Part shown: positions 1 to 64,000 of the stretch, piece by piece
Numbering within the stretch: position 1 is the stretch's first letter
Layout of the letters: each line of letters starts with the position of its first letter
Source of the DNA: a virus
Reading direction: 5' to 3' (one strand)
DNA length: 64,000 nt
Virus record (IMG/VR): IMGVR_UViG_3300023184_008808
Location: 1-64,000 of that record
Position numbers and translations under genes: made by a program
The notes under the pieces: generated by a model
The model's input: the letters and a program-made list of their open reading frames with translations, nothing else
Database searches by the model: none
Told to the model about the DNA's origin: nothing

Positions 1-175
1 TTCGCCTTCAGCACCTTCAGCACCTTCAGCACCTTCTTCACCTTCAGCACCTTCTTCACCTTCAGCACCTTCTTCACCTTCAGCACCTTCTTCACCTTCA
101 GTGCCTTCTTCACCTTCAGTGCCTTCTTCACCTTCAATGCCTTCTTCGCCTTCAATGCCTTCTTCGCCTTCAGCA
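1..175 (-). repeat. 18-nt coding tandem repeat
   Basis: Near-perfect 18-nt direct repeats (forward strand unit of the form gccttcttcaccttcagc) encode the GEEGxE hexapeptides of the minus-strand gene. The units drift at one codon (Ala, Thr, Ile), which suggests expansion by slippage or unequal recombination. There are no spacers, so this is not a CRISPR array. Confidence 0.85.
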
Positions 176-855
176 TCGGCATGGTGACTAACTTCTCCTT
201 CTTCCTCTCCTTCTTCATCACCAACAGGAGGAGCTACCATTTCATTCAGTGCAAATCCAAGAAGTTTGCGAGCATATTTTTCATCATTTTCAAGAATTTT
301 GGCAATAACTTTGATGCCTTCAGGTTGAATGGCCATTGTTTCTAAAAAAGTATTAAATATTTTAGTTCGCTTCATTTCAAGAATAGAGTCTTTAATATAA
401 GCAACATTTGTTGAACAAACAATTGCTGCTTCTTTGATAACTTGAAAAGGACGGCTATCTTCTGTAAACCCTTCAAGTCTTTCTTTGCGAATTTTACTTG
501 TGAAAGTTGCTAAATCAAGATTGGAATTTTGTTCAAGCCATTCTTTTGTATTTTTTGGATAATTTCCAAGATCTTTCAATTTCAATGAAGGCTGATGACC
601 TTTATGAGAAATAACAAGCTTTTTATCGCCTTGGTGAGCAAATCCTTTTTCGCTTTTATTTGGATTTGGTGCGTTTTTACCGCCCTTATAAGGATTGGGC
701 TTGCCCATTTGACCAACACCGCCTGCATTATGAGGCATGTCGCCTTTTTCAGGGGCATCTTTTTCTGGTCCTTGATAATCAGGAATTATAGCCACTTTAG
801 GCTTTTTAACTTCCTTGGTTTTCTCAACATATTCTTGAAACGACATGTATCCCAT
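1..855 (-). CDS. Acidic protein with Gly-X-Y repeat, 3' end outside window
   Basis: Reading from the ATG at 855 the frame is open for 285 codons and runs off the left edge. SD GGGAGA lies just upstream. The first ~215 residues are an ordinary charged region (begins MGYMSFQEYVEK). The visible C-terminal part (forward positions 1-175) is a tandem hexapeptide repeat of the type GEEGAE/GEEGTE/GEEGIE, so glycine falls at every third residue as in collagen-like proteins, but with glutamate in most X/Y positions and no proline. The function is unknown. Collagen-like repeats in phages usually sit in virion fibres; a flexible acidic linker is an alternative. It diverges from the tmRNA gene. Confidence 0.75.
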   Translation of the reverse strand, partial: MGYMSFQEYVEKTKEVKKPKVAIIPDYQGPEKDAPEKGDMPHNAGGVGQMGKPNPYKGGKNAPNPNKSEKGFAHQGDKKLVISHKGHQPSLKLKDLGNYPKNTKEWLEQNSNLDLATFTSKIRKERLEGFTEDSRPFQVIKEAAIVCSTNVAYIKDSILEMKRTKIFNTFLETMAIQPEGIKVIAKILENDEKYARKLLGFALNEMVAPPVGDEEGEEEGEVSHHADAEGEEGIEGEEGIEGEEGTEGEEGTEGEEGAEGEEGAEGEEGAEGEEGAEGAEGAEGE

Positions 856-954
856 GATATTCTCCCAATTGTTCTGGCTTTTACATAATGTTGCCTATTA
901 ACCTATATAAGGGGGGTGTGTGCAAAAATATGAATAGGTTTTGCACAAAATATA

Positions 955-1305
955 GGGGCCGAACTAGTTTCGATTCGAAGGCTAGAGGTTCATGTGGCAT
1001 GCAGAGGTTCATCGAGAGGCCTCTTTAAAACTCGATGCGTCAATTAAATGGCGAATCTGTTCTTGCTATGGCTGCTTAATTAAAGCTGCCTTTGGACTGC
1101 GGGGGCGATGTGAGTAGCGCTCAAAAGTCCATTGTTAAATCTCACTAGTCTTTTGTTGCCAACTAACAATTGATGAAAATTAAGTTGGAAAAGCCTGAAG
1201 GGGATTTGCCTGATGTTCCTTGATGGTGTTTTTAAACAACAGGACAAGCATGTAGAGGCAGAGCTAAAGGATTCGAAGACTGCGGGGCGGTACCGCACGG
1301 CTCCA
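955..1305 (+). ncRNA. ssrA: tmRNA (transfer-messenger RNA)
   Basis: The 5' end GGGGCCG (955-961) pairs with CGGCTCC (1298-1304) to form the acceptor stem, followed by discriminator A; CCA is not encoded. The conserved 5' element ATTCGA (near 972) and the conserved 3' block AAGCATGTAGAGGCAGAGCT (from 1246) are present. The tag frame ends GTT CTT GCT ATG GCT GCT TAA (stop at 1077-1079), giving ...ESVLAMAA, close to the E. coli ...YALAA. The resume codon is probably GGC at 1050 (preceded by UAAAU), so the tag would be (A)GESVLAMAA; an earlier codon is possible. The T-arm stem TGCGG/CCGCA (1281-1297) is intact, but its 7-nt loop GGCGGTA lacks the usual TTCRANT. It should rescue stalled ribosomes and tag nascent chains for proteolysis; ClpX is encoded at 54030. 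Confidence 0.93.
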
Positions 1306-1371
1306 TTATTATTATTTGCCAATATTCTTTTATTGTTTTATCATGGTATAAAGACTTTTGGGTCATCTTCC

Positions 1372-2592
1372 ATGAAAATATCTATATTTACTCCAACTCA
1401 TAACACCAAGTATCTTTTTCGATTGTATGAAACAATTAAAGATCAAACATATCAAAACTGGGAATGGATTATAGTTCCTAATAATGGTGCTGTTGTAAAT
1501 TTACCTCAAGATTCTCGCATTAAAATTTTTGGCACTAACGATTCATCAAACATTGGCTTTTTAAAAAGTTTTGCTTGTGCCCAAGCTACAGGTGAAGTTT
1601 ATATAGAAGTCGATCATGATGATGAGCTTTTTCCTAATGCACTTGAAGAATGTGTAAACGCATTTAAAGATCCAACGATAGATTTTGTTTACAGCAATTG
1701 TTGCGATGTTCGTGAAAATTACACTCCTCGTTTCTTTGGAGAAGCATTTGGATGGATAAATCGTCCTTGTGTGTATAAGGGCCATCAGTTGGTTGAAATG
1801 GTAGCTTTTGATCCATTGCCAGCAGCTATAAGTCGTATTTGGTATGCTCCAAATCATTTTCGAGCATGGAGAGCAAGTTTTTATAAAAAAATTGGTGGAC
1901 ATGACACAAAGCTTGATGTTTTAGATGATCAAGATATTATTTGCAGAACATATATTCACGGAAAAATGCATCATATAAATAAACCTTTATATGTATATCA
2001 CATACATGATCAGAATACTTGTTATGGTGAAAAAAATGCTCGCATTCAAGAGATGACTCTTGAATTACATGATAAATATATTTATCAAATTGTAGAAAAG
2101 TGGTGTGATATTAACAATCTGAGAAAGATAGATCTTTGTGGTGGTCATAGCAAGCCACAGGGGTATGAAAGTGTTGATCTTGATAATGGTGATATCAAAG
2201 CTGATCTTAATCAGCATTGGCCTTTTGATGATGGTTCTGTCGGATTATTTCGTGCACATGATGCTTTGGAGCATCTTAGAGATAATGTCCACACTATGAA
2301 GGAAATTTACAGATGTTTAGCTCCAAATGGTTGGTTGCTTAGTTTGACTCCTAGCACAGATGGACGAGGTGCGTTTCAAGACCCTACTCATGTATCATTT
2401 TGGAACAGCAACAGTTTTTGGTATTATACTCGTGCTGAACAGGCAAAATATATTGGAACGCCGGTTAAATTTCAAACAGTTCGCATTAAGAATTTTTTTC
2501 CAAATCCTTGGTGTGAACAGCACAACATTGTTTATGTAAAAGCTGATTTGCTTAAATTTTTTGGTCGCACTCCGGGTGCTATTGAAATTTAA
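1372..2592 (+). CDS. GT2 glycosyltransferase fused to a methyltransferase-like domain
   Basis: 406 aa. Residues 1-245 form a GT-A family 2 glycosyltransferase: MKISIFTPTHN start, nucleotide-binding strand, and the DxD-like EVDHDDE. The C-terminal ~130 residues look like a class I SAM-dependent methyltransferase of the type found in glycan pathways (LCGGHSKPQGYESVDLD, then DALEHL, then LAPNGWLLSLTPS). I chose ATG 1372 because in-frame upstream starts, including 1213, lie inside the tmRNA. No clear SD is visible. It probably transfers and then methylates a sugar on a phage or host glycan; substrate unknown. It is one of four GT-A proteins in the window. Confidence 0.8.
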   Translation: MKISIFTPTHNTKYLFRLYETIKDQTYQNWEWIIVPNNGAVVNLPQDSRIKIFGTNDSSNIGFLKSFACAQATGEVYIEVDHDDELFPNALEECVNAFKDPTIDFVYSNCCDVRENYTPRFFGEAFGWINRPCVYKGHQLVEMVAFDPLPAAISRIWYAPNHFRAWRASFYKKIGGHDTKLDVLDDQDIICRTYIHGKMHHINKPLYVYHIHDQNTCYGEKNARIQEMTLELHDKYIYQIVEKWCDINNLRKIDLCGGHSKPQGYESVDLDNGDIKADLNQHWPFDDGSVGLFRAHDALEHLRDNVHTMKEIYRCLAPNGWLLSLTPSTDGRGAFQDPTHVSFWNSNSFWYYTRAEQAKYIGTPVKFQTVRIKNFFPNPWCEQHNIVYVKADLLKFFGRTPGAIEI

Positions 2593-2682
2593 AAATAAAT
2601 GGTTTATATTGCGTTTTGATCAACAACCAAATAAGCAAGGTATTTATTGGCTTTGAAATTTCAACTATTGCGAAAGAAAAAG

Positions 2683-3615
2683 ATGACAAATAAAAGGCTT
2701 TATGACTTTGTGATTGAGAATGAAATAGATTCTCCAAAAGAAGATAAAATAACATCTTGTTGTCAATGGTCAACATCTGATGGAATTCATTTTATACCAA
2801 CTGCGCAAACAAAGCCTATTCTTACTCCGGGAACTTATGATATTCGGTTTAATCAAACTAACGGTCTTTATTTTGAAAAAGTTCCAGTGATAACAACTGG
2901 TCTTATTCGGTTTCCAGAAACTAATTCTGATAAAATCATTAGTGAAATCCAGAATTTTTGGGAACGGGAAAGTATTTTTCGTGAATACAAGTTGCACTAT
3001 AAGCGAGGAATTGTTCTTTATGGTCCTCCCGGTTCAGGTAAATCTTGTACGATTCAACTTGTGATGCAGGATGTTATTGAAAGAAATGGAGTTGTTATAA
3101 ATTTTACTAATCCTAGTCTTTTTTTGCAGGGTGTTCGAAAATTTCGTGAAATTCAACCTCATAGTCCTGTAGTTGTTTTGATGGAAGATATTGATTCAAT
3201 TTTAGAAATTCATAGCGAAAGTGAAGTTTTAAATGTTCTTGATGGTGTTAATCAAATTGATAAGGTTGTCTTTTTAGCTACAACAAATTATCCTGAAAAA
3301 TTAGGTGATAGAATAATCAACCGTCCTAGCCGATTTGATAAACGATTCAAAATTGGACCTCCGAATGAAGAAAGTAGGCGTTTATATCTTGTTCATATCA
3401 TGGGAGGTGAGGAAAAAATTGTTGAACTAAAAGTTAATCTTGAAAAATGGATTAAAGAAACTAAAGATTTTAGTTTGGCTCACCTTAAAGAATTGTTTAT
3501 TGCTGTCGTTATTCTTGGTGATTCTTATGATGATGCTCTTGAAGCACTTATTAAAATGAAAGAAGAAGATTTAAGTTCAAAAGATGATGAGCCTCGCATG
3601 GGTTTTGGTCTTTGA
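2683..3615 (+). CDS. AAA ATPase, BCS1-like
   Basis: 310 aa. Walker A GPPGSGKS at residues ~114-121, Walker B VVVLMEDIDS at ~165, and a sensor/arginine-finger region ATTNYPEKL...RPSRFDKRF typical of the BCS1/FtsH-like AAA clade. The N-terminal ~100 residues are a separate small domain, probably for substrate contact. ATG 2683 is preferred over the in-frame TTG at 2647, although only a weak purine-rich SD precedes it. Likely an ATP-driven remodelling or unfolding factor. A second AAA protein of the same type is at 45588. Confidence 0.8.
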   Translation: MTNKRLYDFVIENEIDSPKEDKITSCCQWSTSDGIHFIPTAQTKPILTPGTYDIRFNQTNGLYFEKVPVITTGLIRFPETNSDKIISEIQNFWERESIFREYKLHYKRGIVLYGPPGSGKSCTIQLVMQDVIERNGVVINFTNPSLFLQGVRKFREIQPHSPVVVLMEDIDSILEIHSESEVLNVLDGVNQIDKVVFLATTNYPEKLGDRIINRPSRFDKRFKIGPPNEESRRLYLVHIMGGEEKIVELKVNLEKWIKETKDFSLAHLKELFIAVVILGDSYDDALEALIKMKEEDLSSKDDEPRMGFGL

Positions 3616-3622
3616 GGTAAAT

Positions 3623-4138
3623 ATGAACGAACCAATTCTTTTGGCTAAAGAATACATTATTGTTATTGACACTGATACGCCATCTTTTGATTTTGCTCGT
3701 CCTTTGTGTGCATACTCCACTGGATATGAACATGAAGCCAATAAACTTCAAGATATGAGTGAACTTTTTTATGAAGAAACTAAATTAGAAGGAAAAAATC
3801 CTTTTGATGGATTTATTGAAGACCGTCTTGATGATGAGAATTTTTATTCGCCTTGTTCGGTGATGTTAAATAAAAATTATGGTTGTGATGGTAGTGGCAA
3901 CTATGCCATTTTAGATCAATCAAATTTTGCCAACTTCAATTATCCTGCTCCCCTGAGTGTAGGAATATTTTTTGCAAATGAACCAAACTCAGACCAACTT
4001 TCCATGATTAAAACACGAACTCAAAAGTTTTTTGAAAAAGTTTGGCCAGAAAAATCTGGTTCTAATCAAAAAGTTAAATTTGAGGGTATGCGTTTAATTA
4101 TTCAGACTAAATATGGTGAAGAAAAAGTCTTGGACTAG
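3623..4138 (+). CDS. Hypothetical protein
   Basis: 171 aa, soluble, acidic; no family recognised. SD GAGGTAA (3614-3620) overlaps the stop of the AAA gene and fixes the ATG at 3623, so the two are translationally linked. A Gly-rich loop GCDGSGN lies mid-protein. It sits between the AAA ATPase and the polymerase gene. Confidence 0.7.
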   Translation: MNEPILLAKEYIIVIDTDTPSFDFARPLCAYSTGYEHEANKLQDMSELFYEETKLEGKNPFDGFIEDRLDDENFYSPCSVMLNKNYGCDGSGNYAILDQSNFANFNYPAPLSVGIFFANEPNSDQLSMIKTRTQKFFEKVWPEKSGSNQKVKFEGMRLIIQTKYGEEKVLD

Positions 4139-4146
4139 ATTCTTGT

Positions 4147-4180
4147 CTCCCAATAAGTTATTCTATTGTGATTATGGGAG
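4147..4180 (+). promoter_or_regulatory. Hairpin that can mask the dnaE Shine-Dalgarno
   Basis: CTCCCA...TAA (4147-4156, one bulged A) pairs with TTATGGGAG (4172-4180). The GGGAG is the only credible SD for the start at 4190 (spacing 9). Folding would hide it, so translation of the polymerase may be conditional. Confidence 0.55.
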
Positions 4181-4189
4181 CACAATATT

Positions 4190-6937
4190 ATGAGCAAGGA
4201 AAGATTTGAAAGCCTGTGTCTTCAGGCCCTGAAATCTCGTGGATTAGAACAAAATCTTCGTTACATCAAGCGATTAAAATGGGAAGTTGAGGAAATTCTT
4301 GGCAAAGAAAAGCAAGATTATTTTCTTGATCTTTATGACCGTAAAATTCGCTATCCTTATAACCAAAACAATCTTCTTGTGTGTTGGTTGCTTGGAATTG
4401 TTCCAGATTGTGATGTTGATAAAGAACCCAACAATGTTTTTACAGGCGACCTTCCTGATATTGATGTTGATTACATTCCTATCGTTCGTGATTACTTAAA
4501 AAATGTTTGGGCTCCAAAAACATTTGGCGAAGAATATGTCTGCAACATTGGCAATTACACTACCTTCGGCTTGAAAAATGCACTCATTGATATGGCTCGT
4601 GTAATTGATCAATCTCGTGATGAAGCTCAAGAAATCACTAAAAATCTTGACGCAAAAGATGATGAAGGCAAGCCTTTAAATTGGGATTCAGCAATTAAAC
4701 TATATCCTGAATTAAAAAAATACGCAGATGAACATCCTGAAGTAGTTGAAGCCGCCAAGATGATGGTTAATAGAAATCGTGGTATGGGAGTTCATGCTGG
4801 AGGTTTGATCATATCGAGTATACCTTTGCATGATCTTGTTCCACTTGTTAAGCGTAAAGACAGTCCTCAAGCAAGTTCTTGGGTCGAAGGTTTAAATGGT
4901 CAAGATTTACAACCAGTGGGTTTGGTAAAGTTTGATTTGCTTGTTATTTCAAATCTTTTACAAATTGCTCGTTGTTGTCAAATTATTAAAGAGCGTCATG
5001 GTTTGGAAGGTATTTGTAATATTGCAGGCGGTCCTGATTGGAGTGATGTATCTAAATGGCGAAATGATTCTAAAGCTTTAGAGATGGCAAATACAGGTGA
5101 TTTGAAATGTGTTTTCCAGTTTGATTCAGAGGGTATGCGTAGTTTGGTTCGTTCAGGTGGCGTTGATCGTTTTGAAGATTTGGTGGCTTATTCTGCTTTG
5201 TTTCGACCCGGATGTTTAAAGATGGGGATGGATAAGCGTTATATTGAACGCAAAAAAAATAGAGAATCATTTGAGCTTCATCCTTTGATGTACCCAATAT
5301 TAGATAAGACATATGGAGTTATGGTTTATCAAGAACAGATCATGCGGATTTTGCATGTTGTAGGCGATATCCCTTTAAAAGATTGCGAAGCTGTTCGTAA
5401 GGCAATTAGCAAGAAAAAGATTGAATCTTTTATCAAGTATAAAGAAATGTTTATTGTTAATGGACAGAAAAATTTAAGTGTTGACCAGAAAGCTGTTGAA
5501 GATTTGTGGGCTCAGGTCGAAGCTTTTTCTGAATATGGTTTTAATTTGAGTCATGCTGTCGCTTATACATATATTTCTATGCGGTTAATATGGCTTAAAG
5601 CTCATTATCCCCATGAGTTTTATGCTTCTATGCTCAGCTGCGAAACCTTGAGCGAAAAAATTAAAGACTACAAAATGGAAGCTAGGGTTCATGGTGTAGA
5701 CATGCATCGTCTAGATGTTAACAAGTCCAAAGTCAATTTTGATTTGCAAGATAAAATGATTTATTTTGGATTTAGCAATGTGCGAGGGATAGGGGAATCT
5801 CCAGCAAAGAAAATTGTAGCTAATCAGCCTTATTCTTCTTTTGAAGATTTTCTTATTCGTTGCGGAACAGATTCTTCCATGTTAAAGCCAATTATTGGTC
5901 TAAGATGTTTTCGAGATAGTGATCCAATTACACTTTGGAAATTTGCCGAACATTTTAAAGATTGTCTGAAAAAGGGAGAAGCAAAGCGAAAAAGATTTTA
6001 TGATTCTGTTTCAAGATACGAAGATGATTTTAAAGAACTTGTTCCTGATGAAACTGTGACTTTAGCCGATTTAAGTGGAGATATGCCTTTTGATGATTCT
6101 TATTGGAAGGACAAATACAACAAAGAAGAATTTATAGAAACAACGAAAGAGGTTGAATGTGAAGAGGGAGAAGGAAAGCCTCGAATCGTTGCCAAAGAAA
6201 TTGATACTGGTGATGATAATGTTGTTATTGAACAGGAAAAGACTGTTTATTTTAAGAATATTTTAGTAGTTAAGCAATGGAATCGTTGGAAAGCTCTTAG
6301 GCAATTGTGGATGCGTAGAAAGCGTACATTAGGAAGTGGGAATGATACTGCTCCAATCAATCTTCCTAAGTTGATTGATTTTAATCCTAATGAATATTCA
6401 ATTCCAAATGATTTGTTAAAACTATTTCGTGATCCCGTTGCTTGCGAACGAGAATATTATGGTTTTGCTTGGATTCATGAATTAGAACGAAGTCCAGATT
6501 ATCGAGGCAATCTTACATTTGACGCATTGAAAAATGACATTCATAATACTGTTGCCCCTGTAGAGGTTACTGTAAAGAAATGTTCCGTAGTAACAAGTAA
6601 AAAAGGAACAACTTATCGTCAGGTTCTGGCCGAAGATGTAACAGGACAGCAAAATAGAATCAATATTTGGGATGACGATTGGCAGCGTTGGCAACAAGAA
6701 TTTAAGGCTGATAACTTACTTAGATTGCGTCTACAGCCTCCCTCAGGTGGTTTCAATACTTTCACTTTAGAAAGCAATCAAAAAGGAAAGTATCGTGGAA
6801 TCAAAAGATATCCTGATAAAGCTCATGATCCTAGAGTATGGGTGATGCAGATGGGCAAAAAGGAAGAGGATAAATATCTTACCGATGAAGAGGCCCTCGA
6901 ACAATTTGATGATTGCATAATGGAAAATTCCAAATGA
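4190..6937 (+). CDS. dnaE: DNA polymerase III alpha subunit (DnaE-like), without PHP domain
   Basis: 915 aa, C-family replicative polymerase. The palm has PDIDVDY at residues 89-95 (D90, D92, matching the PDFDIDF catalytic aspartates) and VKFDLL at ~247 (third aspartate D249). Also visible are GVHAGGLIIS at ~200, LFRPG, QEQIMRI, and the fingers motif NLSHAVAYTYIS. The C-terminal region has an OB-fold-like stretch (VEVTVKKCSVVTSKKGTTY). The N-terminal PHP domain (about 270 residues in bacterial DnaE) is absent, and the GxGRGS loop before the catalytic site is replaced by RYPYNQNN. Stop overlaps the next ATG (ATGA). Likely the phage replicase or a repair polymerase. Confidence 0.92.
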   Translation: MSKERFESLCLQALKSRGLEQNLRYIKRLKWEVEEILGKEKQDYFLDLYDRKIRYPYNQNNLLVCWLLGIVPDCDVDKEPNNVFTGDLPDIDVDYIPIVRDYLKNVWAPKTFGEEYVCNIGNYTTFGLKNALIDMARVIDQSRDEAQEITKNLDAKDDEGKPLNWDSAIKLYPELKKYADEHPEVVEAAKMMVNRNRGMGVHAGGLIISSIPLHDLVPLVKRKDSPQASSWVEGLNGQDLQPVGLVKFDLLVISNLLQIARCCQIIKERHGLEGICNIAGGPDWSDVSKWRNDSKALEMANTGDLKCVFQFDSEGMRSLVRSGGVDRFEDLVAYSALFRPGCLKMGMDKRYIERKKNRESFELHPLMYPILDKTYGVMVYQEQIMRILHVVGDIPLKDCEAVRKAISKKKIESFIKYKEMFIVNGQKNLSVDQKAVEDLWAQVEAFSEYGFNLSHAVAYTYISMRLIWLKAHYPHEFYASMLSCETLSEKIKDYKMEARVHGVDMHRLDVNKSKVNFDLQDKMIYFGFSNVRGIGESPAKKIVANQPYSSFEDFLIRCGTDSSMLKPIIGLRCFRDSDPITLWKFAEHFKDCLKKGEAKRKRFYDSVSRYEDDFKELVPDETVTLADLSGDMPFDDSYWKDKYNKEEFIETTKEVECEEGEGKPRIVAKEIDTGDDNVVIEQEKTVYFKNILVVKQWNRWKALRQLWMRRKRTLGSGNDTAPINLPKLIDFNPNEYSIPNDLLKLFRDPVACEREYYGFAWIHELERSPDYRGNLTFDALKNDIHNTVAPVEVTVKKCSVVTSKKGTTYRQVLAEDVTGQQNRINIWDDDWQRWQQEFKADNLLRLRLQPPSGGFNTFTLESNQKGKYRGIKRYPDKAHDPRVWVMQMGKKEEDKYLTDEEALEQFDDCIMENSK

Positions 6938-7458
6938 ACGAAGAACTTATAATTGATGAAAAAAACTTTAGTCAATATTTTAGGGATTGCCGTATCAATC
7001 GCCCAGAACGAGGTGATGTTATGGCAAGGTATGTTGCTGTTGCTCAGTTAGTTGATGGGCAAATGAAGAAAAATCTTGTGGATTTGCTTTCCAATAAAGA
7101 TAAGGCTTATGCAGCTACTCAAGTAATGCGAAAACTTGGATGTGCTACTCAGAAAGATGCTATTCGAGTTTGTCGTGAAATGGCTGAAGATTTGAATAAT
7201 GGGCTATCATCAGAAGAAGTTGAAAAAAAGATTTATGAATATGAACTTGAGACTTTTTTTTATACAAAAAAAGAATATGTTCCATTAGATGATCCACACT
7301 GGTCTATTATTAGCCTTGTTAATCTTGATACATTTTTAGATGCGTCTAATCAGAAGCTTAGCATGAAGATGAGGGTCATGTCACCTGAAGAAACTCAGGA
7401 ACTTGCCCCAATCCAGTCTGATGAGACAGGAGCGGTTAAGGATGAAATTCAAGTTTAG
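6934..7458 (+). CDS. Hypothetical protein, cotranslated with dnaE
   Basis: 174 aa, mostly helical by composition, with an acidic tail. ATG overlaps the dnaE stop (ATGA at 6934-6937), implying translational coupling and perhaps a replication-linked role. No family recognised. Confidence 0.75.
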   Translation: MNEELIIDEKNFSQYFRDCRINRPERGDVMARYVAVAQLVDGQMKKNLVDLLSNKDKAYAATQVMRKLGCATQKDAIRVCREMAEDLNNGLSSEEVEKKIYEYELETFFYTKKEYVPLDDPHWSIISLVNLDTFLDASNQKLSMKMRVMSPEETQELAPIQSDETGAVKDEIQV

Positions 7459-8011
7459 TGAAAGCCAATGTGAATTGGTAGATTCGGCATATAAACCTCA
7501 GAAAGGTATGTTTGCTCAATGTAAACATTTTAAAGATGGAAGACATAAGATTGACCATTGGTGGTATTGCCGAGAAATTTTTCATAATGTACTTAAAAAT
7601 TTAAATATTTTCTTTTTTAGTCATGTTCGTGGACATGGTCAAGGTGTAGCTGCTTTTATAGCTAAAATAGAAAATATTATTGATGTGCAGCCTAGAACTG
7701 AAATGGGTCCTACGCAACAAAAGACTATTATGTGGATTAGGCCTAGTAAATGGTGGACTGATGTTGGTATGCGTAGATCTCTTTTTACCATTCTTCTTCG
7801 AGCAGGACAGGCATATAAAGTTTCTAAAGATAATTTTGATGAAGCGTCTCGTAGTTATAAATACTTAGAAGAAACTTTATATGCTTTTCACCGTTTTTTG
7901 AACGGTGGCACTAAGTATACTGGTCGTAAACGAGGATGGCATAAACAGTTCAATAAAATGAATTTAAGTAAAGAAGATGTTGATAAATTACTTATTAGCC
8001 CTCAAAAATGA
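7442..8011 (+). CDS. Conserved hypothetical protein, paralogue of 34552
   Basis: 189 aa. Overlaps the previous gene by 17 nt; AGGAG and AAGG precede the ATG. The second half aligns by eye with the protein at 34552-35211: WW/FW, then RRSLFTILLRAG against KRSLLTILVRCG, then KDNFDEA against KDNFDDA, then RGWHKQF against HGWREEF. No known family recognised. Spaced His/Cys residues at the N-terminus (CKHFKDGRH...HWWYC) might bind metal. Confidence 0.8.
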   Translation: MKFKFSESQCELVDSAYKPQKGMFAQCKHFKDGRHKIDHWWYCREIFHNVLKNLNIFFFSHVRGHGQGVAAFIAKIENIIDVQPRTEMGPTQQKTIMWIRPSKWWTDVGMRRSLFTILLRAGQAYKVSKDNFDEASRSYKYLEETLYAFHRFLNGGTKYTGRKRGWHKQFNKMNLSKEDVDKLLISPQK

Positions 8012-8062
8012 ATAATCGATAAGTATATACATCAATATGCATTGCCATATAAAAGGAATACC

Positions 8063-8674
8063 ATGAACCAGTTTCGTCAGGATATAGAAGATTTTTCTAA
8101 AATTTGGGATAAAGCACTAGCGGATGGTGTTTTTGATGACGCCCCCAAAACTGCCCCTAGAGTGCTTGATCTCAGTAACGATAATAATACTGATTTTTTT
8201 GGACAAAATCTTAGTGCAGCTTATAACATTGATGCACCTTTAAATGAGGCTGATGTTAAAGCGTGGCGTGATTTGGCTAAAACTGCTGCTGATCATAGCC
8301 CTTATTTTAATCCTGTAAATGAAGAGCGTGAATACAGTAAAGGCGAAACTAAAAAGGCTTCAAAAAAGCTTGGTAGCACCTTTAATCCTGTATATCCAAA
8401 CACCATTAACAAAGATCAAGATTTGGGAACTCCTGTTAAGGTAACGCAAAATTGGGGTGTTGGTGGTAAAGAATTAAATGATCTTGAAGACTTAAAAAAA
8501 AGACTTCATGCACTTGAGATTAAGCTTAGTCAAGCTGGCATTTTGAAAATTCAAACCAACAAAAAGAAAAAAGATTCAGATGATAGCACCATTCAAAAAG
8601 GCATAAATGATTTAAAAAAACAAATCGATGATTTGAGTGATAAATTAAATGGCAACAGGAATGACGCAGACTAA
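8063..8674 (+). CDS. Hypothetical protein with C-terminal coiled coil
   Basis: 203 aa. ATG 8063 follows AAAAGGA; an upstream in-frame TTG at 8042 has no SD. The first ~120 residues are polar. From ~140 a heptad-like region (LEDLKKRLHALEIKLSQ, and a final LKKQIDDLSDKL) predicts a coiled coil, so it may oligomerise. A strong terminator follows. Confidence 0.75.
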   Translation: MNQFRQDIEDFSKIWDKALADGVFDDAPKTAPRVLDLSNDNNTDFFGQNLSAAYNIDAPLNEADVKAWRDLAKTAADHSPYFNPVNEEREYSKGETKKASKKLGSTFNPVYPNTINKDQDLGTPVKVTQNWGVGGKELNDLEDLKKRLHALEIKLSQAGILKIQTNKKKKDSDDSTIQKGINDLKKQIDDLSDKLNGNRNDAD

Positions 8675-8700
8675 TTTTAAGAATTTAAGCGACAATATTA

Positions 8701-8740
8701 AAAGGCTGTATCTACTAGATGTAGGTATAGCCTTAATTTT
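8701..8740 (+). terminator. Rho-independent terminator
   Basis: AAGGCTGTA...TATAGCCTT stem (8701-8733) with TCTAC/GTAGG continuing the helix, followed by AATTTTTAT. Confidence 0.8.
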
Positions 8741-8793
8741 TATAATATAAAATACCAATCAAAATGATTTGATAATTTGAATTTAATGATGAT

Positions 8794-8835
8794 CCCTCTA
8801 TGATTGAATATATCATTGAAACGAAAATAGGGGGG
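8794..8835 (+). promoter_or_regulatory. Hairpin that can mask the SD of 8840
   Basis: CCCTCTA (8794-8800) pairs with TAGGGGG (8829-8835), seven pairs including one G-U, enclosing a small TGAT/ATCA stem. The G-run is the SD of the gene at 8840. Confidence 0.4.
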
Positions 8836-8839
8836 CAAA

Positions 8840-9373
8840 ATGTCAAATTTATCTAAGGCATCTCCAGATACTATTCAACTTTTATCCACAGTAAAATTAA
8901 AATATCATTCTCCCAGATTGGATGATTGTCAAATCGCTGTTTGTTTTGATGATGGCAAAGCATTTGTGAAGAATAAGTTGAATCTTGGGAAATTAAGCAA
9001 ATTTTCTGCTGCCGCCAAGTTGTGGCAAAAAGAAAAATATGATTTTTGTCTTGTTATTCCAATTGATCTTTGGATGAATGTTCTACAGGCTAATAGCCGA
9101 GAGGCTTATTTAGATTTAATGCTGACAAGATTGAATATGGAATATCTTCCAGAAACTGTTGAAGATAATGGCAAGAAGCAAAAAGTAGTTGATGATTTTG
9201 GCCGAATTCAGTATAGCAATATACCCAAAACGGATAAAGAAGGAAATGTAAAGTGGAAGATTGACTCACTTGATTTGGAAGTTTTTGCTAAAAATGTGAG
9301 TAGATATGGATTATGGCAGGAAGATTTATTTAAACTTCACGAAGCAATGACTGCTGCTGCTTCTAAAAAGTGA
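8840..9373 (+). CDS. Phage metallopeptidase-like protein, apparently inactive
   Basis: 177 aa. The architecture matches putative phage metallopeptidases: N-terminal strand region, YDFCLVIPIDLWMNV, a helix beginning SREAYLDL, and a C-terminal DLEVFAKNVSRYGLW. In active members the helix carries DHELCH (HExxH). Here the same place reads LDLMLTRLNME, so both zinc histidines and the catalytic Glu are missing. It may be a regulatory pseudo-protease or have a changed function. SD GGGGGG, strong. Assignment by pattern recognition only. Confidence 0.6.
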   Translation: MSNLSKASPDTIQLLSTVKLKYHSPRLDDCQIAVCFDDGKAFVKNKLNLGKLSKFSAAAKLWQKEKYDFCLVIPIDLWMNVLQANSREAYLDLMLTRLNMEYLPETVEDNGKKQKVVDDFGRIQYSNIPKTDKEGNVKWKIDSLDLEVFAKNVSRYGLWQEDLFKLHEAMTAAASKK

Positions 9374-9380
9374 GGACTTT

Positions 9381-9818
9381 GTGGGTCAGTCAAAAATCCT
9401 TGAGATTATATTGGTTGGCATGTGGCTCCTCATTGCCATAAATTTTTATTTTAAATATAAACCTTCTCAAAATGAGCCTGTTCCATTACCGCATGTTTTG
9501 GAAACTCCCGATATATCCACAAATTATAAAGGCAAAAGCTTTTTTGTGCGTCGTGTCAATGTTAATACAGGTAGTAGTTATGATTTTACTTTAAAGGACG
9601 AAGTCGTTACTCGTATTCTTGGCGAGCTTTCGGTTGCAGCAACTAAAGAATCTAGGCAAAAGATTATAGAACTTTTAAATCATACTGATTCTCCTCGAAT
9701 TATTTTGCGAGATCGTCGAAGTGATGGTAAATGGCTTGTTGATTTTTTTGTAGTAGAAAATGGAAATGAAATAAATGTTGCTGATTGGTTGAAGAAAAAT
9801 AAACTCGTTTATCAGTGA
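9381..9818 (+). CDS. Membrane-anchored hypothetical protein
   Basis: 145 aa. GTG start at 9381 with GAGG five bases upstream, overlapping the end of the preceding gene's SD region. One N-terminal membrane segment (ILEIILVGMWLLIAINFYF) is followed by a soluble domain. The end of that domain (GKWLVDFFV...INVADWLKKNKLVYQ) resembles the end of staphylococcal nuclease-like domains, but the catalytic Arg/Glu pattern was not established, so the nuclease idea is weak. Confidence 0.7.
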   Translation: MGQSKILEIILVGMWLLIAINFYFKYKPSQNEPVPLPHVLETPDISTNYKGKSFFVRRVNVNTGSSYDFTLKDEVVTRILGELSVAATKESRQKIIELLNHTDSPRIILRDRRSDGKWLVDFFVVENGNEINVADWLKKNKLVYQ

Positions 9819-9835
9819 TGCTACTCTTATAAGTT

Positions 9836-10075
9836 ATGGATGAGAAAAAATTTATAATTCGTTGTTTAAAATGCCGTTGGCATCGATTTACATCTGGTCG
9901 AGCCGAAGACCTTACGGGTTTATACGAAATAAAAAATTGCACCAATTGTGGAAAGCCTCGTGAGTTTCGTTGTCTAAAATGCGGCAAACCAGCAAAAATG
10001 TTAAAAAGTCAAGGAAGTAGTAGTGGCACGACCACCAATGAAGGTGGTCCCGGCCATGTGATAAAGGGGGCTTGA
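9836..10075 (+). CDS. Small zinc-ribbon protein
   Basis: 79 aa with three CxxC pairs (CLKC, CTNC, CLKC), consistent with one or two zinc ribbons, and a Ser/Thr/Gly-rich tail. No convincing SD. Likely a nucleic-acid or protein-binding accessory factor; no specific function assigned. Confidence 0.65.
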   Translation: MDEKKFIIRCLKCRWHRFTSGRAEDLTGLYEIKNCTNCGKPREFRCLKCGKPAKMLKSQGSSSGTTTNEGGPGHVIKGA

Positions 10076-10081
10076 TGTTTT

Positions 10082-11257
10082 ATGAAGTTTCTCAGTCAAT
10101 GTTTTCGTAATCAAGGTGATGGCAAGCTTTTGCCGAACGAAAAAATTCTTGATGATTTAAAATTTACTGTTTATAAATTCAATTCTCGTCCAAAACCTGT
10201 CGATAAAAATCGTATTCTTATAATTTCCTGTTTTTCAGAATTTGGTTGTGAATCTATTGCTTTAATGTATTGCATTCCACGGCTAATTGCTAAGAATCCG
10301 GGTGCGTACATAATTGCTGTTGGTTGGTATGGACGAGAATATCTTTATCGCCATCTTGTTGATGAGTTTTGGGAAATAGAAGAATCAGCTATGTGGCTTA
10401 GAGAATATAGCAATGCCTTCAACAGTACTTCCAAGAATTTGAAAAAAGCAGAAAAACTTTTAAGTCAGCATGGTTATGTTTATCCGGGTGTTAATTTAGG
10501 AATGTTGTGTGTTGGCACATTTTGCAAGAAGTGCCAACATGTATATGCTTCTCAAGAGGGTCAGCAACCAGTATGTCCTAATTGTAAATCAACGGATCAT
10601 GAGCAATCTCTTTTAGATAATCTTGTGCATTATCGAAGATTGGCTGTTCAGGTGCCTCGTCCATCCTTAAAAATGCAGCAAGTAGCAAGGAATTATTTGA
10701 AGCCAAATCCAGTGGGCATATTTGCTCGTGGTAGAACACTTTATGGTCGTAATTTACCATCAGAATTTTATGTAAAACTTATTGAGCGTTTAGAATTTCA
10801 GGGATACAATCCTATTTGGCTTGGAGAAAAACAAAGTGTTTTACCATGTCCTGTTTCTCACATTGTTGATTTTAGTCGTTTGCCCGAATCTAGAAATTTA
10901 GAATTAACATTGGCTATTATTTCTAATTTAAAATTTACAGTTCAATTTTGGACTGCAAGTACTCGTTTTGCTTCAATGATGGGAGTTCCTTGGATACTGT
11001 TTGAAAGTCCTGATCAAATTGGTGGTCGGGGACAAGAAGGTAAACGGATTATTTTGACAACTGATTACAACAAGAAAAAGTTGGTCATATCTAATTTTTG
11101 TGATGTGATAGAAAATCAAAATTCAGCATTGGATGTTGTAGATCGTGCAATTAAAGAAATACAGGAAGATAATTGGGATGATATTATGGGTTTAATTGAA
11201 TTTCCTGAACTTGTAAATCAAATTATTGAAAAACAAAAAGCTTGGAGGGCGATGTGA
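10082..11257 (+). CDS. GT-B-like glycosyltransferase with inserted zinc ribbon
   Basis: 391 aa. Two Rossmann-like halves: ILIISCFSEFGCESIALMYCIP at the N-terminus and VGIFARGR...YNPIWLGE...LAIISNLKFTVQFWTASTRFASMMGVPWILFE in the C-terminal half, reminiscent of ADP-heptose-type (GT9-like) transferases where the second half binds the sugar nucleotide. A CxxC...CxxC module (C148, C151, C165, C168) is inserted mid-protein. Followed by a probable relative (11254) overlapping by 4 nt. Sugar and acceptor unknown. Confidence 0.65.
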   Translation: MKFLSQCFRNQGDGKLLPNEKILDDLKFTVYKFNSRPKPVDKNRILIISCFSEFGCESIALMYCIPRLIAKNPGAYIIAVGWYGREYLYRHLVDEFWEIEESAMWLREYSNAFNSTSKNLKKAEKLLSQHGYVYPGVNLGMLCVGTFCKKCQHVYASQEGQQPVCPNCKSTDHEQSLLDNLVHYRRLAVQVPRPSLKMQQVARNYLKPNPVGIFARGRTLYGRNLPSEFYVKLIERLEFQGYNPIWLGEKQSVLPCPVSHIVDFSRLPESRNLELTLAIISNLKFTVQFWTASTRFASMMGVPWILFESPDQIGGRGQEGKRIILTTDYNKKKLVISNFCDVIENQNSALDVVDRAIKEIQEDNWDDIMGLIEFPELVNQIIEKQKAWRAM

Positions 11258-12396
11258 GTTCGTTAAATGATTTTTTAAAACGAGCAGCGGATCGTAATGG
11301 TTTTCGCAGAGATCGCTATGATGAAAGTAAAGTTCCAAATGATTTTAGTAATGTTTGTATATTGCCTTTTTTTGGTGATTTGCGTACCACGATGATTTTA
11401 TCGTCTTTTATTCTCAATCGTTTTCGTGAAGAAAATAAGGGTTCTAAATATTTTGTTCTTGCTTCATGGCCCGGATTGCAAGGGCTTTTCCCATATGTTG
11501 ATGAATATTGGTCAATTACTGATGAAGCTGTTTTTAAAAGATTTTATGATGGATCAGATGGCTTGCGTAATTGTTCAGATTTGGCTACGGTTTATATAAG
11601 AAATTTGAATGAGTTTTTTCGTGATGTTATAGATGTTTCTGATTTGCAGAAGATTTATCAAAATGGTTTTACAAATTATTTTTTTGATAAGTATAAGGAC
11701 ACCAAACGCTTTTGCCCATTTGTTCCTAGTTCTTCTGTTCTTGGCAAGGAATTTAATCGAGATTTAGCAGTTAGGGCAGGATATAAAGTTTTTTTACATC
11801 CAAGCATTTTTGCTAAATTTTGGCACAGCGGACGCAGTGAAAATATTAAGGTTAAGCGTGAATTTTATGTTGAATTGGTAAGAATGCTTTCATCTAAAAA
11901 CATTACACCTATAATTTGGCAAAATTTTTTGAGTTTTGATTTAACTGAATCTTGTTCTGAGCAGGCAATTATTTTTAAAGAACCAGATTTTATAAGAGCT
12001 ATGGCTGCTATGCGTGCTACTGGTTGTGTTTTAGATATATTTAATGGCTTATCTAGATATGCCCTTATGGCTCGCACTCCTTTTACTTGTGTTGATGAAC
12101 GCACAAGATATAACTCGACTAAAGAAAATGAAATTGATGATTTATGTGGCGAACTAATTCCTAAGCAATATATTTTTACATTTTCCACTATCTTAACAGA
12201 GGGGACACTTGCTAACTGGAATGCTGATGTTTTTCCATCTATTGCTAATCGATTGGAAAACTTTTTGCCAAACCTGAATCGTGACGAGTGGCCCTCAACG
12301 GCAGAGTCTCATGAGCTTGTGGCCTATGATAAACTAGTACGGATGCAGAAGCCGAAAAAGTTTGGAACTAGATTTATTAAAGTGATTCAAGACTGA
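11254..12396 (+). CDS. GT-B-like protein, relative of the preceding gene
   Basis: 380 aa. GTG start at 11254 supported by GGAGGG five bases upstream; it overlaps the previous stop (GTGA). Same general plan as its neighbour (VCILPFFGDLRTTMILSSFI, later FLHPSIFAKFWHSG, and a C-terminal MAAMRATGCVLDIFNGLSRYALMARTPF pattern), but no zinc ribbon. Probably a partner glycosyltransferase; weaker similarity to known families than its neighbour. Confidence 0.6.
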   Translation: MSSLNDFLKRAADRNGFRRDRYDESKVPNDFSNVCILPFFGDLRTTMILSSFILNRFREENKGSKYFVLASWPGLQGLFPYVDEYWSITDEAVFKRFYDGSDGLRNCSDLATVYIRNLNEFFRDVIDVSDLQKIYQNGFTNYFFDKYKDTKRFCPFVPSSSVLGKEFNRDLAVRAGYKVFLHPSIFAKFWHSGRSENIKVKREFYVELVRMLSSKNITPIIWQNFLSFDLTESCSEQAIIFKEPDFIRAMAAMRATGCVLDIFNGLSRYALMARTPFTCVDERTRYNSTKENEIDDLCGELIPKQYIFTFSTILTEGTLANWNADVFPSIANRLENFLPNLNRDEWPSTAESHELVAYDKLVRMQKPKKFGTRFIKVIQD

Positions 12397-12406
12397 GGAA
12401 TTTTCA

Positions 12407-12691
12407 ATGGCTTGTCGAGTTGAACTTCGTAATTTATCGCATAATCCAAGTTGGCATGAGCGTGAAATTGCTTTTAAAAAGATGCACACTGCGTTTAAGA
12501 AGCAGGTTGCAGAAGCAGGTATTTTACATGATTATAAAGAACGGGAGTATTATGAAAGTCCCGGTCAATCTCGTAGGAGAAAGAATAAAGAGGCTGAAAA
12601 TCAGCGCTTAAAGGAAAAGCTCCGAGAGAATTTTCCTGAGCGTAGGAAGCCTAAGAAGGACAATAAGAAGAAAAATAAAAAGGAAGCTTAA
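12407..12691 (+). CDS. rpsU: Ribosomal protein bS21
   Basis: 94 aa. The core matches bS21: an FKKQVAEAGIL segment, then KEREYYESPGQSRRRKNKEA (compare bacterial F+R..E.AGvl.e.+RREfYEKP...R+RK..A), then a Lys/Arg-rich tail. Longer at the N-terminus than typical bS21 (about 65-70 aa). bS21 sits on the 30S platform near the anti-SD and affects start-site selection. Phage-encoded bS21 is known from huge phages. SD GAGGAA. Adjacent to an RHH regulator and peptide deformylase. Confidence 0.85.
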   Translation: MACRVELRNLSHNPSWHEREIAFKKMHTAFKKQVAEAGILHDYKEREYYESPGQSRRRKNKEAENQRLKEKLRENFPERRKPKKDNKKKNKKEA

Positions 12692-12955
12692 ATGACTGCA
12701 AAAAAAGGCACCATTATAAGCCTATCAATCGATTCTGAAATTCAGGATCGATTGAAGGTAGTGGCGAAGCGCAGAAATGTTAGCGTCTCAAAACTCGTGC
12801 GGGATGTTGTAGAAAAACATCTTCCCAAGGACGATGATGAGTTTGACACTATCATTTTTAAAATTCCACCTGAAATTAAAAAAGATGGAGATACACTTCG
12901 CAGCTGGATGAATCTTCGTGTTGAAGCAGTTGTAAAAGCTCTGACTCCATCTTAA
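12692..12955 (+). CDS. Ribbon-helix-helix DNA-binding protein
   Basis: 87 aa. N-terminal strand TIISLSIDSEIQDRLKVVAK then helix-turn-helix RRNVSVSKLVRDVVEKHL, the CopG/Arc pattern. Start abuts the rpsU stop. Likely a small transcriptional regulator, possibly of this gene cluster. Confidence 0.75.
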   Translation: MTAKKGTIISLSIDSEIQDRLKVVAKRRNVSVSKLVRDVVEKHLPKDDDEFDTIIFKIPPEIKKDGDTLRSWMNLRVEAVVKALTPS

Positions 12956-12963
12956 AATTTTAT

Positions 12964-13464
12964 ATGATTGATAAAAATACTGTTATTCAATTGGTTCCTG
13001 TTGACCTTTTGCCAAAAGCCATCGATGTTCCAACGGACGATCCGATGGCTATTTTCCGTCTTGCAACCAAGATGGAAAAGCTTTGTACCGAAGAAGATGG
13101 CATTGGATTGTCTGCTGTTCAAGTGGGCATTCCATGGAATTTTTTTATTTTACGCCGTGGCAGATATTATGAGTATTATCTCAATTGTGAATATACTGGT
13201 TTAGGCCCCAAGCAAAATTCTATTGAAGGGTGTCTTAGCTTAAAAAACACAGATGGTACATTGAAGCGTTTTGAATGTCAACGCTATGCTAAAATTCGTG
13301 TTAAGGGCAAGCAATTACGATTTACTAATGTTCCTGCCTTGGTCATAAGTGATTTTGATGAAGTGCAAGAAGGTTTGTATTCTGTTGTTTTTCAACATGA
13401 AATTGATCATGGCAATGACATTCTTATTTCCCAAATAGGCAAAGAAATAGAATTTATAAGGTGA
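12964..13464 (+). CDS. def: Peptide deformylase
   Basis: 166 aa. All three signatures are present: motif 1 GIGLSAVQ (residues 46-53), motif 2 EGCLSL (Cys90) and motif 3 QHEIDH (His145, Glu146, His149). It removes the formyl group from N-terminal Met of nascent chains. No strong SD (ATTTTATATG), so it may rely on coupling to the upstream gene. Slightly shorter at the C-terminus than typical type I enzymes, as is usual for phage copies. Confidence 0.93.
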   Translation: MIDKNTVIQLVPVDLLPKAIDVPTDDPMAIFRLATKMEKLCTEEDGIGLSAVQVGIPWNFFILRRGRYYEYYLNCEYTGLGPKQNSIEGCLSLKNTDGTLKRFECQRYAKIRVKGKQLRFTNVPALVISDFDEVQEGLYSVVFQHEIDHGNDILISQIGKEIEFIR

Positions 13465-13467
13465 TTC

Positions 13468-13743
13468 ATGCTTAGTCTACAACAACTTGCAGATGTGTGT
13501 CTTGCTAATGATTCAGGTTCTAATAGATGTCGTTTTTTGCACCAAGATCCCAGTGAGCTCGCAAAGTTTTTTTGCTTAAAAATGAGTCCTAAAGCAAAAA
13601 TTATTGAACAAAGCGTTTCAGATTTTATTGTAGACAAAAAGCGTAGAGGGCAAGATCCTTATGCTGAGAATATGCCCCTTGGAGATAATTGCGAAGGATA
13701 CCCAGTTATGAGAAACATTTTGCAAGGCTACGATCAAGACTAA
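13468..13743 (+). CDS. Hypothetical protein
   Basis: 91 aa with Cys residues near the N-terminus (LADVCLAN, NRCRF). No family recognised. SD AAGGTGA. Its stop shares 4 nt with the stop of the convergent minus-strand gene. Confidence 0.7.
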   Translation: MLSLQQLADVCLANDSGSNRCRFLHQDPSELAKFFCLKMSPKAKIIEQSVSDFIVDKKRRGQDPYAENMPLGDNCEGYPVMRNILQGYDQD

Positions 13744-14234
13744 TTAACATATTTTTTTAACATTCCATAAACTTCTGAAGCAGTGTTGTTTCTTGCTGCT
13801 GATTTCAGTATATTTTCATTTAATACTGGGTTGTTAAACCTAGCAATCTCTTTTGCCATAATTTCGCAATTCTTTTCTCCTTGAACCGCCCGATGCCTAT
13901 ACCAGAAAAGAATCATTCCAATCACAATAATTGCAAATACAAAGATCAATGCTCCATCGCCTTGAATTATTTGAATTCCTGTGTTTTCATTTCTTGACAA
14001 TGCAGCATTGATGTTCAACATTCCATTTTGAATTTCTTTAAGTTTGCTGTTTTGGATACCAATTTCTTGACGAAGTTTTCCAATCTCTGCCATTACCCCA
14101 TTTTGATTATTCCGAATATCTTCAATATGGCCTTGTTGGTTATTGATTTTTTGTTGATTTCGGGGATTGAAATTGGCACATCCAGCAATACTCATAAAAA
14201 GTATTGCGATGCAAACGATTATTTTGTTTTTCAT
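13740..14234 (-). CDS. Lipoprotein with coiled coil and a membrane segment
   Basis: 164 aa. Signal peptide MKNKIIVCIAILFMSIAGC ends in an IAGC lipobox, so Cys19 is probably lipidated. Residues ~30-75 are coiled-coil-like and Gln/Asn-rich, followed by a membrane segment GALIFVFAIIVIGMILFWY. A lipidated N-terminus plus a membrane span could bridge the envelope; a spanin-like role is possible but there is no partner gene next to it. SD GGAGGC upstream of 14234. Confidence 0.7.
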   Translation of the reverse strand: MKNKIIVCIAILFMSIAGCANFNPRNQQKINNQQGHIEDIRNNQNGVMAEIGKLRQEIGIQNSKLKEIQNGMLNINAALSRNENTGIQIIQGDGALIFVFAIIVIGMILFWYRHRAVQGEKNCEIMAKEIARFNNPVLNENILKSAARNNTASEVYGMLKKYVN

Positions 14235-14254
14235 TTTGCCTCCAATTGTATGTA

Positions 14255-14283
14255 TTTACATTCGGTTATAATTGAGGTATATT
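14255..14283 (+). promoter_or_regulatory. Promoter TTTACA-N17-TATATT
   Basis: -35 TTTACA (14255-14260) and -10 TATATT (14278-14283) with 17-nt spacing, in the divergent gap in front of the gene at 14326. Confidence 0.55.
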
Positions 14284-14325
14284 CTTTTATCCCATATTTT
14301 ACCCTACGCTGGAGGATTTAGCGTG

Positions 14326-14775
14326 ATGCGTCTCGACATGGATGAATTTGATGAAGTTGAGGAATTAGAAGAAGTAGCACAATCTGGGCAAGATTATAGT
14401 GAAAACTATGTTCCCCCCAAAGATGGAATTGTTCTTGATTTTGACAGGAATGGTTCTTTTTTAGCAAAATACTTTTTGCACAAATTTTTTAAAGATTATT
14501 CTTTGCATATTGGTGGATCTATTCCTCTTGACATGCTTTACACAGATAGACGCCTAAATAAAGTGCTTCATCTTTCTTTTGTAGAAGGTGTAGATCACGC
14601 TCATGCAGCATTTAGTAAATTGGGCGTAAAAGAATCAGATTCACATTCTGTACCTGATCATGTGATGTTAATCATTACTACTTTAGGAAAGTTATCAAAG
14701 GCAGGCATCCCACGATGTTATGCGGGTGGCATGTTGTGTTTATATCTTGAGTTGGTGGAAGGCATTGAATTTTAA
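14326..14775 (+). CDS. Hypothetical protein, acidic N-terminus
   Basis: 149 aa. SD GGAGG (14311-14315); ATG 14326 or the adjoining GTG 14323 could start. Acidic N-terminus (DEFDEVEELEEV), then a mostly helical domain. No family recognised. Confidence 0.7.
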   Translation: MRLDMDEFDEVEELEEVAQSGQDYSENYVPPKDGIVLDFDRNGSFLAKYFLHKFFKDYSLHIGGSIPLDMLYTDRRLNKVLHLSFVEGVDHAHAAFSKLGVKESDSHSVPDHVMLIITTLGKLSKAGIPRCYAGGMLCLYLELVEGIEF

Positions 14776-15079
14776 TCCTGATTTAGCATTTGTGTCGAAG
14801 GCTTGGGAAAATTTAGAAGTTTCCAAGGAAAAGAAGTATTTGCTCAAGTACTTCGACACACCTGTTCAAGAAGCCTTTTTAAAATACTATCTTGTATTTG
14901 GCAATTACACTCATTTTTGCGACCATACAGGCTATTTTTGTCAGGTTCGTTGGCTTAAGTTGCTGTATGACAAATTTATTAAACTTGAAGCTCTTAAATC
15001 AAAAGCTAAACAAGAAATGGATTTTCATCTTTTAACACGGTTGGAAGATGGCAAGTTCATGATGACTAAACAAAAATAA
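14765..15079 (+). CDS. Hypothetical protein, uncertain start
   Basis: About 104 aa from a TTG at 14765 (GGAAGG just upstream), overlapping the previous gene by 11 nt; an in-frame ATG at 14720 lies deeper in that gene without an SD. Contains FLKYYLVFGNYTHFCDHTGYFCQVRWLKLLYDKF, split here as a helix, a turn and a helix, which looks like a helix-turn-helix (sequence-sensing or terminase-small-subunit-like). Function not established. Confidence 0.6.
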   Translation: MNFNPDLAFVSKAWENLEVSKEKKYLLKYFDTPVQEAFLKYYLVFGNYTHFCDHTGYFCQVRWLKLLYDKFIKLEALKSKAKQEMDFHLLTRLEDGKFMMTKQK

Positions 15080-15101
15080 ATTAAAGATCATACATATTTT
15101 T

Positions 15102-15326
15102 ATGTCACTTATATCCTACAAAGAATGGCGTCAAAAGATGTATGAAGCGAGTCCTACAACTCGTCTTCGTGCTGGCATTATGATGGGTAATTATCCCATG
15201 ACTGCAGCTGGCATGTCTCGTTCAACGCCTCATCCTGAATTCGTCAAAAAGGCTATCCAAACCTTTGGTAGCCCAGAACATCCTAAGAAATCCAAAAAGC
15301 ATAAAAAGCGTGATAAAAAAGGCTGA
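15102..15326 (+). CDS. Small basic hypothetical protein
   Basis: 74 aa; the C-terminal tail is Lys-rich (PKKSKKHKKRDKKG). No recognised family. Possibly nucleic-acid binding by charge. Its SD is poor (T-rich leader). Confidence 0.6.
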   Translation: MSLISYKEWRQKMYEASPTTRLRAGIMMGNYPMTAAGMSRSTPHPEFVKKAIQTFGSPEHPKKSKKHKKRDKKG

Positions 15327-15329
15327 TTT

Positions 15330-15773
15330 ATGCTTTTATTTTCGGAATGGATTATAAATCGTCTAAATGAATCTAAGCGCAAGCTTGGCAAATCTCGCTC
15401 CACACCTTCTGCTCGCACTGATATTGATCGTTGGATTAAATCTGTAGAAGATTTAGCCAAAGATTTAGAAGAATTAAAAAAAATAAAGAAAAAGGTAAGT
15501 GAGCGCAAAAGATCTCAAGAACTCGTTAAGCGTGTTATGAAAGAACCTAAAAAAGAAAAAGACAAAGATAAAACAGAAAAGCCTAGTGAAGATCAAAAAT
15601 CAAAGCAGGAAGCCAAAGAAAAGACTAAAAATCTTAAGGTAGATTCTCAGTACAAACAAAAGTCTTTATTGACTTCCAAATCTGAGAATCCAACTACTAA
15701 AATACAAGGAAATGTTAAACGAGATGTCAATAAACAAGCAGAGCTTTATAAACGAGGAGGACAGTCAAAGTAA
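15330..15773 (+). CDS. Lys/Glu-rich coiled-coil protein
   Basis: 147 aa; N-terminal helix, then a heptad-like segment (VEDLAKDLEELKKIKKKV) and a long charged low-complexity stretch rich in Lys, Glu and Ser. Structural or scaffold-like composition; no family recognised. Confidence 0.65.
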   Translation: MLLFSEWIINRLNESKRKLGKSRSTPSARTDIDRWIKSVEDLAKDLEELKKIKKKVSERKRSQELVKRVMKEPKKEKDKDKTEKPSEDQKSKQEAKEKTKNLKVDSQYKQKSLLTSKSENPTTKIQGNVKRDVNKQAELYKRGGQSK

Positions 15774-16080
15774 ATTATCAATTTACTTTTTCTTTGCCTT
15801 TTGGATTTGGATTGGTTTTGTTAGTTGCATAGACACTGCACTTTCACTTAAATATCGTGATCAATTGATACATGTCGAGGAAAATCCAATTGCTGTCTGG
15901 CTTTTGCAGATCGACGATGGCACTCTTGCTCAATTTGTTGCAATTAAAATGTTTGGCACGATAATTGTTTTAGGTTGTCTTATTACTTTATTGAATTTTC
16001 GTATAAAGTGGGGACTTACAATAGCCATTGTTCTTGCTATGTTTCAAGCTTGCTTGTTGGGTTATTTATTTCTCTTATAA
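15724..16080 (+). CDS. Integral membrane protein
   Basis: 118 aa if started at ATG 15724 (GGAAA upstream), overlapping the previous gene by 50 nt; there is no start codon after the AGGAGG at 15755-15760, so the exact start is open. Three probable membrane segments: YFFFAFWIWIGFVSCIDT, FVAIKMFGTIIVLGCLITLL and LTIAIVLAMFQACLLGYLF. Topology resembles DUF5658-type small membrane proteins; function unknown. Confidence 0.65.
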   Translation: MSINKQSFINEEDSQSKLSIYFFFAFWIWIGFVSCIDTALSLKYRDQLIHVEENPIAVWLLQIDDGTLAQFVAIKMFGTIIVLGCLITLLNFRIKWGLTIAIVLAMFQACLLGYLFLL

Positions 16081-16102
16081 TTATGTAAATGGGAGAATGT
16101 TT

Positions 16103-16570
16103 ATGTCAGGTGACATGTTACAAAAAATGAGCGATATGATCAGATTCCCTGATTATACTTCTGAAGAAAAAAATAAACATGCTAAAGAAATTCAAAAACA
16201 ACTGATTATCAAACCTGATAGTGCCAACACTTATATTGTCGTAACTGCTTTTGATACTGAAAATTCAAGTAATTTTGTTAATCGTTTAACTTGTCGCAAT
16301 GGCTTGCCTATTGGTGGTTATGTTTATGATGCTCAAAATGATTGTTATTTTGTAGAATGTGCTGATTTTTTAGTACTTGGTGCAATTCCAATTGCTTATG
16401 TTGCAAGTTTTGAAGGAGATGTTAATTGGAAGTCTAGAGTGCCAATATCTTCTTCGGTAATTAAAAAATATCTTAGTCCTTTGCAAAAACAAGAATTAAA
16501 GAATTTTCAAAAAAAATTTAAATCACCAAAATTTCGAATCAATTTCGTTCAAATGGTAGACCCAAATTGA
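16103..16570 (+). CDS. Hypothetical protein
   Basis: 155 aa. GGGAGA (16091-16096) points to ATG 16103; another ATG at 16097 is too close to the SD. Soluble mixed alpha/beta. No family recognised. Stop overlaps the next TTG start (TTGA). Confidence 0.65.
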   Translation: MSGDMLQKMSDMIRFPDYTSEEKNKHAKEIQKQLIIKPDSANTYIVVTAFDTENSSNFVNRLTCRNGLPIGGYVYDAQNDCYFVECADFLVLGAIPIAYVASFEGDVNWKSRVPISSSVIKKYLSPLQKQELKNFQKKFKSPKFRINFVQMVDPN

Positions 16571-17013
16571 ACAAAAATAAAAATTATCCTTGGTCGCAAA
16601 TAGATCTAGATGATTTATGGATGGGGCTGGCTTTAATGATGGCTTGCCGCTCTCCTCTAGGTAATGCTTGTTTGCTTGTTGAAAGTGACAAATTGCTTTA
16701 TGTTGGTCTTGAAACTCATCCTAAATATAACTGCAATTCTAAGATGGCAATAGCAGCAGAAATTGATGCAATCATGAATTGTCCAATTTCTTATAGTGAT
16801 GCTTCTCTTTTTTTAACGACTACACCTTCTTCTGCTGGTTTAATGGCAATCGCTTCCATTTCTAAAGTACAAAGACTTGTTTATTTTGCCAAAAATAATT
16901 CTGATATTGAAAAAGATTTGACTAATAGTCCAATTCTTAGCAAATATCAAGGAAATTTGAATTGGTTAAGAGATTATGTTCGAAGTTTAGATTTATTAGG
17001 GCATAAGCCATAA
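16567..17013 (+). CDS. Cytidine/dCMP deaminase-fold protein lacking zinc ligands
   Basis: 148 aa. The layout matches deoxycytidylate/cytidine deaminases: CRSPLGNACLLV (residues 27-38), then AAEIDAI (63-69) where active enzymes have HAExxAI, then LFLTTTPSSAGLMAIASISKV-QRLVYF where they have PCxxC followed by GIxxVVY. Glu65 is kept but the zinc His is Ala64 and both zinc Cys are Ser88 and Gly91, so it cannot bind zinc in the normal way. The start is a TTG overlapping the previous stop; no strong SD. Possible regulator or structural role. Confidence 0.65.
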   Translation: MNKNKNYPWSQIDLDDLWMGLALMMACRSPLGNACLLVESDKLLYVGLETHPKYNCNSKMAIAAEIDAIMNCPISYSDASLFLTTTPSSAGLMAIASISKVQRLVYFAKNNSDIEKDLTNSPILSKYQGNLNWLRDYVRSLDLLGHKP

Positions 17014-17021
17014 ATATCCTT

Positions 17022-17849
17022 ATGACATGTTCATCAACTGGTATTGGTTATTCATCTAGTTCCTCTACTACGGCTTGCCCCGACCAATATGGTTGTGTGT
17101 CTGGTGTTTGCCCAGACTTTGTTATTCGTAGACACGATACAAAACCTCAATTTAAAGTTAAGGTTGAAGATTGTGACGGCCCTCTTGATTTGGCCAATCT
17201 TGTTGTTGAAGCATCAATGTGGGCCAAGGCTAAATTAAAAACAGCTATGGATGATAATGATACTGTTTTAGCATTTGCTGATAATATTGGCTTTGGACAG
17301 GTTATGATTGGCGATATTCTCTTGATGGATCAAGGGCGTCTTCCCGAAAAAATGCTTGTAGTTTCTTTTGATGAAGTAAACAGGCTTATCCATGTACAGA
17401 GAGGTTATCATGGAACTCCGATTCAGACATGGAAGCGTGGTTCTTCTCTTCGCATATTAAAATTTACAAATGCTACAGCTAATGGTGAAATGTTATATCA
17501 AGATATTGTTGAACTTGATGGCACAATAAATAAAGATGTACTAATTGATAGTTTTCTTGTTTATGATTGGCATACTGCAGATACTTGTTTGCCCGGTTGT
17601 TATTATATCGAATTTAAATTGATGAAAATGACCCCTGTTTCACTTCATATGCAAAGCATAGTGCCAAGCGATCAAATTCCAAGTAACTTAGTGCCAAGTA
17701 ATGTTGTGCCAAGTTTTACAGATCCTAGTCTTACACCTTCAGATTTAAGTTGTGGCATAAGCCCTACTATTGAATGGATTCGTCGCTTCCCAGTCGATAC
17801 AGAAGGTTTCTTAATCAAAATCAATGATTCGCCTACAATCAATGATTAG
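17022..17849 (+). CDS. Probable virion structural protein
   Basis: 275 aa. Ser/Cys-rich N-terminus (SSSSSTTACPDQYGC), then a beta-rich domain with LLVVSFDEVNRLIHVQRGYHGT-type pattern (IHVQRGYHGTPIQTWKRGS) often seen in phage baseplate or tail-associated proteins. A linker has PSN(L/V)VPS repeats. Specific role unknown. Confidence 0.6.
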   Translation: MTCSSTGIGYSSSSSTTACPDQYGCVSGVCPDFVIRRHDTKPQFKVKVEDCDGPLDLANLVVEASMWAKAKLKTAMDDNDTVLAFADNIGFGQVMIGDILLMDQGRLPEKMLVVSFDEVNRLIHVQRGYHGTPIQTWKRGSSLRILKFTNATANGEMLYQDIVELDGTINKDVLIDSFLVYDWHTADTCLPGCYYIEFKLMKMTPVSLHMQSIVPSDQIPSNLVPSNVVPSFTDPSLTPSDLSCGISPTIEWIRRFPVDTEGFLIKINDSPTIND

Positions 17850-17862
17850 GTATATAATTATC

Positions 17863-17890
17863 TTGACATTTTTGATTTTTGGCTTAATAC
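17863..17890 (+). promoter_or_regulatory. Candidate promoter upstream of infC
   Basis: Perfect -35 TTGACA (17863-17868) followed after 16 nt by TAATAC, a weak -10. The leader to the start at 17939 is about 45 nt. Confidence 0.35.
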
Positions 17891-17938
17891 TTTAATCGTT
17901 TTGTTTGAGGCCATTTTAACCTTTTGTGAGTAGCAAGA

Positions 17939-18505
17939 ATGAATAACCCAAATTATGGTAGGCGTTTTTCAAGGGATCAGAATTTCAAAAGAGAAGATGA
18001 ACACAGGGTTAATTATAATATTCTTGTTCCACAAGTGCGAGTAATTAGAGGTGAAGAGCAGTTGGGGATTATGCCAACTGATGTGGCTCGTCGCATGGCT
18101 ATGGACGAAGGATTAGATCTTGTCGAAGTTGTTGCTACTGCAAAACCCCCTGTTTGTCGAATTATGGATTATAGTCGTTTTAAGTATGATCAAAACATAA
18201 AGAAAAAAGAAACTGCAAAAAAGCAACGAGAGGCCCAATCTCATTTAAAAGAAATTCGTCTTCGCCCATCTATTGCCGATCACGATACTGATATGAAAAT
18301 CACTCAAGCAAAAAAATTTATTGCTGAGGGCAACAAGGTTCAATTTAATCTTGAATTTCGTGGTGCTAGAGAACTAAGCCACAAAGAACAAGGATTTAGA
18401 GTAATGCAACGAGTGGTGGAGGCTTTGGCTGAATTTGCAAAATTAGATAGAGCTCCTGCTATGGAAGGCAGAAAAATAATATGTTCATTTTCTCCTAAGG
18501 CTTGA
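17939..18505 (+). CDS. infC: Translation initiation factor IF-3
   Basis: 188 aa, both domains present. IF3-N: VRVIRGEEQLGIMPTDVARR, GLDLVEVVATAKPPVCRIMD and YSRFKYDQ, close to the bacterial consensus; linker helix rich in Lys; IF3-C: EIRLRPSIADHDTDMKITQA, FIAEGNKVQFNLEFRGAREL, ending KIICSFSPKA. Slightly longer than most IF-3 (about 170-180 aa). It prevents 50S joining and proofreads initiator tRNA and start codon. Uses ATG rather than the autoregulated AUU of bacteria. SD region GTGAG; no bacterial rpmI/rplT follow, so this is not a host operon. Confidence 0.93.
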   Translation: MNNPNYGRRFSRDQNFKREDEHRVNYNILVPQVRVIRGEEQLGIMPTDVARRMAMDEGLDLVEVVATAKPPVCRIMDYSRFKYDQNIKKKETAKKQREAQSHLKEIRLRPSIADHDTDMKITQAKKFIAEGNKVQFNLEFRGARELSHKEQGFRVMQRVVEALAEFAKLDRAPAMEGRKIICSFSPKA

Positions 18506-18516
18506 TGGAGATTTTT

Positions 18517-19725
18517 ATGGTTAACGATCATCTGGTTGGCAAGATTCAAGATCTTCAGCAAGAATTTTTGCGCAGGCTTGGACAAAACCAAATCAGCATT
18601 ATGTCGTCGCCAACTCCTCAACTTTTAAGAAAGATTTTTGATGCAAACCATGATCTTCTCGAATATGCATTAGGTGACTTTGGTACTCGTCTCGGTCGAT
18701 ATACTCGTAGTATTGATATAGGTCATCCTGATGTAATTACAATTTTTGATGGCATATTTTGTGATGATCAAAAATTTTCCAAGTACTGTTTGGAACTTCT
18801 TAGACTTGCTGAATTTGCCCGTGGAAATGGTATGATTCATGTATTCCCTGATATTGGCAACCTTTTTGTTCGAGAAATGGTAAGTAAAACTGTCACCAAA
18901 AAACTTGATGGAACATATCAAACTCGTGCCCATGTTCGCCTTGTTAGAGATCAAGAAGAACGAGATTATATCCGCTTAAATAAGCGCATTCAATGTATTG
19001 ATTTACAAGCTGTTTATAAAAAAGGTGAAGAGTCTTGGAATTCTCAGCCTGATAATTTTAAGAAATTTCTTCGTTTTGATGCCGCATACGAAGAAGAAAT
19101 TAAGATTGCTCAAAAGAAAATGAAAAGATATCAGGAATTGGGATGCAATTCTCTAGCATCAGAAATTGAAAAATCAATTGAACTTTTCAAAGAAAATATG
19201 GATCAGGCTTATTATGGCTTCAATCGGATTACTATGACTAATGCAGCAATTATTCTTGCTAAATCTTTAGGTTATACATTTATAGATTCCTCAATTCAAA
19301 TTGCTTCTTCCTCAACAATTAAAATAAATCGTTCATTTTTTGGTACTTATAATTTTGATGTGAGTCGAAATGGATTTGCAATTTTAAATTTAGGTGATGA
19401 TGCTTTTGAATATAAGCCAAAAGTTTATCCTTTATACGAACTCATAGACATAGCTCCAACAGGTGTTTTGAAAACTATTCAATTACTTGAGCAGTTTCCA
19501 GAAGCAAATAATCGACCTATATTTGATCATTATGGAATAATTGTTCCTAGTATTCAATATAATCATGAATCAATTTATGATTATGATGGTCTAATTATTA
19601 GGCATAATACAATTGATGAAGCTGGAAAAGCTTTAGATAAAATACTTATCAAGAGAAAATATTTCTATCCTATTGTAGTTGGGGAGAAAGACGGAAAGTG
19701 TTTCTTTATTTGCTACTGGATATAG
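18517..19725 (+). CDS. Hypothetical protein
   Basis: 402 aa. GGAG (18507-18510) favours ATG 18517; ATG 18505 overlapping the infC stop is also possible. Large soluble protein with a mid helical stretch (EEEIKIAQKKMKRYQELG). No motif recognised. Follows infC directly, so it is probably cotranscribed. Confidence 0.75.
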   Translation: MVNDHLVGKIQDLQQEFLRRLGQNQISIMSSPTPQLLRKIFDANHDLLEYALGDFGTRLGRYTRSIDIGHPDVITIFDGIFCDDQKFSKYCLELLRLAEFARGNGMIHVFPDIGNLFVREMVSKTVTKKLDGTYQTRAHVRLVRDQEERDYIRLNKRIQCIDLQAVYKKGEESWNSQPDNFKKFLRFDAAYEEEIKIAQKKMKRYQELGCNSLASEIEKSIELFKENMDQAYYGFNRITMTNAAIILAKSLGYTFIDSSIQIASSSTIKINRSFFGTYNFDVSRNGFAILNLGDDAFEYKPKVYPLYELIDIAPTGVLKTIQLLEQFPEANNRPIFDHYGIIVPSIQYNHESIYDYDGLIIRHNTIDEAGKALDKILIKRKYFYPIVVGEKDGKCFFICYWI

Positions 19726-19738
19726 AGAAGAGGTTGTT

Positions 19739-20059
19739 ATGGATTATTCAATAACGCAACAAGAAATTCTTGCTTTTGCCAAACAAATTTACACGGCTGG
19801 TTTTGGTGGATATCTTGATTTGTGTGACAATTGTTGCAGTAAAATGGTCGAAGAGTTTTTGGCAAATAAGAAAACTATAACGCCTCATACTACTTTAACA
19901 GTGCCTCAAAATAGTCTGCAGTCAGTTAGTATACCGAATATGTCGAATGCTTGGCAAAATATTCAGGTTTACAGTGCAGACTCAACATATGCGGCAAATA
20001 GCGTTTTGGTGACCGGTGGTCATCCGCAACAAGAGCAACAAGAGCAACAAGAAAGGTAG
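19739..20059 (+). CDS. Hypothetical protein with Gln/Glu-rich tail
   Basis: 106 aa. N-terminal helical domain with closely spaced Cys (LCDNCCSKM), central Ser/Thr-rich region, and a QQEQQEQQER tail coded by a short trinucleotide-like repeat (20030-20056). No function recognised. Confidence 0.65.
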   Translation: MDYSITQQEILAFAKQIYTAGFGGYLDLCDNCCSKMVEEFLANKKTITPHTTLTVPQNSLQSVSIPNMSNAWQNIQVYSADSTYAANSVLVTGGHPQQEQQEQQER

Positions 20060-20063
20060 ATCA

Positions 20064-20441
20064 ATGGCTAAGAGCAAAATTTTGACAACAACTTCTGATG
20101 TTTTTTCCCCTGAAATTCCAATTCTGGGACAGGGCAGTAAAACTCCAAAAATCAAGAATGTAAAGCCGTGTGGTTCGCAAGTTTTGGTTGAAATTCTTAC
20201 TCCTCAAGAAATGATGGGTACGGATTTGACCGTCACTAATAAAATTGATCTTAAAGTGCCTTTGCAAGGTTATGTTAGGGCAGTTGGTCCTTCTTTTAAG
20301 TCTGAAGATTATGGCTATAAAATTGGTGACAGGGTTCTTATCTCTGGAACTGGTGTCATGGCTCCTTTGTACGATGATTGTCATCGAGATCGATTTTTTA
20401 TGGAGCCCCATGCAATCAAGAGCGTTTTGGTTGAAGAATGA
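20064..20441 (+). CDS. groES: GroES/gp31-like co-chaperonin
   Basis: 125 aa. The GroES fold is recognisable: VKPCGSQVLVEILTPQE (start strand with R/K-P-x-G/x-x-VLV), a mobile-loop region around residues 50-65 (GTDLTVTN), LQGYVRAVGP, YGYKIGDRVLISG, and final IKSVLVEE. A ~35-residue N-terminal extension precedes it. T4 gp31 replaces host GroES for capsid protein folding; a similar role is likely. SD AAAGGTAG. Stop overlaps dnaJ start (ATGA). Confidence 0.82.
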   Translation: MAKSKILTTTSDVFSPEIPILGQGSKTPKIKNVKPCGSQVLVEILTPQEMMGTDLTVTNKIDLKVPLQGYVRAVGPSFKSEDYGYKIGDRVLISGTGVMAPLYDDCHRDRFFMEPHAIKSVLVEE

Positions 20442-21508
20442 ATAAATGCTATGAAGTCTTAGGAGTTCCTAAGACTGCCAGTCAAGAAGATATTCAAAAA
20501 GCCTATCGTCAAAAGGCTAAAGAGCATCACCCAGATAGAAATCCGGGTGATGCTGACGCACAGCGTCGATTTCGTGAAATACAAGAAGCTTACGACACTC
20601 TTAGCGACCCGATCAAAAGAAATCAATATGATCGTGTTGGCAATTCCATGCATTTTCGCAGTCATGGATCAGGATTTGATCCTACCATGAATCCATTTGC
20701 GGACATGATGAGTGAGATGTTTAAAAATCCAACTTTTCAAGGTCGCAATCTTCAAATGCGACTTGATGTTTCTTTTGAAGAAGCTTTTACAGGTTGTGTA
20801 AAAGAAGTAAACATAAAAGTTAAAAATCGTTGTGTAACTTGTAACGGTCATGGCCAAACGAGCACAGAATCTTGTTCTTTGTGTAGTGGGCAAGGATTTG
20901 TCAATGTAAATAATGCTCCTTTTGAGATTAGAACTGGTTGTCCAAACTGCAATTCCACAGGAAAAATAAATTTAAAACCTTGCTCTGACTGCAATAGCAC
21001 GGGCAATCTTCCCGGTTATCGTGAAAAGAAAATAAATATTCAAATTCCTTCTGGAATTGATAACGGTGCAGTTATTCGAATCAAAGCAGAAGGAGAAGAA
21101 TCTGTCCGAGGTGGTGGAAGACCGGGAGATTTACTTGTTCATATTGTAGTGCCTGAACATCCAATCTATCGTCGTCAAGGTGCTGATTTAATTGTTGATA
21201 TACCTGTATCATATGCAGAATTGGCATTAGGTTCAGAAATATCTTTACCTTATTTTCAAGGTGAAAAATTATCACTCAAAGTTCCTGCAGGTACTCAAAG
21301 CCATAGTAAACTAAAATTGACAGGAAAAGGTGGAGTGTTACCTAATGGTCTTATTGGCGATTTGATTGTTACTTTGAAGGTTGAAACCGTAAAAAATCCT
21401 GATGAAAATTATTTAAAAATACTTGAACAATTAGCCACTTTAGAAAAAAATCATGTTGATTCAAGAAGAGCAGCATGGCAGAAAAAAATAGATTCAACAA
21501 CTACATAA
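20438..21508 (+). CDS. dnaJ: DnaJ (Hsp40) co-chaperone, type I
   Basis: 356 aa. J domain (1-70) with HPDRNPGD, short Gly/Phe region, zinc domain with four CxxC motifs (CVTCNGHG, CSLCSGQG, CPNCNSTG, CSDCNSTG), then two C-terminal beta domains (IQIPSGIDNGAVIRIKAEGE, GKGGVLPNGLIGDLIV). Stimulates DnaK ATPase; no DnaK in this window, so it likely recruits host DnaK. Forms an operon with the GroES-like gene. Confidence 0.95.
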   Translation: MNKCYEVLGVPKTASQEDIQKAYRQKAKEHHPDRNPGDADAQRRFREIQEAYDTLSDPIKRNQYDRVGNSMHFRSHGSGFDPTMNPFADMMSEMFKNPTFQGRNLQMRLDVSFEEAFTGCVKEVNIKVKNRCVTCNGHGQTSTESCSLCSGQGFVNVNNAPFEIRTGCPNCNSTGKINLKPCSDCNSTGNLPGYREKKINIQIPSGIDNGAVIRIKAEGEESVRGGGRPGDLLVHIVVPEHPIYRRQGADLIVDIPVSYAELALGSEISLPYFQGEKLSLKVPAGTQSHSKLKLTGKGGVLPNGLIGDLIVTLKVETVKNPDENYLKILEQLATLEKNHVDSRRAAWQKKIDSTTT

Positions 21509-21539
21509 TGAATAGGAAAATGATCTCCAAGGAGCAAAG

Positions 21540-21743
21540 ATGAATAATCTAAATAACAAGTTTTTCTGGATAGTTATCGGATTAACATGTGTCATGCTGA
21601 CAGTTGGAATTGGCGGTAAGGTTTTTATGGATCGTGTAGTTGATGCTACAGTTGCTAGGTTAAAGAAGGAATATAGTCCTTCTCCTTATGGACCCGGCAT
21701 TGATCCTGATAAGATCGATATGTCTAAAATTAGCAAAAACTAA
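21540..21743 (+). CDS. Small single-span membrane protein
   Basis: 67 aa; one membrane segment FWIVIGLTCVMLTVGIGG then a polar tail. Strong SD AAGGAG. Its stop overlaps the convergent gene's stop by 4 nt. Function unknown. Confidence 0.7.
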   Translation: MNNLNNKFFWIVIGLTCVMLTVGIGGKVFMDRVVDATVARLKKEYSPSPYGPGIDPDKIDMSKISKN

Positions 21744-22087
21744 TTTACTTTACAATATTTTATTTGTGATGGCGTATCTGAATTATCTCCCGGCAATCTT
21801 ATCATATGAACTGTCATTATTTTGCCGATTTCAGGTTTGCCATCAATTCTTTTGTACTCATCTTTGTTGAAGAACATTTTAGAGCCATCATCAAGTTGCA
21901 CAAAAATAGGGTTGCGACGATGAATTAGAATTGCTATTTTTCCCTGTTTAACTGTTTTTGGTAGGCTTAAGTCCATATCTGGCATTTTGTAACTTTTAAC
22001 CCATGAAAACATACTTTCACTATAAATTGCACCAAATTTTTCTATGCAATCATTGATAGCGGTATATTCTTGAAAATTGTTGTACAT
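21740..22087 (-). CDS. Hypothetical protein
   Basis: 115 aa; the second half is beta-rich (KIAILIHRRNPIFVQLDDGSKM, GKIMTVHMIRLPG), which could be a small barrel, but no family is recognised. Isolated minus-strand gene. Confidence 0.65.
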   Translation of the reverse strand: MYNNFQEYTAINDCIEKFGAIYSESMFSWVKSYKMPDMDLSLPKTVKQGKIAILIHRRNPIFVQLDDGSKMFFNKDEYKRIDGKPEIGKIMTVHMIRLPGDNSDTPSQIKYCKVN

Positions 22088-22131
22088 GCTTACTCTTGTA
22101 GTATGACCCCTTACAACTATGTAGTCTAAAT

Positions 22132-22431
22132 ATGGATAGAAAATACAATATCACTTCCGCTTCCACAATTCTTAATATGGTCTTTTCTTTTAAGGCTGAA
22201 GACAGCAATGATGTTCTTGTGGTTCAAGCTGGTGTTGATTCTTTTAATGAAAAAGTTTATTTTTTGGGAGATTTAATTGAAGGAATTGATTACGAGGAAT
22301 TAGAAAAAACTATTATAGATTATATAAGACCTCCTGATATCAATGTTCCAAAAATTCCTGATGTTGTTAAGCAAAAGATTGATGAAATAATTGAGAACAA
22401 ATATGACACAAGAGGTCTTTTTAACTCTTAA
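22132..22431 (+). CDS. Hypothetical protein
   Basis: 99 aa, acidic, mixed alpha/beta. No family recognised. ATG preceded by AT-rich sequence without a clear SD. First gene of a run leading to dUTPase. Confidence 0.65.
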   Translation: MDRKYNITSASTILNMVFSFKAEDSNDVLVVQAGVDSFNEKVYFLGDLIEGIDYEELEKTIIDYIRPPDINVPKIPDVVKQKIDEIIENKYDTRGLFNS

Positions 22432-22439
22432 GGATAATT

Positions 22440-22799
22440 ATGGGAAGTAATTCAACTGATAATATCAATTTTAAAGTCGTCACTCCTAACAGTGCTGGAG
22501 ATAGACCTAATTCTAAACTTTTCACTATGACTTTAGAAAAGGTCAACAAATGGCTTGATAATAAAAAGATTGATCCTAAGATAACAATTCAATTAAAAAA
22601 AATGGCTGCTGTTTATCCACAACAAGCTTTAGAAAATTGGGTGAAAAATTATAAACATCATTTGACCAATGCTCGTAAATCATTAAAATTGGCTGCACCA
22701 GAAAAAACTCCAGAATTAGGTGATGAATTACCCAAATCAAATTTGAGTGTTAATTCAATCCAATTAAATGAGGCTCCGAAAATAGATGAATTTGAATAA
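22440..22799 (+). CDS. Hypothetical protein
   Basis: 119 aa, helical, basic middle (TNARKSLKLAAPEK) and acidic end. Overlaps the dUTPase gene by 14 nt. No family recognised. Confidence 0.7.
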   Translation: MGSNSTDNINFKVVTPNSAGDRPNSKLFTMTLEKVNKWLDNKKIDPKITIQLKKMAAVYPQQALENWVKNYKHHLTNARKSLKLAAPEKTPELGDELPKSNLSVNSIQLNEAPKIDEFE

Positions 22800-23235
22800 A
22801 ATTCCTGTTGAAATTGTTGCAGATTCACCAGATTTTATCCCTCAGTATAAAACATATGGCTCTGCTGCAGCAGATCTTGTTGCTAATATACCAAATGGCG
22901 AAATTAGTCTTCTCCCCGGTTGTAGCACAATTGTTGATGTTGGATTTTCTATGGCTTTACCAGTTGGTTGGGAAGCTCAAGTTCGTCCTCGTAGTGGGTT
23001 AGCTGCTGAATTTCAATTACAAGTAACCAATAGTCCGGGAACGATTGATAGTGATTATCGAGGAAGAGTTAAAGTAATTCTCAACAATGCAGGGCAGCGT
23101 TCAATCATTATAAAACATGGTGAACGATTTGCTCAAATTTGCATTAAGCCAGTTTTTATTTTTGATTGGCGACAAACTGAAAGTTTGCAAGTTACCGAGC
23201 GTGGCAAAGACGGCTTTGGTAGTACAGGCAAATAG
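22786..23235 (+). CDS. dut: dUTPase
   Basis: 149 aa, trimeric type. All five motifs: GSAAADL (25-31), RPRSGLA (67-73), NSPGTIDSDYRG (82-93), RFAQICI (114-120) and the C-terminal RGKDGFGSTG (139-148). Hydrolyses dUTP to dUMP and pyrophosphate, keeping uracil out of DNA and supplying dTMP synthesis. Confidence 0.95.
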   Translation: MNLNKIPVEIVADSPDFIPQYKTYGSAAADLVANIPNGEISLLPGCSTIVDVGFSMALPVGWEAQVRPRSGLAAEFQLQVTNSPGTIDSDYRGRVKVILNNAGQRSIIIKHGERFAQICIKPVFIFDWRQTESLQVTERGKDGFGSTGK

Positions 23236-23243
23236 GAGTAAAC

Positions 23244-23456
23244 ATGAAAGTATTTGCTATAATCAGTATCGCTAGGCAAGTAGATGGCGAGTATGTAGTT
23301 TGTAAGGTTGAAAAAGCATATAAAACGGCTGGTAAGGCGGATGAGGAGTCTAAAAAATTAGCTCGTAATTATGCTGAAACTATCGTTACACCTTCAGGTT
23401 CTATTCAATGCGTTTGTGAACGAGGTGTTTTTGAAATTGATGTTGATGAAACTTAA
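23244..23456 (+). CDS. Small hypothetical protein
   Basis: 70 aa. Good SD TAGGAG. Beta-strand/helix/strand pattern (MKVFAIISIARQ, then a helix, then GSIQCVCERGVFEIDV). No family recognised. Confidence 0.7.
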   Translation: MKVFAIISIARQVDGEYVVCKVEKAYKTAGKADEESKKLARNYAETIVTPSGSIQCVCERGVFEIDVDET

Positions 23457-23491
23457 ACTAAGACACTATTTTAAGAAACAAGGAGATATTT

Positions 23492-24232
23492 ATGGCTGAA
23501 TCAAATAACATGGTGCACAACCCTTTAGAAGGGGAACGCCCCGAAATGACAATTAAACTTCACGAGAATTCTGAAGATCATATTTCAATTATTATTGTTC
23601 ATAAAGATCGACCTGAGTATTTAAATATTTGTCTTCAGTCAATTGCTGTTACATCTTTTAACAACAATTACGAAATCATTGTAGTCGATAATGGAAGTGG
23701 CAAAGAAAGCCAAGATTTTTTAAATGATATCGATGGTGAAGTAAAAGTTGTTCGCAATGATAAAAATCTTTATTGGTCAGCTGCTTGCAATAAAGGTGCT
23801 CAAGCCGCAGATAAAAATAGTAAATATTTTATTTTCATGCATTGCGATGTTGTTGTTTTGAATCCTGCATGGATTGATCTTCTTGTAAATGTCTCTGAAG
23901 CTCAACAAGCTGGAATGGTTGGAATTGACACCTCTTCTTATATGATGAGTGGTCAAAAAGTTGATTTCATGCAAGAATATGTGCTTCTATTTACAAAAGA
24001 ATGTTGGAATGATGTTGGACCTTGGCCAGAAACCTTGCCTCAGATTGGTCACAGCTTCATTTTGACCATGAAGGCCCAACAGCGTGGTCACAAGCCTCAA
24101 ATCATGAAGAATCAAATTGTGCATCACTATCGCAACTTTAGTCTAAATATTAGCGAATACGAACGCATGGTTGATCAAGCTATGACAAGTCTTCCGAAGC
24201 ATCTTTCGGAAATACAAAGTCGCCCAGTTTAA
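23492..24232 (+). CDS. GT2 family glycosyltransferase
   Basis: 246 aa. SIIIVHKDRPEYLNICLQS and EIIVVDNGSG form the nucleotide-binding half; NLYWSAACNKGAQ and the metal motif HCDVVVLNP follow, then an acceptor region GHSFILTMKAQQRGH. Soluble GT-A enzyme. SD AAGGAG. Likely decorates a phage or surface glycan. Confidence 0.85.
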   Translation: MAESNNMVHNPLEGERPEMTIKLHENSEDHISIIIVHKDRPEYLNICLQSIAVTSFNNNYEIIVVDNGSGKESQDFLNDIDGEVKVVRNDKNLYWSAACNKGAQAADKNSKYFIFMHCDVVVLNPAWIDLLVNVSEAQQAGMVGIDTSSYMMSGQKVDFMQEYVLLFTKECWNDVGPWPETLPQIGHSFILTMKAQQRGHKPQIMKNQIVHHYRNFSLNISEYERMVDQAMTSLPKHLSEIQSRPV

Positions 24233-24702
24233 GATTTAGATTCAAGTTTTTTCATAAATTTGCTCCATTCATTATTCACCCAAATTATTGGTGGGTGAGT
24301 TGAATAATGGGCTGCATAAGCCATGGAAAATATTTCTTCGTCATTTTGCATCAAGGCTTTTTTCTGTGCTTTTTTGTCAAATTTAGCAATTTGTTGCTTT
24401 TTAGTTTTTTCAACAAGTTCAGACCATTCTTTTCTTAAATTTTTTGTCATCATATATTCATAAACTAAATGAGCTATTTCATGAAGTGTTGTGAACATGC
24501 GACTGTAGTTCCATGGTGCTGCAACCACAATTTTGTCGTGATGAATATAGCCAATATGTTGATTATCACCCTTTAAAGTATTTCCGGGCGTATATCTGAA
24601 TTTATAGCCATTAAGTAACTGCCTATGTTTTTCTGGAATCATATCCAGCATACGCTCTACATTTTTGCTTTCTTCAGTTTCTAAGAAAAGTTTGAAGTTC
24701 AT
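24229..24702 (-). CDS. Zinc metallopeptidase-like protein (HEXXH)
   Basis: 157 aa. HEIAH within TTLHEIAHLVYEYM supplies two zinc histidines and the catalytic Glu; EEIFSMAYAAHYS downstream could give the third ligand, as in gluzincin-type families. No signal peptide. Role unknown; could process a virion protein or a host target. Confidence 0.75.
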   Translation of the reverse strand: MNFKLFLETEESKNVERMLDMIPEKHRQLLNGYKFRYTPGNTLKGDNQHIGYIHHDKIVVAAPWNYSRMFTTLHEIAHLVYEYMMTKNLRKEWSELVEKTKKQQIAKFDKKAQKKALMQNDEEIFSMAYAAHYSTHPPIIWVNNEWSKFMKKLESKS

Positions 24703-24777
24703 CGTGCACTCCAGAGTTCAATCTTACTTATAAATGCTTGTAGATAATCAATCTCAACAATTAAATAAACAGTCAGG

Positions 24778-24785
24778 TATAAATA
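24778..24785 (+). promoter_or_regulatory. TATAAATA element (T4-late-like)
   Basis: TATAAATA lies 17 nt before the ATG of a virion gene, with the SD AGAGGTGA between them. It equals the T4 late promoter core; a related TATAAATG is at 24729-24736. Confidence 0.4.
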
Positions 24786-24802
24786 GATAAAAGAGGTGAA
24801 TC

Positions 24803-26362
24803 ATGGATAGTATTCTTAATTTTCCAAATGGATCAAAAACTGGCCCCTTAGAAGTAAATGTTACATCAGGTTTAGTTGGAATTTTATCTGGAAACATATC
24901 AATTTATACGGCAAGTGGTGCAGTAAGTCAGGGAAATCCTTTGCCAGTTGATATTGGTGGTGGCACCGTAAATATCAATGTCGCATCAGGTACAAATTTA
25001 AATGTTTCTGTTACATCAGGACAATTTTCAATTTTGTCTGGCAAAGTAAGTGTTTCTTCTGGAAACACTTCTCTTTATACATCTAGTGGAACAATTGGTC
25101 AGACAAATCCTCTTCCAGTTTCAATTTCATCAGGAGCATTTTCAAACAATATTGTTCCAATTAGTTTTGCAACAGGAACAACAGATGCGTTTGGAAGACT
25201 GAGAGTAAGCAATCCATTCACTCTTTTTGATAGTCAACATCGCTATCAAATTAGCGATAAGTGGAATTATCAAACTACAACTGGTGGTTCAACTTTCTAT
25301 GATGTAAACGGTAGTCTAGTCAACTTGAACACAAGTTTGACTTCTGGGTCTCAAGTAATTGCTGAGACAAAAAGAGTAATGCCTTATCAGCCCGGAAAAT
25401 CATTGCTTATTTACAGTACATTTACAATGTCGTCTGCTCAAAACAATTTGAGACAAAGAATAGGTTATTTTGGAGAACAGAACGGAATTTATTTTGAAGT
25501 AGATGGAACATCAATCAATTTTGTTAAAAGAAGTTATGTTAATGGAAGTGTTGTAGAAACTAAAGCTACAAGACTTTCAGGAGATGGTTGGAATGTAGAT
25601 AACTTAGATGGAAATGGGCCTAGCGGTTATAATATTTCAGATTATAGCAGTTCTTTTATTTTCTTTATTGAGATTGAGTGGCTTGGCGTTGGAGATGTTC
25701 GTGTTGGGTTTATTCTTAATGGAGCTTATGTTCCATGTCATGTTTTCAAGCATACTCCAGCAGGTGATAGCCCAATAAGTGGAACATATATGACAACTGC
25801 TTGTTTGCCTTTGAGAGCAGAAATTACAAACAAAGGCCCAATTACTTCTTCAGGTAATTTGAAGCAAATTTGCAACAGTGTTATTTCAGAAGGTGGATAT
25901 GAAGGATTTAGCAGGCGTTATAATGCCGATTTGGGAACAAGTCCTAAAAACCTTGTGAATGCAGATCAATTGTATCCAATTGTTTCTATTCGTCTTGCTT
26001 CAGGAAGATTGGATTCAATTGTTGTTCCATCAAATTTGAATGCAATTGTCACAAGTAATCAAGATATACAATATAGGATTGTTTTAAATCCAACTTTAGT
26101 TGGTGCTTCTTGGCAGACACATTATCAAGGAAATGTTCAATATGATACTTCTGCTACATCTTTAGCGAGTGGTAGTGGAACTAATGTTGTTGGTGGTTAT
26201 GTTAACAAACAAGGTTCTCTTGATATTACTAGCATAAATCAATTCAATTTTCAAATTGGAAGACTTCTTGATGGAACAAGTGAGATTTTGACTATTGCCA
26301 TGGCAGGAACATCAGCAAACACGAAAGTTTTGGCTGATCTATCATGGTTTGAGATTATTTGA
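24803..26362 (+). CDS. Virion structural protein (tail-associated)
   Basis: 519 aa. The first ~120 residues are Ser/Gly/Thr-rich repeats of the form SGN..SxYTxSGxxxxxNPLPV. The main domain starts DAFGRLRVSNPFTLFDSQHRY and contains QPGKSLLIYSTF, RIGYFGEQNGIYFE, WNVDNLDGNGPSG and FFIEIEWLGVGDVRVGFI, a pattern common in structural proteins of large tailed phages. Probably a fibre or tail-sheath-associated protein. Confidence 0.8.
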   Translation: MDSILNFPNGSKTGPLEVNVTSGLVGILSGNISIYTASGAVSQGNPLPVDIGGGTVNINVASGTNLNVSVTSGQFSILSGKVSVSSGNTSLYTSSGTIGQTNPLPVSISSGAFSNNIVPISFATGTTDAFGRLRVSNPFTLFDSQHRYQISDKWNYQTTTGGSTFYDVNGSLVNLNTSLTSGSQVIAETKRVMPYQPGKSLLIYSTFTMSSAQNNLRQRIGYFGEQNGIYFEVDGTSINFVKRSYVNGSVVETKATRLSGDGWNVDNLDGNGPSGYNISDYSSSFIFFIEIEWLGVGDVRVGFILNGAYVPCHVFKHTPAGDSPISGTYMTTACLPLRAEITNKGPITSSGNLKQICNSVISEGGYEGFSRRYNADLGTSPKNLVNADQLYPIVSIRLASGRLDSIVVPSNLNAIVTSNQDIQYRIVLNPTLVGASWQTHYQGNVQYDTSATSLASGSGTNVVGGYVNKQGSLDITSINQFNFQIGRLLDGTSEILTIAMAGTSANTKVLADLSWFEII

Positions 26363-26657
26363 TTTATAATTTTTTAAAACTTTTATCATATGCTTTTTAT
26401 AACTTTAGGGTTTATTTGATTGCCTTAAATAAAAAGCCGTATTAAGTCTTTAAAATAGTATAGTTGATGAATCGACCTTGATTGACGAAAAGCTTTGAGA
26501 GGCAGCAATTCTCAACTATCATTAAATAATTAGCGGTGGTTGAAAAACTAGCTTACAAATAATTTTGTTTGGTGCATTATTGATAATCCCTTGGTGCAAG
26601 CTACGGGATTCTTTCTTTTCATTTACAAAATAATATAGTTCTAACTCTAAATAAGGC
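26363..26657 (+). ncRNA. Non-coding gap with possible small RNA
   Basis: About 295 nt with no gene. It contains TTGAGA/TCTCAA (around 26497-26516), a direct repeat TTGGTGCA (26570s and 26591-26598), and an AATCCC/GGGATT hairpin (26585-26610) with CTTTCTTTTC after it, which looks like a terminator. A -10-like TATAGT near 26457 could start an RNA of about 155 nt. Only weak evidence; it may simply be leader and terminator sequence. Confidence 0.3.
26585..26620 (+). terminator. Probable terminator before phoH
   Basis: AATCCC (26585-26590) pairs with GGGATT (26605-26610), 14-nt loop, followed by the pyrimidine tract CTTTCTTTTC. Confidence 0.5.
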
Positions 26658-27392
26658 ATGTCTAAGCAAAGATCTAAATCTGCCAAATCTTCCAAGGTTG
26701 AAAAACCAACAAATCAACCTTCATCTGGAAAGAGACAGCCTTTTCATTTGGAATTCCTTAACCAAGCACAAAAAATGGCTTGGGCAGCCTTTGATCAACA
26801 CGATGTGTTGTTTTTATTGGGTTCGCCCGGAACAGGTAAGAGTCATCTTGCTTGTGCTTTTGCCATAAGTGAAATTCTTGCTAAAAAGAAAAAGAAAATT
26901 GTTTTGACTCGCCCAATTGTTGAAGCTGGCGAGTCTCTTGGTTATTTGCCCGGAACTTTTGAAGAAAAAGTTAATCCATATATGTTGCCACTTTTTGATT
27001 GTATGGATCGTTGTTTGGGCACTGAAGGTCCGCAAAGAGAAATAGTAAATAAAAGTGTGGAATTAGCTCCTATTGCATACATGAGGGGACGCACTTTCCA
27101 CGATGCTGTTTGTATTTTTGACGAAGCTCAAAATGCAACATTTAATCAATTGAAATTGTTTCTCAGTCGCTTTGGACAAAATAGTAAAGTTATCATTACT
27201 GGAGATCCTTTTCAAAGTGATTTAAGGCCTCAAGATCGTGCTCTTATGCAGATAGTTGATAAACTTTCATCGTTAAAAGGAATTGGAATAATTAACTTTA
27301 AAGCAAGTTCTATCGTGCGTCATCCGCTGATTGGAGCTATTATGGAAAAATTAGAAGGAAAAAAGGAGGAAGATGGCACTTGTAGTTCCTAA
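26658..27392 (+). CDS. phoH: PhoH-like ATPase
   Basis: 244 aa. Walker A GSPGTGKS (55-62), TRPIVEAGESLGYLPG, Walker B CIFDEAQNA, and ITGDPFQSDL, the standard PhoH order. The first ~30 residues are a basic Ser/Lys-rich extension. PhoH is a common phage gene of the SF1-like ATPase class, possibly an RNA helicase; its exact role is unresolved. Confidence 0.93.
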   Translation: MSKQRSKSAKSSKVEKPTNQPSSGKRQPFHLEFLNQAQKMAWAAFDQHDVLFLLGSPGTGKSHLACAFAISEILAKKKKKIVLTRPIVEAGESLGYLPGTFEEKVNPYMLPLFDCMDRCLGTEGPQREIVNKSVELAPIAYMRGRTFHDAVCIFDEAQNATFNQLKLFLSRFGQNSKVIITGDPFQSDLRPQDRALMQIVDKLSSLKGIGIINFKASSIVRHPLIGAIMEKLEGKKEEDGTCSS

Positions 27393-27789
27393 TGAGGGAG
27401 AAATTGAACTCCTTAAAAAAGTTTTAATTAACACTACAGACACAGAAGATTTTCTTTTGCGTTTGTACAATAATAATTACGCACCAGATGAAAACAGTAC
27501 ATTGACTAGCTTTACAGAGGCTGGTTTTACAAATTATTCTGAGAAAACAATTACTCGGGGTGATTGGAGCAATCCTCCAACTATGGACCCACTGAATAAG
27601 GCTCAATGTCAAGTTACAGTTCAATCTTGGACATGTGGTTTGACTGGCAATACTGTTTACGGCTATTACATTGTTGGTAGTGTTTCGGGTAAAATTCTTT
27701 GGGCTGAACAATTCAATGTGGCAAGGGTTTTAGCTGATGGTGACATTTTAAATGTGACACCTATCTTTAATCTCAGCAGCGCCAACTAA
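27373..27789 (+). CDS. Virion structural protein
   Basis: 138 aa. MALVVPNEGEIELLKKVL start and the end VYGYYIVGSVSGKILWAEQF...GDILNVTP are typical of a small virion-associated protein found in many marine and jumbo phages. Overlaps phoH by 20 nt; SD AAAGGAGG. Confidence 0.75.
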   Translation: MALVVPNEGEIELLKKVLINTTDTEDFLLRLYNNNYAPDENSTLTSFTEAGFTNYSEKTITRGDWSNPPTMDPLNKAQCQVTVQSWTCGLTGNTVYGYYIVGSVSGKILWAEQFNVARVLADGDILNVTPIFNLSSAN

Positions 27790-27811
27790 AAATCATTCAT
27801 ATTTTTATATT

Positions 27812-27845
27812 ATCCCCGATTTCAATATTCGGGGATTTACTTTTT
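27812..27845 (+). terminator. Rho-independent terminator
   Basis: ATCCCCGA (27812-27819) pairs with TCGGGGAT (27829-27836); tail TTACTTTTT. Confidence 0.85.
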
Positions 27846-27864
27846 ACTGGTCTACATACCATAT

Positions 27865-29601
27865 ATGACCACATATAACGAGTTGATGTCTGGTGGAATA
27901 GAGAATGGCGATACTGCACTCGTATTTGCTGTATTTAATAATGAATTGATATCGGGCGGGATAGAAAGTGGCGATACTGCACTTGTATTTGCTGTATTTA
28001 ATACAGACATGAGTGCTAGTGGCCTTTTGGCAAATGGTTCTGCTATAGTTAGTTGTGAAATTAACTTTGCCTCTTCTAGTGGAATTGAAATTGGCGGAGA
28101 AGCAATAGTTATAGAAAGAATGGTTTACCGCTCTGATGGTGGTCCTATTCTTACTGGCGGTGCATCTAGTTTTGTTCTTAGATTGTATTTTGAACAGCAA
28201 ATCAATTGGAATGTTAATCAAAATATTTTTGTTGACCAAAATTTTTCTTGGGTAACTGGACTTCCGCCTTTTCGTTGGTGGCGTGTACAGGGATCTTGTA
28301 ATTATCCAACAGCAGCTGGAAGTGGATTGCCTACAGGAGATCAATTTCCCGGCGGTCTTGATGTCATGGGCATAGAAACTGATGATGTTAAGTGTGTTGG
28401 TGCAATTGGAAAGCAACAATTTATTCAGCAGATTCTTGCAAGAACAGCATCAGAAGTTTGTGAAGAGCTAAGAAAAAGTAAGCTAGATTGGCAAATAGTT
28501 GGAATGAAAAGATGGAGTCGCCCTGCTGATCCTTCTGTTGTTCAAGCACAAGAGCAAGCTGGAATAGCTGATTATGGGAATAAATTGGAAGATGTGCCAT
28601 ATCAAACTTTGCCTGCATGTATTGAATTTACTTTTCAAACCAAAGCCATCACTCATATTCGTGCCACGACAATTTTAATTGATAGTTTGTACTTTTATGC
28701 AGGTTCAGGTACTATAAGAACTAGTGGTGCTGCTGATACTGATATTTTAAGTGGCGGAACTACTCCAACTGTTGCGTCGTTTAATTATGTTAGCAATGGT
28801 CAAATTATTGAGACTGGTGGATCAGCAATAGTAATAAGTTCTGTGGATGTTGATCACATTACCGAAATGTTGGTGACAACAACAATTGAAGAAAATGTTG
28901 TTTTTACAATTCAAGATAATTTGCCATCAATTATACCGCCATCAAATTCTACTGCTACAGGTTGTGCAACTTGTGGTGCAATGCCTTTACAAATTTTCTT
29001 GCAAAATAATTTGAACAATCCAAGTATTTTATATAATTTCTTGCAACGCAATGGTTATACTTTCCCTAATATTATCACGATGAATTATAATGCTAGACTT
29101 GAAACATGGGTTTCTCAATTGCATTATGCTGGAATTTCTGATAATGAGTCTTGGAGATTTAGCTTTGAAATGGGATGTGTGACTGAATATGGTGCTGAAA
29201 GTACAGGAACTCCTGCCATTAAGTTTGCAATTAGCATAATGAAAAAAAATATTGATACAAATACAGATTATGATACACGAATTATTGTTTTGTTTCCTTC
29301 AATAGAATTTTGTAGCACTATCAATAACTTTCTTGAGGATTTTCCTTTTTCAATTGATATAAAAGCCTTTTTTGTAAATGCTCCAAATTCTATTGCACCA
29401 ATTACAGTGTTGGTGTATGATAAAATAGGCATTTTTAGTTCAACTTATTGGGCATCTAATCCAAACCTTAATTTAAGGTTATCGAGCACAAGTAGTTCTA
29501 CAATAGAAGAAAAGCTTGATATTACTTCATTTTTACCTAAGCAAAATACTTTAATAGCACAGGGGTTAAATATCGCTGAGGCTGCGATTCAATTGGAGTA
29601 A
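27865..29601 (+). CDS. Probable virion protein with duplicated N-terminal unit
   Basis: 578 aa. Residues 6-26 and 27-47 are near-identical 21-aa units (SGGIExGDTALVFAVFN), followed by more diverged GG/AIV-rich units. The central and C-terminal parts are beta-rich with a CATCG motif (residues ~371-375). Probably a large baseplate or tail protein from context and composition; no named family recognised. Confidence 0.65.
   Translation: MTTYNELMSGGIENGDTALVFAVFNNELISGGIESGDTALVFAVFNTDMSASGLLANGSAIVSCEINFASSSGIEIGGEAIVIERMVYRSDGGPILTGGASSFVLRLYFEQQINWNVNQNIFVDQNFSWVTGLPPFRWWRVQGSCNYPTAAGSGLPTGDQFPGGLDVMGIETDDVKCVGAIGKQQFIQQILARTASEVCEELRKSKLDWQIVGMKRWSRPADPSVVQAQEQAGIADYGNKLEDVPYQTLPACIEFTFQTKAITHIRATTILIDSLYFYAGSGTIRTSGAADTDILSGGTTPTVASFNYVSNGQIIETGGSAIVISSVDVDHITEMLVTTTIEENVVFTIQDNLPSIIPPSNSTATGCATCGAMPLQIFLQNNLNNPSILYNFLQRNGYTFPNIITMNYNARLETWVSQLHYAGISDNESWRFSFEMGCVTEYGAESTGTPAIKFAISIMKKNIDTNTDYDTRIIVLFPSIEFCSTINNFLEDFPFSIDIKAFFVNAPNSIAPITVLVYDKIGIFSSTYWASNPNLNLRLSSTSSSTIEEKLDITSFLPKQNTLIAQGLNIAEAAIQLE
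27880..28005 (+). repeat. Tandem duplication, 2 x 63 nt
   Basis: 27880-27942 and 27943-28005 are in-frame copies, almost identical over their second halves (GGCGATACTGCACT then GTATTTGCTGTATTTAATA). A recent duplication inside the structural gene. Confidence 0.85.
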
Positions 29602-29604
29602 TTT

Positions 29605-29952
29605 ATGGAATTTTATTTACTTTGTGCGGTTTTGCTTGTTAGTTTAATTTGTTTAACTTTAACTTTTTTTCTTTCAATCTATGTGGTAAGATCCATGGAC
29701 AGGACTACGATGATGATTCGTGATTTATCATCTATTATTTCTGAGCCTTTGGCCACACAAGCATTGACAAATTCAGATGTGGAGTCACAAGTTAAGACTT
29801 GGGATCAAAAATACGAGGAAGATCTTGAAATGATTCAGCGACGAATTCGTCAAGCTTCTGGTCTTACTGATTTGCGGGATGGCACCTCGTATAATACCCC
29901 TCCTGCTCCCAATTCTCAAGCAGCTGAAGGCCTTAAAATTGTAGATCGTTGA
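29605..29952 (+). CDS. Membrane-anchored hypothetical protein
   Basis: 115 aa; N-terminal membrane segment FYLLCAVLLVSLICLTLTFFLSI, split here by eye at residues 3-25, then a polar helical region ending in a Pro-rich tail. SD TTGGAG. Function unknown. Confidence 0.7.
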   Translation: MEFYLLCAVLLVSLICLTLTFFLSIYVVRSMDRTTMMIRDLSSIISEPLATQALTNSDVESQVKTWDQKYEEDLEMIQRRIRQASGLTDLRDGTSYNTPPAPNSQAAEGLKIVDR

Positions 29953-29965
29953 GTTGGCATAAAGG

Positions 29966-30991
29966 ATGAGCCAAATGCGTAGCAGTTCCGTAAAATACCG
30001 CAACTTAAATAGTTCTAGGCGTTTTGGTGTTGAAATTGAAATGGGTCATGAGATTAAGAAGAAACAGGTTCAAGTCCTTCTCAACAAACATTCACTTTAT
30101 CCTACAGTTATAACAAGATATGCTCTTAGTTCTAATAATTTATATTGGCATGTTAAAGATGATGCTACTTGCGGGATTCATGGAAGATATGGCCCAAAAG
30201 GTGTAGAAATAGCTTCTTATATTGGATCTGGCATAGGTGATATTGATCATATTTCTAATACGGCTGAAAAACTAGCTCAATCAGGATGTCGAGTTAATGA
30301 CAATTGTGGTTTGCACATTCACGCCGAGGTGCTTGATTTAACTCCTGCTCAAATTGGGGTTGTTATGGCACATTGGATTAAATTTGAACATTTATTAAGT
30401 TTGGCTTTGCCTGTTCGTCGTAGAAACAATGAATTTTGTCGTTACACTATTCATCCTTGTGCTTCTAGTGCTGATTACTGTGGTAAAATTGTACGACAAG
30501 AAACTTATGATGCAATTTCTTTTTGCAATATGATTATGCCTCAAAATATTGCAATTTATGATAATCATGATCGTAGGATAAATCTGAATCTTGTTAATTT
30601 GGCTCGTAGTTTGTTTCACAAAAACTCTTATCGAAGAACCATGGAACTTCGTTGGCCAGAAGGAACTCTTGATGCCAGAGATATTCGTTGTTGGCTACAT
30701 CTTTTTTTAAGTTTTATTGAAAACACAAAGAATCGTTCTATGCCAAAGAATTTGTATTCTTGCGATCTTGATGAAGGATTGTCTTATCTTGGAATGAATC
30801 ATGAACGAGGCAAATTTATTATTTTAAGTCAGGGTCTTTTTGAAACAAAAACTTGGTTTCTTGAAAGAATTTTAAAATTTTACAAAGAAAATGTGGACTT
30901 TTCTCATAATCCAATTTATGCTGCATCGGTTGCTATTAGCACTCAAAAGGCTTTACGAAAGATGTGGCATCCTGTTCGCAAATACAATTGA
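29966..30991 (+). CDS. Amidoligase-like enzyme
   Basis: 341 aa. Matches the putative amidoligase family: RRFGVEIEMG at the start, GVEIASYIGSG, then CRVNDNCGLHIHAEVLDLTP (G.vN..cGlHiHv), and MELRWPEGTLDARD late in the protein. These enzymes belong to the glutamine-synthetase/ATP-dependent ligase fold and are predicted to form amide bonds between an amine and a carboxylate on peptides. Start 29966 or 29975. A gamma-glutamylcyclotransferase-like gene, a frequent partner in amidoligase systems, is at 56886. Confidence 0.78.
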   Translation: MSQMRSSSVKYRNLNSSRRFGVEIEMGHEIKKKQVQVLLNKHSLYPTVITRYALSSNNLYWHVKDDATCGIHGRYGPKGVEIASYIGSGIGDIDHISNTAEKLAQSGCRVNDNCGLHIHAEVLDLTPAQIGVVMAHWIKFEHLLSLALPVRRRNNEFCRYTIHPCASSADYCGKIVRQETYDAISFCNMIMPQNIAIYDNHDRRINLNLVNLARSLFHKNSYRRTMELRWPEGTLDARDIRCWLHLFLSFIENTKNRSMPKNLYSCDLDEGLSYLGMNHERGKFIILSQGLFETKTWFLERILKFYKENVDFSHNPIYAASVAISTQKALRKMWHPVRKYN

Positions 30992-31015
30992 AAAGCTTTG
31001 AAATGTGTATATAAT
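30988..31015 (+). promoter_or_regulatory. Promoter TTGAAA-N16-TATAAT
   Basis: -35 TTGAAA (30988-30993), -10 TATAAT (31010-31015), in front of a sigma-like gene at 31067. Confidence 0.65.
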
Positions 31016-31066
31016 TTAACAACTGAATTACTTTAACTTACTTTCAACATTACCAAGGAACTTTAA

Positions 31067-31600
31067 ATGACTACTGCAAATTACCATAATCTTGTATTGA
31101 ATAATGTTTCTATGGCCAAAAAAATGGCTCGATCTCGCAAGAGATCTACTTATAATATAACTTTTGATGAATTGGAATCAGCTGCAATGCTTGGCCTTGT
31201 TCAAGCAGCCAATTCTTATGGAGATCAAGAAAAAGATCTTTTTCCTCGTTATGCTAAATTTCGCATTTATGGTGCTATGAATGATTATCTTAGGGAACTT
31301 GGTTGGGGACCTAGAAATAAATGGTTGAATCGAGATTTTAATTTTTGTATTGAAGAAATACCTGAGGTTATTGTTGATCGTGATACTAATGATTTTTTTG
31401 ACATATTGTTAGAATGTTTGCCTGTCAACCATCGAGTCATGATGAAAAGATACTATATTGATGGTGACAAAATCACTAAAATTTCTAATGATTTTAAACT
31501 TGCAGAATCAAGAATTTCACAAATACTTACAAATTCTAGATTAAAGCTGCAAGAGGTATGGGAAGATAGGCGTTATGAATTGTGGAAATTGGTAGCTTAA
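31067..31600 (+). CDS. Sigma-70 family factor (short, FliA-like)
   Basis: 177 aa. Region 2: ITFDELESAAMLGLVQAANS and FPRYAKFRIYGAMNDYLREL, close to FliA/SigF-type (D.LlS.G..GL..A...YD....F..YA..RI+GAM.D.LR). Region 4: LPVNHRVMMKRYYIDG...ITKISNDFKLAESRISQIL. Region 3 is short. Probably directs RNA polymerase to a subset of phage promoters; a nonstandard role cannot be excluded. Confidence 0.85.
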   Translation: MTTANYHNLVLNNVSMAKKMARSRKRSTYNITFDELESAAMLGLVQAANSYGDQEKDLFPRYAKFRIYGAMNDYLRELGWGPRNKWLNRDFNFCIEEIPEVIVDRDTNDFFDILLECLPVNHRVMMKRYYIDGDKITKISNDFKLAESRISQILTNSRLKLQEVWEDRRYELWKLVA

Positions 31601-31618
31601 ATAAGGTAGGAGAGCGCT

Positions 31619-32533
31619 ATGAATGCTTTAGTCATTTTATTAGGTTTACTTTTGACTCCTGATCAAAAATCTGTGAAGTCTCCCATTATTACACCTGATT
31701 TAAATCCTTCAAAACAAGAAGTTGAGCCTTCTGTTATAGAAGCACCACTTGAAGATCCAGAGCTTAAAAATCTTGAATGGAATCGTTATGTCACTAAGAA
31801 TTTTACAATTCTTAGCATTGACAATGAACGAGGTAAGTTGCTTGCTGAAAACATTGAGGCCATGAAAGCTTCTGCTTTAGTTAGATGGGGTTTTCCAGAT
31901 GTAACTTTCACAAAAGAATGTCGAGTATTTTGTGTTCCTTCTTACAGTTTGTTAAAGAAATTTTTTAATATTAACTCTGGTCGTGTTCAAAGTCGCAAGG
32001 ATTTAAATGTAATTTGGTTTGTGCTTGATGATAAACCTAGTAAAGCTATTTTGCCTTTGATAACTCAAATTGCTTTGAATGAATATGAAATTGCTCAAAA
32101 GACTATTTTGCCTTTTTGGTTTAAGCGTGGGGCTTTTATTTTGAATGGCCCTGTTGCAGACATTCGTCAAGAATTAACCAATTTTAATGATATTGCTCGT
32201 AAAGAGCAGTTTACTCATACGGCTGAACAAATGCTTGTTAGCACCGAAGAAGAATATAACAAGCAAAGTGCCGAAAACAAAAAGATATATGATGAGCAGG
32301 CCGTTTGTTTGTGTCTGCTTTTACGCAAAGAGTTTGGAGAAGTAAAGTTGCAGGGTTTTTTAAGAATTCTCTCTCGTAATAAACCTGATATTGCAATAGC
32401 TGTTGTTTATTTTTTCAAAGATTTGGCTAGCTTAGATAAAAGCTATGTTAGATTCATGAAAGATTTATCTGCGGATATTGTGCGAAATGAAACTCCTGAT
32501 TCTTATTTGATAATTACACCCGTTCAGAAGTAA
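31619..32533 (+). CDS. Hypothetical exported protein, possibly peptidase MA-like
   Basis: 304 aa. Short hydrophobic N-terminus (NALVILLGLLLTP) may act as an export signal. The body (TKNFTILSID..., ...CRVFCVPSY..., ILPFWFKRGAFI) recalls peptidase MA-like proteins, where the last motif is PxWLxEGxA, but the HExxH helix is absent (ITQIALNEYEIA instead). SD AGGAGAG. Assignment tentative. Confidence 0.6.
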   Translation: MNALVILLGLLLTPDQKSVKSPIITPDLNPSKQEVEPSVIEAPLEDPELKNLEWNRYVTKNFTILSIDNERGKLLAENIEAMKASALVRWGFPDVTFTKECRVFCVPSYSLLKKFFNINSGRVQSRKDLNVIWFVLDDKPSKAILPLITQIALNEYEIAQKTILPFWFKRGAFILNGPVADIRQELTNFNDIARKEQFTHTAEQMLVSTEEEYNKQSAENKKIYDEQAVCLCLLLRKEFGEVKLQGFLRILSRNKPDIAIAVVYFFKDLASLDKSYVRFMKDLSADIVRNETPDSYLIITPVQK

Positions 32534-32541
32534 GGAGCAAC

Positions 32542-32841
32542 ATGTTTTTGCTTTTATCTTGGCTTATATTTGGTTTACTTGTTGGTTGGATTTCTAAGAA
32601 GCTTCATCCGGGCGATGACCCAGTTGGTTTTATTCCTACAGTTGGAATTGGTGTTGCTGGTTCATTCATAGGAGGAGCAATCAATTGGTTGCTTGGAATG
32701 GGTAGTCAACCTTTTCAGGCATCAGGTTTAATTATGTCAATTCTTGGAGGCATCGTGGCTTGTGCCGTTTGGCGTTGGTATAATTTGAAGTTTTCTGAAA
32801 ATGGTCCTAAAAGTTTTTTTACAGGCAAGTCACTCCGTTAA
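32542..32841 (+). CDS. GlsB/YeaQ/YmgE-like membrane protein
   Basis: 99 aa; three membrane segments with the family pattern LSWLIFGLLVGWISKKLHPG, IPTVGIGVAGSFIGGAIN and GLIMSILGGIVACAVWRW. Often annotated transglycosylase-associated; the family has no proven enzyme activity and is stress-linked in bacteria. SD AAGGAG. Confidence 0.8.
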   Translation: MFLLLSWLIFGLLVGWISKKLHPGDDPVGFIPTVGIGVAGSFIGGAINWLLGMGSQPFQASGLIMSILGGIVACAVWRWYNLKFSENGPKSFFTGKSLR

Positions 32842-32866
32842 ATTATCTGAGAGCAAGGAAAGTTGA

Positions 32867-33088
32867 ATGCTCGACCCCAAAGTTGTTGAAAAGTTGAAAG
32901 AAAAATATCCTAATCTTCACCCTTTGCTTTTTCACAGGTCAGTTGAAAGAGCAAAGAGTAATGGTGATCTTTTTGATATTCTTGATACAGTTCCTGAAAA
33001 ATATCCTGTGCGATGGTGTGAGCGTGAATGCCGTTGGATAGAGGTTAATGATCTTTATTTATTAGATGATTTTGAACAACTCCAGTAG
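32867..33088 (+). CDS. Small hypothetical protein
   Basis: 73 aa, charged, with RWCERECRW motif. No family recognised. SD AAGGAAAG. Confidence 0.65.
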   Translation: MLDPKVVEKLKEKYPNLHPLLFHRSVERAKSNGDLFDILDTVPEKYPVRWCERECRWIEVNDLYLLDDFEQLQ

Positions 33089-33099
33089 TAACATTACCT

Positions 33100-33753
33100 A
33101 TGCGACTCTATGAAGAATATTTGCAGCGACATGGCATCGTTGATGTTCCATTGGTGCATCACTCTTCTTATTCCAGTATTTTTTTAAATTTACCTCATAG
33201 CTTAGATTTGCAAAATCTTTCTATATGGGAATCTATTCACAATAACACTAATGTTCGTGCTGGATTTTTAGAAGTTGTTTGGAGTAAATCAGAAAATCGT
33301 CCGGGGCGTTATAATTTAGGATTTTATTATATCGGTCATGATTCTTATTATAATGGAAACATAAGATTTAAATATCATAAGGTAGTTGAATTGCTATGGG
33401 ACGAATATGAGTTTTACATTTTCAATCTTGTAAACTCATTGAACTCTTCTCATTTGTTTCATAGTGAAAGCAAGGCAATATTAGCTGGTTGGGAGTTGTT
33501 TGTGCATGGTTGTGATTACTTTTTCTCTCAACAAAGCGGAGATTTAAAATATCTTTTGTTTCACAGCTTAGATAAAGAAAATGATGAATCCTATAGATTG
33601 GGTTACATCAATGAAGTATTGCGTAGAATTTATAATTCTCAACCTTTGTTAGTAAGATATTGGGAAGAAGAAATTTTGAATCGTATACGCAATCAGTCTG
33701 AATGGTTGATAAAATTGATTGAATTAAAATGCAAAAAAAATACGCACCAGTAA
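33100..33753 (+). CDS. Hypothetical protein
   Basis: 217 aa, rich in aromatic residues (YYNGN, YYIGHDSYYNG), mostly helical in the second half. No family recognised. Overlaps the next gene by 25 nt. Confidence 0.7.
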   Translation: MRLYEEYLQRHGIVDVPLVHHSSYSSIFLNLPHSLDLQNLSIWESIHNNTNVRAGFLEVVWSKSENRPGRYNLGFYYIGHDSYYNGNIRFKYHKVVELLWDEYEFYIFNLVNSLNSSHLFHSESKAILAGWELFVHGCDYFFSQQSGDLKYLLFHSLDKENDESYRLGYINEVLRRIYNSQPLLVRYWEEEILNRIRNQSEWLIKLIELKCKKNTHQ

Positions 33754-34547
33754 GAGTTAAAAATCCCTCAGCTAAGAATGTCTTAATTCGATTGTTGCAA
33801 GGACAACAACTTAATCTTGTATTTGATAAACCTAATTTTTTAGAATATAAAATTGATATTGCAGGATCTTTTCTTGCTGTGGATGATATTATTCAAATAA
33901 ATTCTGGTTGGGTTGCAAATATAACTCAAAAAAATCAAGATGTTAATTTGGAAAGCGCTTTATTTTTGGGCGAAATAAGTTTATACAATAATGACAATAT
34001 AAAAAGTTCTAGCTTGTGTGTTGTAACCAATGCATCGAACAATGATGTTCTGCGAATAGTTAATCCTACAGACTGCAACATTAGTGTTGAGCCTCATCAA
34101 GTTCTTGAAGTTGTGTTTAAAGGAAAAAGTTTGACAGAGCGTTGGGTGCCATTTCCAAGTGGCAAAGAAATGGTTCTTGAACAAATTCAGCATTCATTTA
34201 ACAAGTCTTGCAACATTAAAAATTTTGATCTAATATTTGAAGAAACTCATCGATTCAGATTTAATGCTGCAAGTATTGAATATTTGTCTGAAAAACCAGT
34301 AGGAAAATATGATGGCGGCAATTTATTTTTTACAGGCTTTGGTCGAAATTGTACGCTTGGTATTACATGTTCTTGGAAAGGAAAAGGACAACTTTATAAT
34401 GCACTTTTGTTGCCAAAACATATTGGATCAACATCTCCTTTTAAAGGATGGGGTCGCATTAAAAAGTGTTTGCATTCTGAAGTTACTTTGTGCAAAATAG
34501 ATTGTCCATCTATAGAAACAGGTTGTGTTATATTAACATCAGGATAA
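33729..34547 (+). CDS. Hypothetical protein
   Basis: 272 aa, beta-rich, with several Cys in the last 100 residues. No family recognised. Translationally coupled to the preceding gene by overlap. Confidence 0.7.
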   Translation: MQKKYAPVRVKNPSAKNVLIRLLQGQQLNLVFDKPNFLEYKIDIAGSFLAVDDIIQINSGWVANITQKNQDVNLESALFLGEISLYNNDNIKSSSLCVVTNASNNDVLRIVNPTDCNISVEPHQVLEVVFKGKSLTERWVPFPSGKEMVLEQIQHSFNKSCNIKNFDLIFEETHRFRFNAASIEYLSEKPVGKYDGGNLFFTGFGRNCTLGITCSWKGKGQLYNALLLPKHIGSTSPFKGWGRIKKCLHSEVTLCKIDCPSIETGCVILTSG

Positions 34548-34551
34548 ATTT

Positions 34552-35211
34552 ATGAAAATTGAATTTTTACCTGATAGGAATATAACGCTTGTTTATTGTT
34601 CTCCCCCTATTGGTAACTTTGGTCTTGAACATTTTGATGGTCACATTACAGTTTGGGATCATTGTCGTGAACAATTTGCTGTTAAATATACAGAAAAAAT
34701 TGCTGGTTTTTACATGTCTCACAATCAGGGCGTGGGAAATAATATTGCTCGTTTTTTAACGAAATTTGAGCGTATTGTAAAGACTAGTGGTCGTTATAAA
34801 AATATGAAATATAGTAAATTTGCCAAAACAAATAATCCTTTGATTATTTACATTGAACCAAGTGATTTTTGGCGGAACTGTTATTTCAAGCGTTCTCTTC
34901 TTACAATTCTTGTTCGTTGTGGAATGAATTATGATTTTAAAAAAGACAATTTTGATGACGCTCTTTTTAGTGTAGATTATAAAGAATCAACCTATCTTAA
35001 AGAAACCAAGCCTGCTGTTTTGCGATTTATGTTTGGATTTACACACTATAACGGTGTTGTTCCTCCATTTCTTGAAACAACTGTTTTAAAACATGGTTGG
35101 CGTGAAGAGTTTCAAAAACTTGATGAAACAGCTATTCGCAATCGTTTAATTTTGCCTCCCGGAATTAAAAAGCAACCTAATATTGTTGGTGCAGAATCGC
35201 TTTGGGTTTAG
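34552..35211 (+). CDS. Conserved hypothetical protein, paralogue of 7442
   Basis: 219 aa. Shares with 7442-8011 the order: N-terminal strand region, WDHCREQF/WWYCREIF, SHNQGVGNNIARF/SHVRGHGQGVAAF, a short Lys-rich linker, FWRNCYFKRSLLTILVRCG, KKDNFDDA, KHGWREEFQKL. The conserved block suggests a fold with a shared, unknown function. No database family recognised. Confidence 0.78.
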   Translation: MKIEFLPDRNITLVYCSPPIGNFGLEHFDGHITVWDHCREQFAVKYTEKIAGFYMSHNQGVGNNIARFLTKFERIVKTSGRYKNMKYSKFAKTNNPLIIYIEPSDFWRNCYFKRSLLTILVRCGMNYDFKKDNFDDALFSVDYKESTYLKETKPAVLRFMFGFTHYNGVVPPFLETTVLKHGWREEFQKLDETAIRNRLILPPGIKKQPNIVGAESLWV

Positions 35212-35233
35212 CCTTCCTAGATATGGTAGGAGG
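35212..35233 (+). promoter_or_regulatory. Hairpin that can mask the SD of 35239
   Basis: CCTTCCTA (one bulged T) pairs with TAGGAGG (35227-35233) across a 7-nt loop. GGAGG is the SD for the ATG at 35239. Confidence 0.55.
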
Positions 35234-35238
35234 TAACC

Positions 35239-35724
35239 ATGAGCGATCAATTAGAAGCATTGGCCAGAAAACCAAAAATTGAAGAATCTATTCCTATTTG
35301 GATTAAGATTTTTGGTGGTTCTATTGTAAGTGTCCTTTTTCTTTGCATAATTACTGTTGTTGGATATGTGGTCAATAATCTAAATAGCTTGCAAATTCAA
35401 ATCAATACCCTTACTTCACAAATGATAACTAAAGATGAAAATACGGCACAACACAAGGTTATGTGGGACACTTTTATGGGGCAAATTAAAACCACACAAG
35501 ATACGCTCGCACCAGTTAAAGAACGAGTTAGCACCTGTGAACAACTTGCTAAAGAAAGGCAAGTAGCAGTAGAAAAAATTGAAGCTAGGCAGATTTTTCA
35601 GGAAAAATCGATAGAAACTTTAAATTTTCAATTGCGGGAAGAAATTAAATCTTTGCAAAAAGATTTACAACTTTTGCGTGAGCGTTTGGCATCTATTGAA
35701 GGTAAGATAGCTGAAAAGAAATAA
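35239..35724 (+). CDS. Membrane-anchored coiled-coil protein
   Basis: 161 aa. One membrane segment near residues 20-45 (IFGGSIVSVLFLCIITVVGY), then a long heptad-rich coiled coil to the end (LREEIKSLQKDLQLLRERL). Role unknown; could be an envelope organiser or lysis-related protein. Confidence 0.75.
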   Translation: MSDQLEALARKPKIEESIPIWIKIFGGSIVSVLFLCIITVVGYVVNNLNSLQIQINTLTSQMITKDENTAQHKVMWDTFMGQIKTTQDTLAPVKERVSTCEQLAKERQVAVEKIEARQIFQEKSIETLNFQLREEIKSLQKDLQLLRERLASIEGKIAEKK

Positions 35725-35735
35725 GGGGTTCTGTT

Positions 35736-36533
35736 TTGAAAAATAGCGGACAATGGTTTTTTACAGCAGATACACATTTTGGACATGCAAACATCATTAA
35801 GTATTGCAAACGCCCATTTTTGAACCGTGACCAGTTAGATCTTTGTGATCTTATCAATTCTGGAACAATTCCTCATACAGATTTAACAGTGACAACTTCG
35901 GTTGTTAATGCTATGGATGATTTTATTCTCCATAGCATTAACTCTACAGTTGATAAAGATGATAACTTAGTGATCATAGGTGATTTCTGCTTTTCTAAAT
36001 CTAATCAAATTTTAGAGATAACTCGTAATTATCGTAATCGCATTAAATGTAAAAATGTTTTTTTAGTATTTGGAAATCATGATCATCGAGATGCTTGCCG
36101 TGAGGTATTTACTAACTGTTATGATAACTATTTATTTAAAATTGATGGACATCTAATTTTCACTACTCATTATCCTTGCAGATCATGGGATCGTGCTAGT
36201 CATGGTAGTTGGTGTCTTTATGGTCATGTGCATAATAAGTTTCATCCTTTTGATAACGGCAGGCTAATGCCTTATGATAATGCTGTTCTTCAAGAGGGAT
36301 TTAGCTCAATATTAAAAAGACATAACATTCATGAAAGTGCAATTATTGTAAATGATCTTCTTGCTGCCGTGGCAAGTCTGAACGGATCGGAACTAACTCT
36401 TGATGTGGGAGTTGATAATGTTCGAGAAGGAGTGCCTTTTGGCACACCATGGGGCATGATCGATTTGCGTATTTATATGCAACAAAAGCAACAAGCATGG
36501 CTGTTAAGAAAAAATCGCAATTATAAAAATTAG
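35736..36533 (+). CDS. Calcineurin-like metallophosphoesterase
   Basis: 265 aa. Metal motifs in order: ADTHFGH (DxH), IIGDFCF (GDxxx), VFGNHDHRD (GNHD), TTHYP and LYGHVHNKF (GHxH). TTG start at 35736 with AAGGGG upstream. Substrate unknown; relatives act on nucleotides, RNA ends or phosphoproteins. Confidence 0.88.
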   Translation: MKNSGQWFFTADTHFGHANIIKYCKRPFLNRDQLDLCDLINSGTIPHTDLTVTTSVVNAMDDFILHSINSTVDKDDNLVIIGDFCFSKSNQILEITRNYRNRIKCKNVFLVFGNHDHRDACREVFTNCYDNYLFKIDGHLIFTTHYPCRSWDRASHGSWCLYGHVHNKFHPFDNGRLMPYDNAVLQEGFSSILKRHNIHESAIIVNDLLAAVASLNGSELTLDVGVDNVREGVPFGTPWGMIDLRIYMQQKQQAWLLRKNRNYKN

Positions 36534-36539
36534 TTTTGC

Positions 36540-36568
36540 TTTACAACCAAACTTATTTTGAATATAAT
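36540..36568 (+). promoter_or_regulatory. Promoter TTTACA-N17-TATAAT
   Basis: -35 TTTACA (36540-36545), -10 TATAAT (36563-36568), 17-nt spacer, just upstream of the sigma-like gene at 36606. Confidence 0.75.
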
Positions 36569-36605
36569 CATGGTGTTTCGATAATTAAAACCATGAAGTT
36601 TAATC

Positions 36606-37181
36606 ATGCAGTCTTTTTCTTTAGTTATAATCCCTGTTGCTCCGAAAGCACAAGATTATATGCATCTTGCTGAAAAGTTTGCTTATATATTTTGCTTGCC
36701 ACAGGATCGAAGGAATATCAAAGATTCTGAATTTTATTCATTGGCTTGTGTATGGCTATGTCGTGCAGTAAAAAAATACACTCATAGTAAGGGTGATTTT
36801 GAAAGTTATGCTGGAATGACTATTAGAAATGGTTTGATAAGTCACATCAGATATTTAAATCGTAAAAGGCGTAATAAAAAATCTGCTCATCTTGCAGATT
36901 TTCAATTAGATAATTTAGTTGATCACAGTAAAAGTGAACTTGATCAGCATTTAGATGAAGAAGTTAATACTAGACTTGTGGATTTTGTTTTAAAAACCCA
37001 TAAGAAAGAAACAGATCAAGATAGGGATGATAAAGAGTTGATGTTAGATATTTATTATCGTGGTAAAACTGTTTTTGATCTCGCAAAGGAACATTCATGC
37101 ACTCGCATGACTATTTACAACAGGATTCAAAGAATTGTCAATAAGATTCGCCAATGGTATTCAGTAGCAGGCAAAAATTGA
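36606..37181 (+). CDS. Sigma-like transcription factor
   Basis: 191 aa. Region 2-like helices (FYSLACVWLCRAVKKYTHSKGDFESYAGMTIRNGLI, read in parts) and a C-terminal HTH (GKTVFDLAKEHSCTRMTIYNRIQRI) resemble small sigma-70/ECF-type factors, though divergent. Driven by a consensus-like promoter. Could redirect transcription to a phage gene class. Confidence 0.72.
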   Translation: MQSFSLVIIPVAPKAQDYMHLAEKFAYIFCLPQDRRNIKDSEFYSLACVWLCRAVKKYTHSKGDFESYAGMTIRNGLISHIRYLNRKRRNKKSAHLADFQLDNLVDHSKSELDQHLDEEVNTRLVDFVLKTHKKETDQDRDDKELMLDIYYRGKTVFDLAKEHSCTRMTIYNRIQRIVNKIRQWYSVAGKN

Positions 37182-37213
37182 TGTTGATTTTCAATGTTTA
37201 GCCTGTTTATAAA

Positions 37214-37235
37214 ATCACTCTGGTGCAAGAGTGAT
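37214..37235 (+). promoter_or_regulatory. Stable hairpin, function unknown
   Basis: ATCACTCT (37214-37221) pairs perfectly with AGAGTGAT (37228-37235), loop GGTGCA. No T tract follows, so it is not a typical terminator; it lies in the leader of the secreted-protein gene at 37291. Confidence 0.45.
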
Positions 37236-37290
37236 GTAGCATAGGGGCAAGGTGCACCACTTGTTCCAAGTTTGTTGGAGATAAACTTTT

Positions 37291-37635
37291 ATGAACAGGA
37301 TGTTGTTGGGATTGGCTTTGATGTTTGGTCTTGCTTCCGTCAGTGAAGGTGCGCCTTTTCGCATTTTTAATCGGAATGCAACGAAAAATGATTCTTCTCG
37401 TCCTGTGATAAGTGTTTTCTTGGGTTCGGCCCAAGCTGCAGCTAATCACATGGCTTCTATGTGCCGAATGGGGCATTTTGGCAATCCGACAGGCGGGTAT
37501 GAAGGAGTTGGTATGGGTTCATCTCCTCAATCAGCTATTAGTGCTTGTTGCTATTATGGTAAACGCCCACTTCGTGATTCTGGTGTTGCACAAGGATCTA
37601 ACGGAATGTGGTACGCCTGCTGTCGTTACAATTAA
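37291..37635 (+). CDS. Small secreted Cys-containing protein
   Basis: 114 aa. Signal peptide MNRMLLGLALMFGLASVSEG with cleavage near residue 20. The mature part has AANHMASMCRMGHFG, GGYEGVGMGSSPQSA, CCYYGKRPLRDSGVAQG and WYACC. I associate this pattern (GxxEGVGxxxxPxxAxxxCCYxGxRxxxxxGVAxGxxGxWYAC) with small exported proteins of planctomycetes, which hints at the host. Function unknown. SD TTGGAGA. Confidence 0.75.
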   Translation: MNRMLLGLALMFGLASVSEGAPFRIFNRNATKNDSSRPVISVFLGSAQAAANHMASMCRMGHFGNPTGGYEGVGMGSSPQSAISACCYYGKRPLRDSGVAQGSNGMWYACCRYN

Positions 37636-37653
37636 CGATAAGGCATAATTCTT

Positions 37654-37720
37654 GGATGGACAAACCACTCTGGCAGGAAACACATTGTGTGTTGGTGGTT
37701 TGTTCATCCTTGTTTTATTC
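37654..37720 (+). terminator. Long hairpin, probable terminator
   Basis: GGATGGACAAACCAC (37654-37668) pairs with GTGGTTTGTTCATCC (37695-37709), 15 pairs with one G-U, enclosing a second small stem AACACA/TGTGTT. TTGTTTTATTC follows. Confidence 0.65.
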
Positions 37721-37942
37721 TTGAATAAAATTTTGATTTTAAATTAAAGAAATATGGAGATCAATAAGTGGCTGAAGATAGAGTAAAGTGTGGAAGATTG
37801 ATGTATAAACGCAAGCAGAGATAAAAGTCAAAAAGAAAAAGAAAATGTAATGGTTTGGCTAAGAGTGCCTTTTTAACCCTTTTCTTTTTTCTTTTGGCAA
37901 TTTACAATTGTACAAGATTACTTTTAATTTAAGGATTGTTTT
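37721..37942 (+). other. Non-coding gap
   Basis: AT-rich and purine-rich tract, then CCCTTTTCTTTTTTCTTTTGG (two parts, near 37877-37898). I see no gene; the longest start-to-stop reading (GTG 37768) is 18 codons. The AAGGATTG at the end serves as SD for 37943. Confidence 0.5.
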
Positions 37943-38752
37943 ATGAATCCTATTTTTTCTGTTGAACAAAAGGTTATATTTAGAAATCAAGATGTTGTCA
38001 TTAAAGCTGTCGGCAAATGTGCTGATGGTAAGCCCAAATATTATTGCAATATGGGTTTGGTAGGCCTTGGGATGTGGATTCCTGAATCTCAATTGCAAAG
38101 TGGCAATTCTCAAGGTCCGCCAATTGTTTCTTTCAACAGGCGCATGCCTCACCTATGTATTGTTGATAATTTTTATAAAAACCCTGATGAAATCAGGGCT
38201 TTGGCATTAGAGCAACATTATGAGGCTGACATTCGTTTTTATAAAGGAAAGCGAACTAAAGATCGTTTTCTTTGGCCATTCTTAAAGGAAGAATTTGAGC
38301 GCATTCTTGGTCGTCCTATTGTTGATTGGTTAAACCAGCCTGCAAATGGCTGTTTCCAAATTACTGGTTATGATGATCCGCTTGTTTATCATAGTGATAA
38401 TCAAAGTTATGCTGCTGCTATTTATCTAACTCCTCATGCACCAGTTAGTGCTGGAACTAGTTTTTGGCAAGATAAAAAACATCATGCTCGTCGGCCAACC
38501 GATCACCCGATGGAATATGATCGTTATCCAGATGATGAAACTCGCAAACAAGTTTACCTAGAAGTTTACACAGAATATAATATTACACACCCAGATAACT
38601 GGGAACTTGTGGATAAGGTGGGAGCAGTTTATAATCGTCTTGCTATTTGGGATGCTCAAATGATTCATTCGGCAAGCACTTATGAAGGGTTGCCCAGTGA
38701 TGCTGTTGATAAATCAAGATTGGTTCAATTGTTTTTTTTCACTGTAAAGTAA
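37943..38752 (+). CDS. 2OG-Fe(II) oxygenase-like protein (DUF6445-like)
   Basis: 269 aa. An N-terminal small beta domain (~55 aa, FSVEQKVIFRNQDVVIKAVG) precedes a cupin-type domain starting LCIVDNFYKNPDEIRALAL. YHSDNQSYAAAIYLTP and AIWDAQMIHSASTY carry His residues in the positions expected for the HxD...H iron triad. Common in phage genomes; probably hydroxylates a protein or sugar. Substrate unknown. Confidence 0.7.
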   Translation: MNPIFSVEQKVIFRNQDVVIKAVGKCADGKPKYYCNMGLVGLGMWIPESQLQSGNSQGPPIVSFNRRMPHLCIVDNFYKNPDEIRALALEQHYEADIRFYKGKRTKDRFLWPFLKEEFERILGRPIVDWLNQPANGCFQITGYDDPLVYHSDNQSYAAAIYLTPHAPVSAGTSFWQDKKHHARRPTDHPMEYDRYPDDETRKQVYLEVYTEYNITHPDNWELVDKVGAVYNRLAIWDAQMIHSASTYEGLPSDAVDKSRLVQLFFFTVK

Positions 38753-38758
38753 TATGTC

Positions 38759-38792
38759 AAAGCCTCTTCAAAATGAAGGGGCTTTATTTTTA
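38759..38792 (+). terminator. Rho-independent terminator
   Basis: AAAGCCTCTTCA (38759-38770) pairs with TGAAGGGGCTTT (38774-38785), tail ATTTTTA. Confidence 0.85.
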
Positions 38793-38805
38793 GGTTTAAA
38801 TTTTT

Positions 38806-39168
38806 ATGAGTAATTCTCAAAAGTTTGCAAATACTATTGAATCTCTTATGCACGCCATGGCTGAGGATATAGTGAAAGAGAGATTGGTTGATGTGTTGAA
38901 AAATATTGATTGGAGTCGAGAAATTGAAAAACGCATTGATCTTTATAGTCTTATTTGTGACAAGATAGATTTAATTGAATTGGTTAAAAATGAAGTTGAT
39001 TGGGAAAAGTTGGCCCATGAACAATTGATGCCAAAAGCTTTAGTCCAATTTCGCTCACTACATGAACTTTCGATGGTAAAATCTGTTGTTGAAAAATCAC
39101 AAGTGTCAATTGCTCGTAAGCATAATACTTTTTGGAAGCGGTTGTGTTGGTTTTTTAGAGGGGTCTGA
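38806..39168 (+). CDS. Hypothetical helical protein
   Basis: 120 aa with a repeated pattern of short helices (VDVLKNIDWSREI, LIELVKNEVDWEKLA). No family recognised. Basic aromatic C-terminus (FWKRLCWFFRG) could touch a membrane. Confidence 0.65.
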   Translation: MSNSQKFANTIESLMHAMAEDIVKERLVDVLKNIDWSREIEKRIDLYSLICDKIDLIELVKNEVDWEKLAHEQLMPKALVQFRSLHELSMVKSVVEKSQVSIARKHNTFWKRLCWFFRGV

Positions 39169-39169
39169 T

Positions 39170-39277
39170 ATGACTTCTGTTGAAGAATGGCAGATTACTG
39201 TCATATTAGTTGGAATTATAGTAATTGGTCCTTTGGCTTATATTTGTCTTTTAAAAAAGTGGTTTGGTGAAGAGTAA
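39170..39277 (+). CDS. Membrane micro-protein (35 aa)
   Basis: MTSVEEWQITVILVGIIVIG begins the product: one membrane segment, then a KKWFGEE tail. SD GAGGGG six bases upstream of ATG 39170. Follows the previous gene with 1 nt between. Function unknown. Confidence 0.6.
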   Translation: MTSVEEWQITVILVGIIVIGPLAYICLLKKWFGEE

Positions 39278-39300
39278 ATATTTTAGAGCATTCGTGCTTC

Positions 39301-39397
39301 GATGCCACCAATGACCATCAGTGCAGTCTAGGATGACCTCTAGCTTAAATTGTGAGAGCCTCGGCTCAAAACATGCTGATAGAGGTGGATCTTTTTT
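39301..39397 (+). ncRNA. Candidate structured RNA 1
   Basis: GATGCCACC (39301-39309) closes with GGTGGATC (39384-39391) directly before TTTTTT. Inside, ATCAGTGCA pairs with TGCTGAT, CTAGG with CCTCTAG, and GAGC with GCTC around CTCG. No ORF. Multi-stem RNA with intrinsic terminator; class not recognised. Confidence 0.5.
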
Positions 39398-39417
39398 GAT
39401 TGTTTAGTTTTTTTGAT

Positions 39418-39532
39418 ACACAAGCTGCTGAAGTTTTATTTTTCTCAGCGTGAGAGTTTGTTTGCTTATTGATTTGTTTTCTTTGATTTTTATGCTCACA
39501 CGGGATGCCATATCCCAGCTTGTGTTTAATTT
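39418..39532 (+). ncRNA. Candidate structured RNA 2 (three-way junction)
   Basis: ACACAAGCT (39418-39426) pairs with AGCTTGTGT (39517-39525). Two inner hairpins: TCTCA-GCG-TGAGA (39443-39455) and GGGAT-GCCAT-ATCCC (39502-39516). TTAATTTTTAATG follows. No ORF; class not recognised. Confidence 0.5.
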
Positions 39533-39579
39533 TTAATGTCTTTTTAGTTAAAAAAATAAAAAATCATGTATATAATTTT

Positions 39580-39611
39580 GATGAACTGTTTTTAAAACAG
39601 CATCATTTTTT
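39580..39611 (+). terminator. Rho-independent terminator
   Basis: GATG-AA-CTGTTT (39580-39591) pairs with AAACAG-CATC (39595-39604); tail ATTTTTT. Confidence 0.65.
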
Positions 39612-39721
39612 AAATTTGATAACTAAATTTGATAGCAGAATACTAAATTTTAAAAGCAAAAAACTGCTATAATTAGACCTTGTATAACTTATAGTTAATA
39701 TTATTTTAAAGACGAAAGTCG

Positions 39722-39760
39722 AAAAATCCTTTGGCGACATAGAGCACCAAAGGATTTTTT
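39722..39760 (+). terminator. Rho-independent terminator
   Basis: AATCCTTTGG (39725-39734) pairs with CCAAAGGATT (39747-39756) followed by TTTT. A GAC-GAAA-GTC tetraloop hairpin precedes it (39711-39720), so a short RNA may end here. Confidence 0.75.
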
Positions 39761-39789
39761 ATTTGATTCACCATACTATTTTTTGTCAT

Positions 39790-39860
39790 GCCCTTTTAGT
39801 TAAATGGTATAACGGCTGACTTGTAATCAGCGGTTGCCAGTTCGATTCTGGCATAGGGCT
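39790..39860 (+). tRNA. tRNA-Thr (anticodon UGU)
   Basis: 71 nt cloverleaf: acceptor GCCCTTT/ATAGGGC (one T-T mismatch), D-arm GTTA/TAAC, anticodon stem GCTGA/TCAGC with loop CTTGTAA (anticodon TGT, 39822-39824), variable GGTT, T-arm GCCAG/CTGGC with loop TTCGATT. Discriminator T; CCA not encoded. Reads ACA and wobble Thr codons, common in this AT-rich genome. Confidence 0.92.
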
Positions 39861-39872
39861 TAAAATTTAATC

Positions 39873-39901
39873 TCTACAATCAAACAAAACTGTGGTATGA
39901 T
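39873..39901 (+). promoter_or_regulatory. Promoter TCTACA-N17-TATGAT with TGG extended -10
   Basis: -35 TCTACA (39873-39878), TGG (39893-39895), -10 TATGAT (39896-39901). Upstream of clpS. Confidence 0.6.
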
Positions 39902-39976
39902 ATACTTGCAGATGGCATGAGGCCCTTAATTAGCAATATAAAAATTTAATCAAATCCACACGGAGTTGTATGGGCC

Positions 39977-40288
39977 ATGAATACTGCAACAATTGAAGAA
40001 ACTGAAACAATAGTAAAAAAACAACCACCTTACAATCTTATTCTTTTAAATGATGATGATCATACGGAAAGTTATGTAATTAGTATGTGCATGAAGCTTT
40101 TTGGATATTCCAAAACAAAAGGTAAAAATATTGCCCTAGAGGTTCATAATACTGGTCGTTCAATCATATACACTGGATCATTTGAAGTTGTGGAATTAAA
40201 ACAAGAGCAAGTTCATTCTTTTGGTCGAGATATATTTGTCATGCGTTGTAAGGGAAGCATGACAGCAGTTATTGAAAAAGTTGTTTAA
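39977..40288 (+). CDS. clpS: ClpS-like adaptor
   Basis: 103 aa. PPYNLILLNDDDHTESYVISMCMKLF, split by the family as (P)(Y)(N/K)V(I/L)LxNDDxxT and a first helix, matches ClpS; later GRSIIYTGSFEVVELKQEQV. ClpS delivers N-degron substrates to ClpAP, or inhibits other adaptors. With phage ClpX in the same window it may steer the host Clp protease. GGAG lies ~10 nt upstream. Confidence 0.82.
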   Translation: MNTATIEETETIVKKQPPYNLILLNDDDHTESYVISMCMKLFGYSKTKGKNIALEVHNTGRSIIYTGSFEVVELKQEQVHSFGRDIFVMRCKGSMTAVIEKVV

Positions 40289-40338
40289 ATGCGTCTAAAT
40301 AACGAATTTATAATTCTTATTTATTGAAAATTTTATGT

Positions 40339-40366
40339 TTTGATTCTGAAAAACTAATCTTATAAT
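40339..40366 (+). promoter_or_regulatory. Candidate promoter TTTGAT-N16-TATAAT
   Basis: -35-like TTTGAT (40339-40344) and perfect -10 TATAAT (40361-40366) upstream of 40396. Confidence 0.5.
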
Positions 40367-40395
40367 AGCATATTGATCTTTATTGAAGAGGCAGT

Positions 40396-40638
40396 ATGAT
40401 TTATTCAAAGTTAGTTGAAGCATTCACCATGTTTATTGGTGCAATTATAGTGCTTCTTATTTGTTTTGGTCTCTTTGGATGGCTTATTCAAATTTTGTGG
40501 AATGAGTGTCTTGTTCCAGCAGTCTCTATTTGTCAGCCAATTTCATTCTTTCAATCCATTGGTTTGATTTGCTTGTTGCACCTATTGACAAAACTTGCAT
40601 ATTTAGATTTGAAAAATCAACCTAAGAAAGAAGAGTGA
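40396..40638 (+). CDS. Small membrane protein
   Basis: 80 aa, two probable membrane segments (FIGAIIVLLICFGLFGWLI and FFQSIGLICLLHLLTKLAYL). SD GAGG. Followed with a 1-nt overlap by a membrane micro-protein. Function unknown. Confidence 0.7.
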   Translation: MIYSKLVEAFTMFIGAIIVLLICFGLFGWLIQILWNECLVPAVSICQPISFFQSIGLICLLHLLTKLAYLDLKNQPKKEE

Positions 40639-40760
40639 TGTATATTTTTTTAAATTCAAATGTTTTTTTTATGCATCTTTTGATTATTGCAGGTCTTGTT
40701 TTTTTTTGCTCTTTAATTATTTGGATTATTGATTTGTTTCAAAAACATGAAGAAGATTAA
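40638..40760 (+). CDS. Membrane micro-protein (40 aa)
   Basis: ATG 40638 shares its A with the previous stop (TGATG). Product has one long membrane segment (FMHLLIIAGLVFFCSLIIWI) and a charged QKHEED end. SD AAGAAGAG is weak but coupling is likely. Confidence 0.55.
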   Translation: MYIFLNSNVFFMHLLIIAGLVFFCSLIIWIIDLFQKHEED

Positions 40761-40819
40761 ATTATATGCAATCAATTGTTAAAAAAGCATATAATTTAAA
40801 GATGAATGAGATAATAAAA

Positions 40820-40827
40820 TATAAATA
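40820..40827 (+). promoter_or_regulatory. TATAAATA element (T4-late-like)
   Basis: TATAAATA in the 150-nt gap before 40911. An upstream TATAATTT at 40791-40798 is an alternative -10. Confidence 0.35.
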
Positions 40828-40910
40828 GCTATTTTATATGATTAAAAATAAAAGTCTTTTGAACCTCAAATCAAATCCTAAAAACCTTAAATCTTGCTCT
40901 ATATAAATTT

Positions 40911-41348
40911 ATGAATCGTCTTCATAAATTTATTGAATATGCATCGCTAAGAGACTCTGAATCTCAAGATTTAGTCTTTGAAGATTTTAGATCAAAAACA
41001 CCTCTGTACCCTATGGGATACGGGGGCATTGGTCTTTATCCGTTATCTTGGTTTATTCCTTATTCTGCAGATGCAATTCTTTATATAACTCAAGATGAGC
41101 GTTTGTATTGCAATGGTGATGGGCCTCCTTTTGATATTAGGCACATACCCGGTCATGAGCAATACGGAGACAAAATAAATAATGGCGAAAAAAAGCCTTT
41201 TGATATTACAGACCTACCGGGCAAACCAGTAAAGCCTAAAGGCACACCTCTTCCCGGCGTTGTCAAACCTTATACTAATTTTGTTAAACTTGTAACTAAT
41301 GTACGCTCATATATTGATAAGAAAAAGTGGAAAATGCCACCTGCATAA
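40911..41348 (+). CDS. Hypothetical protein, Pro/Gly-rich
   Basis: 145 aa; a repeated motif PPFDIRHIPGHEQYGD / KPFDITDLPGKP suggests an internal duplication. No family recognised. Possibly a structural component, given the late-type element upstream. Confidence 0.65.
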   Translation: MNRLHKFIEYASLRDSESQDLVFEDFRSKTPLYPMGYGGIGLYPLSWFIPYSADAILYITQDERLYCNGDGPPFDIRHIPGHEQYGDKINNGEKKPFDITDLPGKPVKPKGTPLPGVVKPYTNFVKLVTNVRSYIDKKKWKMPPA

Positions 41349-41379
41349 ATGAAAAATTATGGTTGTAATTGGAGTTTTT

Positions 41380-43143
41380 ATGTTTAATTTTATTGATTTT
41401 CTGCATGAGCGTGATGACAATCTTTATATGAATTTTTTTGATATAATTATTGAACGCTCTGAATCAGAAATTGAAAATATTCAACCAAAAGATGGGCATT
41501 GGAAGAAGATTCAATCGGGCTTTGGTGAATATGTTTTCAATGTTGAAGGTGACGATTGTGTAATCTATGGCGTAAAGAATGACCCTTGTTATAAAGTTAC
41601 CATTTCAGGCAATGATAATGATCACAACTATGGTGTAAGTATTGCTTTTACTCGTGGAAGCAGTTATTCTGATTATCGTGGAGAATTTGGTTCTAAGGTA
41701 TTTGATGGTGTTCATAAGGCGATTTATGAATATATCAAGCAAAATAAGCCAATAGCTTTAAATTGGTCACCAATATCACGCACTTCTGTAAATCCTGTAA
41801 CTGGTGCAATTACAAATCCAGAAGCTCGTTCTAAAGCTTATGAAATTTGGTCGATAAAATCTTTATTCCCAGAAAAATATGTTTCTTTTAAGCCTAATCT
41901 TTGGATTAGTAGAGAACTATATGACAAGTTTTATGTGCCCCAAGGATTTCCAGCAGTTCCCAAAGATTTAACTTCCGAATCTACTCCGGGAAATAAGAAT
42001 AAATTTCTTAAAAAGATGCGTGAGGAACATAATAATCCTGAAAATCGTCAAGCCAGAGTTCGAGCTTCTGATGCTGTTGATCAATATAGGGCAACTCGTG
42101 AGCGAGAAGAAGCAGAAAGACAGCGTCAAGAAGAGCAACGGCGGTTAGATCAAATGATTAGTGATCCTAATCATAATCCAAATAATTTAGCAGTTGGCTC
42201 AAATGTTTATCTTGATATTGATGAAAATAATTATCGCACTAAAAGTTTAAATAGTAATTTCTATACTTCTTATGAACTTAGAAATCATAAAAATTATTTT
42301 GAAGATTACAACAGTGACAAATGTAAAATATTAAATTTCAAAATTAAAAAATTTGATGATAAGTTTTTTTTGGTTTCTACAATTAAATTTGCAGCAAATT
42401 TAAATGATAACTATGAATTTGATGTTTTAGTTGGAGATTTAAAAAAATATAGTTCAGAACATGAAGAAGAGTTTAAACTCAAAGCTAAAGAAGAGTTGCA
42501 AAAATTTATTGATGATGCGAGATACAATCCTAACAATTTTAAAGTTGGTTCAAAAGTTATTATGCAGCAACATGCAATGGCAGGTTTTGTTCAGCCTTTG
42601 TTGGGTGCAGTTGGTACGATAGAAAAAATATCATTTGATTATGATAGAGATTATTTATACGCAGATATTATTTGGAATTCTGATGAATCATTAACTGACA
42701 TTGCTCGTCGAACAATTTCTCAATTTCCTAAAGCAACCAAAATGAATATTTCTCAGGGAAGACTTCTATTGGCTACACCACAAAACATTGAAAAATTAAA
42801 AAACGATATTGAACAAAAAGATCAACAACTTCAAGTACGGCGTCAAGAAGAAGAAGAGCGTCGTCGTCGTCAAGAAGAAGAGGAAAAGCGTCGTCGGGAA
42901 GAAGAAGAACGCTTTCAGCAACGCTCTGCTACTCGTGCAGAACGAGGAGCTCAAATAGATACTCTTGGTTTTTCTGTTGGTCAACAGGTTACTGTGACGG
43001 CTGGGCCTCATGCTGGCAAGAGTGGTCAAATTCGTGAATTTAGAAGAATGGAAACAACATCTGGATCTCCATCAACTGTAGCTATAATAATAAGTAACAA
43101 TACTCCATTTATTGTTAACACTAGACTTCTAAGGGCTAATTAA
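41380..43143 (+). CDS. Large protein with SH3-like/KOW modules and charged coiled coils
   Basis: 587 aa. ATG 41380 is set by GGAG (41371-41374). N-terminal ~200 aa globular domain of unknown type; then two Arg/Glu-rich helical segments (REEAERQRQEEQRRL; RRQEEEERRRRQEEEEKRR); between and after them small barrel modules introduced by NxxNLAVGSNVYL, NFKVGSKVIM and SVGQQVTVTAGPHAGKSGQI, the last a clear KOW motif. KOW/SH3-like modules often bind RNA, DNA or ribosomes. Overall function unknown. Confidence 0.7.
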   Translation: MFNFIDFLHERDDNLYMNFFDIIIERSESEIENIQPKDGHWKKIQSGFGEYVFNVEGDDCVIYGVKNDPCYKVTISGNDNDHNYGVSIAFTRGSSYSDYRGEFGSKVFDGVHKAIYEYIKQNKPIALNWSPISRTSVNPVTGAITNPEARSKAYEIWSIKSLFPEKYVSFKPNLWISRELYDKFYVPQGFPAVPKDLTSESTPGNKNKFLKKMREEHNNPENRQARVRASDAVDQYRATREREEAERQRQEEQRRLDQMISDPNHNPNNLAVGSNVYLDIDENNYRTKSLNSNFYTSYELRNHKNYFEDYNSDKCKILNFKIKKFDDKFFLVSTIKFAANLNDNYEFDVLVGDLKKYSSEHEEEFKLKAKEELQKFIDDARYNPNNFKVGSKVIMQQHAMAGFVQPLLGAVGTIEKISFDYDRDYLYADIIWNSDESLTDIARRTISQFPKATKMNISQGRLLLATPQNIEKLKNDIEQKDQQLQVRRQEEEERRRRQEEEEKRRREEEERFQQRSATRAERGAQIDTLGFSVGQQVTVTAGPHAGKSGQIREFRRMETTSGSPSTVAIIISNNTPFIVNTRLLRAN

Positions 43144-43160
43144 AATTTGGAGATTTTTCT

Positions 43161-43913
43161 TTGAACAGACCTTTGCTTATATTGAGCATGCCAAATTGTG
43201 GTTCAGACTGGCTTGTATCTACTATTCAGAAAAGCAATCTAGATTTAATTTATAATAGAGAATTTTTCAATCCAGCCGTTAATATTCAACACAGAGATGT
43301 TATTAAGCAAGCATTTGGTAGTGAGTATGTTGGCAATTATAAAAATATAGCACATTTTGATTATGAATCTTGTGACAAGGTTTTTAAACAAACTTGGGAA
43401 AAGACAAATTTTAATTTTACAAAAGAAAATTATTCAGCGTTTAAGATTCCTTATTTTTTTGATAAATTCTTTTGTTTTGCTTTTATTCGAGATGTTAGAC
43501 AATCTCTTCCGGGATCTCGTACCATACAAGTTTCTTCTTGGTATGATGCAATTTATCAATCTATGTTGTGTAATTTAGATAGTTTGTCCGATTGGATTAA
43601 AGATGCCATAAAAAAATTCACAAGTGAAAATCGTTCAACTTATGAAGAAAATGTGTTTGCTTTTTTGTTGTATCAAAAAATATTAGTTGAAATGTGCAAA
43701 GTTCATGGAATCACCGTTATAGAGTACAAAAATCTCATGCAATTTGATCGTGATAAATTAACTGACTATTTAAAGATTTTTGAAAATTATCTCAATGTTA
43801 AATCATGGGTTAATCATATAGTTAGCAGTCGAAAAAATCATAGACGGAATTTTAATTCAACTAATGGTGAATGGATTTTACAAAAATTTTCTGATTTAAA
43901 GTGTGGAACATGA
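43161..43913 (+). CDS. Sulfotransferase-like protein
   Basis: 250 aa. SMPNCGSDWLVSTI near the N-terminus fits the 5'-phosphosulfate loop (xxxRSGSxWL); FAFIRDVRQSLPGS fits the 3'-phosphate loop (xxRdPr..xxS). The basic residue of the first loop is replaced (N/C), so activity is uncertain. If active it would use PAPS to sulfate a glycan. TTG start with GGAG upstream. Confidence 0.65.
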   Translation: MNRPLLILSMPNCGSDWLVSTIQKSNLDLIYNREFFNPAVNIQHRDVIKQAFGSEYVGNYKNIAHFDYESCDKVFKQTWEKTNFNFTKENYSAFKIPYFFDKFFCFAFIRDVRQSLPGSRTIQVSSWYDAIYQSMLCNLDSLSDWIKDAIKKFTSENRSTYEENVFAFLLYQKILVEMCKVHGITVIEYKNLMQFDRDKLTDYLKIFENYLNVKSWVNHIVSSRKNHRRNFNSTNGEWILQKFSDLKCGT

Positions 43914-44314
43914 GCGTAAAGCAAGTTATTGTGTGGCGACATGATTTAAATTGTCGAATGGGTAAAAAAATGGCACAGGCTGGACATGCAGCTTTGGCTG
44001 ATTTTTTTTCTAGCTTTCAAAATCATGTTGATGCTTATGGAAATGTTTCATTTCAAATGACCGCAGAGCAATTTGAATGGTATCTTAATAATCGAAAAAA
44101 GATAGTTCTTAGGGTTGATAGTGAATCAGATTTATTGCTTCTAAAGCAACGAGGCGAAGAAATGGGGCTTCCTGTTTATTTGATCACAGACGATGGTTTG
44201 ACCGAATGGGAAAATCCTACCAATACTTGTTTAGCTATTGGGCCTGCCAATGAAGCTGCAATAGATTTATTGACTGGAGAAAACGGACCCTTAGGAAAAT
44301 TAAAACTATTATAG
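43910..44314 (+). CDS. pth2: Peptidyl-tRNA hydrolase, Pth2 type
   Basis: 134 aa. VKQVIVWRHDLNCRMGKKMA and QAGHAALADFF match the Pth2 catalytic region (R..L.M..GK.aaQ..HA); KIVLRVDSESDLLLLKQRGEE, LPVYLITDDGLTEW and TCLAIGPANEAAIDLLTG complete the fold. Frees tRNA from dropped peptidyl-tRNA. Pth2 is typical of archaea and eukaryotes and uncommon in bacteria. ATG overlaps the preceding stop. Confidence 0.9.
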   Translation: MSVKQVIVWRHDLNCRMGKKMAQAGHAALADFFSSFQNHVDAYGNVSFQMTAEQFEWYLNNRKKIVLRVDSESDLLLLKQRGEEMGLPVYLITDDGLTEWENPTNTCLAIGPANEAAIDLLTGENGPLGKLKLL

Positions 44315-44324
44315 GAATGCTTAT

Positions 44325-44822
44325 ATGTATTTTTATTTCCCGCAAATGTTAAAAGCTGATCAATGTGATATGTTGAATCAGTTTGCTTTTGAAAAATTGA
44401 AAAACAACCAGATGGAATGTGAGTCTCAAAAAGAATGTCTTGGTAGATCATATGGAATTGGAGGCTTGCCTCCATTCGAAGGACTTCTTCATCAATTAAC
44501 ACCAATCATAGAAAACGCAACAGGCATTAAGGGATTAGAGGCTCAAAACTCTTTTGTAAGATTTTATTTTAATGGTGGAAAAATGCTCCGCCATGTAGAT
44601 CGTGCAGGTTTAGATATAACATTGTCTCTTTGCACTTATAGTAACATTGAAAAGCCATGGCCTTTATATTTTGAGGTTGATGGAAAAATTGCTTCAGTGA
44701 ATACTCAGGTAGGAGATGGAGTTATGATAGCTGGTACTAAAATGCATCACTGGCGTGATGATTTGATTTGCAATGAAGATCAGTTTGTTATTCAATCTTT
44801 TTATCACTGGCGCATACCTTAA
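44325..44822 (+). CDS. Small 2OG-Fe(II) oxygenase
   Basis: 165 aa. FVRFYFNGGKMLRHVDRAGLD (HxD with His and Asp), then GDGVMIAGTKMHHWRDD (distal His) in a jelly-roll layout of the prolyl-4-hydroxylase type. The 2OG-binding Arg is not certain. SD TAGGAA. Probably hydroxylates a protein or nucleic acid. Confidence 0.72.
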   Translation: MYFYFPQMLKADQCDMLNQFAFEKLKNNQMECESQKECLGRSYGIGGLPPFEGLLHQLTPIIENATGIKGLEAQNSFVRFYFNGGKMLRHVDRAGLDITLSLCTYSNIEKPWPLYFEVDGKIASVNTQVGDGVMIAGTKMHHWRDDLICNEDQFVIQSFYHWRIP

Positions 44823-44844
44823 TACGGTAAAAAAGCTTGTAATA

Positions 44845-44878
44845 CTCCTGACATAAATCAATAAATATGTCAATGGAG
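44845..44878 (+). promoter_or_regulatory. Hairpin that can mask the SD of the HNH gene
   Basis: CTCC (44845-44848)+TGACATA pairs with TATGTCA (44866-44872)+AT+GGAG (44875-44878). GGAGG is the SD for GTG 44884. Confidence 0.6.
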
Positions 44879-44883
44879 GTTTT

Positions 44884-45495
44884 GTGATAGCTAACCGTAA
44901 AGTGCTCGTTCTCAATAAATCGTGGCAACCGGTTTCGGTTGTCACATTAGAAAAAGCCCTTTCTAAATTGCTTGCAACATATTCAGATGGCACGCCTAAA
45001 GCCAAAATAATTGATGCTGTTCATGATTTTGCTAATTACACTTGGGAAGATTGGAGTAAATTAAAGCCATCTGAAAATGAATTAAAAATTCGTACAGTAA
45101 CTGCAGTCTTTCGAGTTCCTGAAATTATACAATATACAAAATACAATCGTCCTCCAATGCATCGAGTGAGCTATAACCGTCGAACAATATATCGTCGTGA
45201 CAATTATACATGTCAATATTGTGGTAAATCTAAGAATACGAATGAAATATCTCTTGATCATGTTATTCCAAGATGTCAAGGTGGTTTAACATGTTGGGAA
45301 AATATTGTTGTAGCGTGTACTGATTGCAATTCTCGCAAAGCAGGTCGAACCCCAGAGCAAGCAAGAATGAAGCTGCTCAAAAAGCCTATTCGTCCAAAAT
45401 ACAATTTTTTAATTGAAGATATAAGGGTTGATAGTTGGCAAACTTTTATAGGCGAAGCTTATTGGAATTGTGAATTAGAAAACGATATGGACTAG
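44884..45495 (+). CDS. HNH endonuclease
   Basis: 203 aa. KVLVLNKSWQPVSVVTLEKAL at the N-terminus, then the HNH zinc finger: YTCQYCGKS, ISLDHVIPRCQGG, CWENIVVACTDCNSRKAG. This family is frequent in bacteria and phages; it may be a free-standing homing endonuclease or a packaging/repair nuclease. GTG start. Confidence 0.88.
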   Translation: MIANRKVLVLNKSWQPVSVVTLEKALSKLLATYSDGTPKAKIIDAVHDFANYTWEDWSKLKPSENELKIRTVTAVFRVPEIIQYTKYNRPPMHRVSYNRRTIYRRDNYTCQYCGKSKNTNEISLDHVIPRCQGGLTCWENIVVACTDCNSRKAGRTPEQARMKLLKKPIRPKYNFLIEDIRVDSWQTFIGEAYWNCELENDMD

Positions 45496-45587
45496 ATTAT
45501 TTTAACATTTTAGATTATATTCTTTAAGTTGTTTGTTTTTATTTTTAAAACGCAATTGGCGTTTGGCAACTTTTTGGATATTTGATC

Positions 45588-46760
45588 ATGACATCTTTTA
45601 TCACGATTGCAGCATCTTTGGTTGGATTATTTGCTTTCGTTCGTTACATCATTCTTGTTGAGGTGCGTGTTGATAGTAATACATACAAAATGATTTATGA
45701 TTATTTTTTAAATGAATCTAAATTTATTGTTACCGAAGAATTCACAACAAAAGTGCGTCATCCAATTCAATATACAATAATTAGCATGTCTAAAAAAGCA
45801 CCGTGGTTTTATCTTAGTCATAACGAGCGTTTAATGCAAGCTGGTTGGCAATCTAAAGATTTTGTAACTGTTATTACATGTATGCGTTGGAACTATAACA
45901 CTTTAAGGCATTTTCTTAATGTTACTTTGAAAGAAATTGCTCTTGCCACAAATGGCGTTCCTGTTCAAATTTTATTGCCCTATCATGCTGATAAAATTGG
46001 TGCTCTTAAGAATCAAGCTCCAGAACCTATTGTTGATTCTTTTTTGTGGAAAGATATTGATGAAGAGGTTTCTCAAGTGGTTGCTGGAAAACGACAAAAA
46101 ACTGGAGCTTTGTTGTATGGCCCTCCGGGAAATGGAAAGACCAGTTTGGTTAAGTATCTTTGTACTAAATATCGATTGCCGATCATGATTTTTACTTTAG
46201 ATCCTCAATGGAACAATCATGATTTGCTTTTAGTTTTTTCTAACATTCCTCCAAATTGCATAGTTTTAATGGAAGACTTTGACAATTATTTCAAAGGCCG
46301 AGAATGTCTTTTTGGTGGTTCAGAAAAGAACATGGTGCGTTTCACTTATGATGTTATTTTGAATGGACTAGATGGTGTTTTTAACTCATACGAAGGTGTA
46401 ATCTTCATCATGACAGTTAACAACATTGATCATGTTGATGCGGCACTTAAGGATCGCCCTAGTCGTTTTAAATATACAAAGAACTTTGGCAATCCTTCGT
46501 TGGAAGTGAGAAGAAAATTACTGAATGGAGATTGGGCAGATAAATCAGAAGGTCTTAATCTTGATCAAATATTTCGCTTGCAAGAATATCAACGAGATGG
46601 CCACAGCTTTGTTGAATCCATGCGTAGATTAGAGCAAGAGTTAACTCCGCTTATTGAGCAAAAAGCTAAAAGCATTTATGAAAAAAGACTTTCTTTAGGT
46701 ATTGATGGCACAGCAAATGAAGATTGGGTTAATGCTGAAAAAGAACTCACATTAAAGTAA
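45588..46760 (+). CDS. Membrane-anchored AAA ATPase, BCS1-like
   Basis: 390 aa. N-terminal membrane segment (FITIAASLVGLFAFVRYIIL), a ~150-aa middle domain, then AAA core: ALLYGPPGNGKTSL, CIVLMEDFDNYF, MTVNNIDHVDAALKDRPSRF. ATG 45588 preferred over TTG 45582. BCS1-type proteins translocate folded substrates; the phage role is unknown. Its stop overlaps the convergent gene by 14 nt. Confidence 0.8.
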   Translation: MTSFITIAASLVGLFAFVRYIILVEVRVDSNTYKMIYDYFLNESKFIVTEEFTTKVRHPIQYTIISMSKKAPWFYLSHNERLMQAGWQSKDFVTVITCMRWNYNTLRHFLNVTLKEIALATNGVPVQILLPYHADKIGALKNQAPEPIVDSFLWKDIDEEVSQVVAGKRQKTGALLYGPPGNGKTSLVKYLCTKYRLPIMIFTLDPQWNNHDLLLVFSNIPPNCIVLMEDFDNYFKGRECLFGGSEKNMVRFTYDVILNGLDGVFNSYEGVIFIMTVNNIDHVDAALKDRPSRFKYTKNFGNPSLEVRRKLLNGDWADKSEGLNLDQIFRLQEYQRDGHSFVESMRRLEQELTPLIEQKAKSIYEKRLSLGIDGTANEDWVNAEKELTLK

Positions 46761-47655
46761 AGTCTATTGATTCAATTTCAAGAAGTGATTTCGGAAAAGA
46801 ATCACCATTTGCAAATTCTGGATTTGTGCTTTTCATCCATTTCTCTTTGATGCGCTTTTGAATTGTTGGATTTTGAATGAAGAAGAATTCTACATCACGC
46901 TTATTTATGTTTTCTCTAAGAATGCTAAGTCCTGCATCGGCAAAAAGTTTTTTATATGATTGAATTGGGTCAAAAAGTTTTTGCACTGGTTGAGTTTTTA
47001 TGCCCATTTTGAGCAATTCTTCTTCATTAAATACAAGATGTATAAATGCTTTGTTGAGATCTTTATAAGCATGTGCTCCATTGCGACTACACCAAGGGTG
47101 ACAACGCACAAAAACTCTTCCGCTTTCACTTTTTATTGATTTAATTTTATTGAAGTTAATATTTTCACAATGATCAATCACATCATTTAAAATGATGACA
47201 TCATATGGCCCCATGTCAATCACATCTTGCCAATTGGTTGTATATTTTAAACAATCCATTTTTTCAAAATCATTCCATTTATTATCTTTAAGATCAAATC
47301 CAATTGCCATTTGAGGAAAGAAAAGATTCGCTATAACAAATGGCAAATACCCAGAGCCAGTTCCAAAATCTAAAACTTTTTTATCTATAATATCAGATGT
47401 AACAAGAGTGCTGATAATATTGGAAGCTTGATTTACTTTATCTTCAAAGCTATTTTGGTTAATAAAATCAGCATCAACGGCTTCTGGCCAATCTTTTGAT
47501 TTGCAAAGAATTCTAAGTTCTGTTATTTCTCGTAATCTATCCTCTTCGTTTTCAGGATTTTTTTGAAACACTCCTTTAGTTTCAGCTAAATTTTTCATAA
47601 AAGCAAGCATGCTTTCAAGCTGAGAGATAAAGGTGTTTATTGTTTTGATTTCCAT
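46747..47655 (-). CDS. SAM-dependent methyltransferase
   Basis: 302 aa. KKVLDFGTGSGYLPFVIA is motif I; IGFDLKD motif II; YDVIILNDVIDHCE motif IV. The N-terminal ~100 aa is a helical domain. Class I fold; substrate unknown, small molecules or glycans likely given GT neighbours. Confidence 0.82.
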   Translation of the reverse strand: MEIKTINTFISQLESMLAFMKNLAETKGVFQKNPENEEDRLREITELRILCKSKDWPEAVDADFINQNSFEDKVNQASNIISTLVTSDIIDKKVLDFGTGSGYLPFVIANLFFPQMAIGFDLKDNKWNDFEKMDCLKYTTNWQDVIDMGPYDVIILNDVIDHCENINFNKIKSIKSESGRVFVRCHPWCSRNGAHAYKDLNKAFIHLVFNEEELLKMGIKTQPVQKLFDPIQSYKKLFADAGLSILRENINKRDVEFFFIQNPTIQKRIKEKWMKSTNPEFANGDSFPKSLLEIESIDFTLM

Positions 47656-47715
47656 GTTTTTGTTCTCTGTTACTTATCTTAAATTATAGTTTGTTTAATA
47701 TGAATCGGGGTAGTT

Positions 47716-48246
47716 GTGGAAGATTTTCGTATTTCTTCGCCTTTTGTGTTGTCTGTTGTTTTTGATCTTACATCTCAACGAGAAGCAGGCGGTAAAAAGT
47801 ATTTTGATATAATCGTTCAAAAACTTAGGGAATTTACCACAAATGGCTCACAAAACATTGTTTATGTAGCGCATCCAGATAATAAAATGCCTCGAAATGC
47901 TTCGGAAAGTCATGCTCAATTGATTCAATATGTTGAGCCAGTTTCTAGGTCAATGAGAGATGAAATCAGGAGAGCAGTAACTACTATTGGTGAATATTCA
48001 GATGATGTTCGCAAACGAGTTATTTTTTTTACAGATAGATATAAATCTACTATGAGTTCACAGTTTTTGTCTGGTTTTTTGGAGAACAAAGGAAGACACT
48101 ATGATTGTGATATCATTCTTTGTGCAGTGGGAAATTATGCTGATTACAAAAATTTAGAATCTTTGGCTTCTAAAAATGATGCAAAAGCAATAAAAGTCGT
48201 CACTGAAGAGCAAATCATCAATTTTTTAAAGAGGCTTGAAGACTAA
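47716..48246 (+). CDS. Hypothetical protein, von Willebrand A-like
   Basis: 176 aa. LSVVFDLTSQREAGGKKYFD and KRVIFFTDRYKS and CDIILCAVGNYADYKNLESLAS resemble the strand order of a VWA domain, with DLTSQ in place of DxSxS. GTG start without a clear SD. Tentative. Confidence 0.55.
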   Translation: MEDFRISSPFVLSVVFDLTSQREAGGKKYFDIIVQKLREFTTNGSQNIVYVAHPDNKMPRNASESHAQLIQYVEPVSRSMRDEIRRAVTTIGEYSDDVRKRVIFFTDRYKSTMSSQFLSGFLENKGRHYDCDIILCAVGNYADYKNLESLASKNDAKAIKVVTEEQIINFLKRLED

Positions 48247-49025
48247 TGGCAGATATAGTAGCAATAAATCGAACTGTAGTTGCAGACAGTTTTAATATGC
48301 AGCCTGTTGAAATTATCATCCCTTTTTATAATCAGTCTACTAAAGTGGTGAATTTGATTCAGGATATTTTTTTGACTGTTCAGCGGAATCGTTATTTGAT
48401 AACTTTGGTTGATGATGGATCTAAAAATCCAGATTTTATTAAGCAGTTAGAAGAAAAGAAAATTCCCGGTCTTCGCTTTATCATTCATGAAAAAAATAGT
48501 GGTTTTGGTGCCGCTGTTAACAATGCTTTAAGATATCCTTTTAGTGATAATATAAACTGGGTTTGCATACTTCATTCTGATGTGCGAATTAGTGATGCTA
48601 ATTGGCTTTACAATCTTGGCACTTCGATGAATAAATTAAAAAGTAAAGGTGTAAAAATGATAGCACCTTTAACAAACAACCCGGTTGTAGACAATCCATT
48701 GTTGAAAGCAGATAAGGCAACTTATAAGGATGATATTATTTTGACTGAAGGATTTTTACCATTTTACTGTGTTTTTGCTCATAGACAATTGTTTAACACT
48801 GTTGGTTTATTGCCCGAATACCCATATGCAGGTGTGGAGGTCGAAGTTTATGCTAAGGCCATGAAGGAAAAGGGTTTTTTTCAAGCTGTTTGTAATTCTA
48901 GTTGGGTTCAGCATGAGGGTCGTGGAACACTTAAACATTTAGATAACAATAAAAAGGTGCAAGAAATATTGCGAAAAGTAAAAGAGTCTAAGCTTGAAAA
49001 GCCTGAAAATAAAGCACAAGAATAG
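48246..49025 (+). CDS. GT2 family glycosyltransferase
   Basis: 259 aa. EIIIPFYNQSTKVVNLIQDI, ITLVDDGSKNPDF, KNSGFGAAVNNAL and the metal motif LHSDVRISD are GT-A/GT2 hallmarks. ATG overlaps the previous stop (TAATG). Third of four GT2 proteins. Confidence 0.85.
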   Translation: MADIVAINRTVVADSFNMQPVEIIIPFYNQSTKVVNLIQDIFLTVQRNRYLITLVDDGSKNPDFIKQLEEKKIPGLRFIIHEKNSGFGAAVNNALRYPFSDNINWVCILHSDVRISDANWLYNLGTSMNKLKSKGVKMIAPLTNNPVVDNPLLKADKATYKDDIILTEGFLPFYCVFAHRQLFNTVGLLPEYPYAGVEVEVYAKAMKEKGFFQAVCNSSWVQHEGRGTLKHLDNNKKVQEILRKVKESKLEKPENKAQE

Positions 49026-49033
49026 TATATAAT
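49003..49033 (+). promoter_or_regulatory. Promoter with perfect TATAAT
   Basis: -10 TATAAT (49028-49033); the -35 is weak (CTGAAA at 49003-49008 with a 19-nt spacer). In front of the small gene at 49064. Confidence 0.5.
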
Positions 49034-49063
49034 ATGAGTTAAGCTTATAAAGGAGACACTCTC

Positions 49064-49219
49064 ATGCGCTGCAAAAAAGATGACGGAACATATACAATGA
49101 CTACTTGGAAATATTTCACAGCCCAATGTACTCGCAATCAACAGGCTTTAGGCATTTGCTCCGGTACTTCAGGTGCTTTTGTACCTGCAATTACCGTTTG
49201 TCTTCAAAGACTGTTCTAA
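49064..49219 (+). CDS. Small protein in its own transcription unit
   Basis: 51 aa with three Cys residues outside the N-terminus (AQCTRNQ, GICSGTSG, TVCLQRLF) plus Cys3. SD AAAGGAGA and a perfect -10 upstream, a perfect terminator downstream. No family recognised. The strong signals imply high expression. Confidence 0.65.
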   Translation: MRCKKDDGTYTMTTWKYFTAQCTRNQQALGICSGTSGAFVPAITVCLQRLF

Positions 49220-49248
49220 TATAGAATAAAATGCCCCAATTACCTAGA

Positions 49249-49278
49249 CGACCTACTTTAAAGTAGGTCGTTTTTTTT
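49249..49278 (+). terminator. Rho-independent terminator
   Basis: CGACCTAC-TTTAAA-GTAGGTCG (49249-49270, perfect) followed by eight T. Confidence 0.93.
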
Positions 49279-49393
49279 GTTTCTAGTTGATCTTGATTTT
49301 GTTTTATTTTTAGATTAGGGTTTGCTATCTTTTGGTTTGCTTGACCAAAATTGCTTTTTTCATTTTAAATCATCAAGCGAAAGGATTTGTAAG

Positions 49394-49591
49394 ATGTTGC
49401 TTTTAAAGCGCAGAATCGATCAAAGCATTATGGTGGGGGATATGAAAGTTACCGTTATAAAGATAACTCAGAACGAAGTCATGTTGGGAATTGATGGTGA
49501 TAGACGAGTAATTGTTCATCGTAAAGAAATTTACGATAAAATTCAAAAGGAAAACAATGTCAAAACCGAGAAGTTGCCCGCACTGTCATGA
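49394..49591 (+). CDS. csrA: CsrA-family RNA-binding regulator
   Basis: 65 aa. MLLLKRRIDQSIMVGDMKVT then VIKITQNEVMLGIDGDRRVIVHRKEIY, the CsrA strand order with the basic RxxxQ/R...VHRxEIY RNA-binding ends. SD AAAGGA at 49380-49385. CsrA binds GGA in leader hairpins and blocks or activates translation. A second copy is at 52572. Confidence 0.9.
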   Translation: MLLLKRRIDQSIMVGDMKVTVIKITQNEVMLGIDGDRRVIVHRKEIYDKIQKENNVKTEKLPALS

Positions 49592-49910
49592 AATTTTACC
49601 AATCAGCAATGGCTTTACTTTTGACCATACATTGAACCTAGTTTGTTCCTCTTGTAGCAAAGTTGTTTATCAAGCTCAACAGGTGTCAATCTCAAGGAAT
49701 GAGGGTTTAAATAGTGATTTCAATAATAACGCAGATATACAACTATCTGAACAAGGAGCTTTTTGCAGGGAGTTTGTCCTCACCTCAAATTCAATATCGA
49801 ATGAATCGCAAATATGCGATGCGGTGGGAGAGCGAGACGAACATCTTGCACATAGGGGCCGATTTCATCGATTTAAATCTTATAAACACTGGAATCTTCT
49901 TAATCCATGA
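49557..49910 (+). CDS. Zinc-ribbon protein overlapping csrA and the SprT-like gene
   Basis: 117 aa. The first 45 residues are a convincing zinc ribbon (SCPHCHEI...VCSSCSKVV). Starts inside csrA (35-nt overlap, SD AAAGGA) and shares its last 197 nt with the next gene in another frame, so its C-terminal half is probably unconstrained. Could be a short ribbon read before a frameshift into the SprT-like frame. Confidence 0.5.
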   Translation: MSKPRSCPHCHEILPISNGFTFDHTLNLVCSSCSKVVYQAQQVSISRNEGLNSDFNNNADIQLSEQGAFCREFVLTSNSISNESQICDAVGERDEHLAHRGRFHRFKSYKHWNLLNP

Positions 49911-50346
49911 AATGGTTCATATCTTAAATAAAAATAAGAACATTGTTGATGTTTCTGCCAACCAATATCACAAATTGGAATTTGCTTCTGTTGCAGCAAA
50001 CCTTGGATTCTATGTTTTGCGACACAAAACTCAAGGCTGGAGCATCACTCAAACAAATATACCTTCTTCTTTAAAAGAGGATCATATTGATCCTGTTCCA
50101 GAAAAATTAAATAAACTTATCTTTGTTCTTAAAAATATTCCAGTTAGTGTAAAGAATTTTGAAAAACAAATGAAGAATTTTATTGATTTAAGGAATCAAT
50201 CTAAGCCAATAAAGTCTTTCTTTTTAAAATACCAATGTCAATGTCCTCCGCCATATAACAGCATTCGATCTGGCCGTCGCCCAGATAGTCCAAATGCTCC
50301 TGAAGTTTTTTGTAAAAAATGTCAATCTGACTTTGTTTGTTCTTAG
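49714..50346 (+). CDS. SprT-like metallopeptidase
   Basis: 210 aa. Helix YNYLNKELFAGSL, strand region, HEMVH in FLIHEMVHILN (two zinc His and Glu), and a C-terminal zinc ribbon-like part (CQCPPPYN... CKKCQ). SprT/Spartan relatives cut DNA-protein crosslinks. GTG start at 49714 with GAGGGT eight bases upstream. Confidence 0.78.
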   Translation: MISIITQIYNYLNKELFAGSLSSPQIQYRMNRKYAMRWESETNILHIGADFIDLNLINTGIFLIHEMVHILNKNKNIVDVSANQYHKLEFASVAANLGFYVLRHKTQGWSITQTNIPSSLKEDHIDPVPEKLNKLIFVLKNIPVSVKNFEKQMKNFIDLRNQSKPIKSFFLKYQCQCPPPYNSIRSGRRPDSPNAPEVFCKKCQSDFVCS

Positions 50347-50699
50347 TGAATGCTAGCTTCTGGATCAAATCGTTTTATGATTTTTATGTAAATGATATAC
50401 AAAAGAATAGTAGTAATGGTAAATTCAAGGAAACTGCCAATGAATTTACCAATTTCAAAGTCCATACCATTAGTCGGGCTAAAAATTAACAGTCTCCAAT
50501 CGCCGCCAGTTGCTGTTACTGTAAATTTTATGATTGGCATGATGATAGATTCAGAGATTGCCGTCACAAATTTTTGCATAGAATTTGCCATGATTAGTGC
50601 AAGAGCCATGGCAAACAAGTTTTTACCAAAGGCAAATTTCTTGTAATCGTTAAATTCTTGCTGAATTTTCTCGGTGTTTACAAACTTTTTTTCTTCCAT
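50343..50699 (-). CDS. mscL: MscL-like mechanosensitive channel
   Basis: 118 aa. An N-terminal amphipathic stretch, then FGKNLFAMALALIMANSMQK (TM1, close to MscL [20 protein letters not shown]), VTAISESIIMPII, and TM2 IGSFLEFTITTILLYIIYIKII. Forms a tension-gated pore in bacteria. In a phage it could affect osmotic balance or lysis. Length and topology fit the family; the sequence is divergent. Confidence 0.72.
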   Translation of the reverse strand: MEEKKFVNTEKIQQEFNDYKKFAFGKNLFAMALALIMANSMQKFVTAISESIIMPIIKFTVTATGGDWRLLIFSPTNGMDFEIGKFIGSFLEFTITTILLYIIYIKIIKRFDPEASIH

Positions 50700-50770
50700 G
50701 TTTTATTTACGACAGACAGCTTTACAAAAAATAACTTCTTAGGTAAGATCACTTCATGTAATCGTCCAGA

Positions 50771-50818
50771 GCGAGGTGATGGAGCCTCGCTGTCTGACAC
50801 GCCGCCTGTTTAGGCGTC
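50771..50818 (+). promoter_or_regulatory. Structured leader of the ParB-like gene
   Basis: Two GC-rich hairpins: GCGAGG/CCTCGC (50771-50776 and 50785-50790) and ACGCC/GGCGT (50799-50803 and 50813-50817). They stand out in an AT-rich region, about 65-110 nt before the start at 50881. Possibly a cis-regulatory RNA. Confidence 0.45.
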
Positions 50819-50880
50819 AAATTTACCTTTGGAGTGTTTCCAAGGGAGTTTCGTGTGTCCATTCGTTAAGGATAACAAGT

Positions 50881-52128
50881 ATGATGAAGAATATTGATTC
50901 GCAAGATTTCCCAATGCAGCGTTTACCTCAAGGATGTAAACATTTATATGGAAATCTTTTCATGGTTCCTTTTAGTGCCATCAAAACCCCTGATGCAAAA
51001 GAATCATCAGAAGGTTCATATAAATTTAAAAATCCTCGAATGTTGGTAGAACGGGGACAAGCAGATTTGCTTGATAAAAAGCTTTGTAAAGATTTACGGG
51101 ATAGTATCAAACATCGAACTTTGCTTAATCCACTCGTTTGTCGTTGGGTTGAAGATGGCGAAAAGCTTGTTCCAATGATCCTTGGTGGAGATCGTCGTTA
51201 TCGTTCCCTTGATTATCTTATTCGCAAAAAAGAAGAAGTTACTGATCCACGAGGTGTTTCCGTTGAAAATGGAACATGGACTTATCAGAAAATTACAGCT
51301 GATCAAGCTTATGAATATGTTCTGTGCCAAGTTTTTGCAGTCAGTGATGATCTTGAAGCTCTTGCCCTTTCTTGGGCAGAGAACAAGACTCGTATTAACT
51401 TGACAGATGGTCATGAAATTGCAGAAGTCATTAAATTGCGTGAAGCTAATGCTACTGATGGTCAAATTCTTGACATTTTACAACAAGACCAAAAATGGCT
51501 TGCAGAAACTGATCGTTTGATCGATGGTCTTGATTCAAATAGTCTTGCCGATCTTTTGGAAGGTCGAATTGATCGTGGTTCTGCTGAGGAACTCGTCAAA
51601 ATTGAAGATGTCGAAATGCGTAATCAAGTTCGAACTATGGCTACCGAGGCTGCTGCCGAAACTTGTGAACGCAAAATTGAGCGAATTAAGAAAAAAATGG
51701 ATAAGTCTATGGAAGCCTTAGAATTGGCAGAAGGCTCTGTAGCCTTTGCTTCTAGTGAAGAAGACTTAAATGATGCAAATAACGACCTTTCTCTTGCAAA
51801 GGCAGATGTTCGTAAATTAACTGACAAAGCTAAAGAAGTTCGTCCTGTAGCAACAGCTAAGCATATTAGAAGTGCCGCAGAACAAATGGGTGGCAGTACT
51901 CCTCGAAAAAGGGCTAAAACTGAATCTGCTTCTAAATTAAAAGGTTTAAGTATTAAAAAAGGTGTTGAATATATCAACGGTTTAATTCGAAATAATGGTT
52001 CTTGTCATAGTGGGACTTTTAAAGCTCATATTGATGCTTTGCGTTTAGTTAACAAATTGTTAACTGAAAATGTTTTGACAGGAAATGATGATTGGGAAAG
52101 CACTTTGCGTAATCACTACGGAAAGTAA
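50881..52128 (+). CDS. ParB-like nuclease-domain protein
   Basis: 415 aa. LLNPLVCRWV...LILGG-type pattern reads PMILGGDRRYRSLDYL, equal to the ParB/Srx GxRRxxA motif, followed by an HTH-like region (LREANATDGQILDILQ). The C-terminal half is charged and helical, with a basic patch PRKRAKTES. May bind DNA for partition, regulation or CTP-dependent clamping. ATG 50881 with AAGGA upstream. Earlier in-frame starts lie in the structured leader. Confidence 0.8.
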   Translation: MMKNIDSQDFPMQRLPQGCKHLYGNLFMVPFSAIKTPDAKESSEGSYKFKNPRMLVERGQADLLDKKLCKDLRDSIKHRTLLNPLVCRWVEDGEKLVPMILGGDRRYRSLDYLIRKKEEVTDPRGVSVENGTWTYQKITADQAYEYVLCQVFAVSDDLEALALSWAENKTRINLTDGHEIAEVIKLREANATDGQILDILQQDQKWLAETDRLIDGLDSNSLADLLEGRIDRGSAEELVKIEDVEMRNQVRTMATEAAAETCERKIERIKKKMDKSMEALELAEGSVAFASSEEDLNDANNDLSLAKADVRKLTDKAKEVRPVATAKHIRSAAEQMGGSTPRKRAKTESASKLKGLSIKKGVEYINGLIRNNGSCHSGTFKAHIDALRLVNKLLTENVLTGNDDWESTLRNHYGK

Positions 52129-52148
52129 TTAAGTTTTTTAAAAAATAT

Positions 52149-52188
52149 AAGATAAAGCTCGGTTTTAATATCGAGCTTTATCTTTTTG
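52149..52188 (+). terminator. Rho-independent terminator
   Basis: AAGATAAAGCTCG (52149-52161) pairs with CGAGCTTTATCTT (52172-52184), then TTTG. Confidence 0.85.
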
Positions 52189-52211
52189 TTTTTTAAGGCA
52201 TACATAATTTA

Positions 52212-52523
52212 ATGATCCAAGTTTGTCCGCATTGCGGCTACCAACTTCAGCATATCTTAAAAGATGGGCTCACAAATTGCTCCCATTGCAATCAGGTTTT
52301 TGATTCTAGCGATTTAAATCAATTATTATCAGCAGCTTGGCATATTCGTCGTCAAAATTGGTCTCTTGAGCAATTAAAATGGCATTTAAAAATAGACGAT
52401 GCTCTAGCTATACTTGTTTATACATTTGTTTCTGATCATGGCTATACTCACGAAGAGTTTTTAAATTTATTGAAAAAACTCGGAGTAGCACATAAGTCAT
52501 ATATCAAATATAACAACGAATAA
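52212..52523 (+). CDS. Zinc-ribbon protein
   Basis: 103 aa; CPHCGYQLQ...NCSHCNQVF ribbon at residues 5-30, then a helical domain. No function recognised; zinc ribbons of this kind often bind nucleic acid. Confidence 0.7.
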   Translation: MIQVCPHCGYQLQHILKDGLTNCSHCNQVFDSSDLNQLLSAAWHIRRQNWSLEQLKWHLKIDDALAILVYTFVSDHGYTHEEFLNLLKKLGVAHKSYIKYNNE

Positions 52524-52527
52524 AAGA

Positions 52528-52551
52528 AACCCCTATAAAAGGGGTTATATT
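52528..52551. terminator. Terminator between convergent genes
   Basis: AACCCC (52528-52533) and GGGGTT (52541-52546), loop TATAAAA; the T tract is weak on both strands. Confidence 0.55.
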
Positions 52552-52571
52552 ATCAATATAAATTTAAAAAA

Positions 52572-52793
52572 TCATGCTGTTTCTGCTGAAATTTGCCCAA
52601 TAGGAGCACGAGGGTCAATCTCGATGTTATTTCCTTCAAGTTCTGAACGCAACACAGTGATCTTTTTATCAGCTTCAATGCCTATTCTGACCTTGTTGCG
52701 ATTATCAATACGGACCACGGTGATTTTGATATCTTCCATGCCGGGGCCTTTAAGAATAATCGTTTCATCCTTTTTTCGACTTAGTACGAGCAT
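52572..52793 (-). CDS. csrA: CsrA-family RNA-binding regulator, second copy
   Basis: 73 aa. MLVLSRKKDETIILKGPG is the typical CsrA start; ITVVRIDNRNKVRIGIEADKK then ITVLRSELEG. The ATG is at 52793 with AAGGAAG upstream; further upstream starts are not needed. Closer to bacterial CsrA than the copy at 49394. Confidence 0.92.
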   Translation of the reverse strand: MLVLSRKKDETIILKGPGMEDIKITVVRIDNRNKVRIGIEADKKITVLRSELEGNNIEIDPRAPIGQISAETA

Positions 52794-52875
52794 TTTACTT
52801 CCTTTCGTGCCTGATTCCTTGAGCCAAGCTGTACTCACTATCTAAGGAGTTAGTTATCGATTTTTTTTATTGATA

Positions 52876-52904
52876 TGGACAGTATTTTTATTTTTTGCTA
52901 TACA
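52876..52904 (+). promoter_or_regulatory. Promoter TGGACA-N17-TATACA
   Basis: -35 TGGACA (52876-52881), extended TGC and -10 TATACA (52899-52904), giving a leader of ~110 nt before 53022. Confidence 0.5.
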
Positions 52905-52964
52905 ATCAAAGTAAATAGGCGTTTAATAATATTGATGACTCATCGGGAGAGTTATCAAATGTGT

Positions 52965-53006
52965 TGTTAGTATTTGTCCGTGACTAACAGCATTTCAGGT
53001 ACGGAC
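52965..53006 (+). promoter_or_regulatory. H-type pseudoknot next to the SD of 53022
   Basis: Stem 1: TGTTAGT (52965-52971) with ACTAACA (52983-52989). The loop carries GTCCGT (52976-52981), which pairs with ACGGAC (53001-53006). The SD GGGAATAGGTG starts directly after. Such an arrangement is used by translation-controlling riboswitches and protein-binding leaders. Confidence 0.5.
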
Positions 53007-53021
53007 GGGAATAGGTGCAAT

Positions 53022-53483
53022 ATGTCTCAGTGGCAAAATCAGTTGAATGCGTTGAAGATTGAGATCGAAACTAAGTCAAAGCAATTGGCTCTTATTGAGC
53101 AGTTAATTGCTTTGGAAGCTAAACATACTCATGGTGAGGATGTAAAGGATCTTCCTGTTTTTGGTGCTACTGCTAATGATAGTGACGAAGATAATGAGAA
53201 GACCAGCAAGCGACGAGTTGCTAATCTTTCAAAGCTTCGCCGAGAACTTTCTGATAATGAAAAGAATATGAAGCTTCCTTCACTTCTTATTATGCTTGGT
53301 CAGCAAAACGCTGGTCGTTCTGTCACTTATAAAGAGCTTGCCGAAATGGTGCAAGAATCTGGATATTCAACCGAGTCGAAGAATTTTAGCAACATGGTTT
53401 ATCAGAGCTTACAAAAGCTTGTTAATCGTGGTTTTTATACAAAGAATGATGAAACTCGTGAATATCAATATGTTGGAAAATAA
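53022..53483 (+). CDS. Hypothetical protein with winged-helix-like C-terminus
   Basis: 153 aa. Coiled-coil N-terminus (ALKIEIETKSKQLALIEQL), acidic linker (ATANDSDEDNEKTS), then a winged-helix-like domain (VTYKELAEMVQESGYSTESK, then a recognition-helix-like segment, then NRGFYTKNDE). Possible DNA-binding regulator. Start 53022 follows AGGTG and the pseudoknot leader. Confidence 0.7.
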   Translation: MSQWQNQLNALKIEIETKSKQLALIEQLIALEAKHTHGEDVKDLPVFGATANDSDEDNEKTSKRRVANLSKLRRELSDNEKNMKLPSLLIMLGQQNAGRSVTYKELAEMVQESGYSTESKNFSNMVYQSLQKLVNRGFYTKNDETREYQYVGK

Positions 53484-53518
53484 TTACCTTTTTAACCTTT
53501 TTAATGAGGAAGTGTCAT

Positions 53519-53890
53519 ATGGAAAATTCAGAAAAGAAAATCATAAAAACACATTTTGTTAGAGATGTCTTGGAAAGGATCGGGGCTTTTGATAAAAATT
53601 GCCCTGATGATTGGCGTCAACAGGTAATTCAAGCTTTACAGAATGAAGGAATCCAAATGCATCCTAATGCCATATATGGGGTGCGTCAGAGGGCTATGAA
53701 CAAGATGAAGCAATTGCATCGAGTTTTGAGCCGAAAAAAACAACATGGTCAAGATGCTTTGTTTGATTCTCGAAATTCTAAACAGCTTACAATTGCTGAT
53801 TTACTTGCGTTTCAGCAATTTTCTAAAAGTTTTGGTGGAATTGATAAGGTTAAAAATGCCATTAGAGCTATGGAGGCTTTAATTCAATAA
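53519..53890 (+). CDS. Hypothetical protein
   Basis: 123 aa. An N-terminal segment (FVRDVLERIG, DDWRQQVIQALQNEGIQ, HPNAIYGVRQRAMNK) looks like a helical HTH-type module; the rest is helical. Good SD GAGGAAG. A perfect terminator follows, so 53022-53890 form one operon. Confidence 0.65.
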   Translation: MENSEKKIIKTHFVRDVLERIGAFDKNCPDDWRQQVIQALQNEGIQMHPNAIYGVRQRAMNKMKQLHRVLSRKKQHGQDALFDSRNSKQLTIADLLAFQQFSKSFGGIDKVKNAIRAMEALIQ

Positions 53891-53915
53891 TTTTAACCTA
53901 AAACAATTAAATAAA

Positions 53916-53940
53916 GGGCGCTCTTTGAGCGCCTTTTTTT
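53916..53940 (+). terminator. Rho-independent terminator
   Basis: GGCGCTC (53917-53923), loop TTT, GAGCGCC (53927-53933), then seven T. Confidence 0.93.
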
Positions 53941-53988
53941 ATTTTTAGGCACTATTTAAATATTGGCGTGTATTTATTTTAGATTTTT

Positions 53989-53997
53989 TGGTATAGT
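53989..53997 (+). promoter_or_regulatory. Extended -10 promoter for clpX
   Basis: TGG (53989-53991) + TATAGT (53992-53997); the -35 is poor. Start of clpX is at 54030. Confidence 0.45.
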
Positions 53998-54029
53998 ACT
54001 TTCGTTCAACATGTCTTTTTGAGGTTAGC

Positions 54030-55301
54030 ATGAGTAAAAAGAAAAGCCCAGTCTGTGATTACTGTGGCAAACCCAGTTCTCAGGTTGGCCTATTAGTAGA
54101 AAGTCCTGTCTCTGATAAAGAACAAAATGGACGACCTGCTGGTGGTAAGGTTTATATTTGTGGCAGTTGTGTTGATATATGCCAAACTATGGTTGTTCAA
54201 AAGATGAAATCTCCTTCTTTAACATTTATTTCTAATCATATTCCTTCTCCCAAGCAAATTGTTGCTTATCTTGATAAGTCTATCATTGGACAAGATAGTG
54301 CTAAAAAAGCTTTGGCTGTAGCCATTACAAATCATTACAAAAGACTTCAAGATAATAATTTAGATCGGGATGATGATCTTTTTGCTGATGTTACTCTTGA
54401 AAAAAGCAATATTCTTCTCATCGGTCCAACTGGTTGTGGCAAAACATCTCTTGCTCGCACATTAGCACACATATTAAAAGTTCCATTTGCAATTGGTGAT
54501 GCAACCACATTGACAGAGGCGGGTTATGTTGGCGAAGATGTAGAAAATCTTGTTTTAAAATTATTACGAGAGGCAGATTTTAAAGTTGAATTGGCTCAAA
54601 CTGGAATTATTTTTTTAGATGAGTTAGACAAAATTGGTAAAACTTCACAAAATGTTTCGATTACTAGAGATGTAAGCGGTGAAGGAGTTCAACAAGCTTT
54701 GTTGAAAATGCTTGAAGGCACAACTTGTAATGTTCCACCGGGAGGGGGCAGGAAACATCCCGAACAACAATACATTCAAATTGATACAACAAACATTTTA
54801 TTTATTTGTGGCGGTGCTTTTGTTGGTCTCGATGAGATTATTCGTCGTCGTATTGGCAAAGCCACCATGGGTTTTAATCCCTCTGCAAAAAAAGATGAAA
54901 ACGAATGGATTTTGGAATATGTAACCGAGGACGATCTTATTGAGTATGGTCTTATTCCTGAAATTATTGGTCGTCTTCCTGTTATTACTCCTTTGAAGGG
55001 TCTTGATGAAGAAGCGATGATTAAGATATTGACTGAACCAAAAGATGCTTTAGTCAAACAATATCAGAAAATGTGTCATAAAGATAATGTTAAACTAATG
55101 TTTACAAACGAGGCATTGTCTTTGATTGCTAAAAAGGCTATAGATAAAGGCACTGGAGCTCGTGGTCTCAGAAGCGTCATGGAAAGTTTCATGATAGAAA
55201 TTATGTACCATTTATCAGATCATGATGGAGAAAGCGTTGTAGTAACAAAAGAAGTCGTTGAAGGTGGAACAGCTATTTTTACAAAAAATAGAGCAGCTTA
55301 A
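54030..55301 (+). CDS. clpX: ClpX unfoldase
   Basis: 423 aa, full length. N-terminal zinc-binding domain (C9, C12, C44, C47), AAA+ Walker A GPTGCGKT (132-139), pore loop GYVG (165-168), Walker B FLDELD (195-200), [28 protein letters not shown], and C-terminal [14 protein letters not shown]. Recognises C-terminal degrons such as the tmRNA tag and feeds ClpP; no ClpP in the window, so the host protease is likely recruited (the IGF loop equivalent reads MGF). SD GAGG. Confidence 0.95.
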
Positions 55302-55315
55302 CTCTGGTATCTTAA

Positions 55316-55966
55316 ATGACGCAAATATTGAGACTCATCGGTGATTGTCATGGGAAGATGTATGAATATTTAAATATTGCTAAAGAAGCTGATTTCTCTA
55401 TCCAATTAGGTGATTTAGGATTCAGATATGATTTGCTTACAAAACTTTCCTCTGACAGTCACAAAGTTTTAGGTGGAAATCATGATAATTATGAAAAAAT
55501 AAATAATATATTTGTTAATCAGACATCTCATTTTCTTGGTGATTATGGTTTGCATGTAGTGCCCGGTGAAGCTCCTATTTATTTTGTAAGGGGCGGGCAT
55601 AGTATTGATAAAGAATATAGGAAAATTGGTATAGATTGGTGGCCTGACGAGCAGCTATCTTATGTCAAGATGGTAGAAGCTTTGGATGCGTACATAGCAT
55701 CCAAGCCGCAAATTGTAATTTCTCATGAATGTCCGAAGAGAATTATACCTGAGGTAAGTACTTTGTCCTTGTGGAAAGGCAATCCTATACCTCCCAGTGC
55801 AACTTCTCTTATGCTGGACTATATGTTTGATGTTTATAAACCAAAGTATTGGTTTTTTGGTCATCATCACAAAAGTTGGCAGGCAACAGTAGAAGGAACA
55901 AATTTTATTTGTTTAGATGAGTTAGAAGAATATGACATCTTTTTGTCTAACCCTTTGGGAAATTAG
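55316..55966 (+). CDS. Calcineurin-like metallophosphoesterase
   Basis: 216 aa. IGDCHGKMYEY (DxH), IQLGDLGFR (GD), VLGGNHDNYE (GNHD), VISHECP and FFGHHHKSW (GHxH). Distinct from the enzyme at 35736. Substrate unknown. Downstream of clpX. Confidence 0.88.
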   Translation: MTQILRLIGDCHGKMYEYLNIAKEADFSIQLGDLGFRYDLLTKLSSDSHKVLGGNHDNYEKINNIFVNQTSHFLGDYGLHVVPGEAPIYFVRGGHSIDKEYRKIGIDWWPDEQLSYVKMVEALDAYIASKPQIVISHECPKRIIPEVSTLSLWKGNPIPPSATSLMLDYMFDVYKPKYWFFGHHHKSWQATVEGTNFICLDELEEYDIFLSNPLGN

Positions 55967-55971
55967 GAAAC

Positions 55972-56577
55972 ATGGATTATAAAGTTGCAACTTATTTCAG
56001 TTCAGAAAATTGGGAATCTCAAGGCCTTAATTGGCTTAGAACTGCAAAATCGCTTTCACTTACTGGATATATTATAGGATATAATCTTTCTGAAGAAGCC
56101 ACATCTAAGATTAGTCAATTAGGTTTTATTTGTCTTCCTCTTAAAGAAGATGAAAACAATCGTGTGAAAATTTTTCAAAAGTTTATTTCACAATTGAAGC
56201 CTCAAGAGCGTTGTATGTGGCTTACTCCTAGTCTTTTGCCTAAAGCTAACTTTGAAACAGAGTCAGATTTAGTTTGTGAATTAACTAAATCTGATATTTT
56301 TAATCTTACAGAGCCTGTAACAAATTTATATGATCGTGCTGCAATGATTGAATCTTTGCGTGAAAAAATTGAAAAAAAATATTCTGGTTATTTTTCAACT
56401 CGATATGTTCTTGCAACCAGTGAATTCTGGCATGGATTTTTAGGTTGTTTGCAATATATGCAAGAAAAAAGTTATTTTGATGCTAATACATCAACAGAAG
56501 AACTGATTCTGAATTTTTTTACTGCTTTTGCCAATCGGTTTACTGTTGAGGTGAAAGACTATGATTCAGTTATTTGA
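55972..56577 (+). CDS. Hypothetical protein
   Basis: 201 aa; starts MDYKVATYFSSENWESQGLN. A first half with alternating strands and helices (YIIGYNLSEEA, ...FICLPLKED) could be Rossmann-like or GT-like, but no catalytic motif seen. Overlaps the next gene by 17 nt. Confidence 0.65.
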   Translation: MDYKVATYFSSENWESQGLNWLRTAKSLSLTGYIIGYNLSEEATSKISQLGFICLPLKEDENNRVKIFQKFISQLKPQERCMWLTPSLLPKANFETESDLVCELTKSDIFNLTEPVTNLYDRAAMIESLREKIEKKYSGYFSTRYVLATSEFWHGFLGCLQYMQEKSYFDANTSTEELILNFFTAFANRFTVEVKDYDSVI

Positions 56578-56782
56578 TAATGCAACCAGTTTTGAGAAGC
56601 ATCGTTTAATGCTTACTTTTAGATATTTTGGCTTAAGCTTTAATCTAATTTTGGCAGAAGCTTTATTGCGTTTGGATCGTAAATTTCAAATAGATTCCTT
56701 GTGTCCTTTGCCACAAGACGAATTAAGCAAGAAACTTTTAGAGATTTATAGTTACTACTATAAAACATGTTCTTCCAAATGA
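56561..56782 (+). CDS. Small hypothetical helical protein
   Basis: 73 aa; no family recognised. Overlaps both neighbours, which implies translational coupling in a four-gene series ending at 57317. Confidence 0.65.
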   Translation: MIQLFDNATSFEKHRLMLTFRYFGLSFNLILAEALLRLDRKFQIDSLCPLPQDELSKKLLEIYSYYYKTCSSK

Positions 56783-56889
56783 TGTATGAACTAGGTTCTT
56801 TTGTATTTTTTATAATAGCCGTAGGTTTATCATGTCTCACAATTATGTGTCTGACTGATATGGCCTCTTATGGCAGGAGAGACGAATGA
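56782..56889 (+). CDS. Membrane micro-protein (35 aa)
   Basis: ATG 56782 overlaps the previous stop; its TGA overlaps the next ATG. One membrane segment (FVFFIIAVGLSCLTIMCL) and a charged tail SYGRRDE. No SD of its own; supported by position and overlap pattern. Confidence 0.5.
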   Translation: MYELGSFVFFIIAVGLSCLTIMCLTDMASYGRRDE

Positions 56890-57317
56890 CTATGCTTTTG
56901 TTTGTTTATGGTACATTAAAAAACGGTCATGTACGCAATAATGCGTTAGATCAATGTCGTTATTTGGGAACAGCAATAACTGTTTCAAAATATGGAATGT
57001 ACCATTATGGTGGATTCCCAGCAGTAATTGATGAATCTTGCCCCAGTGCTCGTTCAGGAATGTCTTTAGATACCAAAATTCATGGCGAATTATGGGAAGT
57101 AGGACACGATGATCTTATAAGTTTAGATCGCATAGAAGGTGTAGATTCTAATTTATTTAATCGTAAACTTATTGATCTTGAAAGCGTTACTTTATTTCGT
57201 CATCCTCTTTCTAAAGAAGTTTGGTCTTTGTTAGAGAACAAAAAAGCAGAAGCATATCTTTTTATGCAAGATTTGCGTGGATCTGCTCAGCTTAATGGTT
57301 TTTGGCCAAGAAAATAA
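56886..57317 (+). CDS. Gamma-glutamylcyclotransferase-like protein
   Basis: 143 aa. LFVYGTLKNGHVRN is the AIG2/GGCT substrate loop; GGFPAVID; and LDRIEGV holds the acidic catalytic residue. Family members remove gamma-glutamyl groups as 5-oxoproline or act on glutathione-like compounds. SD GCAGGAGA. May pair with the amidoligase at 29966. Confidence 0.85.
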   Translation: MTMLLFVYGTLKNGHVRNNALDQCRYLGTAITVSKYGMYHYGGFPAVIDESCPSARSGMSLDTKIHGELWEVGHDDLISLDRIEGVDSNLFNRKLIDLESVTLFRHPLSKEVWSLLENKKAEAYLFMQDLRGSAQLNGFWPRK

Positions 57318-57337
57318 TTATTATGTAGAGGGGTGAT

Positions 57338-57706
57338 ATGGAATTTTTAGGTTTTAATGGTGGCCTCATTATTGGGGCTTTGCTTGCTTCTATTATTTAT
57401 TTTTTTCATCGTCTTTCTCTTCTCCGATCTCTTCGTCAAGCGGAATCAAGATCGGTTATGGCTGATTTGGAGCTTGCAACTACTGCACAGTTAAAAAAAG
57501 AATTAAGAAATCGTCCCAATAATCCATTTGTTTATGTAACACCAATTACTGAAAAATTTATGCAAGGTGTTCAAGTTGAATTTAATGCTATAAATGCTTA
57601 TAATGCGGTTTCAATGCTTCATTTGGCAACAATGCTTATTCGTAATGAGATGAAGAACAAAGGATTGGAAGTTCCAGATCTTCCTATTTATTTTTCAGAA
57701 GACTGA
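57338..57706 (+). CDS. Membrane-anchored hypothetical protein
   Basis: 122 aa; N-terminal membrane segment (GGLIIGALLASIIYFF), then a soluble domain. SD GAGGGG. Function unknown. Confidence 0.7.
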   Translation: MEFLGFNGGLIIGALLASIIYFFHRLSLLRSLRQAESRSVMADLELATTAQLKKELRNRPNNPFVYVTPITEKFMQGVQVEFNAINAYNAVSMLHLATMLIRNEMKNKGLEVPDLPIYFSED

Positions 57707-57713
57707 GGTTTCT

Positions 57714-58856
57714 ATGTTTGTTAAAAAAGCGAAGATTTGTCTTAACACAATGGTTGCAAATGAGTCACACATAATTATTCGCATGTTGGAGTCTTGTTAT
57801 AAATATATTGATTATTGGGTTATTCAAGATAATGGATCTACAGATGGCACTCAAGATTTGATTGAAAATTTTTTTAATCAAAAGAATATACCCGGATTTC
57901 TTTATTCCACTCCATGGAATTTTCCCGGCATCAATCGTGATCACGCTCTTCAAACATGTTTGAGTCATGATCATGGTTGTGATTGGATTCTTAGAATCGA
58001 TGCTGACGAAGCTCTTGTTGTAGATGATGCTTTTGATTGGTCTATTCTCGATAACAAAAGCGTTCAAAGCTTTCAAATTTTTGCTCAACAAAATAATTTT
58101 AATTATTATCGTTGTTGGCTATGGAACTCTAAATTACCGTGGCGCTTCAAGCATGATAAACGCCATGAAACAATTTATTTAGATCAGCAAAATATTGGCG
58201 AAAGTTTTCAACGAGTTAATTTACCTACTAGTTTTCGTCATATTGTTTACAGTGATGGCCAGACATGGCGTAACACAACAAAGTTTTTTACTGATGCGTT
58301 AGAGTTAGAAAAAGATTTGTTGAATCAAAAGAGCATGGCCACAGATCTTTATCATCTTTTTTATTTGGCTAAAAGTTATCGTGATGCCGCTTTTGATTTT
58401 CGAAGTACATTTCCTTTTGGTGAGGATCAATTGATTGAATGTTGTCGGCGATCTATTTTTTATTTTAAAAAACATTTAGACTTAACCCATCAATTTCATG
58501 AATTTAAAAAGCCTAAATTTTGGGATGAAACTGCTTATGTTTGTATGGTATTTATTGGTGAGCTATATGATCGTTTAAAAGACGACACAAGCGCTTTATA
58601 CTACTATTCTAATGCAGAACAGTTTTGCGATAGACGCAATGAACATTTGGTAAAACAAGCAGAATTATACAGTCGCAATGGAGATCGTATCAATTTTTTT
58701 GCATGTACTTCTCGTTTGATAAATGAAAAAAAACTTAACCCCTGTCCAGAATTAAGTTTTTTCGTTAATAACATGGCATATGTTAATACTGGAAATTACA
58801 TTAACGATTTGCACACATTAGCTTGCATGTTGAACAACACACTTACAGCCAACTAA
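57714..58856 (+). CDS. GT2 glycosyltransferase with helical C-terminus
   Basis: 380 aa. ICLNTMVANESHIIIRML, VIQDNGSTDGTQDLI and the metal motif RIDADEALV are typical of GT2 enzymes of the multi-domain, TPR-linked type; residues ~200-370 are helical (YHLFYLAKSYRDA, DTSALYYYSNAEQF). Acts on an unknown glycan. Confidence 0.85.
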   Translation: MFVKKAKICLNTMVANESHIIIRMLESCYKYIDYWVIQDNGSTDGTQDLIENFFNQKNIPGFLYSTPWNFPGINRDHALQTCLSHDHGCDWILRIDADEALVVDDAFDWSILDNKSVQSFQIFAQQNNFNYYRCWLWNSKLPWRFKHDKRHETIYLDQQNIGESFQRVNLPTSFRHIVYSDGQTWRNTTKFFTDALELEKDLLNQKSMATDLYHLFYLAKSYRDAAFDFRSTFPFGEDQLIECCRRSIFYFKKHLDLTHQFHEFKKPKFWDETAYVCMVFIGELYDRLKDDTSALYYYSNAEQFCDRRNEHLVKQAELYSRNGDRINFFACTSRLINEKKLNPCPELSFFVNNMAYVNTGNYINDLHTLACMLNNTLTAN

Positions 58857-58888
58857 TTTTAAATATTTTTTAAAATCTTGCATGTTGT

Positions 58889-58941
58889 TTGGGTGCATCA
58901 AAATGAGGGTATATACTCCTTATAAGTAATGAGGAGTATAT
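58889..58941 (+). promoter_or_regulatory. Promoter and inverted repeat over the SD of the sigma-70 gene
   Basis: ATATACTCCT (58911-58920) and AGGAGTATAT (58932-58941) form a perfect 10-bp inverted repeat with an 11-nt loop; AGGAG is the SD of 58945. TTGGGT (58889-58894), 17 nt, TATACT (58912-58917) could be a promoter. If transcription starts near 58924 the left arm is not in the mRNA and the repeat would be a DNA operator; if it starts further upstream it is an SD-masking hairpin. Confidence 0.6.
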
Positions 58942-58944
58942 TTA

Positions 58945-59895
58945 ATGAACCATGATTTAAATCAGCGTGCTCAAAAGCTTGTTCAGACAACTATTCGTTG
59001 TTTTCATCATTCTTCTTTTGATGATGTTAAAGAACACAAGTCTATTACAGCTGAAATTCCAGAATTTGAAGCGTTTCAAAAAGGTATAAGTAAAATTCTT
59101 AAAATTCGTTCTGGTAAGGTCAATCCTGAAATGCTTCCTTGTTATGAAAGTCCTCTTTTAAATTTCGCACAAGAGCAACATCTTTTTCGAAAAATGAATT
59201 ATTACAAGTATAGAGCTAAAACTATTATTGCTTCTATCAATTATGATGATCCTTGTTATCAAAAAATTAAAAACGCTGAAAATTTTATTGAAAAGTCTAT
59301 CGAGGTACGCAATCAAATTGCACAATCAAACTTTAGACTTGCAACTCAGATTATGAAACATCGCATGAGTTTTAACAAAGAATTATATCAAAGTGATTTA
59401 ATGCTTTCAGATGCTTATTTTGATGTTCTAAAAGCTGTTGATTACTTTAATTGGACTTTAGGATATCGCTTTAGCACATACGCTACATGGGTTATAAAAA
59501 AGAATTATTTTAGGGATGCTAAATTAAAAGCAAATCTTTCAGAAAAATTCAACAGTCTTGACGATCAAAATGCAGATATGATTGAAGGTCGTAGTTCTGG
59601 CATAGAAGAGGAAAAGGCTCACATTACTCGTCAAAAGCTTATCTTTAAACTGATTGGAGTAATGGTTAGGGAAAATCTTGGAACTGATCGTGTGCGACAA
59701 GCTTTTGTTTTAGAAAACTATTACGGCGTTAATGGTCGTGATAGAAAGACTCTTGAGCAAATTAGCGAAGAGATTGGCGTCACCAAGGAAAGAGTTAGAC
59801 AATTAAAAGAAAAAGGTCTCGAATGGATTAGAGAACGAGTGACGCAACTAGATCTTGATTATGATAATGATGCCCCAGAGGAAAGCTTGTTTTAG
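58945..59895 (+). CDS. RNA polymerase sigma-70 family factor
   Basis: 316 aa. Regions 1.2/2: LLNFAQEQHLFRKMNYYKYR, QSNFRLATQIMKH, then AVDYFNWTLGYRFSTYATWV (2.3-2.4, with the usual FSTYATWWI). Region 4: RDRKTLEQISEEIGVTKERV and RQLKEKGLEWIRE. The spacing of regions 2 and 4 fits group 2/3 sigma factors. Most RpoD-like of the three sigma-like proteins here. Confidence 0.9.
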   Translation: MNHDLNQRAQKLVQTTIRCFHHSSFDDVKEHKSITAEIPEFEAFQKGISKILKIRSGKVNPEMLPCYESPLLNFAQEQHLFRKMNYYKYRAKTIIASINYDDPCYQKIKNAENFIEKSIEVRNQIAQSNFRLATQIMKHRMSFNKELYQSDLMLSDAYFDVLKAVDYFNWTLGYRFSTYATWVIKKNYFRDAKLKANLSEKFNSLDDQNADMIEGRSSGIEEEKAHITRQKLIFKLIGVMVRENLGTDRVRQAFVLENYYGVNGRDRKTLEQISEEIGVTKERVRQLKEKGLEWIRERVTQLDLDYDNDAPEESLF

Positions 59896-59916
59896 ACTTT
59901 AAAAAGTCAACAGCAT

Positions 59917-59925
59917 TGATATAAT
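59917..59925 (+). promoter_or_regulatory. Extended -10 promoter TGATATAAT, leaderless
   Basis: TGA (59917-59919) + TATAAT (59920-59925); weak -35 TTTAAA (59898-59903). Expected start near 59932, i.e. at the ATG 59933, so the transcript would be leaderless. Confidence 0.6.
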
Positions 59926-59932
59926 AGCCCCT

Positions 59933-61069
59933 ATGTTCACTTTAAAAGAAGCCTACGAAGCTCTTGTTGACAGAACTGAATTTGCTGTTAAGCAAACTAA
60001 GGATACTGTTTGTTTTGATTATATAATTGTTCTTTCTGACTCTTTTTTGCCAGAAGACAATAGTGAAGAGGCTAAGCGAAAAGCATGGATTCGTCGCAAT
60101 ATGCGAGGAGTTACTTTTTGCTTGCATACGCAAGAAATATTATCATTACCTTTGCACAAGTTTTATAACTTGAATCAAAATCCTCAGTCAGCTTTTCACT
60201 TATACCAAAATCAACAAGCTACTATTTATGAAAAATTAGATGGTAGCATGATTCATTTTTATTTGCTTAAAGGTGATTTAGTAGCATCAACATGTCGCTC
60301 TATAGATACAGTTCAAGCCAAAGAAGCTTTGTCTATAGCACAAAACAATACTAAGCTTAAAAATGAAATTTTAGAGTCTATACAAAATGGATTGACTCCT
60401 ATATTTGAATTTGTATCTCCTAAAAATCAAATTGTTGTTCAGTATAATCAACAACGACTTGTTTATCTTATTTCTAGAAATCGTAAAACTGGTAAATATA
60501 TTTTTGAAGATAAGTATTCTGATAAGGCCAAGGTTTTCAATATTGCTTTTCCTTATATTTTTGATTTTTTAAACATAAAAGAATTTGAAGGATATGTTTG
60601 TCATTTTGAAAATGGCGAAATTCTTAAGTTAAAAACTCCTTGGTATGTTGAACGACACCGTGCTGTAGATTTTTTGATTAAGCCTCTTTATAAGCTTTAT
60701 GAAGTTGCTCTCGATGGCTATATGGATGATATTATTGGTTTAGCTGCCGATTCTTATAAACATAAATTAACTTTAATTCATGATGAAGTTCAAAAAGATA
60801 TATTGAACCATAAAAAAGAAATACAAAACAATTTTGATAATTTAATTATTTCATTGGGCACACAACATCAGTCTTTAAATGACAGGCTACAAGATAAAGC
60901 TCACAGAAAAAAGTTTGTTCAGTGTGTAAAGGATTCTAAGCAAGACATATCAATCATGATGTGTCTATATCAAGGGCAAGAATTTGATAAAATACTGAAG
61001 AAAAAGCTTCTTGAAAATTATACTGCACAATATAAAGTAAAAATTTGGGAAGACAATAATTTTAAATAA
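59933..61069 (+). CDS. rnlA: RNA ligase, T4 Rnl1-like
   Basis: 378 aa. Nucleotidyl-transfer motif I KLDGS (Lys101), IFEF (157-160, motif IIIa), EGYV (219-222, motif IV) and LKLKTPWYV (motif V, 231-239), the Rnl1 order; helical C-terminal domain. Rnl1 repairs tRNA cut by host anticodon nucleases. No polynucleotide kinase was recognised in this window, although two phosphoesterases are present. Confidence 0.88.
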   Translation: MFTLKEAYEALVDRTEFAVKQTKDTVCFDYIIVLSDSFLPEDNSEEAKRKAWIRRNMRGVTFCLHTQEILSLPLHKFYNLNQNPQSAFHLYQNQQATIYEKLDGSMIHFYLLKGDLVASTCRSIDTVQAKEALSIAQNNTKLKNEILESIQNGLTPIFEFVSPKNQIVVQYNQQRLVYLISRNRKTGKYIFEDKYSDKAKVFNIAFPYIFDFLNIKEFEGYVCHFENGEILKLKTPWYVERHRAVDFLIKPLYKLYEVALDGYMDDIIGLAADSYKHKLTLIHDEVQKDILNHKKEIQNNFDNLIISLGTQHQSLNDRLQDKAHRKKFVQCVKDSKQDISIMMCLYQGQEFDKILKKKLLENYTAQYKVKIWEDNNFK

Positions 61070-61082
61070 ACTTTAGTTCTGC

Positions 61083-61111
61083 TTTACAATCAAAATTACA
61101 AATGGTAATAT
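61083..61111 (+). promoter_or_regulatory. Promoter TTTACA-N17-TAATAT with TGG
   Basis: -35 TTTACA (61083-61088), TGG (61103-61105), -10 TAATAT (61106-61111). Likely start near 61118, giving an ~84-nt structured leader. Confidence 0.7.
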
Positions 61112-61118
61112 TGCTCTG

Positions 61119-61180
61119 CCAAAGAAATTCAGTCTGGCCTCACATAGAGTGGTAGGGTTAGTTTCTACTGAATTGATTGG
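61119..61180 (+). promoter_or_regulatory. Structured mRNA leader
   Basis: CCAA (61119-61122) and AATTCAGT (61126-61133) pair with ACTGAATT (61167-61174) and TTGG (61177-61180), enclosing a 33-nt loop with GTGGTAGGG. Begins at the predicted transcription start. Cis-regulation or mRNA stability element. Confidence 0.5.
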
Positions 61181-61201
61181 TTTAATTGGAGTTGATATAT
61201 T

Positions 61202-62077
61202 ATGCCGACTAATCGTTCTGGCATTCGTGGTGTGCGTGTTACCTCTACTGCTTCTCAAGTTCTTGATGAACTGACTAATTTAGTTCCTCAAAAGAATCCT
61301 GAGACCAAGAAGCCAGTTGAGTGGCAACTGCCTCTTACCCCAGAAGCTCAATCTTTGGCTAATAATTGGGCTGATGCCAAAGAGCTTTCTGATCCAATTG
61401 TCAAAAGATTAGAAAAAGAGCGCAATGAATTCAATGCTTATGCTTTGCGTATCGTTGCTGAGCGTATTTTGAAATTTAAAAGTAAGCCTAGCAATCCATT
61501 AGTAATTACCAAACGAGCAGATGGAAAAGATGATCATAAATTTAAGTGGCTTTTTTGCGACAGTTTGAGTTTAGATTTTCCTGCTGTTCCTGAAGGTGTC
61601 GCTGTTCGTGATCATCACATTAAAGTTTTTGAAGATCATGGATTGCATCCTGTAGATGCCGCATCCTTGGTTGACAATGAATTAGATTTTTGTCCGGTTG
61701 TTGGATTCAAGTCGTTTAGCGAACTTCTTGATGGAATTTATAAAAATCGAGATTTTGTCGAATCTTCAACTGAGCAGAAAGCTGCTGGCATGAAACTGCG
61801 TGATCTTGTGAAGTGGGATGGCAGCGGTCCTGTTCCGCAACCCTTGACTGCAGAGGAAAAAAATCTGGTATTAGAGCGAAGTTCTAATACAAAAGTTAAG
61901 GCAGGTTTTTTGAACAGGGTTGCTAATTATTGTAGGTCGTTGGATCAAATCATGGCTGTTTTCAAGCTTATACAGCCCAAGATTTATCCCTCTTATTTAG
62001 ATTATGCCTCTAGCGATGACGCTGCTGGCAAGCTAGCTAGGAAGAAAGATGCTTTGAACGGCATTTTCGGCTTATAA
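61202..62077 (+). CDS. Hypothetical protein, own transcription unit
   Basis: 291 aa, soluble, starts MPTNRSGIRGVRVTSTASQV. Strong promoter and structured leader upstream, perfect 16-bp inverted repeat downstream. No family recognised; expression signals suggest an abundant protein. SD TTGGAG. Confidence 0.75.
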   Translation: MPTNRSGIRGVRVTSTASQVLDELTNLVPQKNPETKKPVEWQLPLTPEAQSLANNWADAKELSDPIVKRLEKERNEFNAYALRIVAERILKFKSKPSNPLVITKRADGKDDHKFKWLFCDSLSLDFPAVPEGVAVRDHHIKVFEDHGLHPVDAASLVDNELDFCPVVGFKSFSELLDGIYKNRDFVESSTEQKAAGMKLRDLVKWDGSGPVPQPLTAEEKNLVLERSSNTKVKAGFLNRVANYCRSLDQIMAVFKLIQPKIYPSYLDYASSDDAAGKLARKKDALNGIFGL

Positions 62078-62092
62078 TTTAGCTGAGTATTA

Positions 62093-62134
62093 GAATGGAA
62101 TCCGATATGGTAATTTTCATATCGGATTCCATTC
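62093..62134 (+). terminator. 16-bp perfect inverted repeat, possible terminator
   Basis: GAATGGAATCCGATAT (62093-62108) pairs with ATATCGGATTCCATTC (62119-62134), 10-nt loop. The following TTTACAT is a poor T tract, so it may instead be an mRNA-stabilising or processing hairpin. Confidence 0.6.
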
Positions 62135-62154
62135 TTTACATATGGAGGCAAAAT

Positions 62155-62718
62155 ATGTTGCGAGATGATTTGTTGGATTGTAAAACTCTTGAAGAAAAAT
62201 CTAAAATAATTTGGCAGCATTACGAAAAGCGTAAATTAGATAGTAATTTAGAACCCAACTGGACACACGCTGCTTATGATTTAGTTCTTCGCTACAACGA
62301 AAATCCTTCTGCTTTAAAGAACGAAGAATCAAGCGTTCTTAAAGAGTTGATTTACAGTCACGAAATGCTTGATGGTACTGAAGTTCAGTCTTTTCCTCAC
62401 ATTCCTCGTAGTCCTGTTCGTATCATGCATGATGGTTGGAAAATTGGAACTCCTACATGGATTTTCATGGGCAGAAGTCTTAATTTTAATTTAATTCGTT
62501 CTTTGGGCAATGACTGGATTGCAGTTGGTCGTGAAGTTCCAGCAGATCTTTGTCATCTTTTTGATCCAACCATGCCCAAAATTGCTTGGATCGCTTACAA
62601 CATCAATGATCAAATGGGACTCAATGCTCAAACAGCCAATTGTATCGGCCCAGCTTTATATTTTAATGAACTTATTGAAGCATTGGAGAAACAAACCAAG
62701 AAGAAATTTTCGATCTAA
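62155..62718 (+). CDS. Hypothetical protein
   Basis: 187 aa. SD GGAGG (62144-62148) sets ATG 62155; an earlier in-frame ATG lies inside the inverted repeat. Helical N-terminus, beta-rich middle (TPTWIFMGRSLNFNLIRSLG). No family recognised. Confidence 0.7.
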   Translation: MLRDDLLDCKTLEEKSKIIWQHYEKRKLDSNLEPNWTHAAYDLVLRYNENPSALKNEESSVLKELIYSHEMLDGTEVQSFPHIPRSPVRIMHDGWKIGTPTWIFMGRSLNFNLIRSLGNDWIAVGREVPADLCHLFDPTMPKIAWIAYNINDQMGLNAQTANCIGPALYFNELIEALEKQTKKKFSI

Positions 62719-62744
62719 ACAATAAGTGTTTTTTATGGTAAAAT
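62716..62744 (+). promoter_or_regulatory. Candidate promoter, leaderless
   Basis: TAAACA (62716-62721), 17 nt, TGG + TAAAAT (62736-62744). Predicted start coincides with the ATG at 62751; no SD is present. Confidence 0.45.
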
Positions 62745-62750
62745 ATTTCC

Positions 62751-63422
62751 ATGGAAATAAAATATAATTTTAAAGGCCGTCTAAAAGTAAATGCTTATAA
62801 ATCCATGGATTGTGATGTACAAATGCATGTAAGCGTTCTTGAAGATGATCCTTGGGAATCTTTGGCTGATAAGAATAAACTCAATACTATTTATCCTATT
62901 GATCAATATGTGGATGGCATTAGAGTGGCTGGTGAATTGTCTTTTTTTGATCAGATCAGTTCTCCTATGAAAATTAGTCGTGGAACTGGTGCTGGCATGA
63001 GTGAAAGCGTTGAGTTGGAGCTTTATTACTCTGACGAGCCAAATATTACGAGTCGAATTAAAATTGTTTTTCTTGAAAAAACTGCTACTATTCGCATACA
63101 AGGAAACTACAACGAAAATAAAATATATTGGCAATTTTGCATTATTGGTACGCCATTGGCTGATGGCATGAATATTTTTCCAGATGATTTTACCGGTAGC
63201 AATACACTAAAAGTTTATTCTTGCAACGACTTTAGAGGCGTTTGGCCTTACCCTGTTTCTTCAATAATAGTAGCTTCAAATGTCAAAGAAGCTAAGAGAA
63301 TATTGTTGCATGAATTGAATCGTGCTGGTATTCCTATTGAAGATTCTGGTCATTTTACTTTCATCAAACTTGATTTGTCGAAGTCGGGTTGTTTTATTCT
63401 TAACGATGGCAAGGTGTTATAA
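62751..63422 (+). CDS. Hypothetical beta-rich protein
   Basis: 223 aa; long beta-rich segments (ESVELELYYSD, RIKIVFLEKTATIRIQGNY). No family recognised. No SD before the ATG. Confidence 0.7.
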   Translation: MEIKYNFKGRLKVNAYKSMDCDVQMHVSVLEDDPWESLADKNKLNTIYPIDQYVDGIRVAGELSFFDQISSPMKISRGTGAGMSESVELELYYSDEPNITSRIKIVFLEKTATIRIQGNYNENKIYWQFCIIGTPLADGMNIFPDDFTGSNTLKVYSCNDFRGVWPYPVSSIIVASNVKEAKRILLHELNRAGIPIEDSGHFTFIKLDLSKSGCFILNDGKVL

Positions 63423-63423
63423 A

Positions 63424-63615
63424 ATGAATATTACAATTGATGTAACAGATTTAACCGAAGCTATTTTAGATTTTTTTTCACATGGAGATCAAGTTTTAAT
63501 CGTAAACCAAGGTGTATTTACCAATATGCATATTCGTCTTTTTGATGATATTTTTTTGGTAAAAAATGTTTCTAATGGTCGTGAGCGTCAACTTCTGACA
63601 ATAAAGAAACTCTAA
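63424..63615 (+). CDS. Small hypothetical protein
   Basis: 63 aa from ATG 63424, 1 nt after the previous stop; beta-strand-rich (QVLIVNQGVFTNMHIRLFDD). No family recognised. Confidence 0.6.
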   Translation: MNITIDVTDLTEAILDFFSHGDQVLIVNQGVFTNMHIRLFDDIFLVKNVSNGRERQLLTIKKL

Positions 63616-63621
63616 TAATGT

Positions 63622-64000
63622 ATGTCATATTCTAAAAAGATTTTGGTTAGCAAGCGTCTAAAAGGACCCGGATTTATTGCAAATCCGTCTAGCGTTGTTT
63701 ATGTGTTCAGAAACACTCTTAAAGGTTCTATAGGTGTTTGTCTTAGCGGTGAAAATATTGGCCCTTTAAATAAGTCCAATATGAGGGACATTCTTAACGC
63801 TCCGCCAGACATTTTTGTGCGAGCCAAAGAAATAATCATTGGTGGTGATATTGAATTTCCTATTTATTTAGGTGGACCAAATCGCACTGAAGGTCTTTAT
63901 TTCCTTCACGGATATCCTGAATTTGCAAATGTCACCAAGTTAGATCATGTTCCTGAAAAAGTTAAAAACAATAAAATTAAAAAGGATTCTGTTGCTGCTG
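63622..64000 (+). CDS. AlgH/DUF179 (UPF0301)-like protein, 3' end outside window
   Basis: 126 codons visible, not interrupted. SVVYVFRNTLKGSIGVCLSG and IYLGGPNRTEGLYFLHGYPE match the YqgE/AlgH layout (strand, GxxGxxLN-like, GGPV...+.LH). Function of the family is poorly known. No SD; start is ATG 63622, probably coupled to the previous gene. Confidence 0.65.
   Translation, partial: MSYSKKILVSKRLKGPGFIANPSSVVYVFRNTLKGSIGVCLSGENIGPLNKSNMRDILNAPPDIFVRAKEIIIGGDIEFPIYLGGPNRTEGLYFLHGYPEFANVTKLDHVPEKVKNNKIKKDSVAA

Follow-up and report, generated by a model that had tools for sequence, protein, structure and literature searches.

The locus at positions 955-1305 of the window, by which we mean the whole 64,000-nt stretch of viral DNA analysed here, raises the question of whether a phage carries a functional tmRNA at this site, and in what form. 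The original prediction proposed a full-length viral tmRNA with paired ends and named the Rfam covariance model as its check. Rfam model RF00023 matches positions 955-1308 on the plus strand over its entire length (model positions 1-374), scoring 79.0 bits (E 5.6e-29) where the gathering cut-off is 47, which bears out the proposal. No second RF00023 match occurs in the whole 90,159-bp virus record that contains the window. The two-piece models RF01849 and RF04321 were not reported for the window in the Rfam scan, and the parts of the gene follow the standard order without circular permutation, so that the two-piece form does not apply. The one-piece gene comprises 351 nt and encodes no CCA; its 3' end at the discriminator A1305 is correct for a gene of this kind. 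Some 65 nt separate its end from the likely start, at 1372, of a glycosyltransferase/methyltransferase gene that runs rightward.

Structurally, the ends of the RNA are joined by a 7-bp acceptor stem, consisting of a 5' strand GGGGCCG with G3 (955-961, plus strand) and a 3' strand CGGCTCC (1298-1304, plus strand), in which 7 of 7 pairs form, as the sequence and the family alignment agree. The alanine identity pair G3.U70 is unchanged in 10/10 family members and, together with the acceptor length and discriminator A (A73), completes the set of features for alanine charging. Pseudoknot 1 (1003-1037, plus strand) is built from the helices 1003-1007/1020-1024 and 1010-1016/1031-1037, and ten of its 12 pairs show changes on both sides among the ten family members. 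Across the acceptor, the T-stem and both pseudoknot 1 helices, 99.6% of cells in this ten-member alignment are paired, both-side changes are found in 16 of 24 pairs, and the covariation score was reached by 0 of 500 shuffles. These paired changes, combined with the absence of any shuffle that attains the score, argue that the RNA is under selection as a tmRNA. The later pseudoknots draw their support from the Rfam alignment, and pseudoknot 1 from covariation. The string GACTGCGGGG is not confined to one site, as it occurs in a pseudoknot too.

The tag frame lies at 1050-1079 on the plus strand and reads GGC GAA TCT GTT CTT GCT ATG GCT GCT TAA, encoding GESVLAMAA followed by a stop. A frame ending in ESVLAMAA had been predicted here, with GGC (1050-1052) as resume codon, and the ten aligned family sequences agree on both counts. 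The first tag base falls in one shared alignment column and is always G, an A stands at position -4, and nine codons precede the stop, each in 10/10 sequences. This shared context supports GGC 1050 well as the resume codon, and better than any alternative. The family tags are GESVLAMAA (window), GETVYAMAA, GETVYALAA, DETVYALAA, DETVHALAA, DETVLSLAA, DKTNFAMAA, AEPVFSMAA, and ANPEFAMAA; the C-terminal Ala-Ala is invariant, and the third-last residue is M or L. The tag frames of two further tmRNAs (L063 and L071) end in UGA, not UAA.

Few features of tRNA-like molecules are as conserved as the contact between D-loop and T-loop. In the window gene, both loops are altered, which is the most unusual feature of the gene and one that the original prediction did not mention. 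The D-loop carries A18 G19 (966-967, plus strand) in place of the usual tmRNA G18 G19. The T-arm (1281-1297, plus strand) has a regular stem TGCGG/CCGCA, which is fully paired (100%) and in relatives has compensatory changes at 3 of its 5 pairs, and closes on the loop GGCGGTA (1286-1292), not UUCRANN. The canonical combination of T-loop UUCRA and D-loop GG is thus absent; it is usual for tmRNAs, not defining, as accepted alphaproteobacterial tmRNAs lack it as well. The T-loop class GGCRG is also found in five further sequences (L003, L063, L065, L071, and L073). We infer that the elbow adopts an alternative state, in which A18/G55 would replace the G18-psi55 pair and G54/G58 the U54-A58 pair, while G19-C56 would be kept. 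Because the elbow bases change together, the sequences mark this as a compensated structural state rather than decay. Decay of the T-loop was examined as an explanation and ruled out, the loop being shared by relatives and compensated. A related reading holds that the RNA is non-functional or a decoy freed from T-loop constraints, comparable to the form of phage DS6A that consists of the tRNA-like domain only. A phage form of this type that inhibits tmRNA has been reported (PMC11915505), and the loss of U54, U55, and A58 together with the missing CCA would resemble decay. We consider this very improbable, given that tag frame, pseudoknot 1, acceptor, and T-stem are conserved with compensatory changes, and that the loop class is common to several divergent relatives and to chromosomal tmRNAs.

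When comparing the gene with the standard one-piece tmRNA (RF00023), we observed the same order of parts, G3.U70 acceptor, pseudoknots, resume context, and Ala-Ala tag end; the difference resides in the T-loop GGCRG and the D-loop AG, and in the gene being invisible to ARAGORN. The alphaproteobacterial two-piece tmRNA (RF01849), in contrast, has the same loops, T-loop GGCGGUA and D-loop AG (model loops GGCgGUA and uAGGAUCGAC), whereas the window gene is one-piece and unpermuted. The tmRNAs of Saccharibacteria and other Patescibacteria are likewise one-piece with A18/G55, many also with G54/G58, but they are chromosomal, mostly encode CCA, and have other bodies. Known phage tmRNAs (Bxz1, Wildcat, phage G, and the two-piece Melnitz) are likewise viral tmRNAs with a tag (PMC4131195, PMC9004378); Melnitz differs by its permuted gene of the alphaproteobacterial type. 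The huge-phage record LR756511.1 shares a related polymerase, the neighbourhood, and a tmRNA with a 9-codon tag (ANPEFAMAA), but has the ordinary elbow, UUC with GG. T-loop variants were noted in 2005, namely a Reclinomonas mitochondrial tmRNA with GG and a Caulobacter one with a single G (PMC1168896). The alternative elbow state is therefore already known from alphaproteobacterial two-piece tmRNAs. Two aspects appear to be new, namely that phages and Saccharibacteria have this state in one-piece tmRNAs and that its two base pairs are strictly coupled; in the openly readable literature, neither the coupled change nor a one-piece form was found described. That the elbow might be unique to the window phage was ruled out by the RF01849 loops and by a survey of one Saccharibacteria class. 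Two viral contigs (L066:5902-6142 and L069:826-1046) carry two-piece, permuted tmRNAs of the alphaproteobacterial type.

The coupling of the elbow positions was tabulated in surveys. Among more than 200 tmRNAs, U55 is accompanied by G18, a base that is never seen alongside G55. In the tRNA-like domains of phages and Saccharibacteria, which are related and whose counts are not independent events, G55 is accompanied by A, C, or U18 in 115 of 115 cases and U55 by G18 in 67 of 68, the one outlier (L273) reflecting a wrongly set 5' end. Independent support comes from the recurrence of the change in distinct lineages. The 54/58 bases in the phage and Saccharibacteria table are U/A in 104 cases, G/G in 77, and other in 2, in a collection whose phage TTC set was selected by a pattern that includes A58, and one of whose GGC scans required G58. 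Given these pattern-chosen sets, the 54-58 coupling rests on two other sources. The first is a search for GGCR-bearing tmRNA 3' ends in viral contigs and bacterial genomes, with base 58 left free: G58 was present in every hit with a 5/5 T-stem, the false hits had mixed bases at 58, and the true hits came from roughly a dozen contigs of phages and some fourteen chromosomes of Saccharibacteria. The second is the Saccharibacteria class, surveyed by the Rfam model and unselected for the loop, in which T-loops were GGC.G in 50 cases and TGC.A in 37, with D-loop A-G in nearly all and G18 never; the only two TTC loops both came with D-loop GG. TGC.A is a natural intermediate, having A18/G55 already and U54/A58 still. 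In a sample of the whole phylum Patescibacteria, G18/U55 and A18/G55 occur side by side and are never crossed. A few rows that were unreadable or not tmRNA ends were left out of the Saccharibacteria and Patescibacteria counts. One Saccharibacteria genome (G056) contains a second tmRNA (L393) with ordinary TTC/GG and without CCA, possibly phage-derived or a contamination. A phage one-piece tmRNA with a GGC T-loop (L064:6598-7118) spans 520 nt, far above the usual length, which makes an insertion likely.

The polymerase gene at 4190-6937 recovers relatives among viral contigs at 47-69% identity, and DNA comparison with named phages gave no match, near or distant. In these relatives, the tmRNA lies upstream of glycosyltransferase and DnaE-type polymerase genes, and most share the same downstream block (glycosyltransferase, AAA protein, polymerase, deformylase, and others). 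Six polymerase relatives have an Rfam tmRNA (L002, L003, L004, L009, L010, and L011), and L065, L071, L073, L074, and the 595-kb record LR756511.1 provide more of the same neighbourhood. We did not find a tmRNA in the relatives G004 (165 kb) and G007 (189 kb), and an exact 15-mer scan of viral contigs with the tmRNA's conserved block retrieved stretches of which those submitted to Rfam showed no tmRNA. Monophyly of the sequences with the GGC loop is rejected both by the polymerase tree (AU p 0.0006) and by a tree of tmRNA bodies stripped of their loops (AU p 0.011), although the glycosyltransferase tree taken by itself is compatible with one GGC clade (p 0.27). The trees call for at least two to three changes of the elbow within this family of phages, in tmRNAs that otherwise stayed orthologous. 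A distance of about 320 nt, filled by an orthologous body, separates the D-loop from the T-loop, which excludes a single short conversion tract as the cause. In L002, the tmRNA T-loop is interrupted by a group I intron (about 207 nt; L002:1042-1248; Rfam Intron_gpI, 60.8 bits), and the tmRNA of its close relative L004 is free of it.

What drives the switch is addressed by three proposals of differing likelihood. The elbow may be matched to the host, in that a phage without its own SmpB copies the elbow type that the SmpB of its host recognises, and differing elbows reflect differing hosts. We regard this as possible, though doubtful. It accords with the failure to find SmpB in the phage or its relatives, with the fixation of the same elbow in Alphaproteobacteria (RF01849) and in the sampled Saccharibacteria class, and with a known marine phage that carries an alphaproteobacterial two-piece tmRNA (PMC9004378). 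Against it, the elbow type flips inside one phage family, and a gene for a DUF1559 (SBP_bac_10) protein with a pilin-type N-terminus is present in the GGC window phage (about 64300-65400 of record G000; L061:398-1501, minus strand), the TTC relative G003, and the tmRNA-less G007. Pilin-like genes of this type we take to be typical of planctomycetes, a hint at a planctomycete-like host. The shared gene suggests one host type for both elbows, and its occurrence in GGC and TTC phages speaks against an elbow type set by host phylum. A less probable proposal is that GGCRG removes the UUC site used by group I introns and integrases in tmRNA genes. The intron of L002 occupies the T-loop at the same genomic slot, and known tmRNA introns are all in the T-loop, nearly always after a U (PMC11915505); destroying an insertion site would nonetheless not require the coordinated D-loop change, and entire chromosomal groups are fixed for this switch. 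With equally low expectation, we envisage that the elbow has two interchangeable compensated states and that selection, for example by host SmpB or for intron escape, makes phages switch from one to the other again and again. If true, such switching would place ribosome rescue under phage control, in forms to which host factors or mobile elements respond differently.

Taken together, we consider it likely from these comparisons that the locus encodes a functional phage-borne one-piece tmRNA with its tRNA-like elbow in the alternative, compensated state. The transcript would be processed by host RNase P and completed by CCA addition, probably by the host, after which host AlaRS would charge it through G3.U70 and A73. 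Charged tmRNA would then bind host SmpB and EF-Tu, enter ribosomes stalled during infection, and let translation resume at GGC 1050, so that the stalled chain would gain Ala-GESVLAMAA. The C-terminal Ala-Ala would direct the chain to ClpXP, composed of host ClpP and host or phage ClpX. The 90,159-bp record, an incomplete fragment, yielded neither SmpB nor ClpP, and both would thus have to come from the host.

A phage ClpX, a possible tag reader, is encoded at 54030-55301 on the plus strand (PDB ClpX match, E 6e-128; Pfam AAA_2 and ClpB_D2-small). It retains equivalents of all six E. coli tag-reading residues, Y153, V154, T199, V202, R228, and H230 (residue list from PMC7652416), with GYV, TRDV, and RKH conserved and MGF where IGF is usual. 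The terminal Ala-Ala matters most to ClpXP (PMC7652416). As the tag-reading residues are kept, the phage ClpX could read the tag with host ClpP. The original prediction went further and suggested destruction of tagged peptides by a phage-modified protease; the ClpX gene is present, and we see no sign of a modified specificity or of a link to the tmRNA. ClpX was detected without tmRNA in G004 and G007, tmRNA with ClpP and without ClpX, the reverse of the window, in G008 and G009, and tmRNA without ClpX in G032, all in records that may be incomplete. This loose co-occurrence among relatives does not support a dedicated tmRNA-ClpX module. The phage further encodes a ClpS-like adaptor (39977-40288, plus strand; PF02617, E 9.4e-19). 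ClpS diverts ClpA from ssrA-tagged substrates, and the ClpS and ClpX pair could favour ClpXP for tagged chains. The same record encodes IF-3 (17939-18505), peptide deformylase (12964-13464), PTH2 (43901-44314), and DnaJ (20438-21508), which makes translation upkeep during infection the simplest purpose of the tmRNA. A Cpn10-like protein (20016-20441) scores just below the Pfam cut-off. Alongside the tmRNA, ClpX, and ClpS, these genes amount to a phage kit for translation and folding.

The altered elbow also bears on detection. On the window, ARAGORN reported a tRNA-Thr only and missed the tmRNA gene, which we attribute to the T-loop GGCGGTA and the D-loop AG. Every GGC-type one-piece tmRNA tested escaped it, whereas it detected all of the TTC-type ones listed alongside. 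The main batches of a 2025 tmRNA database were obtained by ARAGORN and BLASTN (PMC11915505). ARAGORN-based databases under-count such genes, and counts of genomes and phages lacking tmRNA that rely on ARAGORN only are too high, as the one-piece type is missed in phages and Saccharibacteria. The coupled elbow switch is the part of the finding that merits experiments. Within one phage family, orthologous tmRNAs differ in the elbow while the body is recognisably the same, and these differences allow the elbow contacts on which SmpB, EF-Tu, AlaRS, and the ribosome depend to be tested directly.
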